From Azonexus sp. (GTDB lineage: Bacteria; Pseudomonadota; Gammaproteobacteria; Burkholderiales; Rhodocyclaceae): a stretch of 64,000 nucleotides of DNA. Made by a program: the position numbers and the translations under genes. The DNA lies in assembly GCA_031260295.1 (NCBI GenBank), contig JAIRKE010000074.1, positions 51,967 to 115,966 of the forward strand. The letters run 5' to 3'. Under the pieces are notes generated by a model. That model was not told the DNA's origin, made no database searches, and worked only from the letters and a program-made list of their open reading frames with translations. Shown here piece after piece: positions 1 to 64,000 of the stretch; position 1 is the first letter of the stretch; the number at the start of each line of letters is the position of its first letter.

Positions 1-1206
1 CTGTTTCCCCTCCTCCCGTTCGTCTGGATTAGCAAGCGCCTGCACCATACGCCAGACAGCGGCTATCTGAAAACCATTCTTGGTTGCGTAGTGACCCGCG
101 TGCCGATCACCCGTATCGTTATAACCCCACCAATCCCAACAGGCATTCGGGTTCATGGGGAGCATCGCGGAGGAAGTAGCCTGCGGGAACAAAACGACCA
201 GGCGGTTCTGTTCCGCCCATTCGTTGTAGCCCGCGCTTTTCACGAAATCCATATTGATTTTACCGGCACTTTGCTGGCAACCATGAAACGCGATGTGCAG
301 CCGGCAGGCTTTTCCTTCCAGACAGCTCCGAGGCACATAGAGATACCCCTCGCCAGCCATTGAGATTCTGTCCGGTTTAATTTTTCTGTCATCTATCCGC
401 GTATAGAGAGCCTGATTGAAGGAGAGCAGTTTTCCTTTCAATTGATCACTGGCGGTGCGCTGCATCGGGCCGTAGAAAAATTGCAGCGCCATGCCTGCCG
501 CATCATAAGGGGTCTTGCCAACGGAACAGACATTGATGAAATTGCCGCCGGTCACGTCGCAAACATTACAAGAGGCGCCCGTTTCATTCTCGCTATTTGC
601 GCAGGCGGCGGAGATTTGTGCGTGTGCCGCAGGCAATTCATGTTTATGGAAAATCTGGTGCGCTGGTACAAATGCGCGGTAATAGGTTTCCAGTGCGCTG
701 CTGACGGGCGTTTTCACGATGCCGTCGTTATAGCCATGAAAAATCCAGACTTTTTGCCGTACCAACCTGTCCAGTGGATCGATCTTTCCTTCCTTTGCCC
801 AACGCTGTGTCGTTTCCCGCATCAAACGCTGATCGTCTTCCGTAATTGCACTGACCGGAAACATCGGATCACCTTGCATGCAACGAGCGATGGCTTTCGA
901 TAGCCCTGCGCCGCTCCAGGATTCTTTCCCTGCACAGAAATAGGGACCCCCTGCCGTTATGGCAACGCCCTTGATAGAGTCGGAATGCGCAACGGCCATC
1001 TGTGTCGCCATGAAAGCGCCGGAAGAGATGCCGGAGGCCGTCGTCTCCCGCAAATCCAGGTTCAGTTTGGGCAATGTCCCTTGTACTTGTTCTGCTTCAG
1101 GCAGAGCAAACCAGGATACCGCCAGCACCGCCGTAAACAGTGTGGAGCCTATGAGTAACGGCATACCCATTTTTCGTGGCGAGGCTTCCGGGGGAGATGT
1201 AGCCAT
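1..1206 (-). CDS. PHB-depolymerase-like secreted esterase, 3' end outside window
   Basis: This reading frame is open for 402 codons from an ATG at 1206 to the window edge, so the C-terminus is missing. The start of the protein has a short polar stretch, then a hydrophobic segment (about residues 16-36) that looks like a signal peptide; ATGs at codons 13 and 15 are alternative starts, and no start has a good Shine-Dalgarno sequence. A GISSGAF motif fits the lipase-box nucleophile serine. Further on, a WIFHGYNDG segment could supply the aspartate, an HIAFHGC motif matches the oxyanion-hole HGC signature of PHB depolymerases, and GDRHAGHYA could supply the histidine. The expected role is hydrolysis of poly(3-hydroxybutyrate) or a similar polyester. 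Base composition is visibly less GC-rich than in the flagellar genes beside it, which suggests a separate origin. Substrate is inferred. Confidence 0.75.
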   Translation of the reverse strand, partial: MATSPPEASPRKMGMPLLIGSTLFTAVLAVSWFALPEAEQVQGTLPKLNLDLRETTASGISSGAFMATQMAVAHSDSIKGVAITAGGPYFCAGKESWSGAGLSKAIARCMQGDPMFPVSAITEDDQRLMRETTQRWAKEGKIDPLDRLVRQKVWIFHGYNDGIVKTPVSSALETYYRAFVPAHQIFHKHELPAAHAQISAACANSENETGASCNVCDVTGGNFINVCSVGKTPYDAAGMALQFFYGPMQRTASDQLKGKLLSFNQALYTRIDDRKIKPDRISMAGEGYLYVPRSCLEGKACRLHIAFHGCQQSAGKINMDFVKSAGYNEWAEQNRLVVLFPQATSSAMLPMNPNACWDWWGYNDTGDRHAGHYATKNGFQIAAVWRMVQALANPDEREEGKQ

Positions 1207-1449
1207 TGTGTTATTAGAGAGGGGCTATTAGGGTCAGCATCGACTTTATTTTATGAAAATGATTGAAAACAATTCGAAGCTGCCCCCTATTTACACAAGC
1301 GTCTATTTTGCAGACGAACATAACCTTGGGAAGTTTCAGATAAACCGTGGGTAGCGTTGCACCAAGGACATTTTGGAAAGCCATATGCAGATTTTCCGCA
1401 TTGCGGACAGAAGCGGCTATTCATTGGCGTCCAACTACCGTTTTCAGAG

Positions 1450-2229
1450 TCAATGGGTTTCACCCGCCAGTTCGGTCGGCTCTTCCGGCCGGTTGGATTC
1501 GATCAGGATACTGACCCGACGATTGCGCGCCCGGCCTTCCGCCGTCGTATTGGTCTCGACCGGCCGCGTTTCACCATAGCCGATCGCCGTCAGGCGCTCG
1601 GCGCCGACGCCGCCGTCGTTGAACAGGCGCAACACGGTCGTCGCCCGCATCGCCGACAATTCCCAGTTGGACGGAAACTGGAGCGTCGCAATCGGCATGT
1701 TGTCGGTATGCCCCTCGACGATGATCGGGAAATCGGAGTTGGCCAGCACGGCCGCGATGGCACGCATGGCGCTGATCGATTCCGGTTCCAGGCGCGCCTG
1801 GCCGGGCTGGAACAGGACGCTGTCGTTGATCTCGATGGTCACGCCGCGGCTGGTTTCCAGCAGGCGGACCTTACCCTGGGCAACCAGCGGTTGCAGGGCG
1901 GCCATGATCTCGTCGGCGATGTTTTTCATGCGCTGGCGCTGCTCCGCCTTGCGCGTATCCGGTACTTTGTCGACCTTGGCCACCGGCCGCGCCGCCACCG
2001 GCGGCGCCCCCTGGATGACCGCAATCGGCTGCCCACCGGACTGCGCCGTCTGGTTACTGAATGCGTTGACCAGGGCATTCGACAGCACCTTGTACTTGCC
2101 TTCATTGACCGACGAGATGGCATACATCACGACGAAAAAGGCGAACAACAGGGTGATGAAATCGGCGTAGGAGACAAGCCAGCGCTCGAGGTTTTCGTGG
2201 TCCTCCTCGCGGCGGCGACGGCGGGCCAT
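1450..2229 (-). CDS. motD: Flagellar stator protein MotD (MotB family)
   Basis: A 259-residue protein that anchors the second stator of the flagellar motor to peptidoglycan. After a basic N-terminus (MARRRRREE), a single membrane segment includes the SYADFITLLFAFF motif, whose aspartate is the proton-carrying residue of MotB-type proteins. A linker leads to an OmpA-like peptidoglycan-binding domain with the EGHTDNMP signature and a terminal GRARNRRV segment. The ATG at 2229 shares one base with the motC stop (TAATG), so the two are probably translationally coupled. The frame stays open upstream, but that extension runs inside motC and has no family resemblance. In other bacteria MotCD often works as an alternative stator to MotAB; a MotAB pair is present at 23442-25269. 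Confidence 0.93.
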   Translation of the reverse strand: MARRRRREEDHENLERWLVSYADFITLLFAFFVVMYAISSVNEGKYKVLSNALVNAFSNQTAQSGGQPIAVIQGAPPVAARPVAKVDKVPDTRKAEQRQRMKNIADEIMAALQPLVAQGKVRLLETSRGVTIEINDSVLFQPGQARLEPESISAMRAIAAVLANSDFPIIVEGHTDNMPIATLQFPSNWELSAMRATTVLRLFNDGGVGAERLTAIGYGETRPVETNTTAEGRARNRRVSILIESNRPEEPTELAGETH

Positions 2230-2969
2230 TACAACAGATAGCCCCGCAAACGGCCTTCGATGATGCGCGGATTGTCGCCCTGGGCGATGCCGACCAGACC
2301 GTCGATCACCATTTCGCGCACCACGACCATGCGGCCGATGTAGTACTTCAGCTTGCCGGCGATCGGTAGGTAGATCAGGTTCGCCAGGCCGACACCGTAG
2401 ATGGTGGCAACGAAGGCGACGGCGATACCAGCACCCAGTTTGCTCGGATCGGAGAGATTTTCCATCACATGAATCAGTCCCATCACCGCGCCAAGAATGC
2501 CGATGGTCGGCGAATAGCCGCCCGCCGCCTCCCAGATCTTGGCCGATTGCCGCCATTCATCCTCGAAGGTATTGATCTCGACTTCCAGCAACTCGCGAAG
2601 ACGCTCGGGATCGGCACCATCGACCAGCAGTTGCAGGCCCTTGCGGGTAAACTCATCTTTCACCGCCGGAATGTAGTTTTCCAGCACCAGCAGACCTTCC
2701 TTGCGGGACACTTGGCTCCATCTCAGGATCTGGTCGATCATGCCCTTCTGCTCGATCACCGGCGGCACCCAAACCCATTTGGTCATTTTCAGGCCGCGCC
2801 GGAAGACATGAAAAGGGCTTTGCAGCAACACCGCGCCCAGGGTTCCACCAAGAACGATCAGCAAGGCCGTCGGCTGGGCCAGGGAAGCGACATGCCCTCC
2901 CTCCAGCATCTGACCGCCAAGAATCGCCACCATGCCGAGCAGCAGGCCGGCAACACTGATTTTATCCAA
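2229..2969 (-). CDS. motC: Flagellar stator protein MotC (MotA family)
   Basis: A 246-residue inner-membrane stator subunit that works with MotD to convert proton flow into motor torque. The N-terminus carries two membrane helices (GLLLGMVAILGG and ALLIVLGGTLGAVLLQ), followed by a cytoplasmic loop and a second hairpin with GGYSPTIGILGAVMGLIHVM and GIAVAFVATIYGVGLANL, as in the MotA/TolQ/ExbB family. The start chosen is a TTG at 2969, which overlaps the 3' end of fliA and has a GGGGAAGG ribosome site just upstream; this gives a protein of the usual MotC length starting MDKISVAG. The longer open frame upstream runs within fliA and does not resemble the family. It is the penultimate gene of the flh-fliA-motCD operon. 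Confidence 0.9.
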   Translation of the reverse strand: MDKISVAGLLLGMVAILGGQMLEGGHVASLAQPTALLIVLGGTLGAVLLQSPFHVFRRGLKMTKWVWVPPVIEQKGMIDQILRWSQVSRKEGLLVLENYIPAVKDEFTRKGLQLLVDGADPERLRELLEVEINTFEDEWRQSAKIWEAAGGYSPTIGILGAVMGLIHVMENLSDPSKLGAGIAVAFVATIYGVGLANLIYLPIAGKLKYYIGRMVVVREMVIDGLVGIAQGDNPRIIEGRLRGYLL

Positions 2970-3714
2970 GCGCCTTCCCCTTACGCTTGCCAGCCACCTT
3001 GGGCAACTCGCCGGCAATCCGTGCCCGCACGCGGGCAATGGCTTGGCTGTGCAACTGGGAGACACGCGACTCGGTTACACCCATGATCTCGCCAATTTCA
3101 CGCAAATTCAGATCCTGCTCGTAGTACAGGCCCATCATCAGCTTCTCCCGTTCCGGCAGGCGGGCGATCGCATCGACCAGCCCCTGGCGGAGATCGCGAT
3201 CCTCAAGAATGGAGGCCGGATCGGCATCGTTATCGGTCAGGTGACGGTCGAGAAAACTCTCGTCGCCATCACTGGAAAAATCGTCGAAATAGACGATCTG
3301 GTGGCCACGCGCCTCCTGCAGCGTGTGCTGGTAATCGGCCAGCGACATGCCCAGCACCTCGGCCAATTCGCCTTCCGAGGGCACCCGGCCATGCTCGTGC
3401 TCAAGCTGGTTGATCGCTGCTTCGATGCGCCGCAGCTCCCGGCGCAGATTGCGCGGCAACCAGTCGTTCTCGCGCAGGCCGTCGAGCATTGCGCCGCGCA
3501 CGCGCTGCGTGGCATAGGTTTCAAACTGGGCGCCGAAGCCTTCCTGATAGCGATCCATCGCATCGAGCAGCCCGATCATGCCGTTCTGCACCAGATCCTC
3601 GAACTGCACACTGGCCGGCAGGCGGGCCATCAGATGATAGGCGATACGCTTCACCAGCGGCACGAAGCGCTGCACCAACTGTTCCCTGTCTGGCTGCCCG
3701 GCAGCGGTATACAT
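2962..3714 (-). CDS. fliA: RNA polymerase sigma-28 factor FliA
   Basis: A 250-residue flagellar sigma factor that directs transcription of late flagellar and chemotaxis genes. Region 2 is clear (LVQNGMIGLLDAMDRY followed by FETYATQRVRGAMLDGLR), region 3 follows, and region 4 holds the helix-turn-helix NLREIGEIMGVTESRVSQLH. The ATG at 3714 shares one base with the flhG stop (TGATG). A TTG one codon earlier is possible but less likely. The gene ends with eight bases of overlap with the motC TTG start, so translation of the operon is tightly coupled. Its position after flhF-flhG follows the arrangement known in Pseudomonas and many betaproteobacteria. An anti-sigma factor FlgM would be expected elsewhere in the genome. 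Confidence 0.95.
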   Translation of the reverse strand: MYTAAGQPDREQLVQRFVPLVKRIAYHLMARLPASVQFEDLVQNGMIGLLDAMDRYQEGFGAQFETYATQRVRGAMLDGLRENDWLPRNLRRELRRIEAAINQLEHEHGRVPSEGELAEVLGMSLADYQHTLQEARGHQIVYFDDFSSDGDESFLDRHLTDNDADPASILEDRDLRQGLVDAIARLPEREKLMMGLYYEQDLNLREIGEIMGVTESRVSQLHSQAIARVRARIAGELPKVAGKRKGKALG

Positions 3715-4601
3715 CAAGCTCGCAGTACGTTAGGGGTTATGCGTTGGCTCAAGTGTAACAGTTGCTGTATGAAATACTCGACACCGCCACCACCGTCGCT
3801 GCTCTGCCAATGCAGCAGTTCGCCGGCGATGTCGCGGAAAGCCGCCGCGACCGACGAATCCGGCGCCTGCACCAGGACCGGCCGGGCCAACTGGAAGGAT
3901 TGCCGCAGCGCCTCGTCGAGCGGGATGGCGCCGGCGTATTCCAGTTGCGCGATACCGCGCTGGGCCGCGACTTGGGCAATGTTGTCGAAAATCGAACGGG
4001 CGTCGGCGTGACTACGTACCTTGTTGACCAGAATACGAAAATGGCGGCGGGAAAAAGCCTGGCTGACCTTCTTGATCAGCGAATAGGCCTCGGTAATCGA
4101 GGCGCTGCTGCCCGACAGCACCACCACCGCCTCCTGCGAGGCCAGACCGAAGGGGGAAAAACCACCGGGATGGGCCATGCTGGCATCGACCAGGATCACG
4201 TCAACCGGCCGTTCCAGCCCCGACATGGCGTCGAGCAAGGTCTGCTGCTGCGCCAGCGACAACTTACCGAGCTTCTTGACGGCGCGCGCAGCAGGTAGGA
4301 TGCGCAGGCTGTGCATCGGCTGCAGCAACACTTGCGCCAGGCCGATTTCGCGCTGCACGACGTTGAGCAGGTCGTAGCGTGCCATCAGGCCGAAGGAGGC
4401 GGCAATGTCGTCGCGCGCGGCATGCTCGTCGATGATCAGCACTTCCTTGCCGAGGCGGGCCAGGGCCACGCCGAGATTGGCCACGGCGACGCTGCGCCCG
4501 ACGCCTTCGCAACCGGCGACGAACGTCACCACCTGTAGTTGCTGGCCGCCGCCGAGCAGCCGGCGCAGTCCGGCCGCCTGGTCGGCGCGAAAATCAGCCA
4601 T
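3714..4601 (-). CDS. flhG: FlhG/FleN-like MinD-family ATPase with atypical P-loop
   Basis: A 295-residue member of the ParA/MinD family that in polar flagellates limits flagellar number and acts with FlhF. The N-terminal QLQVVTFVAG strand leads into the nucleotide loop, which reads GCEGVGRSV (residues 30-38) rather than the canonical KGGVGKT: the signature lysine is absent and the second lysine is an arginine. A switch-like VDVILVDASM segment and the ILVNKVRS segment are in the expected places. The gene overlaps the end of flhF by eight bases and abuts fliA. Family assignment is firm from context; whether this protein hydrolyses ATP normally is uncertain. Confidence 0.88.
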   Translation of the reverse strand: MADFRADQAAGLRRLLGGGQQLQVVTFVAGCEGVGRSVAVANLGVALARLGKEVLIIDEHAARDDIAASFGLMARYDLLNVVQREIGLAQVLLQPMHSLRILPAARAVKKLGKLSLAQQQTLLDAMSGLERPVDVILVDASMAHPGGFSPFGLASQEAVVVLSGSSASITEAYSLIKKVSQAFSRRHFRILVNKVRSHADARSIFDNIAQVAAQRGIAQLEYAGAIPLDEALRQSFQLARPVLVQAPDSSVAAAFRDIAGELLHWQSSDGGGGVEYFIQQLLHLSQRITPNVLRA

Positions 4602-6027
4602 GATGCGCCCCGACCGCCATCATGCCGGCATTGGCCATCATCAGCACCGGCTCGATGCCGGCATGCTTGTGCGGCGAGGCTTCCGGCAGATCCTTGAAGG
4701 CGCGATGCAGCAGGTAGCTACGATTGGGCAGATGCAGATCCTCCGGCACCCGTTGTCCGTTGGAGACATAGTGCAGGCGCAGGCCGTGGCGCATGATCAC
4801 GTCCAGGGCGGTGGCCAGGCTGGCGGCCTCGTCGATCTTGGTCAGGATGCAGCCGGCCAGACGGTCACCCTGGTAGGCACGGACCACGTCGTCAAGCGTG
4901 TCGCCGCGCGAGGTCGACGACAGCAGCAGCAGGCGCTGCACGGCGCAGCCGGCCAGCATGTCGGTCAGTTCCGGCACCAGCTTGTCCTTCTGGCTCATGC
5001 CCATGGTGTCGATCAGGACCATGTGCTTGTGCTGTAGTTCTTTCAGGGTCTGCCGCAGTTCGCCGGCATCTTTCACCAGATACACCGAGACGCCGAGGAT
5101 GCGGCCATAAATGCGCAATTGCTCGTGGGCGCCGATCCGGTAGCCATCGGTGGTGACCAGGGCGACTTTGTTCGGCCCGTGGCGGAGCACGCAGCGCGCC
5201 GCCCGCTTGGCGGTAGTGGTGGTCTTGCCGACCCCGGTCGGCCCGACCAGGGCATAGACGCCGCCACGGTCGACAATGTCGGTATCGCTGCCGACGGTCA
5301 GCAACGAGCGGTCGGCGGCTCCCTTGACCCAGGCCATGGCCTGAACGCCGTTCATCTCGGACGGCAGGTCGCTCAGCAAGTCGCGGACGAAGCGGGGCGA
5401 GAAGCCGGCATCAAGCATCTGGCGCAGAACTTCCGTCTTCACCGGGGCCGAACGGGCCGTTTCACCCCAGGCGAAGCCGGCCAAATGTTGTTCGACGATC
5501 TTGCGCAGCGAGCGGATCTCGTCCATGACCTCCATCGGCACCACTTCGGCGGCGCGGCGCGGCGCTTCGGCCTGCGGCGCCGGCGCGCTCTGCAGCGGCG
5601 CCTGTGGCCGCGCGGCCTCGAAGTTGCGCAACGCGCCGGTCCGGGGAATGCCGGCATTGACGGTGCCGGTCGGACGGGAAGTGGATGCCGGAGCAGCAGT
5701 CATCACCGCCGGACGTTGCGCAGCGGCCGGCGGCAGGCCGGGAATGGCGTGCCGGACCGCAGCCGCCTGGGCGCGCGCGGCGCTGAGCGAAACGCGATAA
5801 TCGTCGTCACCGTCGGCAACCAACGGGCGACGCTCGGGCGGCGGGGCCGCTACGTCGGCCACCATCGTCGGCGCGATCATTACCATGTCGCGGGCGGCAA
5901 CCGCCATGATCTCGACGCCGCCGGGAACTCCCCGGTTGGATAGGATGATCGCGTCGTTGCCGAGCGTCTCCTTGACTTTGCGCAAGGCATCCCGCGGATT
6001 AGCGGCGATGAATTTTCTGACGTTCAT
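4594..6027 (-). CDS. flhF: Flagellar SRP-type GTPase FlhF
   Basis: A 477-residue GTPase of the signal-recognition-particle family that sets flagellar position and number. The first 60 residues form the conserved FlhF B-domain (MNVRKFIAANPRDALRKVKE). A proline- and alanine-rich region follows to about residue 165, then the helical N-domain. The G-domain shows G1 GPTGVGKTTT at 262-271, a TTDGYRIGAHEQL segment, the G3-type LIDTMGMSQ and the TKIDEA specificity motif. The ATG at 6027 overlaps the flhA stop by four bases (ATGA), so translation is probably coupled. It lies between flhA and flhG, the standard order for polar flagellates. Confidence 0.95.
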   Translation of the reverse strand: MNVRKFIAANPRDALRKVKETLGNDAIILSNRGVPGGVEIMAVAARDMVMIAPTMVADVAAPPPERRPLVADGDDDYRVSLSAARAQAAAVRHAIPGLPPAAAQRPAVMTAAPASTSRPTGTVNAGIPRTGALRNFEAARPQAPLQSAPAPQAEAPRRAAEVVPMEVMDEIRSLRKIVEQHLAGFAWGETARSAPVKTEVLRQMLDAGFSPRFVRDLLSDLPSEMNGVQAMAWVKGAADRSLLTVGSDTDIVDRGGVYALVGPTGVGKTTTTAKRAARCVLRHGPNKVALVTTDGYRIGAHEQLRIYGRILGVSVYLVKDAGELRQTLKELQHKHMVLIDTMGMSQKDKLVPELTDMLAGCAVQRLLLLSSTSRGDTLDDVVRAYQGDRLAGCILTKIDEAASLATALDVIMRHGLRLHYVSNGQRVPEDLHLPNRSYLLHRAFKDLPEASPHKHAGIEPVLMMANAGMMAVGAHHG

Positions 6028-8117
6028 GTTGTAGTACCCCCAATCACCGAGGTCACCTTGATGATTCGATTTTCTGGAACTTCGCTATGCGCCAGCACCT
6101 TCAACTGGGTGACGGAGCGGCGCAGGAAACGGGATAGGAGCAGGCGCAGGCTGCTCGGCACCAGCAATACCGCCGGCATGCCGAGGCTTTCCTGACGCTG
6201 GGCGGCGGCGGCCGCTTCACGCACCAGCGTGTCGGCCAGCCCCGGCTCGAAGCTGGTGTTTTCGCTACCGCCGGCGACGGCCTGCATGAGCAAGCGCTCA
6301 AGCGACGGATCGAGCGACATGACCTGCATTTCGCCATTGCCGGGGAAGAGTTGCTGGACGATGGCGCGGCCCAGGGCGTTGCGTACCTGGCCGAGCAGTT
6401 CGTCGGCGTTCTGGGTGCGGCTGGCGTGGTCGGCGACGGTTTCGATGATGGTGCGCATGTCGCGGATATGCACGCCTTCGTCGAGCAGGCTCTGTAGCAC
6501 TTTCTGCAAGGTGCCCAGCGGCAGGACCTTGGGCACCAGGTCTTCGACCAGCTTGGGCATTTCCTTGGCCAGATGGTCGAGCAGTTGCTGCACCTCCTGA
6601 CGGCCCAGCAATTCGCCGGCGTGGGTCAAAATCAGGTGGTTCAGGTGGGTGGCGACAACGGTCGAGGCGTCGACGACGGTATAGCCATAGGCTTGCGCAT
6701 TATCACGCAGGCCGACATCGATCCAGACCGCCGGCAGACCGAAGGCCGGATCGATGGTGGGCGTGCCGTTCAGGGTGCCGGCCACGCGGCCGGGGTTGAT
6801 CGCCAGAAGCTGGCCGGCATAAGCTTCGCCGGCGCCGAGTTCGACGCCCTTGAGCAGGATGCGGTAAGCGTTCGGCTTCAATTCGAGGTTGTCGCGGATA
6901 TGCACCGGCGACACCAGGAAACCGACTTCCTGGGCGAATTTCTTGCGGATGCCGCGGATGCGGCGCAGCAGTTCGCCGTCCTGCGATTTGTCCACCAGCG
7001 GGATCAGGCGATAACCGACTTCCAGGCCGAGCACGTCGAGCGGCGCGACATCGCTCCAACTGGCCTCGACCGCTTCCGGCACCGAGGTCGGCGCGACCGT
7101 GACCGGCGGCGCCGCGGCGATGCGCTGCTCGCGCTGCCCCATGCGCCAGGCCAGATAGCCAGTGGTGCTGGCCAGCAGCAGGAAAACCAGATTCGGCATG
7201 CCCGGAATCAGACCGAGGGTACCGATGATGCCGGCGGTGATGGCCAGCGACTTCGGATTGCGGAACATCTGTCCGAGCACCTGCTGGCCGACATCGCGGT
7301 CGTCGGAAACGCGAGTCACCACCAGACCGGCGGCAATTGAGATGATCAGGCCGGGAATCTGGGCCACCAGACCGTCGCCGATGGTCAACAGAGTGTAGGT
7401 CTTGCCGGCGACGGCAAAATCCATGTTGTGCTGGAAGATGCCAATAAACAGGCCACCGACGATATTGATCAACATGATGATGATGCCGGCGATGGCATCG
7501 CCACGGACGAATTTCGAAGCACCGTCCATCGACCCGTAGAACTCGGACTCGCGGGCGACATCCTGGCGGCGCTGCCGTGCCTCGTCCTCGCCGATCAGGC
7601 CGGCGTTGAGGTCGGCGTCGATGGCCATCTGCTTGCCGGGCATCGCATCGAGCGCGAAGCGGGCGGACACTTCGGCCACCCGGCCGGCACCCTTGGTGAT
7701 CACCATGAAGTTGATGATCACCAGAATCATGAAGACGACGATACCGACCGCGAAATTGCCGCCGACCAGGAAGTGGCCGAAGGCCTCGATCACCTTACCG
7801 GCGGCAGCCGGGCCGGTATGCCCCTCGATCAGCACGACCCGGGTCGAGGCAACGTTGAGCGACAGGCGCAGCAGCGTGGTTACCAGCAGCACGGTCGGAA
7901 AGACGGAAAAATCCAGGGTTTTCTGGGTATTGATGGCGACCAGCAGCACTAGCACCGAGATGGCGATATTGAAGGTGAACAGCAGATCGAGAACGAAGGC
8001 CGGCAGCGGCAGCACCATCATCGCCAGGATCATCATGATCAGCATCGGCGCCGCCAATTGGGTGACGTTCAGCCGCCCAAGGAAGTTCTGCATGCCGAGC
8101 GAGGAGGAAGTCGCCAT
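6024..8117 (-). CDS. flhA: Flagellar type III export gate protein FlhA
   Basis: A 697-residue export-gate protein of the flagellar type III secretion apparatus. The N-terminal half has about eight hydrophobic segments and the highly conserved FHIPEP-family cytoplasmic loop (GAGRVAEVSARFALDAMPGK, then DADLNAGLIGEDEAR). The C-terminal half is the cytoplasmic platform that receives chaperone-substrate complexes. Full family length is present. The start lies directly after the flhB stop with no gap (TAA then ATG), and the stop overlaps the flhF start. It works with FlhB and with FliOPQR, which are not in this window. Confidence 0.96.
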   Translation of the reverse strand: MATSSSLGMQNFLGRLNVTQLAAPMLIMMILAMMVLPLPAFVLDLLFTFNIAISVLVLLVAINTQKTLDFSVFPTVLLVTTLLRLSLNVASTRVVLIEGHTGPAAAGKVIEAFGHFLVGGNFAVGIVVFMILVIINFMVITKGAGRVAEVSARFALDAMPGKQMAIDADLNAGLIGEDEARQRRQDVARESEFYGSMDGASKFVRGDAIAGIIIMLINIVGGLFIGIFQHNMDFAVAGKTYTLLTIGDGLVAQIPGLIISIAAGLVVTRVSDDRDVGQQVLGQMFRNPKSLAITAGIIGTLGLIPGMPNLVFLLLASTTGYLAWRMGQREQRIAAAPPVTVAPTSVPEAVEASWSDVAPLDVLGLEVGYRLIPLVDKSQDGELLRRIRGIRKKFAQEVGFLVSPVHIRDNLELKPNAYRILLKGVELGAGEAYAGQLLAINPGRVAGTLNGTPTIDPAFGLPAVWIDVGLRDNAQAYGYTVVDASTVVATHLNHLILTHAGELLGRQEVQQLLDHLAKEMPKLVEDLVPKVLPLGTLQKVLQSLLDEGVHIRDMRTIIETVADHASRTQNADELLGQVRNALGRAIVQQLFPGNGEMQVMSLDPSLERLLMQAVAGGSENTSFEPGLADTLVREAAAAAQRQESLGMPAVLLVPSSLRLLLSRFLRRSVTQLKVLAHSEVPENRIIKVTSVIGGTTT

Positions 8118-9251
8118 TTACGCCGCCTCCGGCACCAGTTCGGGCGGCACCGGCAAATTGCGCGGCGGCACCGGATAGGCGCCGCCGTTCTGCCGCCAGC
8201 CGGCCAACTGGTACACATAAGCGAGAACCTCCGCCACGGCGTTATACAAGGCGGAGGGGATTTCGGCATCGAGGTCGGCGTGCTTGTTCAAGGCCCGCGC
8301 CAAGGACGCTGCTTCGAGTATCGGCACGCCATGCTGGCTGGCGATTTCGCGAATCTTCAAGGCAATCGTGCCGGCGCCCTTGGCCACCACCTTCGGCGCA
8401 TTCATCCCGGTCTTGTAGGACAGGGCGACGGCAAAATGCGTCGGGTTGGTGACCACGACATTGGCCTCCGGCACCGCCGCCATCATGCGGCGGCGGGCAG
8501 CCTCCATTTGCAGGCTGCGGATGCGCCCCTTGACGTGCGGGTCGCCCATCATTTCCTTCATTTCGCGCCGCACCTCATCCTTGGTCATCTTCAACTTGTG
8601 GAAGTATTGCCAGATCTGGAACGGCACATCGGCGACCACCACCAGCGCCAGCGTCGACACGAGAATCAGGAAGCAGAAGGAAATCAGGCGGCCAGCATGC
8701 GACAAGGCCAAATCTACCGGCTCGGCCAGCAGACCGAAGATTTCCGCGCGCGAATTCCAGATCAGCAGTACGGCGACGCCACCGACCAGACCCGCCTTGA
8801 GCACGGCCTTGCCGAGTTCCATCAAGCTGTTCCACGAGAACATCCGGCCGATGCCGGACAGCGGATTGATGCGCTTGGGATCAGGTGCCAGGGCCTGCGG
8901 CGAAAACACCCAGGCATTGAGGAAGAAAGGCGGCAGCAGGGCGGCCAACACAAGCACAGCCATCAACGGCGCTATCAGAAATAGTGCATCGCTGAACACC
9001 GCGCCGAGATGCGGCACTAGCAGACCGGGATTGCGAGCCAGCTCGTTATCGATGGTAAAGGCCTCGCGCGCGATCATCGTCGCCCGCCGGACAAACCAAC
9101 CACCGATCATCCAAATGGTGGCGGCGGAGGTCATCAGCACCAGAAATGTACCGAGTTCGCGCGAATGGGGAACCTGGCCTTTTTCACGCGCCTGCTCGAT
9201 TCGCCTAGCTGTAGGCTCCTCAGTTTTCTCGAGATCGCTCTCTTCCGCCAT
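8118..9251 (-). CDS. flhB: Flagellar type III export switch protein FlhB
   Basis: A 377-residue membrane protein that switches the export apparatus from rod/hook to filament substrates by autocleavage. The cytoplasmic N-terminus (EKTEEPTARRIEQAREKGQV) is diagnostic, four hydrophobic segments follow, and the C-terminal domain carries the self-cleavage motif NPTH in VVTNPTHFAVALSY. The last 30 residues are proline-rich (YPVPPRNLPVPPEL), a tail whose length varies in this family. It is the first gene of the flhB-flhA-flhF-flhG-fliA-motC-motD operon: a terminator for the preceding cheA lies upstream, and a good -10 element (TATAAT) is located about 26 bases before the start. Confidence 0.96.
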   Translation of the reverse strand: MAEESDLEKTEEPTARRIEQAREKGQVPHSRELGTFLVLMTSAATIWMIGGWFVRRATMIAREAFTIDNELARNPGLLVPHLGAVFSDALFLIAPLMAVLVLAALLPPFFLNAWVFSPQALAPDPKRINPLSGIGRMFSWNSLMELGKAVLKAGLVGGVAVLLIWNSRAEIFGLLAEPVDLALSHAGRLISFCFLILVSTLALVVVADVPFQIWQYFHKLKMTKDEVRREMKEMMGDPHVKGRIRSLQMEAARRRMMAAVPEANVVVTNPTHFAVALSYKTGMNAPKVVAKGAGTIALKIREIASQHGVPILEAASLARALNKHADLDAEIPSALYNAVAEVLAYVYQLAGWRQNGGAYPVPPRNLPVPPELVPEAA

Positions 9252-9277
9252 AGCCGTCTTCAGGGATTGTTGGGGCT

Positions 9278-9283
9278 ATTATA
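9278..9283 (-). promoter_or_regulatory. Candidate -10 element of the flhB operon promoter
   Basis: A perfect TATAAT on the minus strand in the AT-rich leader of flhB. It lies downstream of the cheA terminator and upstream of the flhB ATG. The sequence 17 bases further upstream is T/A-rich but has no convincing TTGACA, so the promoter may need an activator. No sigma-54 GG-N10-GC or sigma-28 consensus was seen here. Confidence 0.45.
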
Positions 9284-9384
9284 GGAAAAAACCAAGAAAA
9301 TTAAATAGGTACGAGTGTTTTTTTAGCTGGTTTATGAAGTGTTGCCCACAAGCTCATGACAACATGGTTAACCCGCAAAAAGAA

Positions 9385-9406
9385 GAGAGGGGGCAAGCCC
9401 CCTCTC
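9385..9406 (-). terminator. Intrinsic terminator after cheA
   Basis: GAGAGGGGG pairs with CCCCCTCTC around a CAAG/CTTG loop. On the minus strand the stem is followed by TTCTTTTT. It ends the cheV-cheY-cheZ-cheA transcript and separates it from the flhB operon. Confidence 0.85.
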
Positions 9407-9433
9407 AACTCATTCGTTAGCGAAAAATGCGAA

Positions 9434-11377
9434 TCAGGCGGCTGCCAGCGCCCGCAAGCTGGCGGCCATGTCGGGATGTTGGCCGAGATCTGCCAGTAGC
9501 TCCTTCATGTCCAGGATCAGCACGATCTGCCCGTTGGACAATGTCGTGACGCCAGCCACGCCCTTCGGGCGGAAATCCTCAAGCGACTTGATGACCGCGT
9601 CGTCGCGGCCGGCGAAGCTGTCGACCGCCAGGATGAAACTGCGCTCGGCGGTCTGCATGAACACGCCGTACTCCGGGTAACGCGCGAGCGGCCAGCCGAG
9701 CAGACGGGCCAACGAAATCACCGGCAACACCTCGCCGCGGACGACCAACGTCTCCTTGCCACCGACTTCCTGGACGCGCTCCCGTTCAATCGGCAGGATT
9801 TCGCGCACCAGCGACAGCGGCAGCGCGAACGGCTGATCCCCGAGCAACACCAGCAATACCGGCAGGATGGCCAAGGTCAGCGGCAGGGAAATCATGATCA
9901 CCGAGCCCTTGCCCGGTTCCGAACGGATCTCGATCGAGCCGTTGAGTTTCTGGATATTAGTCTGCACCACATCCATGCCGACGCCGCGGCCGGACACGTC
10001 GGAAATCTCGGATTTGGTCGAGAAGCCCGGCAGGAGAATCAGGTTCAGACTTTGCCGCTCGTCGAGGGTATTCGCCTCCTCCTCGGAAATCAGCCCCTTC
10101 TCGACCGCCTTGGCGCGGATGCGCTCGGCGCTGATGCCTTTACCGTCGTCGGCGATGATCAGGACGATGTGATCGCCTTCTTGACGCGCCTCGAGGCGGA
10201 CCAGGCTTTTCGCCGGCTTGCCGGCGGCTTGGCGCTCGAGCGGCATCTCGACGCCGTGATCGACGGCATTGCGGATCAGGTGAATCAGCGGATCGGCCAG
10301 ATCCTCGATCATCGTCTTGTCGACTTCGGTTTCCTCGCCGGCCAGCACCAGTTCGACATCCTTGCCGAGCTGCCGGGCGAGATCGCGGGCGATGCGCGGA
10401 TATTTCTGGAACAGCCGGCCGATCGGCTGCATCCGCGTCTTCATCACCGAATTCTGCAGGTCGGATACCAACAGGTCGAGTTGGCTGACTGCCTGATCGA
10501 GCGCATGCAGGGTTTCCGAATCGTTCTTGCCGGCCAGGATGTCGGCGCGCAGGCTGGTCAGGCGGTTCTTGGTCAGGCCGATTTCGCCGGACAGGTTCAG
10601 CACCTGGTCGAGGCGCGAGGTATCGACACGGATGGTGCTTTCCCGCCCGCCCCGCTCTTCGGCTCGCCGTGCCGAGGTCGGCTGACCACCCGGCCGATCG
10701 GTGGCCCGTCGACCGAACGGCGACGGCGTTCCCGGCGGATCGCCCGCCACCGGCGCAACCGCGCCGGCAGGCGCCGGAGCTGGAGCCGGCGCCGCCTCAG
10801 CCTTGGTAATCAATTCCCCTTGCGTGACAGCCGCCCCGGCCGGCTGGCCGGTCAAAGTCGCATGCAGCGCTTGCCAGTCCGGCTCGCCGCCGGAACCCGG
10901 CGGCGCCGATGCTGCCGCCTTGGCCGGCACCGGTTCGGCCGGCGGCGCCGACGCAGAGGCGGGCGGCGGCGCGGCACCCGGCATTTGGCCGCTCAAGGCC
11001 CCCTGCAAGGCGGCGATGACCGTCGGATCGGCCGGTTGCGGCATCACCATTTGGCCCAATTCGCCGAACATGTCGCGCACCCCTTTGGTGGCGGCCATGA
11101 TGACATCCATCAGTTCCGGCGTCAGTTCCAGCTCGCCATTGCGCAAGCGGTCGAACAGGTTCTCGGTCAAATGGCACAGCGTCACCAGTTCGCTGGCGTT
11201 GAGGAAACCGGCGCCGCCCTTGACGGTGTGAAAACCGCGAAAAATGTCGTTCAACAGACCACGGTCGTCAGGCATCCGCTCCAGATCGACCAGCTTGTTG
11301 TCCACATCGGAAAGCAGATCGTAGGCTTCTTGCAGAAAATCCTGCAGAAGGTCCTCCATCCCGGCGAAATCACTCAT
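9434..11377 (-). CDS. cheA: Chemotaxis histidine kinase CheA (first copy)
   Basis: A 647-residue sensor kinase that phosphorylates CheY and CheB in response to chemoreceptors. The HPt domain has the phospho-accepting histidine at residue 50 in FRGFHTVKGGAGF. A long Pro/Ala-rich linker (about 130-235) replaces a clear P2 domain. The dimerisation domain starts near STIRVDTSRLDQVLNLSGE. The kinase domain shows HLIRNAVDHGVE (N box), ADDGKGIS (G1) and SGRGVGMDVV (G2), and a CheW-like regulatory domain ends the protein. It is the last gene of a set with cheV, cheV, cheY and cheZ, before a strong terminator. A second, differently built CheA is encoded at 20662-22932, so two kinases may feed the same or separate outputs. 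Confidence 0.95.
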   Translation of the reverse strand: MSDFAGMEDLLQDFLQEAYDLLSDVDNKLVDLERMPDDRGLLNDIFRGFHTVKGGAGFLNASELVTLCHLTENLFDRLRNGELELTPELMDVIMAATKGVRDMFGELGQMVMPQPADPTVIAALQGALSGQMPGAAPPPASASAPPAEPVPAKAAASAPPGSGGEPDWQALHATLTGQPAGAAVTQGELITKAEAAPAPAPAPAGAVAPVAGDPPGTPSPFGRRATDRPGGQPTSARRAEERGGRESTIRVDTSRLDQVLNLSGEIGLTKNRLTSLRADILAGKNDSETLHALDQAVSQLDLLVSDLQNSVMKTRMQPIGRLFQKYPRIARDLARQLGKDVELVLAGEETEVDKTMIEDLADPLIHLIRNAVDHGVEMPLERQAAGKPAKSLVRLEARQEGDHIVLIIADDGKGISAERIRAKAVEKGLISEEEANTLDERQSLNLILLPGFSTKSEISDVSGRGVGMDVVQTNIQKLNGSIEIRSEPGKGSVIMISLPLTLAILPVLLVLLGDQPFALPLSLVREILPIERERVQEVGGKETLVVRGEVLPVISLARLLGWPLARYPEYGVFMQTAERSFILAVDSFAGRDDAVIKSLEDFRPKGVAGVTTLSNGQIVLILDMKELLADLGQHPDMAASLRALAAA

Positions 11378-11389
11378 CGTCGCTCTCCC

Positions 11390-12235
11390 TCAAAAGCCGA
11401 GGCTGTCGAGCAGGTCGTCTACCTGCGCTTGATTGACCACCACGTCGGTTCGCCCTGCGGCATTGACCACCGGCCCATTCATCAGGTTGTTCAGTTCATC
11501 GGTCCGCTTGGTGTCGGGAACCGTTTCGAGCAGCGCGCCCATCAGGCCCGACTCCAGTTCCTGGGCCAGGGCGACGATCTTCTTGATCACCTGTCCGGTC
11601 AGATCCTGGAAATCCTGCGCCATCATGATTTCCGTCAGCTGGGCATGGGTCGCCCGGGTCTTTTCCGGCAACTGCTGATTCAGGAAAGCCCGGGTTTCGC
11701 TGGCCAGCGCCTTGAACTCGTCGGTTCCCAGTTGATTGGCGAAAACCTTATCCCAGCGGGAGCCGAGCGCGCGCGAGCTATTTTCGATATCTTCCACCAA
11801 CGGATTGGCGACATCGGTGGCATTGAGCACGCGGCAGGCTGCCTGTTCGGTCAGGTTGGCAACGTAGGCCAAGCGATCCTTGGCATCCGGCAGGGCCGAG
11901 ACTGTCTTTTCGAGCAGCTTGTCGTAGCCGAGCTGGCCCAGAGTGTCGTGCAGAGCGCGCGCCATCTGACCGATACGATTGAACACTGCCTCCTGCTTCG
12001 GCCAGGTTTCGCCTGCCGCAGCACCAACCGCAGGCGTCTCCACCGGTTCCGCAGCAGCAGCCCCGGCAGTTTCTGCCGAGACGCTGTCGAACAGGGCCTG
12101 CAAGTCATCGCTGTCGCCGGCCGCTGCCGCTGCGGCAGTCGGCGCGGGTTGCGGCGCAGGCGCGGGCGCCGGTGGGGTGGAGGCGATCGAGTCGAACAGG
12201 GCTTCGAGTTCGTTGGAATCATTGCTTGCCGTCAT
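11390..12235 (-). CDS. cheZ: CheY-P phosphatase CheZ with repeated N-terminal acidic motifs
   Basis: A 281-residue phosphatase that removes the phosphoryl group from CheY. The catalytic segment AQDFQDLTGQVIKK places the active aspartate and glutamine at D211 and Q215. The C-terminus QVDDLLDSLGF is the CheY-binding peptide typical of CheZ. The protein is longer than the roughly 215 residues of E. coli CheZ because of an Ala/Pro-rich N-terminal extension, in which ELEALFDS (9-16) and DDLQALFDS (43-51) resemble each other and the C-terminal CheY-binding tail. The gene lies just downstream of cheY (9-base gap) and upstream of cheA. Confidence 0.94.
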   Translation of the reverse strand: MTASNDSNELEALFDSIASTPPAPAPAPQPAPTAAAAAAGDSDDLQALFDSVSAETAGAAAAEPVETPAVGAAAGETWPKQEAVFNRIGQMARALHDTLGQLGYDKLLEKTVSALPDAKDRLAYVANLTEQAACRVLNATDVANPLVEDIENSSRALGSRWDKVFANQLGTDEFKALASETRAFLNQQLPEKTRATHAQLTEIMMAQDFQDLTGQVIKKIVALAQELESGLMGALLETVPDTKRTDELNNLMNGPVVNAAGRTDVVVNQAQVDDLLDSLGF

Positions 12236-12244
12236 GATACCTCC

Positions 12245-12640
12245 TTAGGCCTGTCCCATTTTCTCGAAAATTTTGTTCAGCTTTTCGGACAAGGTTCCGG
12301 CTGTGAACGGCTTGACGATGTAGCCGCTCGCTCCGGCCTGGGCAGCGGCGATGATGTTCTCCTTCTTGGCTTCGGCAGTAATCATCAGCACCGGCAGGTG
12401 CTTGAGCGTCGGTGTCGCGCGGATAGTCTGCAGCAACGTCAGGCCATCCATGTTGGGCATGTTCCAGTCCGTGACGACGAACTCGAAGCCGCCACCTTGC
12501 AGTTTCTGCAGCGCGATGGCTCCGTCCTCGGCCTCGTCCACGTTGGTAAAACCGAGTTCCTTCAGCAAATTGCGAACGATCCGACGCATCGTCGAGAAGT
12601 CGTCCACCACCAGGAATCTCATTTTTGGATCTGCAGCCAT
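12245..12640 (-). CDS. cheY: Chemotaxis response regulator CheY (first copy)
   Basis: A 131-residue single-domain receiver that binds the flagellar switch when phosphorylated. The acidic pocket ([18 protein letters not shown]), the phospho-acceptor aspartate in [12 protein letters not shown], the switch threonine in [13 protein letters not shown] and the lysine in YIVKPF are all present. It closely resembles enteric CheY, including the [18 protein letters not shown] stretch. Its immediate neighbour is cheZ, so this is the likely motor-output CheY. The ATG at 12640 gives the standard length. Confidence 0.96.
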
Positions 12641-12660
12641 GGAGTGCTCCGAAGTTTTTC

Positions 12661-13602
12661 CTATTGTCTTTCAATGAGCGGGCGCAAGGTATCGGCCAGC
12701 GCCTCGGCGTCGAACTTGGCAACATAGGCATCGACGCCCACCGCCTTGCCCATCGCCCGGTTGGCCTCCGAAGACAGCGACGAATGCATGACGACCGGCA
12801 CGCCATCGAAACGCGGGTCGGACTTGATGTTCTTGGTCAGCACGTAGCCGTCCATTTCCGGCATTTCGGCATCGACCAGGATCAGGCGAATCTCGTCACG
12901 GATGTTGCGGCCACTTTGCTGCACATGGGCGACAATGCCCTGCAGCCGGGTCCAGGCTTCCAGGCCGTTGGTCGCATGCTTGTGGCGCACGCCGAGTTTG
13001 TCCAGCACTTCGGCGATCTTGCGCCGCGCCACGATCGAATCATCGACGAAGAACACGCTGGTATCGGGGGCCACGCGGGCCGGCGGGATATCGACGATCA
13101 TCACTTCGCCGAAGGCATTGGCGAGAATCTGCTCGACATCGAGAATGGAAACCAGCCCACCGTCCTCCATGTCAATGACCGCGGTAATCAGGCCCTGATT
13201 GCTGGAGAGTACGCTTTCTGGCGCCTTGACCCGCTCCCAGTCGACGCGAATGATGCGATCGACTTCATGGACGAGAAAACCCAAGGTGCGCTTCGAGTAC
13301 TCGGCAACCATCATGGTCTTGCCCAAGCCGACCGGCACCCCGTCGAGCTGCATGAAGGAGGCCAGCGACAGCACCGGAATGACGTTGCCGCGCAGCGAGA
13401 TCAGGCCCTCGACGCCACGCGGCATATTCGGCGTCTTAGTGATATGCGGCGTGCGCCCGACCTCGCGCACCTTGAAGACATTGATGCCGAAAATTTCGCG
13501 GGTGCCCAGCGAGAACAGCAGAATCTCCATCTTGTTGGAGCCTGCGAGGCGGGTACGCGCATCGACGCTATCGAGTAGATTCTTGCTTTCGACGAGATCC
13601 AT
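12661..13602 (-). CDS. cheV: CheV-type coupling protein (CheW-receiver), second of a tandem pair
   Basis: A 313-residue scaffold protein. The N-terminal CheW-like domain ([20 protein letters not shown], then [13 protein letters not shown]) couples receptors to CheA. The C-terminal receiver domain ([42 protein letters not shown]) can be phosphorylated and is thought to mediate adaptation. The start at 13602 was chosen because AAGGGAG lies six bases upstream; a TTG two codons earlier is less likely. The paralogue directly upstream in the operon has the same layout, so the pair arose by tandem duplication or was recruited together. Confidence 0.93.
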
Positions 13603-13621
13603 GGACAACTCCCTTGAGAAC

Positions 13622-14590
13622 TCAGGCCGCCGGAGCCGCTTCGCCGGTCACGCCGAGGCGGCGCGCCAAGGTTTCGGACAGGCGCTGCGGCTCGAACTTG
13701 GGAACGTATTCGTCAACGCCGACCGACTGCCCGAGCTTCTGGTTGGACATCCCGGACAGGGAGGAATGCATGATGATCGGAATGTTGCTGAAGCGCGGAT
13801 CCGACTTGATTCGCTTGGTCAGCATATAGCCATCCATTTCCGGCATTTCGATATCGGTCAGAACCAGGTTGATGAAATTGGACACCGGCTGGTTGACCGA
13901 CTTGGCGTAAGCCGCCGTTTTTTCCATTTCTTCCCACATGTGCATGCCGTTGACCGCGCTGACGCCCTTGATGCCCATCACCGCCAGCGTCTTTTCGATC
14001 TGCTTGCGCGCCACGCTGGAATCGTCGCAGTAATAAACCGTGGCATCCGGCCGTTCCAGCGGCACGACGCCGCGGAACATTGCCTCGTTGTCGATCGAGG
14101 TGGTTTCCGAGAGCACTTTCTCGACGTCCATCATCATCACCAGACGTCCATCCTCAAGCTCGGTCACCGCCGTGACCAGACCGCCGGTCTGGGCCGTCAA
14201 CATCTCCGGCGGCACCCGCATCTTGCTCCAATCGAGGCGGAGAATGGTATCGACTCCTTCGACCAGGAAGCCTTGGGTATGGCCGTTATACTCGGTGACG
14301 ATCATGATTTCGCGCGGCGTCCCGGTATTGACGCCAGCATATTTGGCCAGATCGATGACCGGCACCAGCGCGCCGCGCAGACTGACCATGCCCTCGACCG
14401 ACTCCGGCATTTCCGGCGCCGCCGTGATCATCGGCGTGCGCATCACCTCGCGGACCTTGAATACATTGATGCCATAAGTCTCGCGACGCCCGGTCCGCTG
14501 ATCCACGCCGAGAAAGAACAACAAAATCTCAAGCTTGTTGGTTCCGGCAAGCTTGGTCCGCGCATCGATATTCTTCAGCAACTCTGACAT
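13622..14590 (-). CDS. cheV: CheV-type coupling protein (CheW-receiver), first of a tandem pair
   Basis: A 322-residue CheW-receiver protein. The CheW-like part has [13 protein letters not shown] and EGMVSLRGALVPVIDLAKY. The receiver shows VYYCDDSSVARKQIEK, NLVLTDIEMPEMDG, IIMHSSLSG and VPKF. Two ATGs, at 14596 and 14590, are possible; GAGGGA lies six bases before the second, so MSELLKNIDARTKL is the likely start. It leads a transcript with the second cheV, cheY, cheZ and cheA. Compared with its twin it has a DQRTGRRET insertion in the CheW part and an Ala-rich tail. Two CheV proteins beside a CheA that has no adjacent cheW suggest they serve as its couplers (inference). Confidence 0.93.
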   Translation of the reverse strand: MSELLKNIDARTKLAGTNKLEILLFFLGVDQRTGRRETYGINVFKVREVMRTPMITAAPEMPESVEGMVSLRGALVPVIDLAKYAGVNTGTPREIMIVTEYNGHTQGFLVEGVDTILRLDWSKMRVPPEMLTAQTGGLVTAVTELEDGRLVMMMDVEKVLSETTSIDNEAMFRGVVPLERPDATVYYCDDSSVARKQIEKTLAVMGIKGVSAVNGMHMWEEMEKTAAYAKSVNQPVSNFINLVLTDIEMPEMDGYMLTKRIKSDPRFSNIPIIMHSSLSGMSNQKLGQSVGVDEYVPKFEPQRLSETLARRLGVTGEAAPAA

Positions 14591-14614
14591 CGTCATTCCC
14601 TCGCACTGCTGGCA

Positions 14615-14644
14615 ATCGGCCGATTACTCTCACTATCGGCCGAG
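14615..14644. repeat. Two copies of the palindrome TCGGCCGA upstream of cheV
   Basis: ATCGGCCGAT and TATCGGCCGA are spaced 20 bases centre to centre, about 30-50 bases before the cheV start. Each core is a perfect palindrome. They could be an operator; part of the sequence also resembles a sigma-28 -10 (GCCGATAG), but no matching -35 was found. Confidence 0.4.
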
Positions 14645-14744
14645 AAGGGCCAAGAATACACGTTTTTCAACCCCCGACAAACGCGACAGCCAAGAACTGC
14701 CGGGAAACCGGACATCCCGGGATTCTCCGGGGGCAGTAGAAGGT

Positions 14745-15050
14745 TCAGGAAATCGGGAACAATTTACCAAAATTTGCTATATCGAGTACCTGCTTGACAT
14801 TACCCCGCACCCCGGTCAGCGCAACTTCCTTGCCGACCCCGCCGAGCTTGTCGCGCAGCATCAACAGCATACCGAGCGCCGAACTGTCGAGATAGTCGAC
14901 GCCCGAAAAATCGACCACCACCGCCTGCACGTCAGCATCCGCAACCAACGGCTCGTAGGCGCTACGGAATTCACGGTGGGTATTGAAATCGAAACGGCCG
15001 GCCAGTTTGACCACAGCCTTGCCGGCATCCTTGCTAATGCTTGCTTGCAT
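14745..15050 (-). CDS. STAS-domain anti-sigma-factor-antagonist-like protein
   Basis: A 101-residue protein consisting of one STAS domain, the fold of SpoIIAA-type anti-anti-sigma factors. It has AVVKLAGRFDF, VVVDFSGVDYLDSSALGML with the serine pair that is phosphorylated in this family, and a final helix. It lies alone between cheB and cheV with about 115 bases upstream and 150 downstream. No partner kinase or phosphatase is seen in the window, so its target is unknown. In other bacteria such proteins sit in motility or biofilm partner-switch systems; a link to the surrounding chemotaxis genes is inferred only from position. Confidence 0.85.
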   Translation of the reverse strand: MQASISKDAGKAVVKLAGRFDFNTHREFRSAYEPLVADADVQAVVVDFSGVDYLDSSALGMLLMLRDKLGGVGKEVALTGVRGNVKQVLDIANFGKLFPIS

Positions 15051-15166
15051 TGGGAGTCCCGTTGTTCAGTTGGTTGTCATTGCACATAGTTTAAACCTTT
15101 GGCCATAGGCAACAAGCCCGTCCCGGTGCTTGGCTCGTAGTCCCCAATCGATGGCGAAAGCATCGG

Positions 15167-16225
15167 TCAGCGGGTCACGGCCAGCACGCGCCGGGCAATA
15201 TCGCCGAGCGGCCACTGCTCTTCGACGGCGCCGACCAGGAAAGCCTCGCGCGGCATGCCGTAGACAACGCAACTGGCTTCGTCCTGGCCAAAGGTCTGAG
15301 CACCGGCCCGGCGCATGCGCAGCAGACCCTGGGCGCCGTCCTTGCCCATGCCGGTGAGGATGACGCCAACGGCCAGGCGCCCGACCAGGGCCGCGGCCGA
15401 ATCGAACAGGACATCGACCGACGGGCGATGGCGATTGACCGGCGGCGTGCTCAGCAGTTCGGTGAGATAGCCGGCGGGGCCGCGGCGGATTTGCAGGTGG
15501 GAGTGGCCCGGCGCGATGTAAACGGTCCCCGGCTCGACCTTCTCGTTGCCCTGTGCTTCAAGGATGCGTGGCGCGCACAGGCCGTCGAGGCGACGGGCGA
15601 AGGAAGCGGTGAAAGCTTCCGGCATGTGCTGGACGATCAGGGTTGGCGGGCAATCGGCGGGAAAGCCGAGGAGCAGTTCCTTGAGCGCCTCAGTTCCGCC
15701 GGTCGAAGCGCCGACGAAAACGATCCGCCCGTTGCCGCCGCCTCGCCCACCGCCATTCCCGACCGGCGGCGCCGGCATCTGCGCCGCCGGCGGGGCGAAC
15801 ACGGCCGCCCCCTGGCGGCGCAGACGCGCTCCCTTGGCGGCACGAATTTTGTCGGCCAGTTCTTCGGCGTAATCGTCGAGGCGCCGTCCGTCGGCGCGCG
15901 GTTTGCCGATGAAGTCGACGGCGCCCAGCTCCAGCGCCTTCAGGGTCGTTTCCGAACCGGCCTCGGTAAAGGACGAGACCATCACCACCGGTATCGGCCG
16001 CAAGCGCATCAGGCGATCGAGAAACTCGATACCGTCCATCCCCGGCATATGGAAGTCCAGCGTCACGACGTCGGGATTGAGAAGCTTGATCATTTCCCGC
16101 GCCGCCGTAGCGTCTGGCGCGCAGCCGGCGACTTCGAGATCGGGGGTGGCGTTGATCATTTCGCTGAGCACTCTCCGCATCAGCGCAGAGTCATCGACGA
16201 TCAGGACGCGAATCTTATTCGGCAT
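15167..16225 (-). CDS. cheB: Chemoreceptor methylesterase/deamidase CheB
   Basis: A 352-residue enzyme that removes methyl groups from chemoreceptors during adaptation. The receiver domain ([14 protein letters not shown], phospho-acceptor D57 in [17 protein letters not shown]) is joined by a Gly/Pro-rich linker to the esterase domain. The catalytic serine is in [10 protein letters not shown], the histidine in VQHMPEAF and the aspartate in [19 protein letters not shown] precedes the ATG closely. It is the last gene of the cluster beginning with motA, behind cheD and cheR, and probably serves the receptor encoded at 17770-20127. Confidence 0.96.
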
Positions 16226-16265
16226 AGCTCTCCATCAGCATGGGTGGAAAATCGGTCGTGACCGA

Positions 16266-16871
16266 TCATATGAACAACTCGACATCGCCTTCGACCTTGG
16301 CACCGGCCAGCCGATCCTTGTAGGCCCGTTCGCGGCTGAACAAGGTGTCGTTGTGCACGCGGTGCAGCTTCTTGACCAAGGCCCGGCCGGAATCGGAAAA
16401 GTAATAGACTTTGCGCGGATACGAATCCAGCAGGTCCTTGGCCACCACGGGAATCTTCTCGGTTTTCAGGTAGTCGAGCACGAACTCGGCGTTGCGCATC
16501 CCGACATTGCTGCTGACCAGGCCGGTGAGCACGGCGCCGCCGCCGAACACCTTGGCTTCAAGCCGGTTGCGCCGGGCGCCCGATTTCAGCAGTTGGTTGA
16601 TCAGCACCTCCATCGCGTAGGTGCCGTAGCGTGCGGAAGAGCCGAAATGCTCGCGGCCGCCGTCATCGGGCAGCATGAAATGGTTCATCCCGCCGACGCC
16701 GGTCTCGCTGTCGCGGATGCAGGCGGCGACGCAGGAGCCGAGTACGGTGACGAGCAGCATGCCGCGGGTGGACACGAAATATTCGCCGGGCAGAATCTTC
16801 GCCGCATCGACCTGGAAATACCGGTCGTAATAGCAGTTCTCGGCAAGGTTTTCGTTGTAGGCGTAGCGCAC
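16266..16871 (-). CDS. cheD: Chemoreceptor glutamine deamidase CheD
   Basis: A 201-residue deamidase that converts receptor glutamines to glutamates. The catalytic cysteine lies in VLGSCVAACI and the histidine in GGMNHFMLP, both standard for CheD. The start is a GTG with AAGG eight bases upstream, and the stop is 40 bases from cheB. The order cheR-cheD-cheB is common in proteobacteria. The residues after about 170 (RERAYKDRLAGAKVEGD) are an ordinary polar tail. Confidence 0.95.
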   Translation of the reverse strand: MRYAYNENLAENCYYDRYFQVDAAKILPGEYFVSTRGMLLVTVLGSCVAACIRDSETGVGGMNHFMLPDDGGREHFGSSARYGTYAMEVLINQLLKSGARRNRLEAKVFGGGAVLTGLVSSNVGMRNAEFVLDYLKTEKIPVVAKDLLDSYPRKVYYFSDSGRALVKKLHRVHNDTLFSRERAYKDRLAGAKVEGDVELFI

Positions 16872-16882
16872 TGGCTGCCTTC

Positions 16883-17767
16883 TCAGCGCGACTTGGTCAG
16901 CGCATAGACCGTCTTGCCCAGCGAGCGGAAAAGATCGGCGGCATGCATGAAGCTTTCCGAATGGCCGGCAAACATCAGGCCGTCCGGCTGCATCATGGGA
17001 GCGAAACGGGCAAGAATCTTGTACTGCGTCGGCTTGTCGAAATAGATCATCACATTACGGCAAAAAATCACGTCGAGCGGCCCTTTCAGGGCATAGCTCG
17101 AATCGAGCAGATTGATGCGCTGGAACGTGATCAGCGCCTTCAGCTCCGGACGCACTGAAACATAGCCAGCCTGCGCGCCGGTGCCGCGCAAGAAGAAGCG
17201 GTGCAGGCGCTCGGGCGACAGCTTGTCGACCCGCTCCATCGGATAAACGCCCTTGCGCGCCGTCTCCAGCACGTTGGTATCGAGGTCGGAAGCGATGATC
17301 GAGACATGCGAGAGATTGCTGCCGAAGGTCTCAGCCACGGTTATCGCGATCGAGTATGGCTCCTCGCCGGTCGAAGCGGCCGAGCACCAGATGCGGATCT
17401 GGCGCTGCGTCCCGAGCTTCTGCAAATGCTCGGCGAAGATCGGGAAATGATGCGGCTCGCGGAAAAACGAGGTGAGATTGGTGGTCAGCGAATTGACGAA
17501 ACGCTCCCATTCGTCACCGCCGTTCTTCTCCAGCGCGTCCAGGTATTCGGCAAAGCTGTGGCAGCCGGTGGCGCGCAGGCGGCGGGCCAAGCGCGAATAG
17601 ACCATGTCCTGCTTGACCGGCGACAGGGAGATGCCGGCATGCTGATAGATCAGCTTGCGGACCCGCTCGAAATCGGCCGGCAGGAAGCTGAATTCCCGTG
17701 CTCCGCCATCGCGGCCGGGAATGGCCGCGGTAGCAGCGGGGAAGGTAAAACGAGGGGTATCGGCCAT
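16883..17767 (-). CDS. cheR: Chemoreceptor methyltransferase CheR
   Basis: A 294-residue S-adenosylmethionine-dependent methyltransferase that methylates receptor glutamates. The N-terminal helical domain (ADFERVRKLIYQHAGISL) is followed by the SAM-binding domain with NLTSFFRE, IWCSAASTGEEPYS and DVIFCRNVMIYF. The ATG at 17767 is two bases past the receptor stop and has GGGAGGAG nine bases upstream; an ATG six codons earlier overlaps the receptor gene. The receptor just upstream ends in a pentapeptide of the CheR-tethering type, so the pair is likely a functional unit. Confidence 0.95.
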   Translation of the reverse strand: MADTPRFTFPAATAAIPGRDGGAREFSFLPADFERVRKLIYQHAGISLSPVKQDMVYSRLARRLRATGCHSFAEYLDALEKNGGDEWERFVNSLTTNLTSFFREPHHFPIFAEHLQKLGTQRQIRIWCSAASTGEEPYSIAITVAETFGSNLSHVSIIASDLDTNVLETARKGVYPMERVDKLSPERLHRFFLRGTGAQAGYVSVRPELKALITFQRINLLDSSYALKGPLDVIFCRNVMIYFDKPTQYKILARFAPMMQPDGLMFAGHSESFMHAADLFRSLGKTVYALTKSR

Positions 17768-17769
17768 GA

Positions 17770-20127
17770 TCAAAACTCCTCCCATTCATCATCTTGGCCA
17801 GCCGGCAGGTGCACACCGCTCTTGGCCATCAGCGGGCTGTTGAGCCGCACCGGCTCGCGCTGCGGCAGCGGTGCCGCCCGCCGCGCCTCGGCCAACGGAC
17901 GTTCGCTGTCGATCGACAGCGAAAATACCGCTACCTCACGCTTCAGCGCATTGGCCTGCTCCTCCAAGCTTTCGGCAGCGGCCGCCGCCTGCTCGACGAG
18001 AGAGGCATTTTGCTGCGTTACCTCGTCCATCTGGCTGATGACCCTGCTAACTTGCTCGATGCCGGCGCTCTGCTCGCGGCTGGCCTCGGAAATTTCCTGC
18101 ATCAGGTTGGCCACCCGGCGGATGCTGGTAACTACCTCGTCCATGGTCCGCCCTGCCTGATCGGCCAGACGGTTACCAGTCTCGACCTTCTCCACCGAAT
18201 CGGAAATCAGAATCTTGATCTCCTTGGCCGCCGTGGCGCTGCGCTGCGCCAGGTTGCGCACCTCGGTCGCCACCACGGCGAAGCCGCGGCCCTGCTCGCC
18301 GGCCCGCGCCGCCTCAACGGCAGCATTGAGTGCCAGGATATTGGTCTGGAAAGCGATGCCGTCAATAACGCCGATAATGTCGCCGATCTTACTGCTCGAG
18401 CGGTGAATGGCACTCATCGTGTCGATCACTTGATCAACCACTTCGCCGCCACGCACCGCCACCTGCTGCGCAGCACCGGCCAATTCGCTGGCCTGGCGGG
18501 CATTTTGCGCATTTTGTTTGACGGTACCGGTGAGCTCTTCCATGCTCGACGCGGTTTCCTCCAGGCTGCTCGCCTGCTCCTCGGTGCGTCCCGATAGATC
18601 CTGGTTGCCGGCGGCAATCTCCTGGGCGGCGGCGTTGATCGCGTCGGTAGCGCTCTTGATCGCCAGAACGATCTGCTGCAGCTTATCCACCGTGATATTG
18701 GCATCGTCCTTGAGGCGGCCAAGCATGCCCTGGTAGTCGGCACCGATCTTCTGCCGCAGGTCGCCGCGCGACATGCGGGCGAGCATTGCGCCGACATCCT
18801 CGAGCGCCGCACTGCTCGCCTCGAGCAACTGGTTGATACCGGTGGACAGGTCGTGGAAGAAGCCTTGCATGCGTGACCGGTCGATGCGCTTGCTGAAGTC
18901 GCCGGCCACCGCCGCAGCAATGATCGCCGCCACTTCGCGCTCGACCTCGACTTCGGCGGTGCGGTCGCGCCATTCGACGACGGTGCCGAGACGGGCACCG
19001 GCTTCGTTGATGATCGGGCTCGCCGCCAGCACGAAATACCGGCTGCCGATGCTAATTTCGCCGCGATAGACGCTTGGCATGTGGCGCTGCTGCGCCAGCT
19101 GTGGGTGATACTGGTCGATGCTGGAACCGAGCAGGGCATCGGCACGGAAATTTGGCAGTTCGCTACGGATGTCGCTCTCGGCCTGGCGCATCATGGCGAG
19201 CAATGAGGCGTTGCAGTAAATAATGCAGCCGCCCGGATCGGCGACCATGACGTTGTTCGAGGTCACGTCGAGCGCCACCTTGATGCGCATCGTCGCATCC
19301 GCCGCCTGGCGCTCGGCCTCGGTCCGCTCCTTCAGGTCAGCCTGCATCTTGGCCAGAGCGCGCTGCAGGTCGGCGACTTCGTCGGCGCCGCGCACGTCAA
19401 TTCGGTTGTCGAGGTGACCGGCGGCGACGGCGTTGGCGATACCGATGGTTTCAGCCAGCGGACGGGTGATGCTACGCCCGAAGACGTAGGAAAAAGCTGC
19501 CACCAGCGCCGTCACCAGCAACGCCAGGGCGACCAACAGCTTGATCAAGAACTCGCTGGTCCGCTGCGCGCCGTCGAATAGTTCACGGCCGCTATCGACG
19601 TAGTAGTGGCTGAGCGCCTCGGCCGCCAGGCTGGCCTTGGCAAAAGCCGGCTGGACGACGCCGATGTAGATTTCGGCGGCTCGCCCATGGTCGCCGGCGC
19701 GCAAGGCTTCGGCAGCCAGCAACAGGCCCTCCTGGATATAGATGGCGCGGGCATGGCGGTAGGCCTCGGCCAGTTCCCCCTCCTGCTCGCCCAGCGGGCG
19801 CGCCGAAAACTGCTGCCACAGGCTGTCGATCATTTTGCGGTTGGCCTCCAGGCGCTGCATCTGCTGCTCCCTCTCGGACTCGACCACCGTCTGGCCGGCA
19901 TGGGCGCCTAGCAAGCTGGCGGCGAGCTGCAGGTTGTTCTCGGCCAGCAGCGCCTGCATGCGCAGCACCATCGCCCCCGGCTCCAGTTTGTCCATATAGA
20001 CGGCCTCGCTGGTCCGGCTCAGGTCGTGCAGATAGGTGACGGCGACAACCACCAATACGGTAAACCAGAAGGCCATGCCGATCGCCTGCCAAATCAGGCG
20101 GGTACGGATACGCAATTTGTTTAGCAT
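17770..20127 (-). CDS. Methyl-accepting chemotaxis protein with four-helix sensor, PAS domain and CheR-tether tail
   Basis: A 785-residue receptor. The first membrane helix is at about 13-33, then a helical periplasmic sensor of four-helix-bundle type, a second membrane helix around 195-215 ([20 protein letters not shown]), a HAMP domain, a PAS domain ([21 protein letters not shown]), a second HAMP-like stretch and a long coiled signalling domain with the invariant hairpin [19 protein letters not shown]. The last residues, DEWEEF, fit the NWETF-like tether for CheR and CheB. The sensed ligand is unknown. The gene overlaps cheW by seven bases and is followed directly by cheR, suggesting a dedicated pathway with the second CheA. 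Confidence 0.93.
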
Positions 20128-20651
20128 CGTGAACTCCCCTGCTCTTGGTTCGACGCCGTGGCGTCGTCGATCAATTCCATGTCGGCGCCGCTCATCAGGC
20201 GCTCAATGTCGGTAACAATCATCATCCGTCCGTCCTGGGAGGCCAGGCCGATGATGTACTGGGTATCGAAGGAACCGGAAAAATCCGGCGCCGGCCGGAT
20301 CTGTGCCCGGTTCAAGAAAATCACATCGGACACACTGTCGACCACGGCACCGACGACCCGTCCCGCGACGTTGAGGATGATCACCACGGTAAACGGCGTG
20401 TACTCGGCCTGGCCGAGGTCAAACTTGATACGCAGGTCGACCACCGGCACGATGATACCGCGCAGGTTGATAACCCCCTTGATGAACGGCGGCGCCTGGG
20501 CAATCCGTGTCGGCGGCTCGTAGCCGCGGATCTCCTGGACCTTGAGGATGTCGATCGCGTACTCCTCGCTGCCCAGCGTAAAAGTCAAGTATTCGCTGGC
20601 CACCGAATCCTCGTCCGCAACAGCCGCCTTTCCTTGCGTCCTTACTTCCAT
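20121..20651 (-). CDS. cheW: Chemotaxis coupling protein CheW
   Basis: A 176-residue adaptor linking the receptor to CheA. The CheW fold is clear ([22 protein letters not shown], then [18 protein letters not shown] and [12 protein letters not shown]). GAGGAACAAGAC precedes the ATG well. It lies between cheA and the receptor gene and overlaps the latter by seven bases, the standard arrangement. It is the only stand-alone CheW in the window; the other coupling proteins are the two CheV. Confidence 0.96.
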
Positions 20652-20661
20652 GTCTTGTTCC

Positions 20662-22932
20662 TCATTGCAGCAGGCCCGCCGTGGTCTGCGTTTTCGCCCG
20701 GACCATAGTAGCGATCGCCGGCGCGTCGAGAATCAGCGCTACACGACCGTCGCCCATGATGGTCGCACCGGAAATGCCGGGCACCCGGCGATAGTTGGCC
20801 TCCAAGCTCTTAATCACGACCTGGTGCTGGCCGACCAGGGCATCGACGAACAGCGCCGCCTTGGCGCCGCCGGCGGCGACAACGACCATGATGCCCTGGG
20901 TCAGGTCATCCCTGGCCGAACATAAGCCGAACAACTCGTGCAATACGACTACCGGCAGGAACTCGCCGCGCGCTTCGATGACCCGGCCCTGGTTGGCCAA
21001 GGTCCGGACATCGCCGGGCTGCGGCTGCAGCGATTCGACGACATGGGACAGCGGCAGAATGTAGGTCTGGTCGCCAACCGCCACCGACATGCCGTCGAGA
21101 ATGGCCAAGGTCAGCGGTAGACGCACCGTTATCCGGGTACCGACGCCGAGCAGGGAATCGATCTCGACGCGGCCGCCGAGTTCCTGGATATTGCGCCGGA
21201 CCACGTCCATGCCGACGCCGCGCCCGGATACATCGGTCACCTGTGCGGCCGTCGACAAGCCGGCTTCGAAAATCAGGCTGAACACCTCCTGATCGCTCAT
21301 CGACTCGGCCACTACTAAGCCGCGTTCACGGGCCTTGGCCGTGATCTTGTCGCGCGGCAGACCGGCGCCATCGTCGCCCACCTCAATGACAACATTGCCC
21401 CCCTGATGCGAGGCTTTCAGCGTGATCGTACCAATCGGGTTCTTGCCGGCAGCAAGGCGCGCTTCCGGCATCTCGATGCCGTGGTCGAGGCTGTTGCGGA
21501 TCAGGTGGGTGAGCGGATCGGCAATGCGTTCGACCAGGCTCTTGTCCAGCTCGGTCGTCTCGCCCGAAATCTTCAGCTCGACCTGCTTGCCAAGCTTGGC
21601 CGACAAATCGCGGACAACGCGCGGGAAGCGCGAGAAAACGAAGGAAATCGGCAGCATGCGGATCGACATCACCACTTCCTGCAAGGCGTGGGTATTGCGT
21701 TCCAATTGCCCGAGGCCGCCGAGCAAGCACTCCGGCACTGCCTCGCCCATCTGCACCGCGGTCTGCTGCAACATCGACTGGGTGATCACCAGCTCGCCGA
21801 GCAGGTTGATCAGTTGATCGACCTTGTCGACGCTGACCCGGATCGACGAATCGGCCGCCGCTGTCGCCCGGTGCTCGGGCGTCTTGACCGGCGGCGACGG
21901 CAGAGACACGGAAAAGCCGCAACCCTCGCCCGCCTCGGCGCCAGCCGGAACCTCTCCAAGCGGCGGCACAAGCGGTGGCAAAGGCGCGAAAAAGCCATAG
22001 CCGACTTCATCCTCCTCGGTCGCCGGCGCAACGTCCGGACCATCGTCGGCATCGGTATCGGCCGATCCGCTCTCGGCACTATTGCTCGGCGGCGGTTCGA
22101 GCGCGACGAAGAAGCCATAGCCTCGGTTTTCCCCGGGCACGCCCGGTACATCGCCGAAGAAATCGAAATCCCCCCCGTCGCCCGTGGACTCGACGACAGC
22201 TTCCTCGGCCACCCGCCAAGCACCGTTCTCGGCGATGAAATCGATGGCCTCGGAAAAGGTTTCCGGTGCCGCCGTAGTCGTCAGACGCAGCCTCCAGAAA
22301 CCGACCCCCCGATCCTCGGCATCGGGATGGTTGAGTACTTCCAGTTCACCCTGGCGGCGCAGTTCAACGAGTAGCCGTTCGATGCCGTCACTATGAGCGG
22401 ACACTTCGGTCGGCACGAATTCGATGCCAAAAGCGCGCCGTCCCGAGGACGACGCAACCGCGGGCGCCACCTCGTTGGCCGCTGCGGCAGCGGCAACCGG
22501 CACCGGCCGGCGCGCCGGGGCAGTCATACCGCCGCCCGCCGGCCGAGCGTCGGACAACTGGCGCAAACGGGCACAGGCCGCCTGAACGGCTTCGCTATCG
22601 ACGCTACCGCGCCCCTGATGCGCCTCCAGCATGCTGTGCAGCAGGTCGCCGGATTCGAGAAAGGCATCGACCATCTCCGGCTGCAAGCCCAATTCGTGCT
22701 TGCGGATACGATCGAGCAAATTCTCCAAAATGTGCGTGGTCTCGGCCAGGTCGGTGAAACCGAAAGTACCGGCGCTCCCTTTGATCGAATGGACGGCCCG
22801 GAAGATGGCATTGAGTTGCTCGGCTTCCGGATTAGCGACATCCAGCTCAAGGAGCAAGGTCTCCATGGTTGCCAAGTGCTCCGCCGATTCGTCGAAGAAC
22901 ACCTGATAGAACTGGCTCATGTCGATCGGCAT
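20662..22932 (-). CDS. cheA: Chemotaxis histidine kinase CheA (second copy) with GYGFF repeats
   Basis: A 756-residue kinase that passes phosphate from H48 (FRAVHSIKGSAGTFGF) to response regulators. A probable P2 domain (about 165-250, RRAFGIEFVPTEVSAHSDGI) is followed by an acidic Pro-rich linker. The linker carries three related motifs: GYGFFVALEP (271-280), GYGFFAPLPP (311-320) and the more divergent GCGFSVSLPS (337-346). The kinase core has LTHLIRNSLDHGIE, VGDDGAGL and SGRGVGMDVV, and a CheW-like domain follows. An AGAGG site six bases before the ATG supports the start. It is flanked by cheY upstream and cheW downstream, and differs from the first CheA in size and linker, so it is not a recent duplicate. 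Confidence 0.95.
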   Translation of the reverse strand: MPIDMSQFYQVFFDESAEHLATMETLLLELDVANPEAEQLNAIFRAVHSIKGSAGTFGFTDLAETTHILENLLDRIRKHELGLQPEMVDAFLESGDLLHSMLEAHQGRGSVDSEAVQAACARLRQLSDARPAGGGMTAPARRPVPVAAAAAANEVAPAVASSSGRRAFGIEFVPTEVSAHSDGIERLLVELRRQGELEVLNHPDAEDRGVGFWRLRLTTTAAPETFSEAIDFIAENGAWRVAEEAVVESTGDGGDFDFFGDVPGVPGENRGYGFFVALEPPPSNSAESGSADTDADDGPDVAPATEEDEVGYGFFAPLPPLVPPLGEVPAGAEAGEGCGFSVSLPSPPVKTPEHRATAAADSSIRVSVDKVDQLINLLGELVITQSMLQQTAVQMGEAVPECLLGGLGQLERNTHALQEVVMSIRMLPISFVFSRFPRVVRDLSAKLGKQVELKISGETTELDKSLVERIADPLTHLIRNSLDHGIEMPEARLAAGKNPIGTITLKASHQGGNVVIEVGDDGAGLPRDKITAKARERGLVVAESMSDQEVFSLIFEAGLSTAAQVTDVSGRGVGMDVVRRNIQELGGRVEIDSLLGVGTRITVRLPLTLAILDGMSVAVGDQTYILPLSHVVESLQPQPGDVRTLANQGRVIEARGEFLPVVVLHELFGLCSARDDLTQGIMVVVAAGGAKAALFVDALVGQHQVVIKSLEANYRRVPGISGATIMGDGRVALILDAPAIATMVRAKTQTTAGLLQ

Positions 22933-23017
22933 ATCATCCTCTCAACATGGACAGAAGACTGGGGATCGGCGGGTGACAACCGGCAAACGCGCCCGACGCC
23001 GGCAGGCTGCCCGGCAC

Positions 23018-23383
23018 TCAGCCGATGACCTTGCGCACCACTTCGATCAACTTCTGCGGATCGAAGGGCTTGACCAGCCAGCCGGTGGCGCCGGCCGCGC
23101 GCCCCTGCGACTTCATCGCCTCGGACGACTCGGTGGTCAGCATCAGGATCGGCGTCGAGGCATATTGCGGCATCTCGCGCAACGACCGGATCAGGGTCAG
23201 TCCATCCATGCGCGGCATGTTCTGATCCGTCAGCACCAGATGGACATCGTGCGCCCTGGCTTTTTCCAGGCCATCCAAGCCGTCGACCGCTTCCACGACA
23301 TCGTAGCCGGCACTCTTGAGGGTAAAAGTCAGCATCTGGCGGATGGATGCGGAATCATCCACCGCGAGTACGTTTTTCGCCAT
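23018..23383 (-). CDS. cheY: Chemotaxis response regulator CheY (second copy)
   Basis: A 121-residue stand-alone receiver domain. The acidic pair is in VLAVDDSASIRQML, the phospho-acceptor in LVLTDQNMPRMDG, the switch threonine in ILMLTTESSE and the lysine in WLVKPF. The ATG at 23383 has AGGGGAAAA directly upstream; a longer open frame upstream has no receiver-like sequence. It precedes the second cheA. It differs clearly from the CheY at 12245-12640, more like the CheY found beside receptor clusters, and may act as a phosphate sink or a separate output (inference). Confidence 0.94.
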   Translation of the reverse strand: MAKNVLAVDDSASIRQMLTFTLKSAGYDVVEAVDGLDGLEKARAHDVHLVLTDQNMPRMDGLTLIRSLREMPQYASTPILMLTTESSEAMKSQGRAAGATGWLVKPFDPQKLIEVVRKVIG

Positions 23384-23441
23384 ATTTTCCCCTGTCATCA
23401 AATCGCTATTCTGCCCCGAAGCAACAGTGGCGCACCACACA

Positions 23442-24383
23442 CTAGCGGCCCGCGCCCGCCCCCCGGGTGCCCAAAGCGCCGTCGACCTCGTCGGCGCCGG
23501 CGATACCGGCCTCCGGTCCGTCTTCCTGGAGGAGAGCCAACTCCGTCTTCTGATTCAAGACAACGATGCTGATCCGTCGATTGACCGGGTTGAGCGGGTC
23601 GTTTCTGTCGAACGGCACCGTCGACGCCAAGCCGACGACGCGCAATACCTTGTTGTCCGCCAAGCCGCCAGCGATCAGCTCGCGGCGCGAGGCATTGGCC
23701 CGGTTGGTCGATAATTCCCAGTTCGAGAACCCGGCTTGGCCGCCCGCGTAAGGCGCGGCATCGGTATGGCCGGCCAGGCTGATGCGATTGCTGACGCCGT
23801 TCAGGGCCTTGCCGATCAGGCGCAGGATGTCGCGGGTGTAGGGCTTGAGTTCGGCGCCGCCGGAATCGAACATCGGCCGGTTGTTTTCGTCGACGATCTG
23901 GATACGCAAGCCTTCCGAGGTAATGTCGAGCAGCAACTGTTTCTTGAACTGTGCCAGCTCCGGGCTCTGTTCAATCAGCTTTTCGATCTCGGCCTTGAGC
24001 GCCTCCAGACGCGCCGCCTCCTGGCGTCGGAACTCGAGTTGCGCCTCCTTGGAAAACGAGGTGCTTTTCTTGACGTCGACATCGCCCTGCTTGACCTGCC
24101 CCGCCTGGCGCGTCAAGTCCTTGCCGCCCCCCTGCAGGATGCTGGTCGCGTCGCCAGCCGAGGAACCACCAGACTGGGCAATCTTGAGCGGATTCTGAAA
24201 ATAATCGGCAATGCCCTGCAAATCGCCCCGGGCCGTCGAGCCGAGCAGCCACATCAGCAGGAAGAAGGCCATCATCGCCGTCACGAAGTCGGCATAAGCA
24301 AGCTTCCAGGCGCCGCCGTGGGCACCTTCGGCCGCCGCCTTCTTGCGCTTGATGACGATGGGGCGGGTGGAGTCGTCGCTCAT
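23442..24383 (-). CDS. motB: Flagellar stator protein MotB
   Basis: A 313-residue stator subunit anchoring MotA to the cell wall. The N-terminus (IVIKRKKAAAEGAHGGAWK) and the membrane segment LAYADFVTAMMAFFLLMWLL with its proton-binding aspartate are typical. The periplasmic part contains a plug/linker region and an OmpA-like domain with LAGHTDAAPYAG and NRRISIVVL. The long tail (EDGPEAGIAGADEVDG) is of no known role. It follows motA with a 28-base gap and precedes cheY. Together with motCD this gives two stator systems. Confidence 0.95.
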   Translation of the reverse strand: MSDDSTRPIVIKRKKAAAEGAHGGAWKLAYADFVTAMMAFFLLMWLLGSTARGDLQGIADYFQNPLKIAQSGGSSAGDATSILQGGGKDLTRQAGQVKQGDVDVKKSTSFSKEAQLEFRRQEAARLEALKAEIEKLIEQSPELAQFKKQLLLDITSEGLRIQIVDENNRPMFDSGGAELKPYTRDILRLIGKALNGVSNRISLAGHTDAAPYAGGQAGFSNWELSTNRANASRRELIAGGLADNKVLRVVGLASTVPFDRNDPLNPVNRRISIVVLNQKTELALLQEDGPEAGIAGADEVDGALGTRGAGAGR

Positions 24384-24411
24384 CCGAAAGCCTTATCGCG
24401 TAGCGACAAGA

Positions 24412-25269
24412 TCACCTGCCTCTGCGCGCCTTGAGTTCATCCTCCAGCGCGCGGAAGGACGGACGGGTAGTCGAATCGAGGACCTTGCGACCGAATTCGA
24501 CGGCCACCTGCGGCGCATAGCCGGACATCGACGCCAGCAGAACCTGCTTGATGCACTTGAAGACCGTGCCTCCCTCGTGCGCCTTCTGCGCCAACAGGCC
24601 AGCCAGCGGCGAGACGAAACCATAAGAAATCAGGATACCGAGAAAGGTGCCGACCAGCGCCCCGCCAATCATCCTACCCAGAATCGCCGGCGGCTCTCCG
24701 ACCGAGCCCATGACGTTAACCACGCCCATCACCGCGACGATGATACCGAAAGCGGGCAAGGCATCGGCTGACTTGCTCATCACATGACCCGGCTCCGCGG
24801 TTTCGTGATGGTGCGTTTCCAGTTCGACATCCATCAGGCTCTCGATCTCGACTGTGTTGAGATTGCCACCGACCATCATGCGCAGGTAGTCGGTCATGAA
24901 CTCGATCACATGGTGATCGGCAACGATATTCGGGTATTTGGTAAAAATCGGACTGGCCTCGGGATTCTCGACATCCCCTTCGATTGACATCAAGCCTTCC
25001 TTGCGCACCTTGGACAGAATTTCGTATAGCAGAGCCAGCACGTCGACATAGAAGGCAGTGGTGAATTTGGACCCCTTGAGCGCCCCCGGAATGGCGGCAA
25101 GGGTCGCCTTGATGATGCGGATGTCGTTACCGCCGACGAAAGCGCCGATGGCCAGACCAACGATGGCGAGATATTCGGCGGGTACCCAGAGCGCCAGCAG
25201 GTTGCCGTGCATGGCGTAGGTTCCCAGCGACGCAGCCAGGATAATGACGTAACCGACAAGAAGAAACAT
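24412..25269 (-). CDS. motA: Flagellar stator protein MotA
   Basis: A 285-residue inner-membrane protein that forms the proton channel and torque unit with MotB. Helices at the N-terminus (LLVGYVIILAASLGTYAMHG, VGLAIGAFVGGN) and the third and fourth helices around ADALPAFGIIVAVMGVVNVMG and GRMIGGALVGTFLGILISYG match the family, as does the ELETHHHE segment before the third helix. The ATG at 25269 follows an AGGGGGC site. It leads the long minus-strand chemotaxis operon, and a candidate promoter lies just upstream in the gap shared with the divergent Nudix gene. Confidence 0.95.
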   Translation of the reverse strand: MFLLVGYVIILAASLGTYAMHGNLLALWVPAEYLAIVGLAIGAFVGGNDIRIIKATLAAIPGALKGSKFTTAFYVDVLALLYEILSKVRKEGLMSIEGDVENPEASPIFTKYPNIVADHHVIEFMTDYLRMMVGGNLNTVEIESLMDVELETHHHETAEPGHVMSKSADALPAFGIIVAVMGVVNVMGSVGEPPAILGRMIGGALVGTFLGILISYGFVSPLAGLLAQKAHEGGTVFKCIKQVLLASMSGYAPQVAVEFGRKVLDSTTRPSFRALEDELKARRGR

Positions 25270-25328
25270 GCAAAGCCCCCTGGGACGCCGACCGGCAGCC
25301 GGCGCATGCGCTTTTTTTAGCGTCCGCT

Positions 25329-25358
25329 ATTGTAGCCACAGCCCTCGCCGCTATGCAA
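25329..25358 (-). promoter_or_regulatory. Candidate sigma-70-type promoter for the motA operon
   Basis: On the minus strand TTGCAT and TACAAT are separated by 18 bases, about 60 bases before the motA ATG. No sigma-28 consensus with proper spacing was found. The call rests on sequence resemblance only. Confidence 0.35.
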
Positions 25359-25442
25359 AGGAAGAAAGCCGCCGCGCCCGCAGCGGCGGACGGTAGCGGC
25401 TTCGGTGCTAAACTGGACGCGAGCCATTCCATACTCGACATC

Positions 25443-26000
25443 GTGATCAGCTACTGCGTCCGCTGCGGAGCCGGCGTTTCATTCCTCGTCCCAGCGGGCG
25501 ACAACCTGCCACGCCATGTATGCAATGCCTGCGGCCATGTCCATTACGAAAATCCGCGCCTCGTCGTCGGCTGCGTAGCCGAGTACGAAGGGCAGATTCT
25601 GCTGTGTCGGCGTGCCATCGAGCCGCGCCGCGGCTTCTGGACCCTGCCTGCCGGCTTCATGGAAAACGGCGAGAGCACCACCGCCGCCGCCAGCCGTGAA
25701 GCCAGGGAGGAAGCTGGGGCTCACATCATCATCGACGCCCCGTTTGCGCTGATCAGCATCGCGCATATCAACCAGGTACACCTCTTCTACCGTGGCCGGC
25801 TGGCCACGCTGGAGTATTCCGTCGGCGAGGAAAGCCTGGAGGTCAAATTGTTCGCGCCGCCGGAAATTCCCTGGGCTGAACTATCCTTCCGCAGCGTCAC
25901 CCTGTGCCTGGAACGCTACTTGGCCGACCGGCGGCAAGGTCGTTACACATTCCACGAAGCGGAGTTGGCGCCGGCCCAACCGCCTAATCATCCGGGCTGA
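25443..26000 (+). CDS. Nudix hydrolase with N-terminal zinc ribbon
   Basis: A 185-residue enzyme expected to hydrolyse a nucleoside diphosphate linked to another moiety. The N-terminal zinc ribbon has cysteine pairs in YCVRCGAG and HVCNACGHVHY, as in NADH-pyrophosphatase-like Nudix proteins. The Nudix box is complete (GFMENGESTTAAASREAREE, then AGA). The GTG at 25443 was chosen because relatives begin just before the first Cys pair, giving MISYCVRCG; the frame is open further upstream to an ATG at 25353, but that part is Ala-rich and overlaps the motA promoter region. The start is not settled. It is transcribed away from motA and toward the end of the cbb3 accessory genes. Confidence 0.87.
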   Translation: MISYCVRCGAGVSFLVPAGDNLPRHVCNACGHVHYENPRLVVGCVAEYEGQILLCRRAIEPRRGFWTLPAGFMENGESTTAAASREAREEAGAHIIIDAPFALISIAHINQVHLFYRGRLATLEYSVGEESLEVKLFAPPEIPWAELSFRSVTLCLERYLADRRQGRYTFHEAELAPAQPPNHPG

Positions 26001-26040
26001 AATGCACCGGGACACCGGCCCTCAGTGCCCGGAAAAACAC

Positions 26041-26071
26041 AGCCCCCGGACGCCGGAAGCGAACGGGGGCT
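26041..26071 (-). terminator. Intrinsic terminator after the ccoG-fixH-DUF3149 genes
   Basis: AGCCCCCG pairs with CGGGGGCT across a 15-base loop. On the minus strand the stem is followed by GTGTTTTT. It lies between the convergent Nudix gene and the small membrane protein gene. Confidence 0.7.
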
Positions 26072-26091
26072 GACGCCTTGCGCCATGAGCG

Positions 26092-26232
26092 TCACTTTCC
26101 GAGCTTGCGAGACTCCTCATTGATCTTGCTCGCAACAATCTTGGCCAGCACGGCGCCGATTACCACACAGCCAACGATGACAACCAAGCTCATCAGGCCG
26201 AAATCACTCGTCAACAGCAGTTCCCAAGCCAT
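26092..26232 (-). CDS. Small single-pass membrane protein, DUF3149 type
   Basis: A 46-residue protein beginning MAWELLLTSDFGLMSLVV, with one hydrophobic helix (about 12-30) and a polar C-terminus with KINEESRKLGK. A strong Shine-Dalgarno sequence (GGGAGGTGATAC) sits directly before the ATG, so translation is very likely. Its start resembles the DUF3149 family of short membrane proteins found near cytochrome oxidase genes in betaproteobacteria; this match is from memory of the family pattern. Its position behind ccoG and fixH suggests a part in cbb3 oxidase assembly or stability, but no function is established. Confidence 0.8.
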   Translation of the reverse strand: MAWELLLTSDFGLMSLVVIVGCVVIGAVLAKIVASKINEESRKLGK

Positions 26233-26256
26233 GTATCACCTCCCTGTAACAAAAAA

Positions 26257-26778
26257 CTACTTCTCCGCTGCCGCCTGCAAGCGCAGCGGCTCCTCCGAAT
26301 CAGCCTGCCATTTGCCATGAAGCCGCCACTGTCCGGCTGGATCTTCAATCGTGACAAGCCACTTGCCCACAATGTCGGCGCTCAGCTTTCCATCGTAGAA
26401 CCCCGCCCCCTCGGCAATCATTTCCACCCTCTGATCCAGATTGGCAAGCGTCGGGTGGTCCAGGCGCAGCACGATCGCCGCCGGCAGTTCCACTTGGCTG
26501 GTGGCCGACAGCATCAGGCGCAGGTTCCGGTCGGAGCGCATCACGTCGGCGTGCAGGCCAAGCGAACGGACTTGGTGATCCCGCTGCAAACGCTGATTGA
26601 TGGCCATCCCCTCTTTGTAATAGTCGTCAGTGACCAGATCGTTAGGGCTGTTTATCGCATACCACAGCGTCACAAAGCCAGCGACGACAACGATCGCCGG
26701 CCCAGCCATCAGGAACCAGGGCCAGCGCTGCTTGTACCAGGGAGCGTCGTCGCGTTGCAGTGCCATTGAATTATTCAT
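26257..26778 (-). CDS. fixH: FixH-family protein
   Basis: A 173-residue membrane-anchored protein of the FixH/CcoH family, needed for cbb3 oxidase assembly in other bacteria. It has a membrane helix near the N-terminus (WFLMAGPAIVVVAGFVTLWY), the conserved NDLVTDDYYKEGMAINQRLQ segment and a periplasmic beta-rich domain ending GQWRLHGKWQ. Two in-frame ATGs at 26778 and 26766 are possible and neither has a strong ribosome site. The gene starts five bases after the ccoG stop, so the two are cotranscribed. Confidence 0.92.
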   Translation of the reverse strand: MNNSMALQRDDAPWYKQRWPWFLMAGPAIVVVAGFVTLWYAINSPNDLVTDDYYKEGMAINQRLQRDHQVRSLGLHADVMRSDRNLRLMLSATSQVELPAAIVLRLDHPTLANLDQRVEMIAEGAGFYDGKLSADIVGKWLVTIEDPAGQWRLHGKWQADSEEPLRLQAAAEK

Positions 26779-26783
26779 ACGGT

Positions 26784-28202
26784 TCAGAGAGGAAGTAAGA
26801 AAGTCGCTTTTTCGCGTACGGCGATTGCCGCATCGTCTTCGGCCTTGACTTCGAAGTGGATGATATTGGCGCCGCGCTGCCCGGACTCGGGCGGAACCCG
26901 GACGACGACGGTGACTTCATGGTTTTCGGCGCTATCGACATCGACCAAGTGGTCACCGGCAAGTTCGATGCCAGGCAGTCCGTCGACCGACAAGACATAG
27001 CGCTTCGGCGTCTCGGTGGTATTCATGATCTTGAGGTTGTAGACGTTCTCGATCTGGCCATCGTCCGCCTCACGGGCGAGCGTGGATCGATCGCGAATGA
27101 CGTCCACCTTGAGCGGCACGCGGGTCGCCAGCGACCAAGCCGCCGCCGCGATGATGACCAGCAGGATCGAGGTATAGACAGCGATGCGCGGGCGCAGGAC
27201 GTGACGGACGATCTCCTTGGCGGAGAAATGCCTGGCCAGCGCGTTCTCCGTGGTATAGCGAATCAGTCCCCGGGGCAGGCCGACCTTGTCCATGACCGGA
27301 TCGCAGATATCGATGCAGGCGCCGCAGCCGATACACTCGTACTGGTTTCCCTTGCGGATATCGATCCCGGTCGGACAGGCCACGACGCATAGTCCGCAAT
27401 CAATACAATCGCCGAGCCCCGCCGCCTTGGCATCGACATTCTTGCGCCGGATTCCACGCGGTTCGCCACGCTCTGGATCATAGGTGATGACCAAGGTATC
27501 AGGATCGCACATCACCCCCTGGAAGCGGGCATAGGGGCACATGTACTTGCACACCTGCTCGCGCAGGAAACCGGCCTGCATATAACAAAAGCCGGAATAG
27601 AAAAAAATCCAGAAGATTTCCCAGCCGCCTAGGGCGCCGTGGCGTACCGACATCATCAATTCGCTGACCGGCGTGAAATAAGCAACCAAGGTAAAGCCGG
27701 TCCACAGCGAGAGCAGCAGCCAAATGGCATGCTTGCTGGCCTTCAGCCGGAACTTGCGCGCGGTAAGCGGCCCCTTGTCCAGCTTCATGCGCGCCAAGCG
27801 ATCGCCTTCGATGCGATTCTCGATCCACATGAAAATCTCGGTGTATACGGTCTGCGGGCAAGCATAGCCACAGAACAGCCGGCCGGCGACGGCGGTGAAC
27901 AAGAACAAGCCGTAGGCGGAAATGATCAACAACAGGGCCAGATAGAACACGTCCTGCGGCCACAGTATCAAGCCGAAGAAATAGAATTTGCGCTCGACCA
28001 AGTGGAACAGCACGGCTTGCCGCCCATTCCACTCCACCCACGGCAGGCCGTAGAAAAGGATCTGGGTGAACCACACCAGCGCCCAGCGCCAAGTGTTCCA
28101 CCAACCCTTGACATCGCGGATGTAGACTTTCTTGTGCTTCTCGTAGAAAGAGACCGCCGTTTCGACGGCTGCGCCCGGAGTGCTTTTTTCCTTGCTTTCC
28201 AT
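26784..28202 (-). CDS. ccoG: Cytochrome oxidase accessory iron-sulfur protein CcoG (first copy)
   Basis: A 472-residue polyferredoxin of the CcoG/FixG/RdxA family, known to help provide copper to cbb3 oxidase in a reduced state. Five membrane segments surround the motif CGYACPQTVYTEIF; two 4Fe-4S clusters are predicted from CIDCGLCVVACPTGIDI and CIGCGACIDICDPVMDK. The C-terminal periplasmic Ig-like domain begins after VPLKVDVIRDRSTLARE. AAGGACATC precedes the ATG. A second copy, very similar, is at 45557-46969. This one leads the ccoG-fixH-small protein transcript, which follows the ccoNOQP terminator and has its own leader with an unusual inverted repeat. Confidence 0.96.
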   Translation of the reverse strand: MESKEKSTPGAAVETAVSFYEKHKKVYIRDVKGWWNTWRWALVWFTQILFYGLPWVEWNGRQAVLFHLVERKFYFFGLILWPQDVFYLALLLIISAYGLFLFTAVAGRLFCGYACPQTVYTEIFMWIENRIEGDRLARMKLDKGPLTARKFRLKASKHAIWLLLSLWTGFTLVAYFTPVSELMMSVRHGALGGWEIFWIFFYSGFCYMQAGFLREQVCKYMCPYARFQGVMCDPDTLVITYDPERGEPRGIRRKNVDAKAAGLGDCIDCGLCVVACPTGIDIRKGNQYECIGCGACIDICDPVMDKVGLPRGLIRYTTENALARHFSAKEIVRHVLRPRIAVYTSILLVIIAAAAWSLATRVPLKVDVIRDRSTLAREADDGQIENVYNLKIMNTTETPKRYVLSVDGLPGIELAGDHLVDVDSAENHEVTVVVRVPPESGQRGANIIHFEVKAEDDAAIAVREKATFLLPL

Positions 28203-28206
28203 GATG

Positions 28207-28281
28207 TCCTTATCGGTATCAAAATAACGCTTGGCCGCCCTCGGTTAAGACCGGCAAAACACTATTTTGATACGGATAGGA
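28207..28281. repeat. Long imperfect inverted repeat in the ccoG leader
   Basis: The two arms (28207-28226 and 28263-28281) read on opposite strands as TATTTTGATACCGATAAGGA and TATTTTGATACGGATAGGA: one mismatch and one gap in about 20 bases, spaced by 36 bases. The left arm includes the ccoG ribosome-binding site. It fills the gap between the ccoP terminator and ccoG and could be a pair of regulator sites or an RNA structure hiding the ribosome site. Confidence 0.8.
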
Positions 28282-28288
28282 GAAAAAA

Positions 28289-28316
28289 CAACGGGGCGGC
28301 TAACGCCGCCCCGTTG
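28289..28316 (-). terminator. Intrinsic terminator of the ccoNOQP operon
   Basis: CAACGGGGCGGC pairs with GCCGCCCCGTTG over a four-base loop and is followed on the minus strand by TTTTTT. It ends the oxidase operon just after ccoP. Confidence 0.92.
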
Positions 28317-28323
28317 GATGCAT

Positions 28324-29226
28324 TTACTTGTTGGCGCCTTGGCCCAGGCTGAGCACGTAGGCGGCCAGCATGTGGACCTTGGCATCACCGAGGAATTCCT
28401 TCCACGCCGGCATCTTGTTCTGCCGGCCGTTGGTGATGGTCTCGATGATGGTCGCTTCCGAGGAGCCGTACAACCAAGTCTTGTCGGTCAGGTTCGGCGA
28501 ACCGATCGCCTGCATGCCCGTGCCATCCTCGCCGTGGCAGCCGACACAACCGGCGCTGGCAAAGGCCTCCTTGCCGCGTGCGGCACGCACGCCATCATTG
28601 GGCAGACCGGACAGGGAACGGACGTAGTTGGCCAGATCCTTGATGGTGTCGGCACCAAGCTGCGCATGCGGCGGCATGACGCCCATGCGGCCCTGGGCGA
28701 TGCTCTCCTCAATCTGCTCCGGAGCGCCGCCATACAGCCAATCGCCGTCGGTCAGATTCGGGAAGCCCTTGGCCCCGCGGGCATCGGCGCCGTGGCACTG
28801 CATGCAGTAGGTCAGGAACATACGCTTGCCCATGTCCATGGCCTGCTTGTCGGCGGTCATGGCCTGGAGATCCATCGCCCGGTACTTGTCGAACAGCGGC
28901 TGCACGACGCGGTCCATCCTGTCGCGTTCCGCCTTGTATTGACCGGACGAGGTCCACTTCAGCATACCCGGGAAATTACCCAGGCCCGGGTACAGCACCA
29001 GGTAAACCAGCGAGAAGACCACGGTGATGACGAACATCCAGCTCCACCACTTGGGCATCGGGTTGTTGTACTCCTCAAGGGTTTCATCCCAGACGTGACC
29101 CATGGTCTTGCCCGGCGTGAACTTCGCCTTGCCCTGTACGATCAGCAGAACCGCGCAAGCCAGGATACCGGCCAGGACGATCACAATCACGTACATGTTC
29201 CAGAAATTATTAACGAAATCGCTCAT
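28324..29226 (-). CDS. ccoP: cbb3 cytochrome c oxidase subunit CcoP (dihaem cytochrome c)
   Basis: A 300-residue membrane-anchored dihaem cytochrome c that passes electrons to CcoO. Two membrane helices at the N-terminus (YVIVIVLAGILACAVLLIV and WSWMFVITVVFSLVYLVLY) flank the conserved ETLEEYNNPMPKWW motif. Two haem-binding motifs, CMQCH and CVGCH, lie in the periplasmic part, each followed by MP-type methionine ligands (VMPPHAQ, KMPAWKEF). The ATG at 29226 has AAAGGAAAG upstream and lies 14 bases after ccoQ; an earlier in-frame start runs into ccoQ and is unlikely. Confidence 0.96.
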   Translation of the reverse strand: MSDFVNNFWNMYVIVIVLAGILACAVLLIVQGKAKFTPGKTMGHVWDETLEEYNNPMPKWWSWMFVITVVFSLVYLVLYPGLGNFPGMLKWTSSGQYKAERDRMDRVVQPLFDKYRAMDLQAMTADKQAMDMGKRMFLTYCMQCHGADARGAKGFPNLTDGDWLYGGAPEQIEESIAQGRMGVMPPHAQLGADTIKDLANYVRSLSGLPNDGVRAARGKEAFASAGCVGCHGEDGTGMQAIGSPNLTDKTWLYGSSEATIIETITNGRQNKMPAWKEFLGDAKVHMLAAYVLSLGQGANK

Positions 29227-29240
29227 TTGCTTTCCTTTTA

Positions 29241-29417
29241 TCAGCGCGGCTGCGATGGGCATGCCACCGCAGCCTGATCATCGTGCTCCGCGAACGGCAG
29301 GTTGGCAGCTTCCTCGAACCCCTTCTTGCTGCCCTTGCCGTAGGCCCAGCCCACAATCGCCAGGAAACACAGCAACCCGGCAACGGTGAGGAGGGAACGC
29401 AGATCGTTGATGTCCAT
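29241..29417 (-). CDS. ccoQ: cbb3 oxidase small subunit CcoQ
   Basis: A 58-residue single-helix protein, starting MDINDLRSLLTVAGLLCFLA, with the typical WAYGKGSKKGFEEAANLPF segment after the helix. It lies exactly between ccoO and ccoP, where CcoQ is expected; it stabilises the oxidase complex in other bacteria. The last residues (AVACPSQPR) are not conserved in the family as I know it. Too short for most gene finders but its place and sequence leave little doubt. Confidence 0.9.
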   Translation of the reverse strand: MDINDLRSLLTVAGLLCFLAIVGWAYGKGSKKGFEEAANLPFAEHDDQAAVACPSQPR

Positions 29418-29423
29418 GGCCTG

Positions 29424-30059
29424 TTACTTCATCGTGCCGAGAGCCGTACCCATGCCCTGCAGATAGGCAATCAGGACATCGAGTTCGGTCTGGTCGCCAA
29501 TGGCGGCCTTGGCCCCCTTGATCTCTTCGTCCGAGTAGGTCGGGAGGCCGCGAAGGTTGGCGTAGGTGCGCATGAGCCTCATCTTCGCCTCGATATCGGC
29601 AGCCACCGAATCCTTGGCCTTGGTGTTCGCCAGGAAAGCGAAGGCAGGCATGTTGGACTCCGGCACCACGTCGCGCGGGTTCATCAGGTGGGCGCGCTGC
29701 CACTCGTCGGAATAGCGACCGCCGACGCGATGCAGGTCGGGACCCATACGCCGGGAACCCCACTGGAACGGATGATCGTAAACAAACTCACCGGCAACCG
29801 AATAGTGGCCATAACGCTCGGTTTCCGCGCGGAACGGACGAATCATCTGCGAGTGACAGAGGTAGCAGCCTTCGCGTATATAGACTTCACGGCCAGCCAG
29901 GCGCTCGGCGCTATAGGGCGCCACGCCCTCGACCGGATTCGTCGTCGACTTCTGGAAGAAGAGCGGAACGATTTCCAGCAAGCCCCCCCAGATGACTACA
30001 AACAACGTGAAGACGAACAGCAGGCCTACGTTCCTCTCGACTTGATCGTGCTTGATCAT
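29424..30059 (-). CDS. ccoO: cbb3 cytochrome c oxidase subunit CcoO (monohaem cytochrome c)
   Basis: A 211-residue membrane-anchored cytochrome c, the second catalytic-core subunit of cbb3 oxidase. One N-terminal helix ([22 protein letters not shown]) is followed by the haem motif [12 protein letters not shown] and conserved [12 protein letters not shown] and MPAFAFL. It lies between ccoN and ccoQ in the normal order, with 17 bases separating it from ccoN. Confidence 0.97.
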
Positions 30060-30076
30060 TATTGTGTTCTCCCAAA

Positions 30077-31501
30077 TCAGGCGTGGTAAGCAACCGGAGC
30101 GATCACCGGCGCATCCTTGGTGTTGCCGCCAGCCATCGTCTTGAACATGTTATAGGCCATGATCAGCATGCCCAGCAGGAACAGGACGCCGCCCAGCCAG
30201 CGAATGGCCCAGAACGGGTAGGAACCCTTGACCGACTCGACGAAGCTGTAGGCCAGGGTACCGTCGGCATTGACCGCACGCCACATCAGACCCTGCATCA
30301 CGCCGGCAATCCACATCGAGGCGATGTACAGAACGGTGCCGATGGTGGCGATCCAGAAGTGGGTCGTGACCAGGCCGGTGCTATACATTTCCTTCTTGCC
30401 GAACAGGCGCGGCAGCAGGTAGTAAATCGAACCGATCGAAACCATCGCCACCCAACCCAGGGCGCCGGAGTGCACGTGACCGATCGTCCAGTCGGTGTAG
30501 TGCGACAGCGCATTGACGGTCTTGATGGACATCATCGGACCTTCGAAGGTCGACATGCCGTAGAAGGACAGCGAGGTGATCAGGAATTTCAGGATCGGAT
30601 CGTCGCGCAGCCTGTGCCAGGCGCCCGACAGGGTCATGATGCCGTTGATCATGCCGCCCCACGAAGGTGCCAGCAGGATCAGCGAGAACAACATGCCGAT
30701 CGACTGGGTCCAGTCCGGCAGGGCGGTGTAGTGCAGATGGTGCGGACCGGCCCACATGTAGGTAAAGATCAGCGCCCAGAAGTGCACCACGGACAGACGG
30801 TAGGAATAGACCGGGCGTCCCGCCTGCTTGGGCACGAAGTAATACATCATGCCGAGGAAGCCGGCGGTCAGGAAGAAGCCGACAGCGTTGTGGCCATACC
30901 ACCACTGAACCATCGCATCCTGCACGCCCGAGTAGACCGAGAAGGAACGGGTCAGGGAGACCGGCACCTCGGCGCTGTTAACCACGTGCAACAGGGCAAC
31001 GGCGACGATCATCGCGCCGAAGAACCAGTTGGCGACGTAGATATGGGACACGGTGCGCTTGGCGATGGTGCCGAAGAACACGATGCCATAGGAAATCCAG
31101 ACCAGAGCGATCATGATGTCGATCGGCCACTCCAGCTCGGCATATTCCTTGCCTGTGGTGATGCCCAGCGGCAGCGAGATCGCGGCGAGCAGAATGATCA
31201 GCTGCCAACCCCAGAAGGTGAAGGGAATCAGCGGTCCGCCCCAGAGGCGGGTATGGCAGGTACGCTGAACGCACCAATAAGATGTTGCGAACAGGGCGCA
31301 ACCACCAAACGCGAAAATGACTGCGTTGGTATGCAGCGGCCGCAGTCGGCCGAATTGCAGCCAAGCGATATTAAGCTCCGGCCAGACCAACTGGGCAGCA
31401 ATGATGACACCGACCAGCATGCCAACAATGCCCCAGATGACGGTCATGACGGTGAATTGCCGTACGACCTTATCGTTATATGTGGTTTGCGTTCCAGACA
31501 T
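30077..31501 (-). CDS. ccoN: cbb3 cytochrome c oxidase catalytic subunit CcoN
   Basis: A 474-residue haem-copper oxidase subunit I with about twelve membrane helices, reducing oxygen at low concentrations and pumping protons. Haem and copper ligand histidines are in [40 protein letters not shown] and [17 protein letters not shown]. The ATG at 31501 has AGAGGTGG at the right distance; the frame continues 21 codons upstream without resemblance to CcoN. It leads ccoNOQP and has an FNR-type box about 100 bases upstream, in keeping with use under low oxygen. Confidence 0.97.
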
Positions 31502-31599
31502 GAACCCACCTCTCGTTAATGAAAAGACTGAATGACCACCCCCCTTGAACCCAAGGTGGCGCATAGCGTGCGATGGTATTCTAGATTACCCGGTTTGTT

Positions 31600-31613
31600 T
31601 TGACCTAGATCAA
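31600..31613 (-). promoter_or_regulatory. FNR/Anr-type binding site upstream of ccoN
   Basis: The minus strand reads TTGATCTAGGTCAA, one base from the FNR consensus TTGAT-N4-ATCAA. It lies about 98 bases before the ccoN ATG. A possible -10 (TAGAAT, 31578-31583) follows, but its spacing is a few bases short of the classic class II layout, so the transcription start is not settled. Confidence 0.75.
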
Positions 31614-31625
31614 CCTACAGATTAT

Positions 31626-31639
31626 CTAGTTGCAACTAG
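31626..31639. promoter_or_regulatory. Perfect palindrome CTAGTTGCAACTAG upstream of ccoN
   Basis: A 14-base perfect palindrome, 12 bases upstream of the FNR-type box. It may be a second regulator site for the oxidase operon; no regulator can be named. Confidence 0.5.
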
Positions 31640-31701
31640 CCCGAAAGTTGTAAGAAGCCGGATTCGCCGCTGGGACAAGGCATGGCGCGTGGACAAAAAA
31701 A

Positions 31702-31721
31702 GGGTGCGTCGCAACGCACCC
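31702..31721 (-). terminator. Intrinsic terminator after ccoI-ccoS
   Basis: GGGTGCGT and ACGCACCC form an eight-base stem with a four-base loop, followed on the minus strand by seven T residues. It insulates the ccoI-ccoS transcript from ccoN. Confidence 0.9.
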
Positions 31722-31807
31722 CAACCCCAACAGAGAATTGTCGTGAAGGACTCCCCTCACACAGCTGACATCATGTCAGTCGAGGCCGACGGATACGTTG
31801 ACACAGG

Positions 31808-31999
31808 TCAACTATTGACAGATTTGTCGTCGGACTCGCTGTCGTTTTGCGGGGGCGCGGTATCGTCATCCATCAGCACGCGAAAGGCCGGCCCTTCGAG
31901 ATCGTCGAACTGACCGCTACGCACCGACCACCAGAAAGCTCCGGCGATACCGAAAACCAGCAACACCGAGATCGGGATCAACAGATACACACTTTCCAT
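31808..31999 (-). CDS. ccoS: cbb3 oxidase maturation protein CcoS
   Basis: A 63-residue single-helix protein (MESVYLLIPISVLLVFGIAG) followed by the conserved FWWSVRSGQFDDLEGPAFR segment. CcoS is required in other bacteria for insertion of haem and copper into CcoN. Its start shares one base with the ccoI stop (TGATG), the usual coupling. The acidic C-terminal tail varies between species. Confidence 0.93.
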   Translation of the reverse strand: MESVYLLIPISVLLVFGIAGAFWWSVRSGQFDDLEGPAFRVLMDDDTAPPQNDSESDDKSVNS

Positions 32000-34434
32000 C
32001 AGGCATCCTCCAAGCGCTGAATGCGCAGGGAATTGAGAACGACCAGCAGTGAACTGGCAGACATACCGATGCCCGCCATCCACGGCGTCACATAGCCGGC
32101 AATGGCCAGCGGCAACGCCACGAAATTGTAGGCGAACGACCACCCTAGATTCTGACGGATCACGACCAGGGTCTTCAACGCCCGCCGCAAACCGCGGCGC
32201 AGGTGCTCCAGGTTCTCTGACAGCAGCACCAGATCGGATTGCGTCCGGGCCAGTTGCGCACCGCCTCCCATGGCCACCGAGACCTGAGCCTGCGCCAATA
32301 CCGGCGCATCATTGACGCCATCGCCGACCATCGCCACCACGGCACCGGCAGCCTGCAAAGCCGTCACGGCGTCATGCTTACCCTGTGGCGTGGCACCGGC
32401 ACGGACATCGTCGATGCCGAGCCGCCCGGCAACCCGCTTGGCCACAGCAACGGCATCTCCAGTCAACAGGACAACCTGGCGTCCGGCTTGGCGCAGATCG
32501 GCAACCAGAGCCGCAGCCTCGGAACGGATTTCATCGCCGATGCGGAACAGCGCCAGGCAGCCTGTCTCGTCGCCCAAGACGACAATCGTGTCGCCACTAT
32601 CCAACCACTCGGCCAGCAAGGGCGGCCGCTCGCCACCTGCTGCCAAAGCATAATCCGGGCGGCCGATGCGATAACGCCTGCCGTTGACATCGGCCTCTAT
32701 CCCTTGCCCCGGTTCGGCCCGTGCGTCGACGGCGTCGAACGCCGCTTCGCCGGCGGCACGGCGCAAGGCGGTGGCGACCGGATGCTCGGAATTGCGCTCC
32801 AGCGCCGCAGCAACGGCCAGCGCCTCGGCGCGCGACAGATTGCCAAACACTTCGGCGGCAATAAGATGCATGTGCCCGGTCGTCAGCGTGCCGGTTTTGT
32901 CGAAGACGAAATGCGTGGCCCGCGCCAGGGTTTCGATGGCATGGCCGCGAGTGACCAGCAAGCCGTCGCGCGCCAGCGCGCCGGCCGACACGGTCAGGGC
33001 CACCGGCGTCGCCAGCGACAGAGCACAGGGGCAGGTCACCACCAGCACCGACACGGTGATCCACAAAGCTCTGCTCGGGTCGACCCAGTACCAGCCGACG
33101 GCGACCAGCACGGCGACCGCCAGCAAGACGGCGACGAAATAGGAGGCGATGCGGTCGGCCATCTCGACGATGCGCGGCTTTTCCAGCGCCGCCCGTTCCA
33201 TCAGGCTGACGATGGCCGACAGGCGCGTCCCCTCGCCGACCTGCTCGACCTGTACGACCAACGGACTCTCGGCATTGATCGAACCGCCGGTCACAGCATC
33301 GCCCGGCGCTTTCGCCACCGGCTTGCTCTCGCCGGTCAGCAAGGATTCGTCGGCGCAACTCACGCCTTCGACGACCCGGCCGTCGGCCGGCACGATGTCG
33401 CCCGGGCGTACCAGCACGTAGTCGCCAGGCCGCAGATCGGCGGCCACCCGCTGCTCGGCGCTTCGGTCCGCCGGAAAATTCGGCAATTTCTGTGCAAACG
33501 CCGGCAGCAGCTTGGCCAGCGCCTCGGTAACGCCGAGCGCCTTCTGACGCGCCGTCATTTCCAGGAAGCGACCGCCGAGCAGGAAGAAGACGAACATCGT
33601 CACCGAATCAAAGTAAACCTCGCCCGCCTGGACCAGCGTCGCCCAGACACTGGCGATAAAGGCGGTACCTACACCCAACGCCACCGGCACGTCCATACCG
33701 ACCCGGCGCAACTTGAGATCGCGCCAGGCATTACGGAAAAATGGCGCCGAGGAATAGAAGACGACCGGCAGGGTCAGCACCAGACTGGCCCAGCGCATCA
33801 GGCTTTCGATGTCGGCCGTCATGTCGCCGTCGGCGATATACATCGGAAACGCGTACATCATCACCTGCATCATGCCGAAGCCGGCGACCCACAGACGCCA
33901 CAAGGCGTCGCGCCGCTCCTTGCGGGATAGCTCCTCGTTCTTGGCGGCATCGTAGGGATAGGCACGGTAGCCAATGGCGGCGATGGCGACCAGGATGTCG
34001 GACAGCTTGATTTTCGACTCGTCCCAGCGCACCCGGGCACGCCGGGTGGCGTAGTTGATGTCCACCGCCGTGACCCCGGCCAGCTTGCCGAGATGCCGCT
34101 CATTCAACCAGATGCAGGCGGAACAGGTAATGCCTTCGAGGAGCAGCGAGGCTTCGCGCTCGCCAGTGCCGAGCTCCTTGACAAAACTCTTCTGGAAATC
34201 GGCATGATCGAACAGGGTCAGTTGATCGAGGATCGCCGGCATCGCCTCGCGCGGCGACTCGGGCAGGGCGTCACGGCTGCGGTAGTAATCCTCCAGACCA
34301 TTGTCCACGATCGACTGGGCCACCGCCTGACAACCGTAGCAGCACATGGCGCGGCGCTGCCCGCCGATGTCCACCGCCAGATCGACATCGTCCGGCACCG
34401 GCAGGCCGCAGTGATAACAGGAGCAATCAGACAT
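31999..34434 (-). CDS. ccoI: Copper-translocating P-type ATPase CcoI (CopA2 type)
   Basis: An 811-residue P1B-ATPase supplying copper for cbb3 oxidase assembly. The N-terminus is Cys-rich (MSDCSCYHCG, MCCYGCQAV), then a heavy-metal domain with GITCSACIWL. The membrane core carries the copper-binding CPC in VTCPCALSLATPVAL; the phosphorylated aspartate is in FDKTGTLT, and the hinge motif is VGDGVNDAP. The CcoI type is supported by the N-terminal Cys cluster and by the adjacent ccoS. The ATG at 34434 gives the family's start; the longer frame upstream passes through a terminator. Its start lies only seven bases from that terminator stem, with little room for a ribosome site. Confidence 0.95.
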   Translation of the reverse strand: MSDCSCYHCGLPVPDDVDLAVDIGGQRRAMCCYGCQAVAQSIVDNGLEDYYRSRDALPESPREAMPAILDQLTLFDHADFQKSFVKELGTGEREASLLLEGITCSACIWLNERHLGKLAGVTAVDINYATRRARVRWDESKIKLSDILVAIAAIGYRAYPYDAAKNEELSRKERRDALWRLWVAGFGMMQVMMYAFPMYIADGDMTADIESLMRWASLVLTLPVVFYSSAPFFRNAWRDLKLRRVGMDVPVALGVGTAFIASVWATLVQAGEVYFDSVTMFVFFLLGGRFLEMTARQKALGVTEALAKLLPAFAQKLPNFPADRSAEQRVAADLRPGDYVLVRPGDIVPADGRVVEGVSCADESLLTGESKPVAKAPGDAVTGGSINAESPLVVQVEQVGEGTRLSAIVSLMERAALEKPRIVEMADRIASYFVAVLLAVAVLVAVGWYWVDPSRALWITVSVLVVTCPCALSLATPVALTVSAGALARDGLLVTRGHAIETLARATHFVFDKTGTLTTGHMHLIAAEVFGNLSRAEALAVAAALERNSEHPVATALRRAAGEAAFDAVDARAEPGQGIEADVNGRRYRIGRPDYALAAGGERPPLLAEWLDSGDTIVVLGDETGCLALFRIGDEIRSEAAALVADLRQAGRQVVLLTGDAVAVAKRVAGRLGIDDVRAGATPQGKHDAVTALQAAGAVVAMVGDGVNDAPVLAQAQVSVAMGGGAQLARTQSDLVLLSENLEHLRRGLRRALKTLVVIRQNLGWSFAYNFVALPLAIAGYVTPWMAGIGMSASSLLVVLNSLRIQRLEDA

Positions 34435-34440
34435 GCAATA

Positions 34441-34464
34441 AAAAAGGCACCGAAGTGCCTTTTT
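34441..34464 (-). terminator. UUCG-loop terminator between the SDR gene and ccoI
   Basis: GGCAC and GTGCC close a TTCG loop on the minus strand, extended by A/T pairs, with a run of T residues after it. The stem reads well in both directions. Its T run reaches within seven bases of the ccoI start codon. Confidence 0.9.
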
Positions 34465-34490
34465 GGTCAAGGGCGGAGCCGCAGTATAGT

Positions 34491-35258
34491 TTATTTGGCC
34501 CCCATCCGGATGGCCCCGTCGAGGCGGATGACCTCTCCGTTGAGATAGGCATTTTCGGCAATATGCTTGACCAGAGCGGCGAATTCCGCCGGTTTGCCCA
34601 TGCGCGTCGGGAACGGCACCATCTTGTTCAACGCATCCTGCACATCGGCCGGCATGCCGAGCAGCATCGGCGTTTCCATGATGCCCGGGGCGATGGTCAT
34701 ACAACGGATGCCGCTGCGCGCCAGTTCGCGCGCCACCGGCAAGGTCAGGGCGACGATGCCGCCCTTCGAAGCGGCATAGGCAGCCTGGCCCAGTTGCCCC
34801 TCGAAAGCGGCAACGGAAGCAGTATTGACGATGACGCCACGCTCGCCGCCGGCATCCGGCGCACCTTTGAGCATCGCGTCGACCGCCAGGCGGATCATAT
34901 TGAAGGTGCCCACCAGATTGATGTTGATCACCTTGGTGAAACTGTCCAGCCGATGCGGCCCTTCGCGGCCGGCCACCTTCTCGGCCGGAGCGATGCCGGC
35001 GCAGTTGACCAGCCCGTGCAGGCCACCAAAATGAGAGACGGCCGTCTGCACCGCCTGGCTGGCGGAAACCTCGCTGGCCACATCGGTTTCGACGAACAGC
35101 GCCGCAGCGCCCAGCTCGCCAGCCAACGCCTCACCGGCCTGACGATTGAGGTCGGCCAGCACCACCTTGGCCCCGGCGCCGATCAGCATACGGGCGGTCG
35201 CCGCCCCCAGGCCGGAACCGGCACCGGTCACGAGAAATACCTTATTGTCGATCTGCAT
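34491..35258 (-). CDS. Short-chain dehydrogenase, 3-hydroxyacyl-CoA dehydrogenase type-2-like
   Basis: A 255-residue NAD(H)-dependent dehydrogenase of the classical SDR family. The nucleotide motif is [12 protein letters not shown], the NAG-like strand motif is VNCAGIA, the catalytic serine is in [12 protein letters not shown] and the YxxxK pair in YAASKGG. The sequence from [17 protein letters not shown] and the PGIMETPML segment recall the HSD17B10/FadB2-type enzymes that oxidise 3-hydroxyacyl-CoA in fatty-acid breakdown. Substrate is inferred. GGAGAGCAGAC precedes the ATG at 35258. It ends in a strong terminator and has no operon partner on either side. Confidence 0.88.
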
Positions 35259-35488
35259 GTCTGCTCTCCATGAAATACGCCGGCCCATAGCGCACCGGCC
35301 ATTTTTCCCAAACGGTAGCGTATGGAAGAAGGCATGATAGTACCCGCTGGCGGAGAAAAGAAGAACGGGAAAAAACCACCGTCACCCCGGTGCAAAGACA
35401 CACTGCCAACATGGTTTTTAGTGTGTCGATGGGCTAGACTGAATAGGCAGCATCCACCTATGCACCATTCACCACGGGAGGTCGCCAT

Positions 35489-35677
35489 ATGTCCATTTTC
35501 GATTCCCCCATCGCCCGTTGCGAGGCCGTGCACGAAATCGTTCTGACCGACGAAACGCAGGCCGAATGCGCTCGCGAGCACGACTGCCCGCCCAGTCGCA
35601 TCTGTCCGCTGGACGGCTATTTCGTCGAGCCGTGGGAACGCACCGCCATGCCTGCTGTGGGGTCCACTCTGTCGTAA
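35489..35677 (+). CDS. Small Cys-containing protein of unknown function
   Basis: A 62-residue frame with a good GGGAGGTC site before its ATG. It begins MSIFDSPIARCEAVHEI and has three more cysteines (ECAREHDCPPSRICPLDG), suggesting metal or redox binding. No homologous family is known to me. It lies next to the AT-rich island and just before a C9-G4 tract, and the last nine codons (MPAVGSTLS) look unlike the rest, so the native C-terminus may have been altered by the insertion next to it. It could still be a chance frame. Confidence 0.5.
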   Translation: MSIFDSPIARCEAVHEIVLTDETQAECAREHDCPPSRICPLDGYFVEPWERTAMPAVGSTLS

Positions 35678-35822
35678 CCCCCCCCCGGGGCGGCCTCATT
35701 CAAACGGCGTCCAAAGCAGGTTACTGATCATCTGCGTGTGCTATACACTTTCAACACGATGCCGTCCGGCCACACGGTCGAGTACACTCTCCCTCTTCGC
35801 ATGTAGTTTTTAGGGGGGAGTT

Positions 35823-37223
35823 ATGGCGCGTAGCGATTTTAGAGCGGTAGCCGACGTTGCTGTAGAAGATCTCATGCTCGATGTACATAACGCCCGAATC
35901 CGAGCTGGAACGGATCAGAACGACTGTATTCGGCGTATCCTCCGAAAAAGAGATCAGTTTTTGGCAATCTGTGAAAGCATTGCTAAGGATGGGCTTACCA
36001 CAATGCCTATCCTCGCTTCTCCCAACGGTGATGGAACCTATACAGTCAAAGATGGGAATCGCCGAACTACAGCCCTCAAGCTGCTGAACAAACCGGAAAC
36101 ATGCCCGGAACCCAATCTGACGCCAAGGATCGCCAAGATCGCGGCAACATACAAGAATTTCCCTGCCCGAGTTGACCTTACTGTCACCGAAAACGAACAA
36201 GCAATGATCCGCGAAGTCCTCTCACGGCATCAAGGCGAGATGGGCGGCGTCGGGCAAATGGATTGGTCGGCCTATTTGCGAACGCTGTACTTGCTCAATC
36301 ATGGCCATACGGCTGAATACAAGCGGCCTGGCCAATACGCTCTTTGGGCTGAAGGTCAGGGTATCTTCGTGGAAGACGAATTTCCGATTTCCACTTTGCA
36401 ACGATTCTTCACTATGGACAACCTTCGGCTGCTCGGGTTCGATATTGACCGGAATGACGAACTGAAGCCCAATTTGCCAACGGCAAGTGTGCAACAGATG
36501 ACAACAAAGGTCGTTGGTGACTTCGGACGCGGGAAAAGCGTCAACGAGGTTTTTACTCCTGAACAAGCAAGGCAGTACATCAATGAGGTCAGAGCATCAG
36601 CGGGACTTCCACATGAGCTGCTCACTCTCCTAGCATCAACACCAACTGGCGTTGTCCCTCCAGCAACTCCATCGGTACCGGCAGCACCTGCGCCATTCGC
36701 CAGTAGTGCTAGTAAACCTTCCCCGCCGCCGCCTGGGTCAGCTACTGCTAGCCCCCTGCCGCGAGCCGTATCTACGCCTGCAACCCCCGCCGCTGATCGG
36801 AAGAAGGTTTTTGGAACGCGATCCCCTGGTATTGCGATTCCTACTACGGGCTATCCGAAGGAACAAACGCTTGTAGCGGAGCTTCGAGCACTTGATCTCA
36901 GCAAATTTCCGCTTGCTGCAACAATGCTTATGCGAGCTCTGATTGAGGTTAGCGATCTTCACTACCGATCAACAAACACGCTTGTGGATCAAGGGGGATT
37001 GGCCAAGAACATTAAGAAATCAGCACAGCACATGCAGGAGAATGGGAAACTTAATCCATCCGAAGTGGATATCGTGCAGCGCCTGTGCCATTCAGATGGC
37101 TCCATGATCGCAATCGAGACCCTGCAAAAAATGGTGCACCGTAACACTCACAACCTAGACCGCCAGTTCGTGAATACCTTGTGGGACAACATTGGCTGTT
37201 TTGTGAGGGCATGTTGGCCTTAA
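35823..37223 (+). CDS. ParB-fold (DGNRR) protein with unknown C-terminal domain
   Basis: A 466-residue protein. Residues 11-100 contain a ParB/Srx-type N-terminal domain; the DGNRRTTALKLL motif (77-88) corresponds to the GERR nucleotide-binding box of ParB and to the DGxxR motif of related nucleases. A second helical region follows (about 125-265), then a Pro/Ala/Ser-rich linker (265-325) and a helical C-terminal domain (345-466) with LSKFPLAATMLMRALIEVS and, near the end, MVHRNTHN and WDNIGCF. No ParA or parS-like repeat is seen, so chromosome partition is unlikely. A strong site (AGGGGGGAG) precedes the ATG. Composition is visibly AT-richer than the neighbours. Its 3' end overlaps the convergent DNA methyltransferase gene by 69 bases, which suggests the two moved together. 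A modification-linked defence role is inference. Confidence 0.75.
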   Translation: MARSDFRAVADVAVEDLMLDVHNARIRAGTDQNDCIRRILRKRDQFLAICESIAKDGLTTMPILASPNGDGTYTVKDGNRRTTALKLLNKPETCPEPNLTPRIAKIAATYKNFPARVDLTVTENEQAMIREVLSRHQGEMGGVGQMDWSAYLRTLYLLNHGHTAEYKRPGQYALWAEGQGIFVEDEFPISTLQRFFTMDNLRLLGFDIDRNDELKPNLPTASVQQMTTKVVGDFGRGKSVNEVFTPEQARQYINEVRASAGLPHELLTLLASTPTGVVPPATPSVPAAPAPFASSASKPSPPPPGSATASPLPRAVSTPATPAADRKKVFGTRSPGIAIPTTGYPKEQTLVAELRALDLSKFPLAATMLMRALIEVSDLHYRSTNTLVDQGGLAKNIKKSAQHMQENGKLNPSEVDIVQRLCHSDGSMIAIETLQKMVHRNTHNLDRQFVNTLWDNIGCFVRACWP

Positions 37224-38078
37224 GGTTTGCCTACGAGTCAACTCAGGAGCAGATTGCAAACTGAGATTTCTATAGATAAGCAATTCTGTAGCCTGTGGTC
37301 GTGCTCGGTGCGTAGAGTATTGCAGGGAGAATTCGACCTGATCGAACGAACGGTATAGCTCGCTTATTTCCTTGGCTTTATCATAAGTAACTATTACTGG
37401 CACCTTGAGATTGGCCACGCGCTGAGCAATCACTGCATGATCGTCAGGGCCATAGAAGTTGCGATAAAGCTGAGATCCCTTCTGAAAATATGGGGGGTCA
37501 AGGTAGATTAGGCTTTTCTTTGGCAATTTCGGCACAACAATATCTAGTAAATCAAGGGCATCAAGTCCATAGACACTGATTCGCTTGGCAAGCTTCCCGA
37601 TAGCTCGAATTCGTTCAATCAAGTCTTCCTTGTTGTACCTTGCACCGAGCTTCCACGCTCCACTTTGGCTTTTCCCTCCTATGACCCCTCCGGCAAGGAT
37701 GCCTGATCGATTTGTCCGGTTGAGGAAGAATGCGGCAAAAGCCACATCAAGTTGAGAGTGATTCGCTGACGTTGCTAGGATTTCACGCTGAGTTTGCCAA
37801 GCCACCATTGAAACCTGTGTGGCCTTAATTTTTGCAATTAGCTCATCCACTTGCTCCGTAACAGCTTTCCAAAATGAGAAGATTACGGGGTCGGCATCAT
37901 TGATAACAATGCGGTCAACATAGCCGTGAGCTAGAAGAAAAAGCGCAGCTCCACACCCTCCAGCATACGGTTCGACATACCAACCACCGCTAATCTGGTT
38001 GTGCCGCAACAGTTCCGCAATCCATGGCCCCATTCGTCCCTTCCCACCAGGATACCGAAGCGGTGTTAAAAATGCCAT
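37155..38078 (-). CDS. D12-class DNA adenine N6-methyltransferase (Dam-like)
   Basis: A 307-residue SAM-dependent enzyme that methylates adenine in DNA. The N-terminus LRYPGGKGRMGPWI and the SAM motif WYVEPYAGGCGAALF are characteristic of the D12 (Dam/MboI) class; FAAFFLNRTNRSGIL is a class-specific segment, and the catalytic DPPY is in LIYLDPPYFQKGS. The target sequence cannot be read from the protein. No restriction endonuclease is recognised next to it; the only partner is the convergent ParB-fold gene, overlapping at the 3' ends. Codon composition is AT-richer than the flanks, in line with horizontal transfer. GGAA lies six bases before the ATG. Confidence 0.92.
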   Translation of the reverse strand: MAFLTPLRYPGGKGRMGPWIAELLRHNQISGGWYVEPYAGGCGAALFLLAHGYVDRIVINDADPVIFSFWKAVTEQVDELIAKIKATQVSMVAWQTQREILATSANHSQLDVAFAAFFLNRTNRSGILAGGVIGGKSQSGAWKLGARYNKEDLIERIRAIGKLAKRISVYGLDALDLLDIVVPKLPKKSLIYLDPPYFQKGSQLYRNFYGPDDHAVIAQRVANLKVPVIVTYDKAKEISELYRSFDQVEFSLQYSTHRARPQATELLIYRNLSLQSAPELTRRQTLRPTCPHKTANVVPQGIHELAV

Positions 38079-38254
38079 TCGCTATTCCTATTTGCCGGGT
38101 GCCGTACCTGTAAAAATGCGCAGTAGGTCATTCAAATGTTTTTGAGCAGCCTGCCAGATGCAGCAGTAAGGTAGGTAGGTAGTGGCACTGTTTGTCGCCA
38201 TGTTTGCTGGAAATTTGTCACTCTGCCTAGTGTGCAAAGACCTAATTTAAAGCT

Positions 38255-38292
38255 AAACAGGGCACTACGTCGCTAGACATAGTGCCCTGTTT
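38255..38292 (-). terminator. Hairpin terminator downstream of tRNA-Thr
   Basis: AAACAGGGCACTA pairs with TAGTGCCCTGTTT over a 12-base loop, 12 bases beyond the tRNA 3' end. On the minus strand it is followed by a T-rich stretch. It also marks the right edge of the AT-rich island. Confidence 0.75.
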
Positions 38293-38303
38293 TAACATCA
38301 TTC

Positions 38304-38379
38304 TGGTGCCGGAGATAGGAGTCGAACCTACGACCTTCGCATTACGAATGCGCTGCTCTACCAACTGAGCTACACCGGC
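38304..38379 (-). tRNA. tRNA-Thr, anticodon CGT
   Basis: The 76-base gene folds as a standard cloverleaf with D arm GCTC...GAGC, anticodon loop TTCGTAA (anticodon CGT), T arm GTAGG-TTCGACT-CCTAT, and an encoded CCA end. The acceptor stem pairs GCCGGTG with CTCCGGC and has a T6-T67 mismatch. The sequence from the D arm to the T arm is nearly the same as E. coli tRNA-Thr(CGT). The gene stands alone and borders the AT-rich island on its 3' side. Confidence 0.95.
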
Positions 38380-38488
38380 ACTGGCCGGCACTTCCCGGAT
38401 TCCGCCAAAGCGGTCTTTCCGGCCAGTGGCTGCGGCACAGCGTAGAATTATAGCTTTTTCGCCGCCGCCAAGGCAACGCCCAACCACG

Positions 38489-40045
38489 ATGAACCTGCTG
38501 CGCGCGCTCGCCACGGTCAGCGCCATGACCCTGCTCTCGCGAATTCTCGGCTTCGTCCGCGATTTCGTCATCGCCCGTGCCTTCGGCGCCGGCATCGCCA
38601 GCGACGCCTTCTTCGTCGCCTTCAAGCTGCCCAACCTGCTGCGCCGGATGTTCGCCGAGGGGGCATTCTCCCAGGCCTTCGTGCCAATCCTCGGCGAATA
38701 CCGCAACCAATGCACGCCGGAGGACACGCGCAGCCTGGTCGACCATGTCGCCACCCTGCTGTCCCTGACGCTGTTCGTCATCACCGCCATCGGCATCGCC
38801 GCGGCACCGGTCCTGGTCTGGATCTCGGCGCCCGGTTTCAGCGCCGATGCCAGCAAGTTCGAACTGACCGTCGCACTGACCCGCATCACCTTCCCCTACA
38901 TCCTGTTCATGTCGCTGGTCGCGCTGGCCGGCGGCATCCTCAACACCTGGAGTCGTTTCGCGCTGCCGGCCTTCACACCGGTGCTGCTCAACCTAGCCTT
39001 CATCGGCATGGCCCTGTTCGCCACGCCCTACTTCGACCCACCAGTGCTGGCCCTGGGCTGGGCGGTATTCCTCGGCGGCCTGCTGCAACTGGCGATCCAG
39101 TTGCCGGCTTTGCGCAAGATCGCCATGCTGCCCCGGCCAACGCTGAACTGGCGGGCAGCCTGGGCCGACCCTGGGGTACGCCGCATCGCTACGCTGATGG
39201 GGCCGGCGCTGATTGGCGTTTCGGTGTCGCAGATCAGCCTGCTGATCAACACCGTCTTCGCCTCCTTCCTCGCCGACGGCAGCGTCTCCTGGCTGTACTA
39301 CGCCGATCGCTTGATGGAGTTTCCCTCCGGCCTGCTCGGCGCGGCGCTCGGCACCATCCTGCTGCCCTCGCTGTCGCGCTGCCACGCCAGCGGCAACCGC
39401 GCCGAATACGCCAAGCTGCTCGACTGGGGCCTGCGCCTGACGCTGCTGCTGGCCGCCCCAGCCGCCGTCGCTCTGGCCCTGCTGGCCGTACCGCTGATCG
39501 CCACGCTGTTCCATCACGGCGCCTTCTCGGCCGGCGACGTGCTGGCCACCCGCAACGCCCTGGTCGCCTACGCCGTCGGGCTGACCGGCCTGATCCTGGT
39601 CAAGGTCCTGGCGCCCGGCTTCTACGCCCGGCAGAACGTGCGCACGCCGGTGCGCATCGCGCTGGTCTCGCTGTTTGCCACGCAAGTAATGAACGCCGTC
39701 TTCATCTTCGGCTTCAATCTCGGCCATGCCGGCCTGGCCCTGTCGATCGGGCTGGCCGCCTGCCTCAATGCCGCGCTGCTCTATCGCGGCCTGCGCCGCC
39801 ACGGCATCTATGCGCCACAGCCGGGCTGGCTGCCCTTCACCCTCAAATTGTGCGCGGCCATCGCGGTCATGGCCACCGGGCTGTGGTTCGGCATGGGCAG
39901 CGAAAGTGCCTGGTTGCAAAAGAACACGCTCGGCCGGACAATCCATCTCTCATGGCTGGTTCCGCTCGGCGTAACAGCCTATTTCGCGACACTCTGGCTG
40001 CTCGGCTTCCGCCTGCGCGATTTCAAGCGTCGAGCCACCGAATAA
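38489..40045 (+). CDS. murJ: Lipid II flippase MurJ
   Basis: A 518-residue membrane protein of the MurJ/MviN family that moves lipid II across the inner membrane for peptidoglycan synthesis. It has about 14 hydrophobic segments. The N-terminus [20 protein letters not shown] and the motifs [35 protein letters not shown] and [20 protein letters not shown] are strongly conserved. The ATG at 38489 was chosen by family length; the open frame upstream adds a basic, unrelated stretch. It is followed after 12 bases by the PEBP gene, so they may be cotranscribed. Confidence 0.96.
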
Positions 40046-40057
40046 AAGGAGACCCCA

Positions 40058-40690
40058 ATGCGCTTAACCAGTACCAGCTTTGCCGACGGCGAACCGATTC
40101 CCGGCGACTATGCCCTCTGCAATCCCGACCCGGCCCACCACGTCTGCCTCGGCAAGAATCTCAATCCGCAGCTCGCTTGGCACGACGCGCCGGCTGGCAC
40201 GCGCTCCTTCGCCATCCTCTGCCACGATCCCGACGTGCCCAGCCAGGGCGACGACGTCAACCAGGAAGGGCGAAGCGTACCGGCAACGCTGCCGCGCGTC
40301 GATTTCTTCCACTGGGTGCTGATCGACCTGCCGGCCACGCTGACAACGATCCAAGCCGGCGAATTTAGCCACGGCGTCACCGCACGCGGCAAGCCCGGCC
40401 CGCAGGCCGCGCACGGCAGCCGCCAAGGCATCAACAGCTACACCGATTGGTTCGCCGGCGACAACGACATGCGCGGCGACTACTACGGCTACGACGGCCC
40501 CTGCCCGCCGTGGAACGACGAACTCGTGCACCGCTACATATTCACCGTATACGCGCTGGATATCGAGCAATTACCGCTGACCGGCCGTTTCGGCGGCCCC
40601 GAGATGCGCGCCACACTGCAAGGCCACGTGCTGGCCGAAGCCAGCTTGAGCGGCACCTATACGCTGAATCCAGCGGCGCAACTCGGCTGA
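40058..40690 (+). CDS. YbhB/YbcL-family phosphatidylethanolamine-binding-like protein
   Basis: A 210-residue protein of the PEBP/Raf-kinase-inhibitor-like family. The family pocket is seen in LNPQLAWHDAPAGTRSFAILCHDPDVP, split here by its known DPDVP element, in VDFFHWVLIDLPA and in YYGYDGPCPPWNDELVHRYIFTVYAL. Ligand and physiological role are not known for most bacterial members. It is longer than E. coli YbhB because of an insert around 85-130 (GKPGPQAAHGSRQGINSYTD). AAAAGGAGA precedes the ATG, and a terminator follows. Confidence 0.9.
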   Translation: MRLTSTSFADGEPIPGDYALCNPDPAHHVCLGKNLNPQLAWHDAPAGTRSFAILCHDPDVPSQGDDVNQEGRSVPATLPRVDFFHWVLIDLPATLTTIQAGEFSHGVTARGKPGPQAAHGSRQGINSYTDWFAGDNDMRGDYYGYDGPCPPWNDELVHRYIFTVYALDIEQLPLTGRFGGPEMRATLQGHVLAEASLSGTYTLNPAAQLG

Positions 40691-40709
40691 ACCAGGCCGC
40701 TACCATCCA

Positions 40710-40738
40710 GGCTATGCGCAACCCGCATGGCCTTTTTT
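40710..40738 (+). terminator. Intrinsic terminator after the PEBP gene
   Basis: GGCTATGCG pairs with CGCATGGCC (one G-T pair) over a five-base loop and is followed by TTTTTT. It ends the murJ-PEBP transcript. Confidence 0.85.
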
Positions 40739-40764
40739 AACGCTCCGGTTGCTGCTGAACGGCG

Positions 40765-41004
40765 CTATTTGGCCAGGCTACGCATCGCCTGTTCCAGGCT
40801 CTCGGGCGACAGCGCAAACATTCGCTCGCCGAGCAGTTCGCGGATCATCCGAATCGACGGCGTGAAGCCCCAGTGCGCCTCGGGCAGCGGATTCAGCCAT
40901 GCCGTCCGCGGCCAGGCTACCAGCAGGCGCTACAACCAGACGGCACCGGCCCCCTCGTTCCAATGCTCGACGCTGCCACCGAAGTGGGCGATCTCGTAAC
41001 CACC
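40765..41004 (-). pseudogene. C-terminal remnant of a VWA-domain (CoxE-like) protein
   Basis: The minus strand reads GGYEIAHFGGSVEHWNEGAG followed by AVWL, an in-frame amber stop, then RLLVAWPRTAWLNPLP, EAHWGFTPSIRMIRELLG, ERMFALSPE and a final stop at 40765. This order matches the C-terminus of VWA proteins of the CoxE-like group as I remember the family. The upstream part of the gene is absent; there is no start codon or ribosome site. It is therefore a decayed fragment. The interruption could be a sequencing error only if the missing N-terminal part were found nearby, and it is not. Confidence 0.7.
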
Positions 41005-41032
41005 CCATCAAAGCAGTAATCAAAGGGCATGG

Positions 41033-41542
41033 CTACTCTTCGTCAGCAGGCTCGCGCTCGATGGTGAAGAACCTTGCAATAGCATGGGCCTTGAAGCAAA
41101 GAACAGCAGCCCCCGCGAATTCAATTGCCACACTGCCCAACTGAGCGATCGTGAATTGACTGGAGGCGGTAAGGCTCTCGTTATTGACGCGCATCGCGAT
41201 AGCCAATGACAAATAGTAGGCAAATCCCGGCAAAACACGCACCGTGAATAGCCACAGGCCGAGAATGACACAGGCAATCATAGCGGCCTGACTCGCCGGA
41301 ACACGAAGGGTATCGTCAAATCTGGTGCGAGGAACAAGCTTGTGCGCGACAACCATGGGGCAGAACCACGAGAATGCGGCCAGCAAAAACATGACTCCGG
41401 CCGACACGATGAATGCAAAGGTGGGTTCCAGTCCCGGCTGGCTATTGACATTGACTCCTTTCCCGATCAACTCCAGGGCGCCAAGCACAAGCCAAATGGC
41501 AAAAAACCGCACGCCAAGGCCAACAATCTGTTGAGGTGTCAT
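41033..41542 (-). CDS. Unknown four-helix membrane protein
   Basis: A 169-residue protein with four hydrophobic segments (IVGLGVRFFAIWLVLGALEL, TFAFIVSAGVMFLLAAFSWF, AAMIACVILGLWLFTV, AIEFAGAAVLCF). I do not recognise a family. The ATG at 41542 has GGAGAG nine bases upstream. It is less GC-rich than its neighbours and sits between a decayed gene and ovoA, in a stretch that looks like a site of gene turnover. A short acidic tail (EREPADEE) ends the protein. Confidence 0.7.
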   Translation of the reverse strand: MTPQQIVGLGVRFFAIWLVLGALELIGKGVNVNSQPGLEPTFAFIVSAGVMFLLAAFSWFCPMVVAHKLVPRTRFDDTLRVPASQAAMIACVILGLWLFTVRVLPGFAYYLSLAIAMRVNNESLTASSQFTIAQLGSVAIEFAGAAVLCFKAHAIARFFTIEREPADEE

Positions 41543-41782
41543 CGTGTCGTGCTCTCCAACGTTCGAGGTTACCGGCCGCCGGAACACGCGGCACGGAAGG
41601 AAGCTTACAGGCGGTCCGCTGTCATGATGGCGCTCATGAGCGCGGTACCCAGCAATGTGGCATCGGCACCTTCGAATTTCATGCTGTTGCGCTCGCAGGA
41701 CAAATCATGACCGGATGGCAAAAGCACCGCCGCGACGATAGAGTAGGATTGGTGGCTATCTCCAACTCAACACTCCCGCGCC

Positions 41783-43894
41783 ATGAACCAGCCGCTCTTT
41801 AGCCGTAGCCCATTGCTTGCCGGGACCGATCCGGAGGCGGTGCGCACCCACATCCGTGACTATTTCCATCAGACCTTCGAGCGCTACGAATCGCTGTTCG
41901 AGTTGCTGACCTGCGACGCGGCTTATTACGACAAGCCAATCGCGCTGCGCCACCCGCTGATTTTCTACTACGGGCATACCGCCACTTTCTTCATCAATAA
42001 GCTGCTGCTGGTCGGCTTGGTCAGTGAGCGGCTGAATCCGCGCTTCGAGTCGATGTTCGCCATCGGCGTCGATGAAATGAGTTGGGACGATCTCAATGAC
42101 GCCCATTACGACTGGCCGAGCGTGGCCGAGGTCAAGACCTATCGCGATCGGCTACGTGCCACCGTAGACGCGGTGATCCGCAGCGCGCCGTTGAGTCTAC
42201 CGATCGGCTGGGACAACCCGTGGTGGGCGACCCTGATGGGTATCGAGCACGAGCGCATCCACCTCGAAACCTCGTCGGTACTGATTCGCCAGCACCGTCT
42301 CGATTACGTCCGCCCGCACCTGGCCTGGCCGCCGTGCCCGAACGGTGGGGCGGCACCGGACAACGGGTTGGTTACCATCTCGGCCGGCGCGGTTAGCATC
42401 GGCAAGGATTTCGCCGATCCCTATTACGGCTGGGACAACGAATACGGCCGGCACGAAGCCGCCGTGCCGGCCTTCGCCGCCAGCCGCTTTCTGGTTTCCA
42501 ACGGTGAGTTCCTGCCCTTCGTCGAGGCCGGCGGTTACGCCGACGACAGCCTGTGGACGGAGGAAGGCCGGGCCTGGAAGGAATTCGCCCAGGCCCAGCA
42601 GCCGACCTTCTGGCAGCGTGACGGCGATACTTGGCGACTGCGCCTGCTGGCCGAGGTCGTCGCCATGCCCTGGAACTGGCCGGTCGAGACCAACTGCCAC
42701 GAGGCGCGCGCCTTCTGCGCCTGGCTGGCCCGGCGGAGCGGCCAGGCCGTGCGCCTGCCGAGCGAGGATGAGTGGTACCGCCTGCTGGCCGTCGCCGGCC
42801 TGACGGAAGTGCCCGATGCAGCGCCGGTTCCGGCCAACCTGCACCTCGACCACTGGGCCTCATCTTGCCCGGTGGATCGCTTCGCCCACGGGCCGTTGTA
42901 CGACGTCGCCGGCAACGTCTGGCAATGGACCGAGACGCCGATCTATCCCTTCGCCGGCTTTGCGGTGCATCCGATCTACGACGATTTCACGACGCCGACT
43001 TACGATGAGCGCCATAACCTGATCAAGGGCGGCTCCTGGATTTCCTGCGGCAACGAGGCCCGGCACGCCTCGCGCTACGCCTTCCGCCGCCATTTCTTCC
43101 AGCACGCGGGCTTCCGCTACGTCGTCGGCGAAGCGCTGACGCCGCTGCCGGCCTCGCATTACGAGAGCGACCGCCAACTTTCGGAATACACTGAGTTCCA
43201 TTACGGCGACAGCTACTTCGGCGTGCCCAATTTCCCGCGCACCATGGCCGAATTGGCCATCGCCGCCTTGGCCGGGCGCCCGGCCCGCACTGCCCTCGAC
43301 CTCGGCTGCGCTACCGGCCGCGCCAGCTTCGAATTGGCCCGGCATTTCGCGCAGGTCACTGGCATCGATTTCTCGGCCCGCTTCATCAACGTCGGCGTCC
43401 GGTTGGTCGAGCAGGGCGCAATGCGCTATACGCTGGTCGACGAGGGTGAATTGGTCAGTTACCACGAACGCCACCTGACCGACCTTGGCCTCGACGCCGT
43501 GTGCGGCAAGGTCGAGTTCCTCCAGGGCGACGCCTGCAACTTGAAGCCACATTTCGCCGGTTACGACCTGATCCTGGCCGCCAACCTGATCGACCGCCTA
43601 TACCGCCCGCGGCAACTGCTCGAACATATCCACGAGCGGATCAATCCGGGCGGCCTGCTGGTCCTCGCCTCGCCCTACACCTGGCTGGAAGAACACACGC
43701 CGCGTAGCGAATGGCTCGGCGGTTTCAAGCAGGATGGTGAGAATCTGAGCACGCTCGACGCCCTGAAGGCCATTCTCGGCCACCATTTCCGCCTGCTCGG
43801 CGAGCCGCGGGCCGTGCCTTTCGTGATCAGAGAAACCAAGCGCAAATTCCAGCACAGCCTGTCGGAAGTGACGATCTGGGAGCGCCTGCCGTAA
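41783..43894 (+). CDS. ovoA: 5-histidylcysteine sulfoxide synthase / ovothiol methyltransferase OvoA
   Basis: A 703-residue bifunctional enzyme of ovothiol synthesis. The N-terminal DinB-like domain contributes the iron ligands H156, H160 and E162 region in GIEHERIHLETSS; the central formylglycine-enzyme-like domain (VSIGKDFADPYYGWDNEYG to WISCGNEARHASRYAF) completes the non-haem iron active site that joins cysteine to histidine. The C-terminal domain is a SAM methyltransferase (ALDLGCATGRASFELA), expected to methylate 4-mercaptohistidine. All three parts are intact and the length matches fused OvoA. No ergothioneine-type partner (EgtD) is adjacent, which supports OvoA over EgtB. It is a single-gene unit convergent with the sigma-54 activator gene. 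Confidence 0.93.
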   Translation: MNQPLFSRSPLLAGTDPEAVRTHIRDYFHQTFERYESLFELLTCDAAYYDKPIALRHPLIFYYGHTATFFINKLLLVGLVSERLNPRFESMFAIGVDEMSWDDLNDAHYDWPSVAEVKTYRDRLRATVDAVIRSAPLSLPIGWDNPWWATLMGIEHERIHLETSSVLIRQHRLDYVRPHLAWPPCPNGGAAPDNGLVTISAGAVSIGKDFADPYYGWDNEYGRHEAAVPAFAASRFLVSNGEFLPFVEAGGYADDSLWTEEGRAWKEFAQAQQPTFWQRDGDTWRLRLLAEVVAMPWNWPVETNCHEARAFCAWLARRSGQAVRLPSEDEWYRLLAVAGLTEVPDAAPVPANLHLDHWASSCPVDRFAHGPLYDVAGNVWQWTETPIYPFAGFAVHPIYDDFTTPTYDERHNLIKGGSWISCGNEARHASRYAFRRHFFQHAGFRYVVGEALTPLPASHYESDRQLSEYTEFHYGDSYFGVPNFPRTMAELAIAALAGRPARTALDLGCATGRASFELARHFAQVTGIDFSARFINVGVRLVEQGAMRYTLVDEGELVSYHERHLTDLGLDAVCGKVEFLQGDACNLKPHFAGYDLILAANLIDRLYRPRQLLEHIHERINPGGLLVLASPYTWLEEHTPRSEWLGGFKQDGENLSTLDALKAILGHHFRLLGEPRAVPFVIRETKRKFQHSLSEVTIWERLP

Positions 43895-43900
43895 GCGATC

Positions 43901-45211
43901 TCAGCCAGCGCGGCCGACCTGCAGCTTGCGGTACAGGGTGCGCTGGCTGATGCCCAGACGTCCGGCCAAGCTGGCCAGATCGCCGTCCGGGCGGGCCTTG
44001 GCCCAGGCGAGGTAGCGTCGTTCGAGACTGGCCAGGTCGACCACCTCGTTCAAGCGAAAGGCATGGTCGGTGGCCGCCGGTACGACATCCACCGGATCGT
44101 CGAGGTCGGCGACATCGATCAACTCGCCGTTGGCCAGCAGCGTCGCCCGCTCGATCAGGTTACGCAGTTCGCGGATGTTGCCGGTGAAACGGCGGCCGGA
44201 AAGCCAGGTCAGCGCCGCCGGCGAGAAGCGGCGGCGGCGCTGGCGGCCGACCCGTTCGAGCAATGAATTGGCCAGCAGCGGAATGTCCTCCGGCCGCTCG
44301 TGCAGCGCCGGGGTATGGATCGGGAAGGTGTTGATGCGAAAATACAGGTCGCGACGGAAGGTCTCGTCCTGCACCATGGCGCGCAAGTCGCGGTGGGTGG
44401 CGGTGATCAGGCGAAAATCGGCTGGCAGCCATTCCAGCCCACCAACCCGGCGATAGGTGCCGGTCTCCAGCAAGCGCAGCAACTTGACCTGCAGCGCCAG
44501 CGGCAATTCGCCAATCTCGTCGAGAAACAGCGTGCCGCCACTGGCGGCTTCGACCAGCCCCTGCTTGCGGTGCGTGGCGCCGGTGAAGGCGCCCTTCTCG
44601 TAGCCGAACAGCTCGCTTTCGAACAGTGTCTCGGTCATACCAGCGCAGTCGACGGCGACGAAGGGGCCGGCTTCGCGGGCGCTGGCCTCGTGGATGGCGT
44701 GGGCCACCAGTTCCTTGCCGGTGCCGGTCTCGCCGAGCAGCAATACGGCAGCGTCGGATGGGGCAACGCGCAGCACTTTGTCGAGCATGGTGACGAAGGC
44801 CGGCGAGCGGCCGACCAGACCCTGCGCCGCTGGCCGACTGCTGGCCTGACGGACAACGCGCATGGTTTCGACGAAATAGGCGATCCGCCCCTTGTCGTCG
44901 CGGATCGGCATGGTTTCGACGGCGACATGCTCGTCGCCGCGCGGCGTATGGTGCAGATGCAGCACCCGCTGCGACGCCCCGGCTTCCAGGCTGAGCTTCA
45001 GCGGGCAGGATTCGCCGGCCTGGTCGCAGGGCACGTCGAAGCGGTGCGAAACCTCGTAGCAGAAATGCCCGGCGACCGCCGTACCACCCGAAAATTCGCG
45101 CAGATAGGCGGCATTGGCGGCGACGATACGGTAATCGGCATCCATCACGATGCGCGGCTCGGGCAAGCTGTCGAGAAAGGACAGCAATTCACTGAGGGCG
45201 GGAAGGCTCAT
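43901..45211 (-). CDS. Sigma-54-dependent transcriptional activator with Cys/His PAS sensor
   Basis: A 436-residue enhancer-binding protein. The N-terminal PAS-like domain (about 10-130) contains C51, H56, C62 and C69 in [15 protein letters not shown] and GESCPLK, a pattern suited to metal or redox sensing. The AAA+ domain has [15 protein letters not shown] (Walker A), [13 protein letters not shown] (sigma-54 contact loop) and [14 protein letters not shown] (Walker B). A Fis-type helix-turn-helix ([17 protein letters not shown]) ends the protein. The start [10 protein letters not shown] at 45211 was chosen because the upstream part of the open frame does not look protein-coding. It is divergent from the second ccoG, its most likely target by position. 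Confidence 0.9.
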
Positions 45212-45556
45212 GCTGGAATTGTCACTTTCGTCAATCAATACTGCCAATAATGGCACAAAAATCCCTGTACCTCCTATGAGCAATGTGGCACAGGAAACAT
45301 AAGCCATTGATTCGTTATCGATTTACTGAAACGGAGCTAACCAGGCACGCATCTTGATTCAGGATAATCCGGAAACCGGCGGCAACCACGGACTCGCGCC
45401 CCCCACGCACGTAGCGCCGCGGCGATCGACCGGCAAACAATTCGGTGGCATTCCCCTTCCAACTTGCCCCGCAGGCCAGCTTGGTGCCGCCGGATCGCCC
45501 AGACGATCAGCTCAACCGGTTTCCACCCGATTAATCGCCTGAGTCCCACCCGTTCA
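45212..45556. other. Divergent regulatory gap between the sigma-54 activator and ccoG2
   Basis: No gene was found in this stretch. Near the activator start, two related words (AATGGCACA and TGTGGCACA) occur about 30 bases apart and could be activator sites. A possible sigma-54 element (AGGCAC-N5-TTGAT, 45343-45358) faces ccoG2, but its -12 part is one base off GC. The remainder is GC-rich without clear motifs. Confidence 0.35.
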
Positions 45557-46969
45557 ATGAGCCAGCCAACCCGCCCCCGTCAGGAATCCGATCCCGCCCC
45601 CGTCTCCTTCTACGAGAAGCACAAAGTCATCTACGCCAAGCGCGCTCGCGGTTATTTCGACAACTGGCGGATCGCGCTGGTGTTGCTCACCCAGGCCATC
45701 TTCTACGTGACCCCGTGGCTACAGTGGAACGGCCGCCAGGCGGTACTGCTGCACTTGGTCGAGCGCAAGTTCTACATCTTCGGCGTCGTCTTCTGGCCGC
45801 AGGACGTGATCTACCTCACCGCCCTGCTGATCGTCTCGGCCTATGCGCTGTTCCTGGTCACCGCCGTGGCTGGCCGGCTATTCTGCGGCTACGCCTGCCC
45901 GCAGACGGTCTATACGCAGATTTTCATGTGGATCGAGAACTGGGTCGAAGGCGACCGTAACGCCCGCATCAAGCGCGACAAGGGACCGCTCGACGCCACC
46001 AAGCTGCGCATCAAGGCAACCAAACATCTGCTGTGGGGAACGCTGGCGCTGTGGACCGGCTTCACGCTGGTCAGCTACTTCACCCCGGTCAGCGAATTGA
46101 TGGTGTCGGTACGCCACGGGACCCTGGGCGGCTGGGAAATCTTCTGGATCTTCTTCTACGGCGGCTTCACCTACCTGATGGCTGGCTTCCTGCGCGAGCA
46201 GGTGTGCAAGTACATGTGCCCGTACGCCCGCTTCCAGAGCGTGATGTTCGACCCCGACACACTGATCATCTCCTACGACCCCGAGCGCGGCGAACCGCGC
46301 GGCGTGCGCCGCAAGGATGCCGCCACAACCACGGCCAAGCGCGGCGACTGCATCGATTGCGACTTGTGCGTGCAGGTCTGCCCGACCGGCATCGACATCC
46401 GCAACGGCCTGCAGTACGAATGCATCGGCTGCGCCGCCTGCGTCGACATCTGCGATCAGGTCATGGACAAGGTCAAGCAGCCGCGCGGCCTGATCCGCTA
46501 CTCGACCGAAACGGCGATGGCCCAGCACCTGTCGCGCCAGGACATCCTGCGCCACATCGTGCGCCCGCGCATCGTGTTGTACACCGCCATCCTGCTGCTG
46601 ATTACCGGCCTCGCCGGCTGGTTCCTGGCCCACCGCATGCCGCTCAAGGTGGACATCATCCGCGACCGCTCCGTGCTCGCCCGCGAAGCCGACGACGGCC
46701 GCATTGAGAACGTCTACATGCTGCAAATCATGAATACCGAGGAGCGGGCGCAACGCTACCGAGTAACCGTCGATGGCCTGCCCGGCGCCGAGATCGCGGA
46801 CGGCGACGAAGTCGACGTCCCAGCCGCCACGCTGCATGGCTTCAACGCCGTCGTCAGCGTGCCGCCCGAGGCCGGCCGGCAAGGTGCCAACCCGATCCAC
46901 TTTGAGATCACGGCGATCGACAACCCGGACATCAAGGTGCGCGAGAAAGCCTCCTTCCTACTTCCCTGA
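45557..46969 (+). CDS. ccoG: Cytochrome oxidase accessory iron-sulfur protein CcoG (second copy)
   Basis: A 470-residue paralogue of the CcoG at 26784-28202, with the same layout: PVSFYEKHKVIYAKRARGYF, the CGYACPQTVYTQIF motif, and two ferredoxin motifs CIDCDLCVQVCPTGIDI and CIGCAACVDICDQVMDK, followed by the periplasmic domain. It is not beside any oxidase gene; its neighbour is a divergent sigma-54 activator with a Cys-bearing PAS domain, so it may be expressed under a different signal than the first copy. The ATG at 45557 aligns with the start of the paralogue; an upstream open stretch does not. A hairpin follows the gene. Confidence 0.94.
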   Translation: MSQPTRPRQESDPAPVSFYEKHKVIYAKRARGYFDNWRIALVLLTQAIFYVTPWLQWNGRQAVLLHLVERKFYIFGVVFWPQDVIYLTALLIVSAYALFLVTAVAGRLFCGYACPQTVYTQIFMWIENWVEGDRNARIKRDKGPLDATKLRIKATKHLLWGTLALWTGFTLVSYFTPVSELMVSVRHGTLGGWEIFWIFFYGGFTYLMAGFLREQVCKYMCPYARFQSVMFDPDTLIISYDPERGEPRGVRRKDAATTTAKRGDCIDCDLCVQVCPTGIDIRNGLQYECIGCAACVDICDQVMDKVKQPRGLIRYSTETAMAQHLSRQDILRHIVRPRIVLYTAILLLITGLAGWFLAHRMPLKVDIIRDRSVLAREADDGRIENVYMLQIMNTEERAQRYRVTVDGLPGAEIADGDEVDVPAATLHGFNAVVSVPPEAGRQGANPIHFEITAIDNPDIKVREKASFLLP

Positions 46970-46979
46970 AACCACCCGT

Positions 46980-47015
46980 AGCGGGCCAGCGCCCGCTTGG
47001 GCGGGAGTTTTTCTC
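46980..47015 (+). terminator. Probable terminator after ccoG2
   Basis: AGCGGGC pairs with GCCCGCT over a CAGC loop; a second stem (CGCCC/GGGCG) is possible. GGAGTTTTT follows within a dozen bases. Confidence 0.55.
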
Positions 47016-47107
47016 CCACCCCTCTTTTGTCCATCGCCGATGGGGAAACCGTTTCGGCGCCACCACGCCGCGTTCTAATCGCCCGGCGAACGATGCCGGG
47101 CACCTCC

Positions 47108-47323
47108 TTACTCGGCCGACAGCTCGACGCTGTCGCCGTCGATTTCGACACGCTGGCCGACGCGCAGCTTGGCCCGCTTGCGCGTCTCGATGCTGCCGTC
47201 GACCTTGACCCGGCCCTCGCCGACAGCAGCATGCGCGGCACCGCCGGAAGCGCACAGGCCAGTGGCCTTGAGCAATTGATCGAGCGGAATGTAATCGCCG
47301 CGAACGGCAAAGCGGATGGTCAT
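47108..47323 (-). CDS. S4-domain RNA-binding protein, YbcJ-like
   Basis: A 71-residue protein that is essentially one S4 RNA-binding domain: DYIPLDQLLKATGLCASGG, then AVGEGRVKVDGSIETRKRAK and a final strand VGQRVEIDG. This is the standard length and order of the YbcJ/YaaA-type S4 proteins, whose RNA target is generally unknown. It is convergent with ccoG2 and stands alone. Confidence 0.9.
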   Translation of the reverse strand: MTIRFAVRGDYIPLDQLLKATGLCASGGAAHAAVGEGRVKVDGSIETRKRAKLRVGQRVEIDGDSVELSAE

Positions 47324-47379
47324 GGAGATTCCTTTATCCCAAATTTCCCGTTTGATCTGTCTGAAGCGAGATGGGGGTT

Positions 47380-47500
47380 ACTCCTTCCCCCACCCCAACC
47401 CGCCCAGTGCTCGCCTTGCATGGCTCGCCCGCTCAGGCGGCGCAAAGCCATGCTTTGCGAAACCCCGCCTTCGCCCCCCGCAAGCAGTGGAGGGAGCAAG
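47380..47500. repeat. Palindrome-rich intergenic element
   Basis: This non-coding stretch between the S4 gene and the aldehyde dehydrogenase fragment has the inverted repeat CGCAAAGC-CAT-GCTTTGCG (47441-47459), a run of CCCCCACCCCAACCC-like sequence before it, and several CCCGCC/GGCGG words. It looks like a dispersed palindromic repeat, although only one copy is in this window. Confidence 0.4.
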
Positions 47501-47547
47501 GCTGGCGTGCCTCATGTGTTCAGGATGGTGCGTGCGTGGGCGCGGCG

Positions 47548-48246
47548 TCACGCCGTCTGCTGCACGCAGGCCGTGCCGGCGGTGGCGGCGATGGCGCCGA
47601 CTTGCTCGCCGAGCGTAGCGTTGCCGCGATAGACCAAGCGGTCAATGCCGGCCGCGCACAGACCGGCGATGGCTGCGGTGTCGCCCTGCACCAAGTTGAG
47701 CACGCCGGCCGGCCAGCCGACGCGGGCGGATAGTTCGCACAGCGCGAACACCGCCGCCGGCGCCCGTGGGCTTGGCTTGACCACCGCCGCAGCGCCGGCC
47801 AGCAGCGCCGGGGTCAGGGCGGTGGCGACGGCCGGCAGCGGCCGCTGCGCATCGACAACGATGGCGATGACGCCGGTTTCGCCGACTTCTGTGGCGCGCA
47901 GCGCGGCTGCCGTGGCAGCGACTTCGGCGGCGGCCGCCGCCTCGTCGAAGGCGATCTCCTGCGCCAGCAGCTTGGCGAAGTGCTCGGCGTAGCGTTCCAA
48001 TCCGTCGGCCAGCGCGGCCAGGCGGACATAACGGGCATTCAGCCCCATCTCCGCCCATCCGGGCTGGGCGGCGCGGGCGGCAGCCACCGCTTCGGCCGCC
48101 TCGCTGGCACCGCACAACGGCACCCGGCGCACAACTTCGCCGCTCTGCGCATGCGCCACGTCATAGAACGACTCGCCGACGGACAGGTAGGCGTGGCCGT
48201 TGATCCACAGGGGCATGGCCAGCGGGCCGTTGGCGGCGAATTTCAT
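47548..48246 (-). CDS. Truncated aldehyde dehydrogenase-like protein (N-terminal part only)
   Basis: A 232-residue protein resembling the first half of an NAD-dependent aldehyde dehydrogenase: PLWINGHAYLSVGESFYDV at the start, then ALTPALLAGAAAVVKPSPRA and GWPAGVLNLVQGD of the cofactor domain. A complete family member has about 480 residues; the catalytic cysteine and glutamate region is absent here, so it cannot be a normal dehydrogenase. It is either a decayed gene with an intact first half or a derived short protein. It is very Ala-rich and high-GC, without internal stops. It is divergent from the IclR regulator, which may control it. Confidence 0.75.
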   Translation of the reverse strand: MKFAANGPLAMPLWINGHAYLSVGESFYDVAHAQSGEVVRRVPLCGASEAAEAVAAARAAQPGWAEMGLNARYVRLAALADGLERYAEHFAKLLAQEIAFDEAAAAAEVAATAAALRATEVGETGVIAIVVDAQRPLPAVATALTPALLAGAAAVVKPSPRAPAAVFALCELSARVGWPAGVLNLVQGDTAAIAGLCAAGIDRLVYRGNATLGEQVGAIAATAGTACVQQTA

Positions 48247-48384
48247 AGTCAGGCTCTCTTTCTGGCAGCGAACGGCAAGGCGACGGAGCAGGATAGGTGG
48301 AGGGCTACGCGCATGCTAATATTGCACCGCACAAGAAGGCAAAGTAGCCAATGTTACTCAAACCACAACAATAAAGGAATCCAG

Positions 48385-49170
48385 TTGTCCGACGAAGCCC
48401 GTGTTCCCGCCAGGGCGCCCGGTTCCATCCAGGTCATCGAGCGCATGATGTCGCTGCTTGACGCCCTCGCCGCGTCGCCGGACGCTTCCAGCTTGAAGCA
48501 TCTGGCGGCCGCCACCGACCTCCATCCGTCCACTGCCCACCGCATCCTGGCTGCCATGACCCAGGCCCGTTTCGTCGAGCGCCAGGATGCCGGCACCTAC
48601 CGCCTCGGTATCCGCCTGCTCGAACTGGGCAACATCGTCAAATCGCGCATCAATCTGCGCGAAGTCGCCCTGCCCTTCATGCAGGTGTTGCACGAGCAGA
48701 TCGGCGAAGCGATCAATCTCGGCGTCCGCCACGACGACGAGATCGTCTATCTCGAACGCACCTCCTCTGGGCGCGCGCTGGTCCGCGTCGTGTACCTGGT
48801 CGGCGGCCGCGCGCCGCTGCACCTGACCTCGCTCGGCAAGCTGTTCCTCGCCGCCGACAATCCGCAAAAAGTGCGCGACTACGCCAAGCGCACCGGCCTA
48901 CCAGGCAAGACACCGCGTTCGCTGACCACGCTGACAACGCTGGAGAAGGAATTGGACAAGGTGCGCCGGCACGGCATCGCCTTCGACGACGAGGAAGCCG
49001 AGATCGGACTCAAATGCGTCGCCGCCCCGATCCACGACGACGAGGGCAACGTCGTCGCCGCCCTGTCGGTATCCGCCCCGGCCGACCGCCACGACCCGAA
49101 CTGGGTCAGTGAACTGCGCCGGACCGCCGACGCCGTCTCACACGCCATCGGCTATAGCGGCAAGAAATGA
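48385..49170 (+). CDS. IclR-family transcriptional regulator
   Basis: A 261-residue repressor/activator. The N-terminal winged helix is seen in SIQVIERMMSLLDALAASP and LKHLAAATDLHPSTAHRIL; the C-terminal effector domain has GEAINLGVRHDDEIVYLER, LTSLGKLFLA and CVAAPIHDDEGNVVAALSV. The start is a TTG at 48385 with AGGA seven bases upstream; the frame is open much further upstream, but that part lies opposite the aldehyde dehydrogenase-like gene and is not IclR-like. The effector is unknown. A GAGGCCGC/GCGGCCTC hairpin without T run follows. Confidence 0.92.
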   Translation: MSDEARVPARAPGSIQVIERMMSLLDALAASPDASSLKHLAAATDLHPSTAHRILAAMTQARFVERQDAGTYRLGIRLLELGNIVKSRINLREVALPFMQVLHEQIGEAINLGVRHDDEIVYLERTSSGRALVRVVYLVGGRAPLHLTSLGKLFLAADNPQKVRDYAKRTGLPGKTPRSLTTLTTLEKELDKVRRHGIAFDDEEAEIGLKCVAAPIHDDEGNVVAALSVSAPADRHDPNWVSELRRTADAVSHAIGYSGKK

Positions 49171-49275
49171 TCGAGGCCGCTCTCGCGGCGGCCTCGGCAA
49201 TTCGAAACGCTATCGCTAAAACCAAGCGGCGACGAAGCCGTCCATCTTAAACGACTATAGGCTGCCTGTTCACGA

Positions 49276-49716
49276 TCATGAAAGGGCCCCGAGTGCAGCC
49301 ACGGCGCCGATGACCGCAAATACCGAGAACATCAGCACGAAGAGAAACTTCAGTCGTCTCCGATAAGCAGCGTATGTCTCGACACTGCAAAGATGCTTCG
49401 GCGTCCCACCAACGGTTATCTCTTTGTTGTACCTTTCGCGCGCAAGCTCAAACCGAAATCTTTCGTATTCGGGACCGCTAATTTGAGATTTCAGTGACTT
49501 GAGCTTCCGGAAGCCCGAGATGGCGAAAAAGCCTCCGATAACAACCAACACCAAACAGAGGGCGGCAGTTCCAACAAAGCCAAGACCTGAATGCGGGTCT
49601 TGAGAGTAGAGTGAATAGATTCTTACCGGACTGATAGTGGCCAAGAATATTCCAGCCGCGATACTGCTCGCAGCGGCAGCGATTTTGCCTTTTTGGTCGG
49701 GCGACTCCCGGGACAT
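49276..49716 (-). CDS. Unknown membrane protein
   Basis: A 146-residue protein starting MSRESPDQKGKIAAAASSIA. It has three or four hydrophobic segments (IAAAASSIAAGIFLATI, GFVGTAALCLVLVVIGGFFA, FLFVLMFSVFAVIGAVAALG) with a polar middle section rich in basic and acidic residues. I do not recognise the family. It is less GC-rich than the genes around it and lacks a strong ribosome site; a start seven codons upstream is also possible. Presumably real because the frame is long for this composition and the hydrophobic pattern is regular. Confidence 0.6.
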   Translation of the reverse strand: MSRESPDQKGKIAAAASSIAAGIFLATISPVRIYSLYSQDPHSGLGFVGTAALCLVLVVIGGFFAISGFRKLKSLKSQISGPEYERFRFELARERYNKEITVGGTPKHLCSVETYAAYRRRLKFLFVLMFSVFAVIGAVAALGALS

Positions 49717-49737
49717 TTGCTGCGGCCTAACTTGCAA

Positions 49738-50724
49738 TCAGGCCGAACGCCTGGCGTTGACAAGGCTGGCGCTTTCCATCCAGCGCTTGATCCGGTTAGC
49801 GTCGCCGACCCGGGACATCTTGCCGTTCGAGTCGAGCAGCACGATCACCACCGGCTTGCCGGCAACGTTGGCCTGCATGACCAAGCAGCGGCCGGCCTCG
49901 GAAATATAGCCGGTCTTGGACAGGCCGATCTCCCAGTTGTCGCTGCGCACCAGGGTGTTGGTATTGACGAAATCGCGGATATGCCCCCGCAACTCAACTC
50001 GCGCCTCGGCGGTCGTCGAGAAGTGGCGGATTTCCGGGTAATGGGCGGCGGCAGCCACCATCCGCGCCAGATCGTGGGCGGTCGACACGTTGTTGCTGGA
50101 CAGGCCGGTCGGTTCCTCGAAACGGCTGTTGTACATGCCGAGCGCGGCGGCCTTGCTGTTCATCGCCCGGACGAAGGCCGGCAGGCCGCCGGGATAATGG
50201 CGGCCGAGCGCATTGGCGGCACGGTTTTCGGACGACATCAGGGCCAGCAACATGGCCGTCTCGCGCGTCATCGTGGTGCCGACCGGTAGGCGGGAAGTCG
50301 AGCTTTTCAGCGAATCGACATCCTCCTCGCCGATGCTGATCACTTCGTACAGATCGAGGCCGGCGTCGAGCACGACCATGGCGGTCATCAACTTGGTGAT
50401 CGAGGCAATCGGCTGCACGCTGCCCGACTGCTTCTCGACGATTGCCTGCCCGGTCGTCTGGTCGAGCACCAGGACCGAGGAGGAATGCAGGGCCAAGTGA
50501 GCGGGATCGTTGTCGACCATGGTCGCGTGCCGCACCGGCTTTCCGGCAGCGGCTTTGGTTGTATTGGCTTTAGCCTTGGGCTTGGGCTTGACGGCCGTTT
50601 TGCCGCCGGCCTTGGGCGCGGTCTTCTTGACTGCCGGCGGCTCGGCCTTGGTTGCGGCGTGCAGCGGCGCAGCCAATCCCAGTAAGGCGGCGGCAAGGAC
50701 CAGCCCTCCCCAAATTCCCTTCAT
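49738..50724 (-). CDS. pbpG: Serine-type D-Ala-D-Ala endopeptidase, PbpG (PBP7) type
   Basis: A 328-residue periplasmic penicillin-binding protein of the S11 family that trims peptidoglycan cross-links. A signal peptide (MKGIWGGLVLAAALLGLAAP, cut near LHA) is followed by a Lys/Pro/Ala-rich segment to about residue 65. The active-site SxxK is ASITKLMTAMV, the SxN is SSENRAAN and the KTG is LSKTGYISEAGR. GGAGATCATCG precedes the ATG. The Lys-rich linker after the signal peptide is longer than in E. coli PBP7 and may bind cell-wall polymers (inference). Confidence 0.93.
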   Translation of the reverse strand: MKGIWGGLVLAAALLGLAAPLHAATKAEPPAVKKTAPKAGGKTAVKPKPKAKANTTKAAAGKPVRHATMVDNDPAHLALHSSSVLVLDQTTGQAIVEKQSGSVQPIASITKLMTAMVVLDAGLDLYEVISIGEEDVDSLKSSTSRLPVGTTMTRETAMLLALMSSENRAANALGRHYPGGLPAFVRAMNSKAAALGMYNSRFEEPTGLSSNNVSTAHDLARMVAAAAHYPEIRHFSTTAEARVELRGHIRDFVNTNTLVRSDNWEIGLSKTGYISEAGRCLVMQANVAGKPVVIVLLDSNGKMSRVGDANRIKRWMESASLVNARRSA

Positions 50725-50827
50725 CGATGATCTCCTGCCAACAGCATGCGAATGTTTCGCAGTTTAGCAGGCGACCCGACTTTTTCAATGGAAATAAATA
50801 GATAGGACAAGGACTTAAAGCCAGTAT

Positions 50828-53107
50828 TCATGCTGCTTCAACGACCGTCAGCGCCGTCATGTTGACGATGCGGCGAACCGTCGCCGTCGGCGTCAGAATG
50901 TTGACCGGCTTGGTCGCGCCGAGCAGGATCGGCCCGATGGTCAGGTTATCGCCGGCCGCCACCTTGAGCAGATTGAACGAGATATTGGCGGCATCCAGCG
51001 TCGGCATCACCAGCAGATTGGCCTGCCCCTTGAGGCAGGAGTTGGGGAAGGCGCCGAGGCGGATCTGCTCATCGAGGGCGGCGTCGCCGTGCATTTCCCC
51101 TTCCACTTCCAGTTCCGGCGCGCGCTGTCGCAGCAGGTCGAGCACTTCGCGCATCTTCAGCGCCGTCGGCGTGTTCTGGGTACCGAAGGTGGAATGGGAG
51201 AGCAGCGCGACTTTCGGCACCATGCCGAAATTGCGGATTTCCTCGGCGGCGAGCAGGGCCATGTCGGCCAGCTGGCTGGCGCTCGGATCGTAGTTCACGT
51301 AGGTGTCGCCGATGAAAACCGTGCGCCCCGGCAGCATCAGCAGGTTCATCGCATAGTAGCGGTCGAGGCCTGGCCGCGTGCCGAGCACGTTCTGCACGTA
51401 TTCACGATGCGTCTCGTGACGGCCGAAGGTGCCGCAGATCAGGCCATCGGCATAGCCCAGACGGACCATCAGCGCGCCGTACAGCGTGGCCCGTCGACGC
51501 ACTTCGCGGCGGGCGTAATCGGGCGAAACGCCTTTGCGCTCCATCAGGCCGTGATAGGCCTGCCAAAATTCGTCGAAGTGCTGGCTGAAGAAACTGCACT
51601 GGTCGCCGTAGACCACTTCGTAGTCGTCGCCTTCGCGCAGGCGCAGGCCCGCCGCCTCGATACGCTGGCGGATTTCGGCTGGCCGACCGATCAGCACCGG
51701 CTGGACGATACCTTCGTCGCGGGCCACCTGGACGGCGTGCAGCACGCGCTCGTCCTCGCCCTCGGCGAAGACGATGCGCTTGGGCGCCAGCTTGGCTTGG
51801 GCGAACACCGGCCTCATGATCAGGCCGGAGTGGTAAACGAATTCGTTGAGCCCCTGCAGGTAAGCCGCCCAGTCCTTGATCGGCCGCGTGGCGACGCCGG
51901 AATCCATGCCGGCCTTGGCCACCGCCGGAGCGATTTTGACGATCAGGCGCGGATCGAAGGGCTTGGGAATCAAGTATTCCGGACCGAAGCCGGATACCTT
52001 CTCGCCGTAGGCCGTAGCGACGATATCCGACTGTTCGGCGCGGGCCAGCTCGGCGATGGCCTTGACCGCCGCCATTTTCATTTCCTCGGTGATCGTCGTC
52101 GCCCCGACATCGAGCGCGCCACGGAAGATGAAGGGGAAGCACAGCACGTTGTTGACCTGGTTCGGGTAATCCGAACGGCCGGTGCAGATGATGGCGTCGT
52201 CGCGTACCGCCTTGACCTGCTCGGGCAGGATTTCCGGCGTCGGATTGGCCAGGGCCATGATCACGGGCCGGGCAGCCATCTTCGCCACCATCTCCGGCTT
52301 CAGCACGCCACCGGCCGACAGGCCGAGGAATACGTCGGCACCGCCGATCACCTCGCCGAGCGTACGGGCCTCGGTCTTCTTGGCGTAGCGCGCCTTGATC
52401 TCATCCATTTCCTCGACGCGGCCTTCATAGACCACGCCCTTGATGTCGGTGACCCAGATGTTGGCAACCGGCGCCCCGAGCATCACCAACAGGTCGAGGC
52501 AAGCCAGCGCCGCGGCGCCGGCGCCGGAAGCGACGATCTTGACCGAGCCGATGTCCTTGCCGGTCAGGTGCAGGGCGTTGATGATGGCGGCGCCGACGAC
52601 GATCGCCGTACCATGCTGGTCGTCGTGAAAGACGGGAATCTTCATCCGCTCGCGCAGTTTTTTCTCGATGTAGAAGCATTCCGGCGCCTTGATGTCTTCC
52701 AGGTTGATGCCGCCGAAGGTCGGTTCCAGCGAGGCGATGGTGTCGATCAGCTTGTCCGGGTCGCGCTCGTCGATTTCCAGGTCAAAGACATCGATGTTGG
52801 CGAATTTCTTGAACAACACCCCCTTGCCTTCCATCACCGGTTTGGCGGCAAGCGGCCCGATCGCCCCGAGGCCGAGCACAGCGGTACCGTTGGTGATGAC
52901 GCCAACCAGATTGGCGCGCGAGGTCAGACTGCTGGCGCTACCCGGCTCGGCGACGATCTCCTCGCAGGCGAAGGCGACGCCGGGCGAATAGGCCATCGAC
53001 AGGTCGTACTGGTTGGTCAGTTGCTTGATCGGAGTAACCGCGATCTTGCCCGGTTTGGGCTGGCGATGGTAATGCAGCGCAGCGTCGCGCAGTTGCCTGG
53101 AATCCAC
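50828..53107 (-). CDS. maeB: NADP-dependent malic enzyme MaeB
   Basis: A 759-residue enzyme making pyruvate, CO2 and NADPH from malate. The N-terminal malic domain has [13 protein letters not shown], the NAD(P)-binding [17 protein letters not shown] and [14 protein letters not shown]; the C-terminal 320 residues form a phosphotransacetylase-like domain ([37 protein letters not shown]). The start is a GTG at 53107 with GGAGG seven to eight bases upstream, giving exactly the length of E. coli MaeB; an upstream frame of 16 codons is unlikely to be translated. It is divergent from pckG across a 337-base gap, so both ends of the PEP-pyruvate-oxaloacetate node are together. Confidence 0.95.
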
Positions 53108-53444
53108 GTCCTGCCTCCGTTTTACATAATGAAACGCGATTTTGGATTGCGGCAAATGGTATCACGCAATAGGTAATCGCCCAGCCGCGGAAATCACTTG
53201 GTCTTAATAAATATGAGCCGCCCAAAATTTGCTATGCCTGCGCCGCCGATAAGGCTTGCTTCGCTGACCTTATCATGAATGGCGGGGCTTGCTCGACCCG
53301 TGGTCAAGTGGATGTTTGCCCTGGTTTGTTGCATAATTATGCGCTTCCCAGCCGACGGCCCCGCGCTGCTTTCAGTCTTGGTGGCAGCTCCCGGCGACTG
53401 GCGTGAAACCTGGCTATTTCAGTAACTTAGAGAGAGACATCGCC
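53108..53444. promoter_or_regulatory. Divergent control region of maeB and pckG
   Basis: No gene was found here. The region contains a perfect palindrome GCATAATTATGC (53331-53342), which also holds a -10-like CATAAT on the pckG side, and a hairpin-forming pair GATAAGG/CCTTATC (53248-53254 and 53268-53274). No recognisable -35 at the right spacing was seen for either gene. Confidence 0.4.
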
Positions 53445-55289
53445 ATGACCGCACCGCTGAATGCTCCTGCTTACGTCAAACACGAAGGCCTGAAGAAATG
53501 GGTCGCCGAAATCGCCGAACTGACCCAGCCGGATCGTATCCACTGGGCCGACGGCACGCAGGAGGAGTATGACCGCCTCTGTGCGGAAATGGTAAAAGCC
53601 GGCACGCTGATCAAGCTGAACCCGGAAAAGCGCCCCAATTCCTACCTCGCTTTCTCCGATCCCTCCGACGTTGCCCGCGTCGAAGACCGCACCTACATTT
53701 GCTCCGAGAAGAAGGAAGACGCCGGCCCGACCAACAACTGGGAAGAACCGGCCAAAATGCGCGTCACCCTGAACGGCCTGTTCAAGGGCTGCATGAAGGG
53801 CCGCACGATGTATGTGATCCCCTTCTCGATGGGTCCGCTCGGCTCGCCGATCGCCCATATCGGTGTCGAGATTTCCGATTCCGCCTATGTCGTCGTCAAC
53901 ATGCGCACCATGACCCGCATGGGCAAGGCCGTGTTCGACGTGCTCGGGAGCGATGGCGAATTCGTTCCCTGCGTGCATACCGTCGGTGCCCCGCTCGAAC
54001 CAGGCCAGCAGGATGTCAAGTGGCCGTGCAACCCGACCGTCAAGTACATCGTCCATTACCCGGAAACCCGCGAAATCTGGTCCTACGGCTCCGGCTACGG
54101 CGGTAACGCGCTGCTTGGCAAGAAGTGCTTCGCGCTGCGCATCGCCTCCAACATGGCCCGCGACCAGGGCTGGCTGGCCGAGCACATGCTGATCCTCGGC
54201 GTCGAATCGCCCCAAGGCGAAAAAACCTATGTCGCCGCCGCCTTCCCGTCGGCCTGCGGCAAGACCAACTTCGCCATGCTGATCCCGCCGGAGCCCTTGA
54301 ACGGCTGGAAGATCACCACCATCGGCGATGACATCGCCTGGATCAAGCCGCGCCAGGACAAGGATGGCCTCACCCGCTTCTACGCCATCAATCCGGAGGC
54401 CGGCTTCTTCGGCGTCGCGCCGGGCACCTCCGAGAAGACCAACTACAACGCACTGGCCACGCTGAAGAAAAACATCATTTTTACCAACGTCGCGCTGACC
54501 GATGACGGCGATGTCTGGTGGGAAGGCATGACCAAGGAAGCCCCGGCCCACCTGATCGACTGGCAGGGCAAGGACTGGACGCCGGAAGACGGCAAGGCCA
54601 GCCGCAAGGCGGCGCACGCCAACTCGCGCTTCACCGCCCCGGCCAATCAATGCCCGTCGGTCGACCCGGCCTGGGAAGACCCGGCTGGCGTGCCGATCTC
54701 GGCCTTCATCTTCGGCGGCCGCCGGGCCACCACGGTGCCGCTGGTCTATCAAGCTTTCAACTGGAATTACGGCGTCTACATGGCCGCTACCCTCGGCTCC
54801 GAGACCACCGCTGCCGCCTTCGGCGAGCAGGGCGTGGTGCGCCGCGACCCCTTCGCCATGCTGCCGTTCTGCGGCTACCACATGGGCGATTACTTCAACC
54901 ACTGGCTGAAAATGGGCAAGACCGTCGATGCGACACCCAAGATTTTCTGCGTCAACTGGTTCCGCATGAACGAGAAGGGCGAATTCATGTGGCCGGGCTT
55001 TGGCGACAACATGCGCGTTCTGAAATGGATCGTCCAGCGCTGCAAGGGCACCGTTGGCGCCAAGGAAACCACGCTCGGCTGGATGCCGAAATTCGAGGAC
55101 GTGGATTGGACGGGCCTTGCCATCAGCAAGGCCGATTTCGAGGCCCTGACTCGCATCGACGCCGATGCCTGGAAGTCCGAACTGGCCGGCCACAAGGAGT
55201 GGTTCGACAAAATGGGCGAGAAAATGCCGCGTGAACTAACCCTCAAACGCGAACTGTTTGAAATGGGCATCTTCAAGGACGTCGCCTGA
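53445..55289 (+). CDS. pckG: GTP-dependent phosphoenolpyruvate carboxykinase
   Basis: A 614-residue enzyme converting oxaloacetate and GTP to PEP, the first step of gluconeogenesis. The GTP-type signature [16 protein letters not shown] carries the P-loop and the reactive cysteine; [36 protein letters not shown] and the metal site in [12 protein letters not shown] are all present. Length fits the GTP family rather than the ATP (PckA) family. The ATG at 53445 follows GAGAGAGAC; a start 14 codons earlier is less likely. A strong terminator follows. Confidence 0.96.
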
Positions 55290-55309
55290 TCGAATCGGCG
55301 CTATGCGCG

Positions 55310-55343
55310 AACGGCCACCTTCTCTTCTGGGTGGCCGTTTTCA
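55310..55343 (+). terminator. Intrinsic terminator after pckG
   Basis: AACGGCCACC pairs with GGTGGCCGTT over a ten-base loop, followed by TTTTCATTT. Confidence 0.9.
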
Positions 55344-55393
55344 TTTGGCGAAGCCCATATGTACCGCCCCGCTGCCTCTGGTCGAAGCAGCGC

Positions 55394-55966
55394 CTACGCC
55401 GCGACTTCGGGCGGTAAGTCGAGCTCGGGGTAGCGGGCGCGCACCACCGCCCAGTTGAAATTCGGCCCCGGATCGCTCTTGCGGCCTGGTGCGATGTCGC
55501 TGTGGCCGGCCAGCGCGGCGATCGGGTAACGCGCGCGTAGCGCATCGATCAGCCGGAGCAGCGCGGCGTACTGGACTGCGGCGAAGGGCTGCTCGTCGCT
55601 GCCTTCCAGTTCAATGCCGACCGAGAAATCGTTGCAGTTGTCGCGCCCGCGCCAGGCCGAGCAGCCGGCATGCCAGGCGCGCTGGTCGCAGCCGACGAAC
55701 TGGATAACGCGCCCGTCGCGCCGCAGGTAAAAATGGGCCGAAACCTCCAGCCCGGCGATTTCGGCAAAGTAGGAATGCGCGGCCGCGTCGAGCCGATTAA
55801 GGAAAAAGTCCTCGACCCAATCGCCGCCGAACTCGCCGGGTGGCAGGCTGATGTTATGGATGACAATCAGCGACACCTCGGCCCCGGCCGGCCGCTCGCC
55901 GAAATTCGGCGATGGCCGCCGCGTGGCCTCGCTCAGCCAGCCGTCAGGCTGCCAGATTGCCGTCAT
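55394..55966 (-). CDS. ampD: 1,6-anhydro-N-acetylmuramyl-L-alanine amidase AmpD
   Basis: A 190-residue zinc amidase of cell-wall recycling, cleaving anhydro-muropeptides in the cytoplasm. The zinc ligands are in LIVIHNISLPPGEFGG, in the region of AWHAGCSAWRGRDNCND, and in GHSDIAPGRKSDPGPNF, where the last motif supplies the histidine and aspartate. No signal peptide is present, as expected. The ATG overlaps the pilR stop by four bases (ATGA), an arrangement that couples it to the pilS-pilR genes. Confidence 0.95.
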   Translation of the reverse strand: MTAIWQPDGWLSEATRRPSPNFGERPAGAEVSLIVIHNISLPPGEFGGDWVEDFFLNRLDAAAHSYFAEIAGLEVSAHFYLRRDGRVIQFVGCDQRAWHAGCSAWRGRDNCNDFSVGIELEGSDEQPFAAVQYAALLRLIDALRARYPIAALAGHSDIAPGRKSDPGPNFNWAVVRARYPELDLPPEVAA

Positions 55967-57315
55967 TCAATCCCCAGGCGTTCTAGGCGATAGCGCAGCG
56001 AGCGGAAAGTGACGCCGAGCAGGCGAGCAGCCGCCGTGCGGTTGCCGTCGGTCTTCTGGATGGCTTCGAGAATGGCCTGGCGTTCCAGCCGATTGAGGTA
56101 GTCGTCGAGGCTTTCGCTGCCGCGCCCCAGCTCCTCGCCGCCCCCCTCCCCGGGTTCGAGGTAGAGATCCTCGGCTTCGATCAAGTCGCCCGAGCGCAGG
56201 GCGGTGGCCCGTTCGAGGACGTTTTCCAGTTCGCGCACATTGCCGGGGAAGGCGTACAACTGCATGGCCTTGAGCGCCGCCGCCGACAGCCGGGGCGGCG
56301 GCTCGCCGCCGAGGCGGGCGAGAATGCAGTCGACCAGCGGCGCGATGTCCTCGACCCGCTCGCGCAGCGACGGCATGCGTAACTCGATGACGTTGAGCCG
56401 GTAATACAAATCCTGGCGAAAGGCGCCCTTGTCCACGCAATCGCGCAAATTGCGGTGGGTGGCGCAAATGATGCGCACATCGACCGGCTCTTCGCTCACC
56501 GCCCCGACCTTGCGCACACGCTTTTCCTGAATCGCGCGCAGCAGCTTCACCTGCATGGCCAGCGGCAGATCGGCCACCTCGTCGAGGAATAGCGTGCCGC
56601 CGCTGGCAGCCTGGAAGAAGCCCTCGCGTTCGCTGTCAGCCCCCGTGAAAGCGCCCTTGCGATAACCGAAAAACTCGCTTTCCATCAGGTTTTCAGGAAT
56701 TGCCCCGCAATTGACCGGGACGAAAGCGGCGCCGCCCCGGTTGCTGCGGGCATGGATCAGGCGCGCCGCCAACTCCTTGCCGCTGCCGGATTCGCCGGAG
56801 ATATAAATCGGCGCCTGGCTGCGCGCCAGTTTTCCGATCATCGTCCGCACCTGCTCCATCGCTGGCGAATCGCCGATCAGCGCGGCCATGCCATCGCCCT
56901 CTTCCTTGTCGGCACCCGGCAGGCGCAAGGCCGATTTGACCAGGGCGCGCAACTGCTCCAGGCCGACCGGCTTGGCCAGGTAGTCGAAAGCGCCGGCCTT
57001 GAGCGCGGCGACAGCGTTCTCGGCGCTGCCGAAGGCGGTAATCACCGCCACCGGCGTCTGTGCATGGTGCTCGCTGATGTGGCGGACAATGTCCAGCCCG
57101 ACGCCATCGGGCAAACGCATGTCGGTCAGACATAATTGAAAGCTCTGCGCATCAAGCGCCACCCGCGCCTCGGCAACGCTGCCGACGCATTCAGCCAACA
57201 GCCCCATGCGCGCCAAGGTCAGGTCGATCAGTTCGCGGATGTCGGCCTCGTCGTCGACGACGAGCACCCGATTCAATTCTGCGCCCGGTCGGCGCTCGCT
57301 TCTGGTGGCAGACAC
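55963..57315 (-). CDS. pilR: Sigma-54-dependent response regulator PilR
   Basis: A 450-residue NtrC-type activator; in type IV pilus systems PilR drives pilin expression. The receiver (VLVVDDEADIRELIDLTLAR, LCLTDMRLPDGVG, LAKPVG) is followed by the AAA+ domain with GESGSGKELAARLIH, EFFGYRKGAFTGAD and [14 protein letters not shown] and by a Fis-type helix-turn-helix (GNRTAAARLLGVTFRSLRYRL). The GTG at 57315 has GGGAG nine bases upstream but overlaps pilS by 43 bases; a TTG at 57276, which overlaps the pilS stop by four bases, is an equally possible start. The name rests on the adjacent PilS-type kinase; no pil structural gene is in the window. Confidence 0.88.
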   Translation of the reverse strand: MSATRSERRPGAELNRVLVVDDEADIRELIDLTLARMGLLAECVGSVAEARVALDAQSFQLCLTDMRLPDGVGLDIVRHISEHHAQTPVAVITAFGSAENAVAALKAGAFDYLAKPVGLEQLRALVKSALRLPGADKEEGDGMAALIGDSPAMEQVRTMIGKLARSQAPIYISGESGSGKELAARLIHARSNRGGAAFVPVNCGAIPENLMESEFFGYRKGAFTGADSEREGFFQAASGGTLFLDEVADLPLAMQVKLLRAIQEKRVRKVGAVSEEPVDVRIICATHRNLRDCVDKGAFRQDLYYRLNVIELRMPSLRERVEDIAPLVDCILARLGGEPPPRLSAAALKAMQLYAFPGNVRELENVLERATALRSGDLIEAEDLYLEPGEGGGEELGRGSESLDDYLNRLERQAILEAIQKTDGNRTAAARLLGVTFRSLRYRLERLGIE

Positions 57316-58877
57316 GTATCGTTTCTCCCGGCAATAATGAAATGTCCGCCCGGCGCATTGGCGCCGATGGTCAGACTGCCACCATTGGCGGCGCATAGTT
57401 CGCGCGCGATGTACAAACCCAGTCCGGACCCTGTGTGGTGCGTGGTGAAGAAGGGCTCGAAAATCTGTTCGCGCACCTCGTCCGGCACGCCGGAACCGTC
57501 GTCAATGACATGCAATTCTACCCATCCGGCGTCGGCGACCACGACTGCTTCGAGGCGAACCGCGCCAAAGCCGCGCGATGAATGGCGCAGCGCATTGCTG
57601 ACCAGATTCCACAAAATCTGGTGCAGGTGGGTACGGTCGAAACACAGGACCATATCCCTTCCCGGCTGCCAGCTGACAACCCCCGGCGCCAGGCTCTCGG
57701 TAGCGACGAAATCTTCGACAAAGGCCGGACAGAAGCTATCGAGCACAACCATCTCAGGTTGGGCCTGGTTCTGGCGGCCGAGCAGCAGCACGTCCTGGAC
57801 GATACGGTCGAGACGGAGCACGTTGTCATTGAGGATACGCAGCAGGCGATCATGCATCTCGCCCCGCCGTTCCTCGCGCAACAACTCGCCGGCATGGCTG
57901 ATGGCCGACAGCGGATTACGGATCTCGTGCGCGATGCTCGCCGTCAGACGGCCGAGCGAGGCCAGCTTCATCTGCAGCGCGCGCTCCTGGATGCGGCCGA
58001 GATCCTCCAGAAAAATCAACTGTTCACGGTCGGAACTGGCGGTATGCTCGAAACGGGCGAGCAGGCTGCGATCCGCAAAACCGGCCAATTGCAGGCTCTC
58101 CGGCCCGCCATTCGCCCATTGGCCAAGACCGGCGGCCAGCGGCACAGGCAAGGCCTGGATGCCGTCATCGGACAAACCGAGCATGGTACGGGCCACCGGG
58201 TTATGGCGGATGATCCGGCCGTCGGCTCCAACGACCAGCACGCCATCCTGCATCCGCTCGACAATGCGCTGGCTGATACGGATCTGGTTGTCGAGCGCGA
58301 TGCCGCGCCGGCGCGCCAGATTCTCCTGGGTCATCGCCCGCTGCCCGAGCAGCCGGGCCAGAATGGCAGTGGCAAAGAACCCCGCGGAAATGAAACCCGC
58401 CTGCACGATCGAGGTTTCTTCGAAAGACAGGGCCAGGATGCCGTAGATCTGCGCCGCCAGCACTGCCAGCGTCGCCAGCGCTGCATAGAGCAGGACCAGC
58501 CGGCCACGCCCGACCAGGCTGGCCGCCGCCAGCGAAACCAGCAACAACACCGTCAGGCCACTGCCAGCGCCGCCGGTGCCGAGCATGATCAGATTGACGA
58601 CGAGGATGTCGACCAGCACCTGCAACGACAGTTGCAGATTGAAGCGTTTTTGCCAGTGGATCGACAGCAGCAGGCCGGCAATCACAAAGACCATGTAACC
58701 GCCGGTCAGCAGCAGGTTGACCGGGGTCGGGAAGAGGCTCAGACGTGCGGTCAGCGTCTGCGGAAACAGGAAAGCCAGCAGGAACAGACCGGCGACGACC
58801 AGACGATAGAGGTTGAAATACTGCAAGGAGCGCCAGTTCGGCTCCCAGGTCGTCGACAGCCAGTTGTCCATCGGCAT
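57273..58877 (-). CDS. pilS: Membrane sensor histidine kinase PilS
   Basis: A 534-residue kinase with six membrane segments in the first 200 residues (YRLVVAGLFLLAFLFPQTL to TAILARLLGQRA), a PAS domain (RIVERMQDGVLVVGADGRI), and a kinase core with SLGRLTASIAHEIRNPLSAI (phospho-histidine), ILWNLVSNALRHS (N box), VIDDGSGVPDEV and GSGLGLYIARELCAANGG. The layout is that of PilS. The ATG at 58877 follows GGAGAAGCCTG and shares one base with the stop of the PP0621-type gene; a second ATG two codons later is possible. Its 3' end overlaps pilR. Confidence 0.93.
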   Translation of the reverse strand: MPMDNWLSTTWEPNWRSLQYFNLYRLVVAGLFLLAFLFPQTLTARLSLFPTPVNLLLTGGYMVFVIAGLLLSIHWQKRFNLQLSLQVLVDILVVNLIMLGTGGAGSGLTVLLLVSLAAASLVGRGRLVLLYAALATLAVLAAQIYGILALSFEETSIVQAGFISAGFFATAILARLLGQRAMTQENLARRRGIALDNQIRISQRIVERMQDGVLVVGADGRIIRHNPVARTMLGLSDDGIQALPVPLAAGLGQWANGGPESLQLAGFADRSLLARFEHTASSDREQLIFLEDLGRIQERALQMKLASLGRLTASIAHEIRNPLSAISHAGELLREERRGEMHDRLLRILNDNVLRLDRIVQDVLLLGRQNQAQPEMVVLDSFCPAFVEDFVATESLAPGVVSWQPGRDMVLCFDRTHLHQILWNLVSNALRHSSRGFGAVRLEAVVVADAGWVELHVIDDGSGVPDEVREQIFEPFFTTHHTGSGLGLYIARELCAANGGSLTIGANAPGGHFIIAGRNDTCLPPEASADRAQN

Positions 58878-59089
58878 CAGGCTTCTCCCTCCCGATGGTG
58901 CGCCTCGCTGCAGTAGTGGCGCTCGCCATCGCCGATACTGTCGCTTTCCGGCAGCAGCAGGCCGCAATGGGCGCAGGCCACCATCCTTTCCACCGGTGGA
59001 TCCGGCCGCACCGGCGGCGGCATCGCCGCGCGCTTCGGCCATACCCACCAGAGCACGCCGAACAATGCCAGCAACAGCAGGAACTTCAT
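58877..59089 (-). CDS. Small zinc-finger membrane protein, PP0621 type
   Basis: A 70-residue protein with an N-terminal membrane helix (MKFLLLLALFGVLWWVW) and a C-terminal putative metal site with cysteines and histidines in VACAHCGLLLPESD and RHYCSEAHH. It matches the pattern of a small conserved family found beside pilS in betaproteobacteria and pseudomonads. Function unknown. It shares one base with pilS, so they are translated together. Confidence 0.85.
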   Translation of the reverse strand: MKFLLLLALFGVLWWVWPKRAAMPPPVRPDPPVERMVACAHCGLLLPESDSIGDGERHYCSEAHHREGEA

Positions 59090-59300
59090 TTTCGCCTCAT
59101 TGAATTTGAGATAAATTACCCGGAGCAGCCACTCCTAGCCTGCGGCGATATTAACGCAAGCCGCCAGCAATGCCGCCCGGCCTCAAGCCGGATTATCGCC
59201 GGGCGGGTGGAAAGCGACCAGTTCAGCCAGGCTGCGCGCAATCAGTTCCGGACGCAGGATTCCCAAATTCATTCAGTCTTTCAAATACAGCCCTTGGGCA

Positions 59301-59552
59301 TCAGCGGCGGACTCGTGGAGCAGGGCTACGCCCCTCGATTTGCCTGAAAGTGATGCGCCCTTTGGAAAGGTCATAGGGTGAAAGCTCCAAGGTCACCTTG
59401 TCACCCGCAATAATGCGGATATGGTGCTTGCGCATCTTGCCAGCCGTATAAGCAATCAGCGAATGTCCATTTTCCAGCGACACGAGGAAACGGGAGTCGG
59501 GAAGTACTTCCGCGACAACACCTTGCATTTCCAGCAATTCTTCTTTGGCCAT
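59301..59552 (-). CDS. infA: Translation initiation factor IF-1, extended paralogue
   Basis: An 83-residue OB-fold protein beginning [20 protein letters not shown], with [20 protein letters not shown] and [20 protein letters not shown] as in IF-1, which blocks the A site of the 30S subunit during initiation. Standard IF-1 has about 72 residues; this protein has an extra basic tail ([11 protein letters not shown]). Betaproteobacteria often carry such a second infA next to unrelated genes. The start at 59552 gives the canonical N-terminus. It lies between tRNA-Pro and the pil genes, with about 200 non-coding bases on each side. Confidence 0.9.
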
Positions 59553-59714
59553 GGTCGGCTCCGATAAGGGGATAAATAAAGAGGGGAATTCCTCCGAAGC
59601 CTGCCCCAAGCATTTGGCATCGGAGGTACACTTTCAAGCTAGCTGGATGTTGCTCACTGGCTTGAGAATCCAGGCAGAGATGTTTGTGGCGTATCCGCGC
59701 CTAGCCCAGAAATG

Positions 59715-59738
59715 AAAAAAGCCTTGATTTATCAAGGC
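59715..59738 (-). terminator. Terminator of tRNA-Pro
   Basis: GCCTTGAT and ATCAAGGC form a stem with a short loop, followed on the minus strand by TTTTTT, 17 bases beyond the tRNA 3' end. Confidence 0.85.
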
Positions 59739-59754
59739 CTTTTCAAACAATCCT

Positions 59755-59831
59755 TGGTCGGAGTGACATGATTCGAACATGCGACCCCTGCGTCCCGAAC
59801 GCAGTGCTCTACCAGGCTGAGCTACACTCCG
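59755..59831 (-). tRNA. tRNA-Pro, anticodon CGG
   Basis: The 77-base gene has a fully paired acceptor stem (CGGAGTG with CACTCCG), the first C of which is characteristic of tRNA-Pro. The anticodon arm CTGCG-TTCGGGA-CGCAG gives CGG; the T arm contains GTTCGAATC and the CCA end is encoded. It is followed by its own terminator and stands alone. Confidence 0.96.
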
Positions 59832-59845
59832 AAAGTTGCGAGAAT

Positions 59846-60814
59846 CTAGTGATTTCTCTCAACAGCAAAGAAGGTCAATTGTAGCAGAGCTTCTTTGTAA
59901 TTTGAATCCCCTAGCCTGGCAATCGCAGCTCTGGCGAGCGCTGCCTCCTCGACCGCACGCTCCCGAGCATAGTCCAAGGCGTTGCTGGCCCGGATGGCTG
60001 CCAGCACGGCGGGAAAATCATCACGCCCGCCGTCCTCGATGGCTTTGCGCACACAGGCCGCCTGTTCCGAAGTGCCGCACTGCATGACATGGATCAGCGG
60101 TAGCGTCGGCTTGCCTTCCGCCAAATCATCGCCGAGATGCTTGCCGGTCGTGGCTTCTTCGCCGGAGTAATCGAGCACGTCGTCGACCAGTTGGAAAGCG
60201 GTACCCAGATGCATACCGTAATGGGCCATGGCCTGTTCCAATTCCGGCGCTGCGCCGCCGAGAATGCCGCCCAACTGCGCGGCTGCTTCGAACAGCTTGG
60301 CCGTCTTGTAGTGGATGACCTGCATGTAGCGCACTTCGTCGACATCCGCATCGTGGCAGTTCATCAATTGCAGAACCTCGCCCTCGGCAATGATGTTGGT
60401 AGCATCGGACAGGACGCGCATCACGCGCATGTCGTCGACTGCCACCATCATCTGGAAAGCGCGCGAATGTAAGAAGTCGCCGACGAGAACGCTGGCTGCG
60501 TTGCCGAACATGGCATTCGCCGTATCGCGACCGCGCCGCAGCGCCGATTCGTCGACCACGTCGTCGTGCAGCAGTGTCGCGGTATGAATGAACTCGACCA
60601 CCGCCGCCATTTCGTGATGGCGGGTTCCGTGGTAGCCCAAGGCGCCGGCGGTCAGCAGCAGCAGGGCCGGACGCATGCGCTTGCCCCCGCCGTTGATGAT
60701 GTACTCGGCGACCTGCCCGACCAGTACCACATCGGAATGCAGTCGGTCCCGAATGACCATGTCGACGGCCTTCATGTCCGGGCCGATCAGGGTGTAGATC
60801 TGTTCCAGTGTCAC
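59846..60814 (-). CDS. ispB: All-trans polyprenyl (octaprenyl) diphosphate synthase
   Basis: A 322-residue prenyltransferase that builds the ubiquinone side chain. The first aspartate motif is LLHDDVVDESALRRG, the second QLVDDVLDYSG; the GGGKRMRPALLLL segment binds the substrate. The start is a GTG at 60814 (MTLEQIYTLIGPDMKAVD), which gives the usual length of IspB; the frame is open upstream but without similarity. No good ribosome site was seen. The chain length made (C40 or similar) is inferred from the family. Confidence 0.92.
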   Translation of the reverse strand: MTLEQIYTLIGPDMKAVDMVIRDRLHSDVVLVGQVAEYIINGGGKRMRPALLLLTAGALGYHGTRHHEMAAVVEFIHTATLLHDDVVDESALRRGRDTANAMFGNAASVLVGDFLHSRAFQMMVAVDDMRVMRVLSDATNIIAEGEVLQLMNCHDADVDEVRYMQVIHYKTAKLFEAAAQLGGILGGAAPELEQAMAHYGMHLGTAFQLVDDVLDYSGEEATTGKHLGDDLAEGKPTLPLIHVMQCGTSEQAACVRKAIEDGGRDDFPAVLAAIRASNALDYARERAVEEAALARAAIARLGDSNYKEALLQLTFFAVERNH

Positions 60815-60953
60815 GGTGGGAAATTCTCGGTTGAAGCGCGGAATCTTAGGGGCCGGACAAGGGCCAGTCAAGGCCGAAGAAGACCATGGCCTGCGAATTG
60901 ACAAGGCTTTCGGCTAAACTCCCTCGGTTGGATATTTATTTGTGGAGACCGGC

Positions 60954-62063
60954 ATGGATACTCAAGCATTCGTTGCTCCCGTGATTCAGGATCGTGAAGC
61001 TCTCGAGGAATTTGCCGATGCCCTGACCGACCGCGCGCCGGAGGTCGAACGCGACGTTGCCCGGCTGTTGAAAACCCCGGCAGACCAGAAAATTACCGGC
61101 GATTTGTTCCGCTCCATCCATAACATCAAGGGCGACGCTTCGCTGTGCAAGTTCGCCTTGGGGGTAACCATCGCTCACCTAATTGAAAGCGTGATGGAGC
61201 GCTTTCGCGGCGGTGAAATCGCCTTCACCGAACTGCTCGCCGAACTGATCCTGCTCACCGTAGACCGGCTGGAACTGGCCACCGAGGACTTGCTGCACGG
61301 CAAACCGCTGGACAAGTTGCGCTTGCCGGAACTACTCACCGGATTGGAGCAAATGGCGCAGGCATCGCCTGAACAGGTCGATACGCTCTGTGCCGAACTG
61401 ATCGAGGTCGTCACCGGCTTCCCCTCTGTCCTGGCCGACATCCCGATGCGTGTGCCGCAAGGTAATCGTCACAGCCACAGCGGCGAAACGAAAAGCAGCG
61501 CGGCCGACCTGCAATTCTTCCGCTCGCTGGCCCTGCAATTGGAAAGCCGCTCGCCGCTGTTCAAGGGACGGACCATGCGTATCCTGCGCCTAGCCCTGGA
61601 AACCAACAAGGCGGCCGGCAGTCCGGTCAATCCGCAGCAACTGGAAGCAGCGGTTTATCTGCACGATGTCGGCATGATGTTCCTGCCGGAATCGGTATGG
61701 CTCAAGGTCGGCAAGATGACCGACCACGACAAGCAACTGCTGCACAGCCATCCCGGCCTGGCCGCCGGCCTGCTGCTGCGCATTCCTGGCTGGGAAGGCG
61801 CGGCCGAGATGGTCGCCCAGCATCACGAGATGCCGGACGGTGCCGGCTACCCGCAGGAGCTGGCGAGCGATGCCATTTGCGCCGGAGCCAAGATCCTGTC
61901 GATCGTCGATGCCTTCGAATCGGTGATGCTCAAGCACATTCATCGCGGCAAGAATCGCTCGGTGCTGCGCGCCATCGCCGAAATCAATGCCTGCGACAAG
62001 CAGTTTGCGCCGGAATGGATCGCGCCGTTCAACGTGGTTATTCGCAAGACCATCGAAACCTGA
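60954..62063 (+). CDS. HPt domain fused to a degenerate HD-GYP domain
   Basis: A 369-residue protein. The N-terminal HPt domain has the phospho-acceptor histidine H56 in FRSIHNIKGDASL. After a helical spacer, a C-terminal HD-GYP domain shows YLHDVGMM (237-238 HD), HSHPGLAAGLL and QHHEMPDGAGYP. HD-GYP proteins usually break down cyclic di-GMP. Here the usual first metal-binding histidine is replaced (GRTMR where G-H-x-x-R is usual), and the lysine after HD-x-G is a methionine, so activity may be altered or lost. GGAG lies seven bases before the ATG at 60954. Its stop shares one base with the tcdA start. The phospho-donor is unknown. Confidence 0.88.
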   Translation: MDTQAFVAPVIQDREALEEFADALTDRAPEVERDVARLLKTPADQKITGDLFRSIHNIKGDASLCKFALGVTIAHLIESVMERFRGGEIAFTELLAELILLTVDRLELATEDLLHGKPLDKLRLPELLTGLEQMAQASPEQVDTLCAELIEVVTGFPSVLADIPMRVPQGNRHSHSGETKSSAADLQFFRSLALQLESRSPLFKGRTMRILRLALETNKAAGSPVNPQQLEAAVYLHDVGMMFLPESVWLKVGKMTDHDKQLLHSHPGLAAGLLLRIPGWEGAAEMVAQHHEMPDGAGYPQELASDAICAGAKILSIVDAFESVMLKHIHRGKNRSVLRAIAEINACDKQFAPEWIAPFNVVIRKTIET

Positions 62064-62836
62064 TGGGTCTCGATCACCAACGGCGATTCGGTGGCGTCGC
62101 CCGCCTCTACGGCGAGGACGGCGCAGCCAGACTGCGGGCGGCGCACGCGGTGGTGGTCGGCATCGGCGGCGTCGGTTCCTGGTGCGCCGAGGCGCTGGCG
62201 CGCACTGGTGTCGGCCACATCACGCTAATCGATCTCGACATGGTCGCCGAGTCCAACGCCAACCGGCAGATTCACGCTCTCGACGATGTCTGGGGCAAGG
62301 CCAAGGTCGATGCCATGCGCGAGCGCATCGTGGCCATCAATCCGGCCTGCCAGGTGAACTGTGTCGAGGATTTCGTCACACCGGACAATGTCGCCGAACG
62401 GCTGGCCGGCGATTATTCGGTCGTCGTCGACGCCATCGACCAGGTACGGGCCAAAGTAGCGATGATCGCCCACTGCCGCCAGCGGGGCCTGCCGATCGTG
62501 GTGGCCGGAGCTGCCGGCGGTCAGCTCGATCCGACCCGCATCACGCTGGCCGACCTCAGCGAGACGATCCAGGATCCGCTCCTGGCCAAGGTCCGCGCCC
62601 AATTGCGACGAGACCATGGCTTTCCGCGCAGCGGCAAGAAATTCAGCGTGTCGGCGGTGTTTTCCACCGAGCCGCTGCGTTATCCGGCTGGCGACCCGAA
62701 CTGCGCCATTCCAGCCGGACCGGCCGGTCTCAACTGCGCGGGCTTTGGTTCATCAGTGTGCGTAACCTCAGTCTTCGGCATGGTGGCCGCCGCCCGCGCC
62801 ATCGAACTGATCACCTCCGGCAAAGCAGCGCGCTAA
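62063..62836 (+). CDS. tcdA: tRNA threonylcarbamoyladenosine dehydratase TcdA
   Basis: A 257-residue E1-like enzyme (also called CsdL) that cyclises t6A in tRNA. The nucleotide-binding motif is VVVGIGGVGSWCAEALARTG with LIDLDMVAESNANRQ, and the family segment VVVDAIDQVRAKVAMIAHCR follows. The catalytic-loop and C-terminal features (FSVSAVFSTEPLRYP, SVCVTSVFGMVAA) match TcdA. The ATG overlaps the stop of the HPt/HD-GYP gene by one base (TGATG), so they are cotranscribed. Confidence 0.94.
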   Translation: MGLDHQRRFGGVARLYGEDGAARLRAAHAVVVGIGGVGSWCAEALARTGVGHITLIDLDMVAESNANRQIHALDDVWGKAKVDAMRERIVAINPACQVNCVEDFVTPDNVAERLAGDYSVVVDAIDQVRAKVAMIAHCRQRGLPIVVAGAAGGQLDPTRITLADLSETIQDPLLAKVRAQLRRDHGFPRSGKKFSVSAVFSTEPLRYPAGDPNCAIPAGPAGLNCAGFGSSVCVTSVFGMVAAARAIELITSGKAAR

Positions 62837-62851
62837 AGCCAACGGCTCCGG

Positions 62852-63802
62852 TTAGTTGCCGTTGCGCGTATCCAGCCAGACACATAGACCCTGTGTATTC
62901 AACTCGATATCCGTACCCAGGCAATCAAGCACGGACGCCTCATCCAACGTACAGCCGTGCTCGTGCACCTGCGCCAGCAGATAGTCAGTCATCACCTGTT
63001 TGAGGCGGGCATGCCGTTGCTCGCCGACACCCACCTCGGCTTCGGCCAGGGCAATCAATGCATCGAGGCGGCGCAGAAGCTCGGCCCCGCGTTGCGGCAC
63101 ATCAGTCAAACGGCTGTAATGCGTTAGGTACACCGCTTCCGGCTGCAGATCCAGCAGGCGCCGGATCGACGCCCGCATTTCGCCCGGCTCGAATTGCGTC
63201 GGCGTAGTGGTCGGGAAAATGAACGGACGGCCATCGACATCCAGTTCGCGATAAGACAATCCGAACATATCGCCGGTGAAAATGCCACCGCTGGCCTGAT
63301 CGACGATGCAAATGTGGTGTCGGGCATGCCCGGGTGTATCAAGGCAACGCAGGCTGCGCCCAGCCAGATCGATAACATGGCCGTCCGGCGCCTCGACGAT
63401 ACGCTCGGCCGGAATTGGCAGAATCTCGCCATATACCTTGGCCACGTAATCGGCCCCATAGACGGCGGTCACTCCAGAAACCAGCTTGGACGGCTCAGCC
63501 ATGTGGCGAGCACCCCGAGGATGCACGATCAGACGGGCATTGGGAAAGGCAGCCATCATGCTGCCAGCGCCACCGGCATGATCGAGATGAATGTGGGTCA
63601 GGATCACGTAATCGACCGCCGTGGTTGGCAAACCCAAGCGCAGCAGGGCCGCCAGCGCATTGGGCAAGGCATCCCGGCTGCCGGTATCGATGAAGGCCAC
63701 GCGGCCCTGCTCGACAACCATATGGATCGCCGCCAACAGCGGCCGCACATAACCGGCATCGAAAGCGATGATGCCGTTCCCGTAATCGCGCCAGTCACTC
63801 AT
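62852..63802 (-). CDS. MBL-fold metallo-hydrolase
   Basis: A 316-residue metallo-beta-lactamase-fold protein. The dinuclear metal motif is ILTHIHLDHAGGAGSM; other ligands lie in TPGHARHHICI and GIFTGDMFGL. The C-terminal 90 residues form a helical extension with a terminal EHGCTLDEASVLDCLG segment. The sequence resembles hydrolases of unknown substrate in this superfamily rather than glyoxalase II or rubredoxin oxidoreductases; no partner domain is present. GGAG lies seven bases before the ATG at 63802; an ATG two codons earlier has poor spacing. It is convergent with tcdA. Confidence 0.88.
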   Translation of the reverse strand: MSDWRDYGNGIIAFDAGYVRPLLAAIHMVVEQGRVAFIDTGSRDALPNALAALLRLGLPTTAVDYVILTHIHLDHAGGAGSMMAAFPNARLIVHPRGARHMAEPSKLVSGVTAVYGADYVAKVYGEILPIPAERIVEAPDGHVIDLAGRSLRCLDTPGHARHHICIVDQASGGIFTGDMFGLSYRELDVDGRPFIFPTTTPTQFEPGEMRASIRRLLDLQPEAVYLTHYSRLTDVPQRGAELLRRLDALIALAEAEVGVGEQRHARLKQVMTDYLLAQVHEHGCTLDEASVLDCLGTDIELNTQGLCVWLDTRNGN

Positions 63803-63890
63803 CCCCATACTCCACCGTATTTAAGCGGCGGATTATACTTCCAAGCCTTTTCCAGCCCTGATCGCCATGAGCCTATTTCTATAAAAATGC

Positions 63891-63924
63891 AAAACCCCCT
63901 CCGCTGTACAGCGGAGGGGGTTTT
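63891..63924 (-). terminator. Terminator of the rrn operon
   Basis: A perfect 34-base palindrome (AAAACCCCCTCCGCTG and its complement), with T residues at the 3' side on the minus strand, 12 bases past the 5S rRNA 3' end. Confidence 0.95.
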
Positions 63925-63936
63925 GATGGAGATGGA

Positions 63937-64000
63937 GCCTGGCGGTGACCTACTTTCGCGAGCGAGGTGCTCACTATCATTGGCGCTCATCTGTTTCACG
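63937..64000 (-). rRNA. 5S rRNA, 3' half (5' part outside window)
   Basis: The minus strand reads CGTGAAACAGATGAGCGCCA at the edge, then GATAGTG, and ends in GAAAGTAGGTCACCGCCAGGC-like sequence, the well-conserved 3' half of 5S rRNA. The 23S and 16S genes should lie beyond the right edge on the same strand. Confidence 0.93.

What the first reader, a model, noticed from the sequence alone, without database searches (positions are those of the whole stretch)
35700..38300. AT-rich two-gene island: ParB-fold protein plus D12 adenine methyltransferase beside tRNA-Thr
Two genes with composition unlike the flanks lie between a small conserved-looking gene and a tRNA gene, a classic insertion spot. 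One encodes a DNA adenine methyltransferase with intact SAM and DPPY motifs; the other has a ParB/DGNRR nucleotide-binding motif and a helical C-terminal domain of unknown type. No restriction enzyme, ParA or integrase is present. DGxxR-type domains occur in modification-sensing defence nucleases (DUF262 family members such as GmrSD and SspE), so a modification-linked anti-phage system is plausible. That role is inference.
Basis: partly seen in the sequence, partly recalled or inferred. Interest (0 to 1): 0.7.

Follow-up and report, generated by a model that had tools for sequence, protein, structure and literature searches.

The report
Two-gene methylation-linked anti-phage system
This island is a new member of a known two-gene bacterial defence against viruses (PD-lambda-5), in which one protein probably marks the cell's own DNA and the other probably attacks when it meets unmarked DNA; here the two genes face each other and overlap at their ends.

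Summary
Two intact, AT-rich genes lie between a small conserved gene and tRNA-Thr: a 466-aa ParB-fold protein (A) and a 307-aa D12 adenine methyltransferase (B). Both match the two PD-lambda-5 proteins over nearly their whole length; PD-lambda-5 is an anti-phage system shown in E. coli. The guess of modification-linked defence is thus right, but the kind is known. In one draw of 397 genomes, 11 of 14 with strong A also have strong B: 9 side by side, 2 one gene apart. Added detail: (1) A is modelled as a ParB-CTPase domain plus a HEPN-like domain that lacks the usual catalytic Arg but keeps a conserved Arg and His. (2) The genes converge and overlap by 69 bp, unlike an E. coli homologue; convergence marks a supported clade. 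(3) B homologues occur with different partners: ParB-HEPN, ParB plus a nuclease-like gene, or an OLD-like ATPase. Mechanism, inferred: B marks self DNA; A senses unmarked DNA and fires its C-terminal effector. No activity was tested.

The parts
35823..37223 (+). Gene A, PD-lambda-5_A homologue, 466 aa
   Evidence: PADLOC PDLC03998 3e-56 over residues 10-465; dN/dS 0.076 against Achromobacter L007, dS 1.6, near saturation
35823..36197 (+). A residues 1-125: ParB-CTPase-like domain
36054..36065 (+). GNRR (P-motif GxxR), residues 78-81
   Evidence: invariant in 27 of 27 and 12 of 12 aligned A proteins
36198..36632 (+). A residues 126-270: helical middle part
   Evidence: AF2 model; covered only by a few ParB rows
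36639..36851 (+). A residues 273-343: linker, no regular structure in the model
   Evidence: pLDDT under 50 at 273-322
36855..37220 (+). A residues 345-466: HEPN-like helical domain with conserved R371 (36933-36935) and H439 (37137-37139)
   Evidence: C domain (residues 334-466) folded alone pLDDT 88.9, pTM 0.84; structural rows; R371 27 of 27 in set A3 but 9 of 12 in set A1; H439 27 of 27 and 12 of 12
37155..38078 (-). Gene B, PD-lambda-5_B homologue, D12 (Dam-type) DNA adenine N6-methyltransferase, 307 aa
   Evidence: PDLC04018 3.3e-110; PF02086 61.3 bits, cut-off 22; solved relatives 7m6b, DpnII M1, Dam
38040..38057 (-). RYPGGK motif of B, residues 8-13
   Evidence: invariant in 14 of 14
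37488..37499 (-). DPPY motif of B, residues 194-197
   Evidence: invariant in 14 of 14
37155..37223 (.). 69-bp tail-to-tail overlap of A and B
   Evidence: same overlap in L007 and L143
35489..35677 (+). Small conserved genus gene, left border of the variable spot (not part of the system)
   Evidence: matched in 35 of 60 genus genomes
38304..38379 (-). tRNA-Thr(CGT), right border of the variable spot (not part of the system)
   Evidence: homology to most congeners examined starts at about 38300-38304

Best explanation
The locus is a PD-lambda-5 anti-phage system. B methylates an adenine in some short motif on resident DNA (self mark). A is a two-domain protein: its ParB-type NTP-binding domain works as a nucleotide-switched reader of DNA that lacks the mark, and its HEPN-like C-terminal domain is the effector, cutting RNA or otherwise stopping phage growth when unmarked phage DNA is met or when the phage disables B. 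Shown here: family membership, intact conserved motifs, purifying selection, co-occurrence, fold predictions. From the literature: phage protection by the E. coli system. Inferred: which DNA state A reads, the ligand, and the target of the HEPN-like domain.
Confidence: 0.6

Rival explanations
1. A is a DNA nuclease: the ParB-fold domain itself nicks unmethylated DNA (plain two-gene restriction-modification), and the HEPN-like domain only binds or dimerises.
For: ParB/Srx proteins with nicking activity are mentioned in PMC12839542 (passages); the canonical HEPN Arg is missing; conserved H136 and W148 outside GNRR have no role in my model.
Against: Related three-gene loci add a separate nuclease-like gene, as if ParB alone were not enough; H439 is invariant in 27 of 27 and 12 of 12 and R371 in 27 of 27 and 9 of 12, which a mere scaffold would not need.
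Confidence: 0.2
2. Selfish element: B is the antitoxin-like marker and A the toxin, so that loss of the pair kills the cell (addiction); phage protection is a by-product.
For: Relatives of the pair sit in IMG/VR contigs, in an E. coli prophage and beside an integrase gene in Achromobacter; RM-like logic.
Against: No toxicity data; A without strong B exists.
Confidence: 0.1
3. The methyltransferase serves mainly as a phage or island anti-restriction mark and A is a regulator of it; no immune role in this host.
For: L143 keeps intact B and a broken A; B occurs with other partners.
Against: The E. coli system is anti-phage; A is under purifying selection between the window and L007.
Confidence: 0.08
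4. Chance neighbours, or a housekeeping or packaging ParB protein.
For: The ParB fold is widespread (PMC12704722, passages).
Against: Co-occurrence and adjacency; no Pfam domain of partition ParB in A.
Confidence: 0.02

Closest known systems
PD-lambda-5 (PADLOC PD-Lambda-5_A/_B; Vassallo et al. 2022, PMC9519451)
   Same: Both proteins match over nearly full length; all ten invariant residues of A shared with the E. coli homologue L230; two adjacent genes.
   Different: Convergent with 69-bp overlap instead of co-directional A then B as in E. coli L230, where the pair lies in a prophage between genes annotated as replication endonuclease (plus a DUF3850 fragment) and phage portal protein; A only 22-24% identical, B 46%; here in a chromosomal spot with no integrase on the contig. 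L230 is a homologue; I did not have the sequence of the clone tested in the paper.
ParB-HEPN fusions and HEPN/ParB/DNA methylase operons in the 2013 HEPN survey (PMC3710099, passages)
   Same: The survey's table lists HEPN fused to ParB (Saro_3948, 'mostly active') and MAE_28990 HEPN 'in operon with a ParB nuclease and DNA methylase genes'.
   Different: Not tested whether Saro_3948 belongs to the PD-lambda-5_A family; the window's C domain lacks the canonical Arg, so activity is not shown.
GmrSD / SspE (DUF262 + DUF1524)
   Different: No DUF262 or HNH Pfam match in A; a methyltransferase partner; a different C domain.
PrrC with type I RM PrrI (as described in PMC3710099, passages)
   Same: Works-like only: a HEPN effector coupled to a DNA-modification guard.
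   Different: PrrC has an ABC NTPase domain and HsdMSR partners; no homology tested here.

Membership tests
PD-lambda-5 | Protein A matches PD-Lambda-5_A over its length | tested here: met
   PDLC03998 3e-56, residues 10-465, profile 5-464 of 466
PD-lambda-5 | Protein B matches PD-Lambda-5_B over its length | tested here: met
   PDLC04018 3.3e-110, residues 2-276, profile 2-277 of 291
PD-lambda-5 | A and B adjacent | tested here: met
   69-bp overlap
PD-lambda-5 | Protects against phages | not testable with these tools
   shown for the E. coli system only (PMC9519451)
D12-class DNA adenine methyltransferase | PF02086 above cut-off, motifs RYPGGK and DPPY | tested here: met
   61.3 bits against cut-off 22; motifs invariant in 14 of 14
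ParB-CTPase fold | Fold and GxxR P-motif | tested here: met
ParB-CTPase fold | NTP binding and which NTP | not testable with these tools
   PMC12704722 passages say specificity cannot be predicted from sequence
HEPN superfamily (fold) | HEPN helical fold | tested here: inconclusive
HEPN RNase (catalytic) | R-x(4-6)-H motif | tested here: not met
   Window: L, T, E at H-5, H-6, H-7. Family: R at H-5 in 0 of 27 and 0 of 12; R at any of H-4..H-7 in 1 of 27 and 1 of 12
GmrSD/SspE type IV restriction | DUF262 plus DUF1524/HNH domains | tested here: not met
   0 Pfam families for A at E <= 1
Chromosome/plasmid partition ParB | ParB HTH and C-terminal dimerisation domains | tested here: not met
   No Pfam family; NCBIfam parB_part 16.3 bits against cut-off 58.45

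The most novel reading that the evidence does not exclude
PD-lambda-5 is one edition of a broader, unnamed class built around one D12 adenine methyltransferase whose sensor/effector is exchanged: ParB fused to a HEPN-like domain, ParB plus a separate PD-(D/E)XK-like nuclease, or an OLD/AbiEii-like ATPase, sometimes two at once (Achromobacter L007: ParB-HEPN, MTase and ATPase beside an integrase; phage contig L084: ATPase, A, B in one row). In this class the ParB domain is a nucleotide-switched reader of the methyl mark, and the HEPN-like domain uses a rearranged R371/H439 active site. The window belongs to a clade that has split control of marker and killer by making the genes convergent.
Probability: 0.4. 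Interest if true: 0.6.

Novelty: new member of a known kind. Interest (0 to 1): 0.36.

Why it matters
It settles the finding as a recognised anti-phage system and gives a testable domain model for a system that the passages I saw describe only as an apparent compacted RM+Abi. If the methyltransferase really is a hub with exchangeable readers and killers, the class would show how cells and prophages re-equip one self-mark with new weapons, and would test whether ParB-type NTP switches can read DNA methylation.

Tried and rejected
DUF262/GmrSD kinship: no Pfam match in A. Partition ParB: below the NCBIfam cut-off. tRNA attachment site: only two 10-bp direct repeats between 35200-35850 and 38050-38450. 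Integrase-borne island: no Phage_integrase match on the contig. Plasmid origin: no DNA match in the plasmid collection; protein A matched 4 plasmid and 5 phage records, all under 60% identity. A as single query in viral contigs found no relative; viral loci came through B. Profile searches of A and of its C domain against PDB sequences gave no HEPN and only a weak ParB-like row. Foldseek alone gave no match at E <= 0.001 for either model. Promoter-like sites 4 against 2.6 +/- 1.2 in shuffles, terminator-like 4 against 4.0: nothing to build on. A paper search for an OLD-type ATPase with an adenine methyltransferase in prophages found no paper; only open-licence papers are held, so this says little.

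Limits. Only loci with strong B entered the tree; two identical rows (L069, L150) were dropped, leaving 65. That tree is the 'quick' kind, without bootstraps. The ATPase label rests on my own profile built from 10 of those proteins; 7 were also checked in PADLOC and Pfam. The cut-offs for 'strong' (A 1e-15, B 1e-60) were set after seeing the tables. In one search one row (L051) held a long run of X; it was left out of later A sets.

Full report
WHAT IS THERE. Gene A runs 35823-37223 (+, 466 aa) and gene B 37155-38078 (-, 307 aa); they converge and overlap by 69 bp. The pair is AT-rich (52.1% and 48.2% GC against 61.7% for the window; 10 of 1235 same-size windows as low). It lies between a 62-aa gene matched in 35 of 60 genus genomes and tRNA-Thr. 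Flanks match congeners: G004 89.6% on the left up to about 35285 and 91.1% on the right from 38302, with 38 bp between; G004 also lacks the small gene, so this is not a clean empty site. G028, G027, G047 and G039 carry one 318-334 aa gene between the small gene and the tRNA, which I read from its translation as a response regulator (receiver-GGDEF in G028); no domain search was made. So the spot is variable. No integrase match on this contig and no att-like repeat beyond two 10-mers. Of 100 genomes (own and relatives) 3 have an A match: the own one, G026 and G006.

WHAT IT IS. A matches PADLOC PD-Lambda-5_A (PDLC03998, 3e-56, 10-465) and B matches PD-Lambda-5_B (PDLC04018, 3.3e-110); Pfam sees nothing in A and MethyltransfD12 in B. 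PD-lambda-5 was found by functional selection in E. coli; [quoted passage not shown] figures and supplements not seen). An E. coli homologue pair (L230) is co-directional, A then B, between genes annotated as replication endonuclease (with a DUF3850 fragment) and phage portal protein. It matches the same top A model at 5.1e-168 and shares all ten invariant residues with the window's A; identity is 22-24% for A and 46% for B.

CO-OCCURRENCE. The same 397-genome phylum draw was searched with the A and the B profile; 32 and 93 genomes match at E <= 0.001, many by short ParB or general Dam-type hits. At cut-offs chosen afterwards (A 1e-15, B 1e-60) 14 genomes have A, 14 have B, 11 have both. In 9 of the 11 the genes are side by side (the window, G429, G220, G319, G470, G251, G191, G267, G453; G453's A is split over two contigs and G470's A is broken by a stop); in 2 (G303, G484) one gene lies between. 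Excluding the own genome: 10 shared, 0.43 expected, hypergeometric 3e-15, genomes not independent. A without strong B: G397, G283, G249. B without A: G193 (an ATPase gene beside it), G184 (B partial near the contig end), G485 (no A or ATPase match in the 9.5 kb fetched).

NEAREST KIN. Achromobacter L007 has A 81% and B 85% identical, the same convergent 69-bp overlap, plus an AAA_15/AAA_21 ATPase upstream of B and a tyrosine integrase next to that. dN/dS is 0.076 (A) and 0.044 (B), with dS 1.6 and 2.0, near saturation: both genes look to be under purifying selection. Pseudomonas phage record OQ658368 also has the pair convergent.

ARCHITECTURES. Among 65 distinct B proteins: co-directional with A 30, ATPase only 15, convergent with A 9, convergent with a ParB protein plus a third gene 5, no partner seen 3 (L086, L144, L146, whose contigs start or end at B), and one each of convergent+ATPase, co-directional+ATPase and co-directional three-gene. 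One of the 'co-directional' rows, L092, has the order B, ParB protein, third gene. The window's B sits in a starred set of 10: 7 convergent, 1 convergent+ATPase, 2 at contig ends. Between convergent (all kinds) and co-directional the tree needs 5 changes; the ATPase-only label needs 7, at least 3 forced by starred branches (quick tree, no bootstraps). Seven ATPases tested match AAA_15/AAA_21 in Pfam and AriA, PtuA, GajA or ATPase-Toprim models in PADLOC. E. coli and Citrobacter phage phiNP also carry ATPase then MTase; in the two E. coli copies viewed a site-specific integrase gene precedes them. The third gene of the three-gene loci has a consensus KDAGIDVIAW...QVASG (L048 deviates in the second part), which I read as PD-(D/E)XK-like; Pfam gives nothing above cut-off for the six tested, one weak unrelated hit aside. 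The neighbour of a more distant ParB gene, in L053, matches Mrr_cat at 7.9e-7.

MECHANISM. Shown: homology, motifs, selection, co-inheritance. Inferred: B marks self; A reads missing marks with its ParB switch; the C domain stops phage growth. A without B, and L143 (B intact, A a 176-aa remnant), argue that neither gene strictly needs the other. The own genome lacks an Mrr_cat match, as expected if it tolerates 6mA, but one genome is weak evidence.

LITERATURE LIMITS. PD-lambda-5 is named in 11 held papers (listing). Passages in PMC12824646 and PMC12629846 report it in prophages, islands and hotspots; PMC10799925 repeats the RM/Abi view (passage). PMC12704722 surveys ParB-CTPase fusions (passages); its main text has no occurrence of HEPN (count in listing). 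PMC10952713 lists HEPN for other Vassallo systems, not for PD-lambda-5, in its one HEPN passage. PMC10853773 and PMC12839542 (passages) discuss ParB and HEPN in Dnd and BREX settings. I cannot say that the HEPN reading of PD-lambda-5_A is unprinted; searches made were made, and the 2013 survey already has ParB-HEPN fusions.

VERDICT. A sound observation, correctly guessed, of an already known kind of system; the domain model, the convergent clade and the changing partners of B are the added value.

Noticed in passing
L066, L067, L070, L071, L076, L077, L080, L083, L085, L095, L096, L098, L100, L107, L148; E. coli L213, L214; L212; L216: The same methyltransferase subfamily is paired with an AAA_15/AAA_21 (OLD/AbiEii-like) ATPase, mostly in phage contigs and prophages; in the two E. 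coli copies beside an integrase gene.
   Followed up: partly
L007:8452-10122 and L084:795-2426: Loci with both the ATPase and the ParB-type A beside one methyltransferase.
   Followed up: partly
L143:4001-5386: Phage contig with intact B but A reduced to a 176-aa C-terminal piece.
   Followed up: partly
L038, L039, L046: A homologues without a strong B; L039 has a neighbour with weak HEPN hits below cut-off.
   Followed up: no
window 35678-38303; L153, L184, L219, L220, L221: Variable spot by tRNA-Thr: 38 bp in G004 (small gene also missing), a response-regulator-like gene in four congeners, A/B in the window.
   Followed up: partly
window 38258-38289: Inverted repeat between B and tRNA-Thr that looks like a terminator by eye; not listed by the scan.
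   Followed up: no
L042, L041 (A C-termini): RNGNATKH and KYGNTTKH in place of the usual L[NQ]xxxH, with W instead of R371: the C domain may be replaced or closer to canonical HEPN.
   Followed up: no
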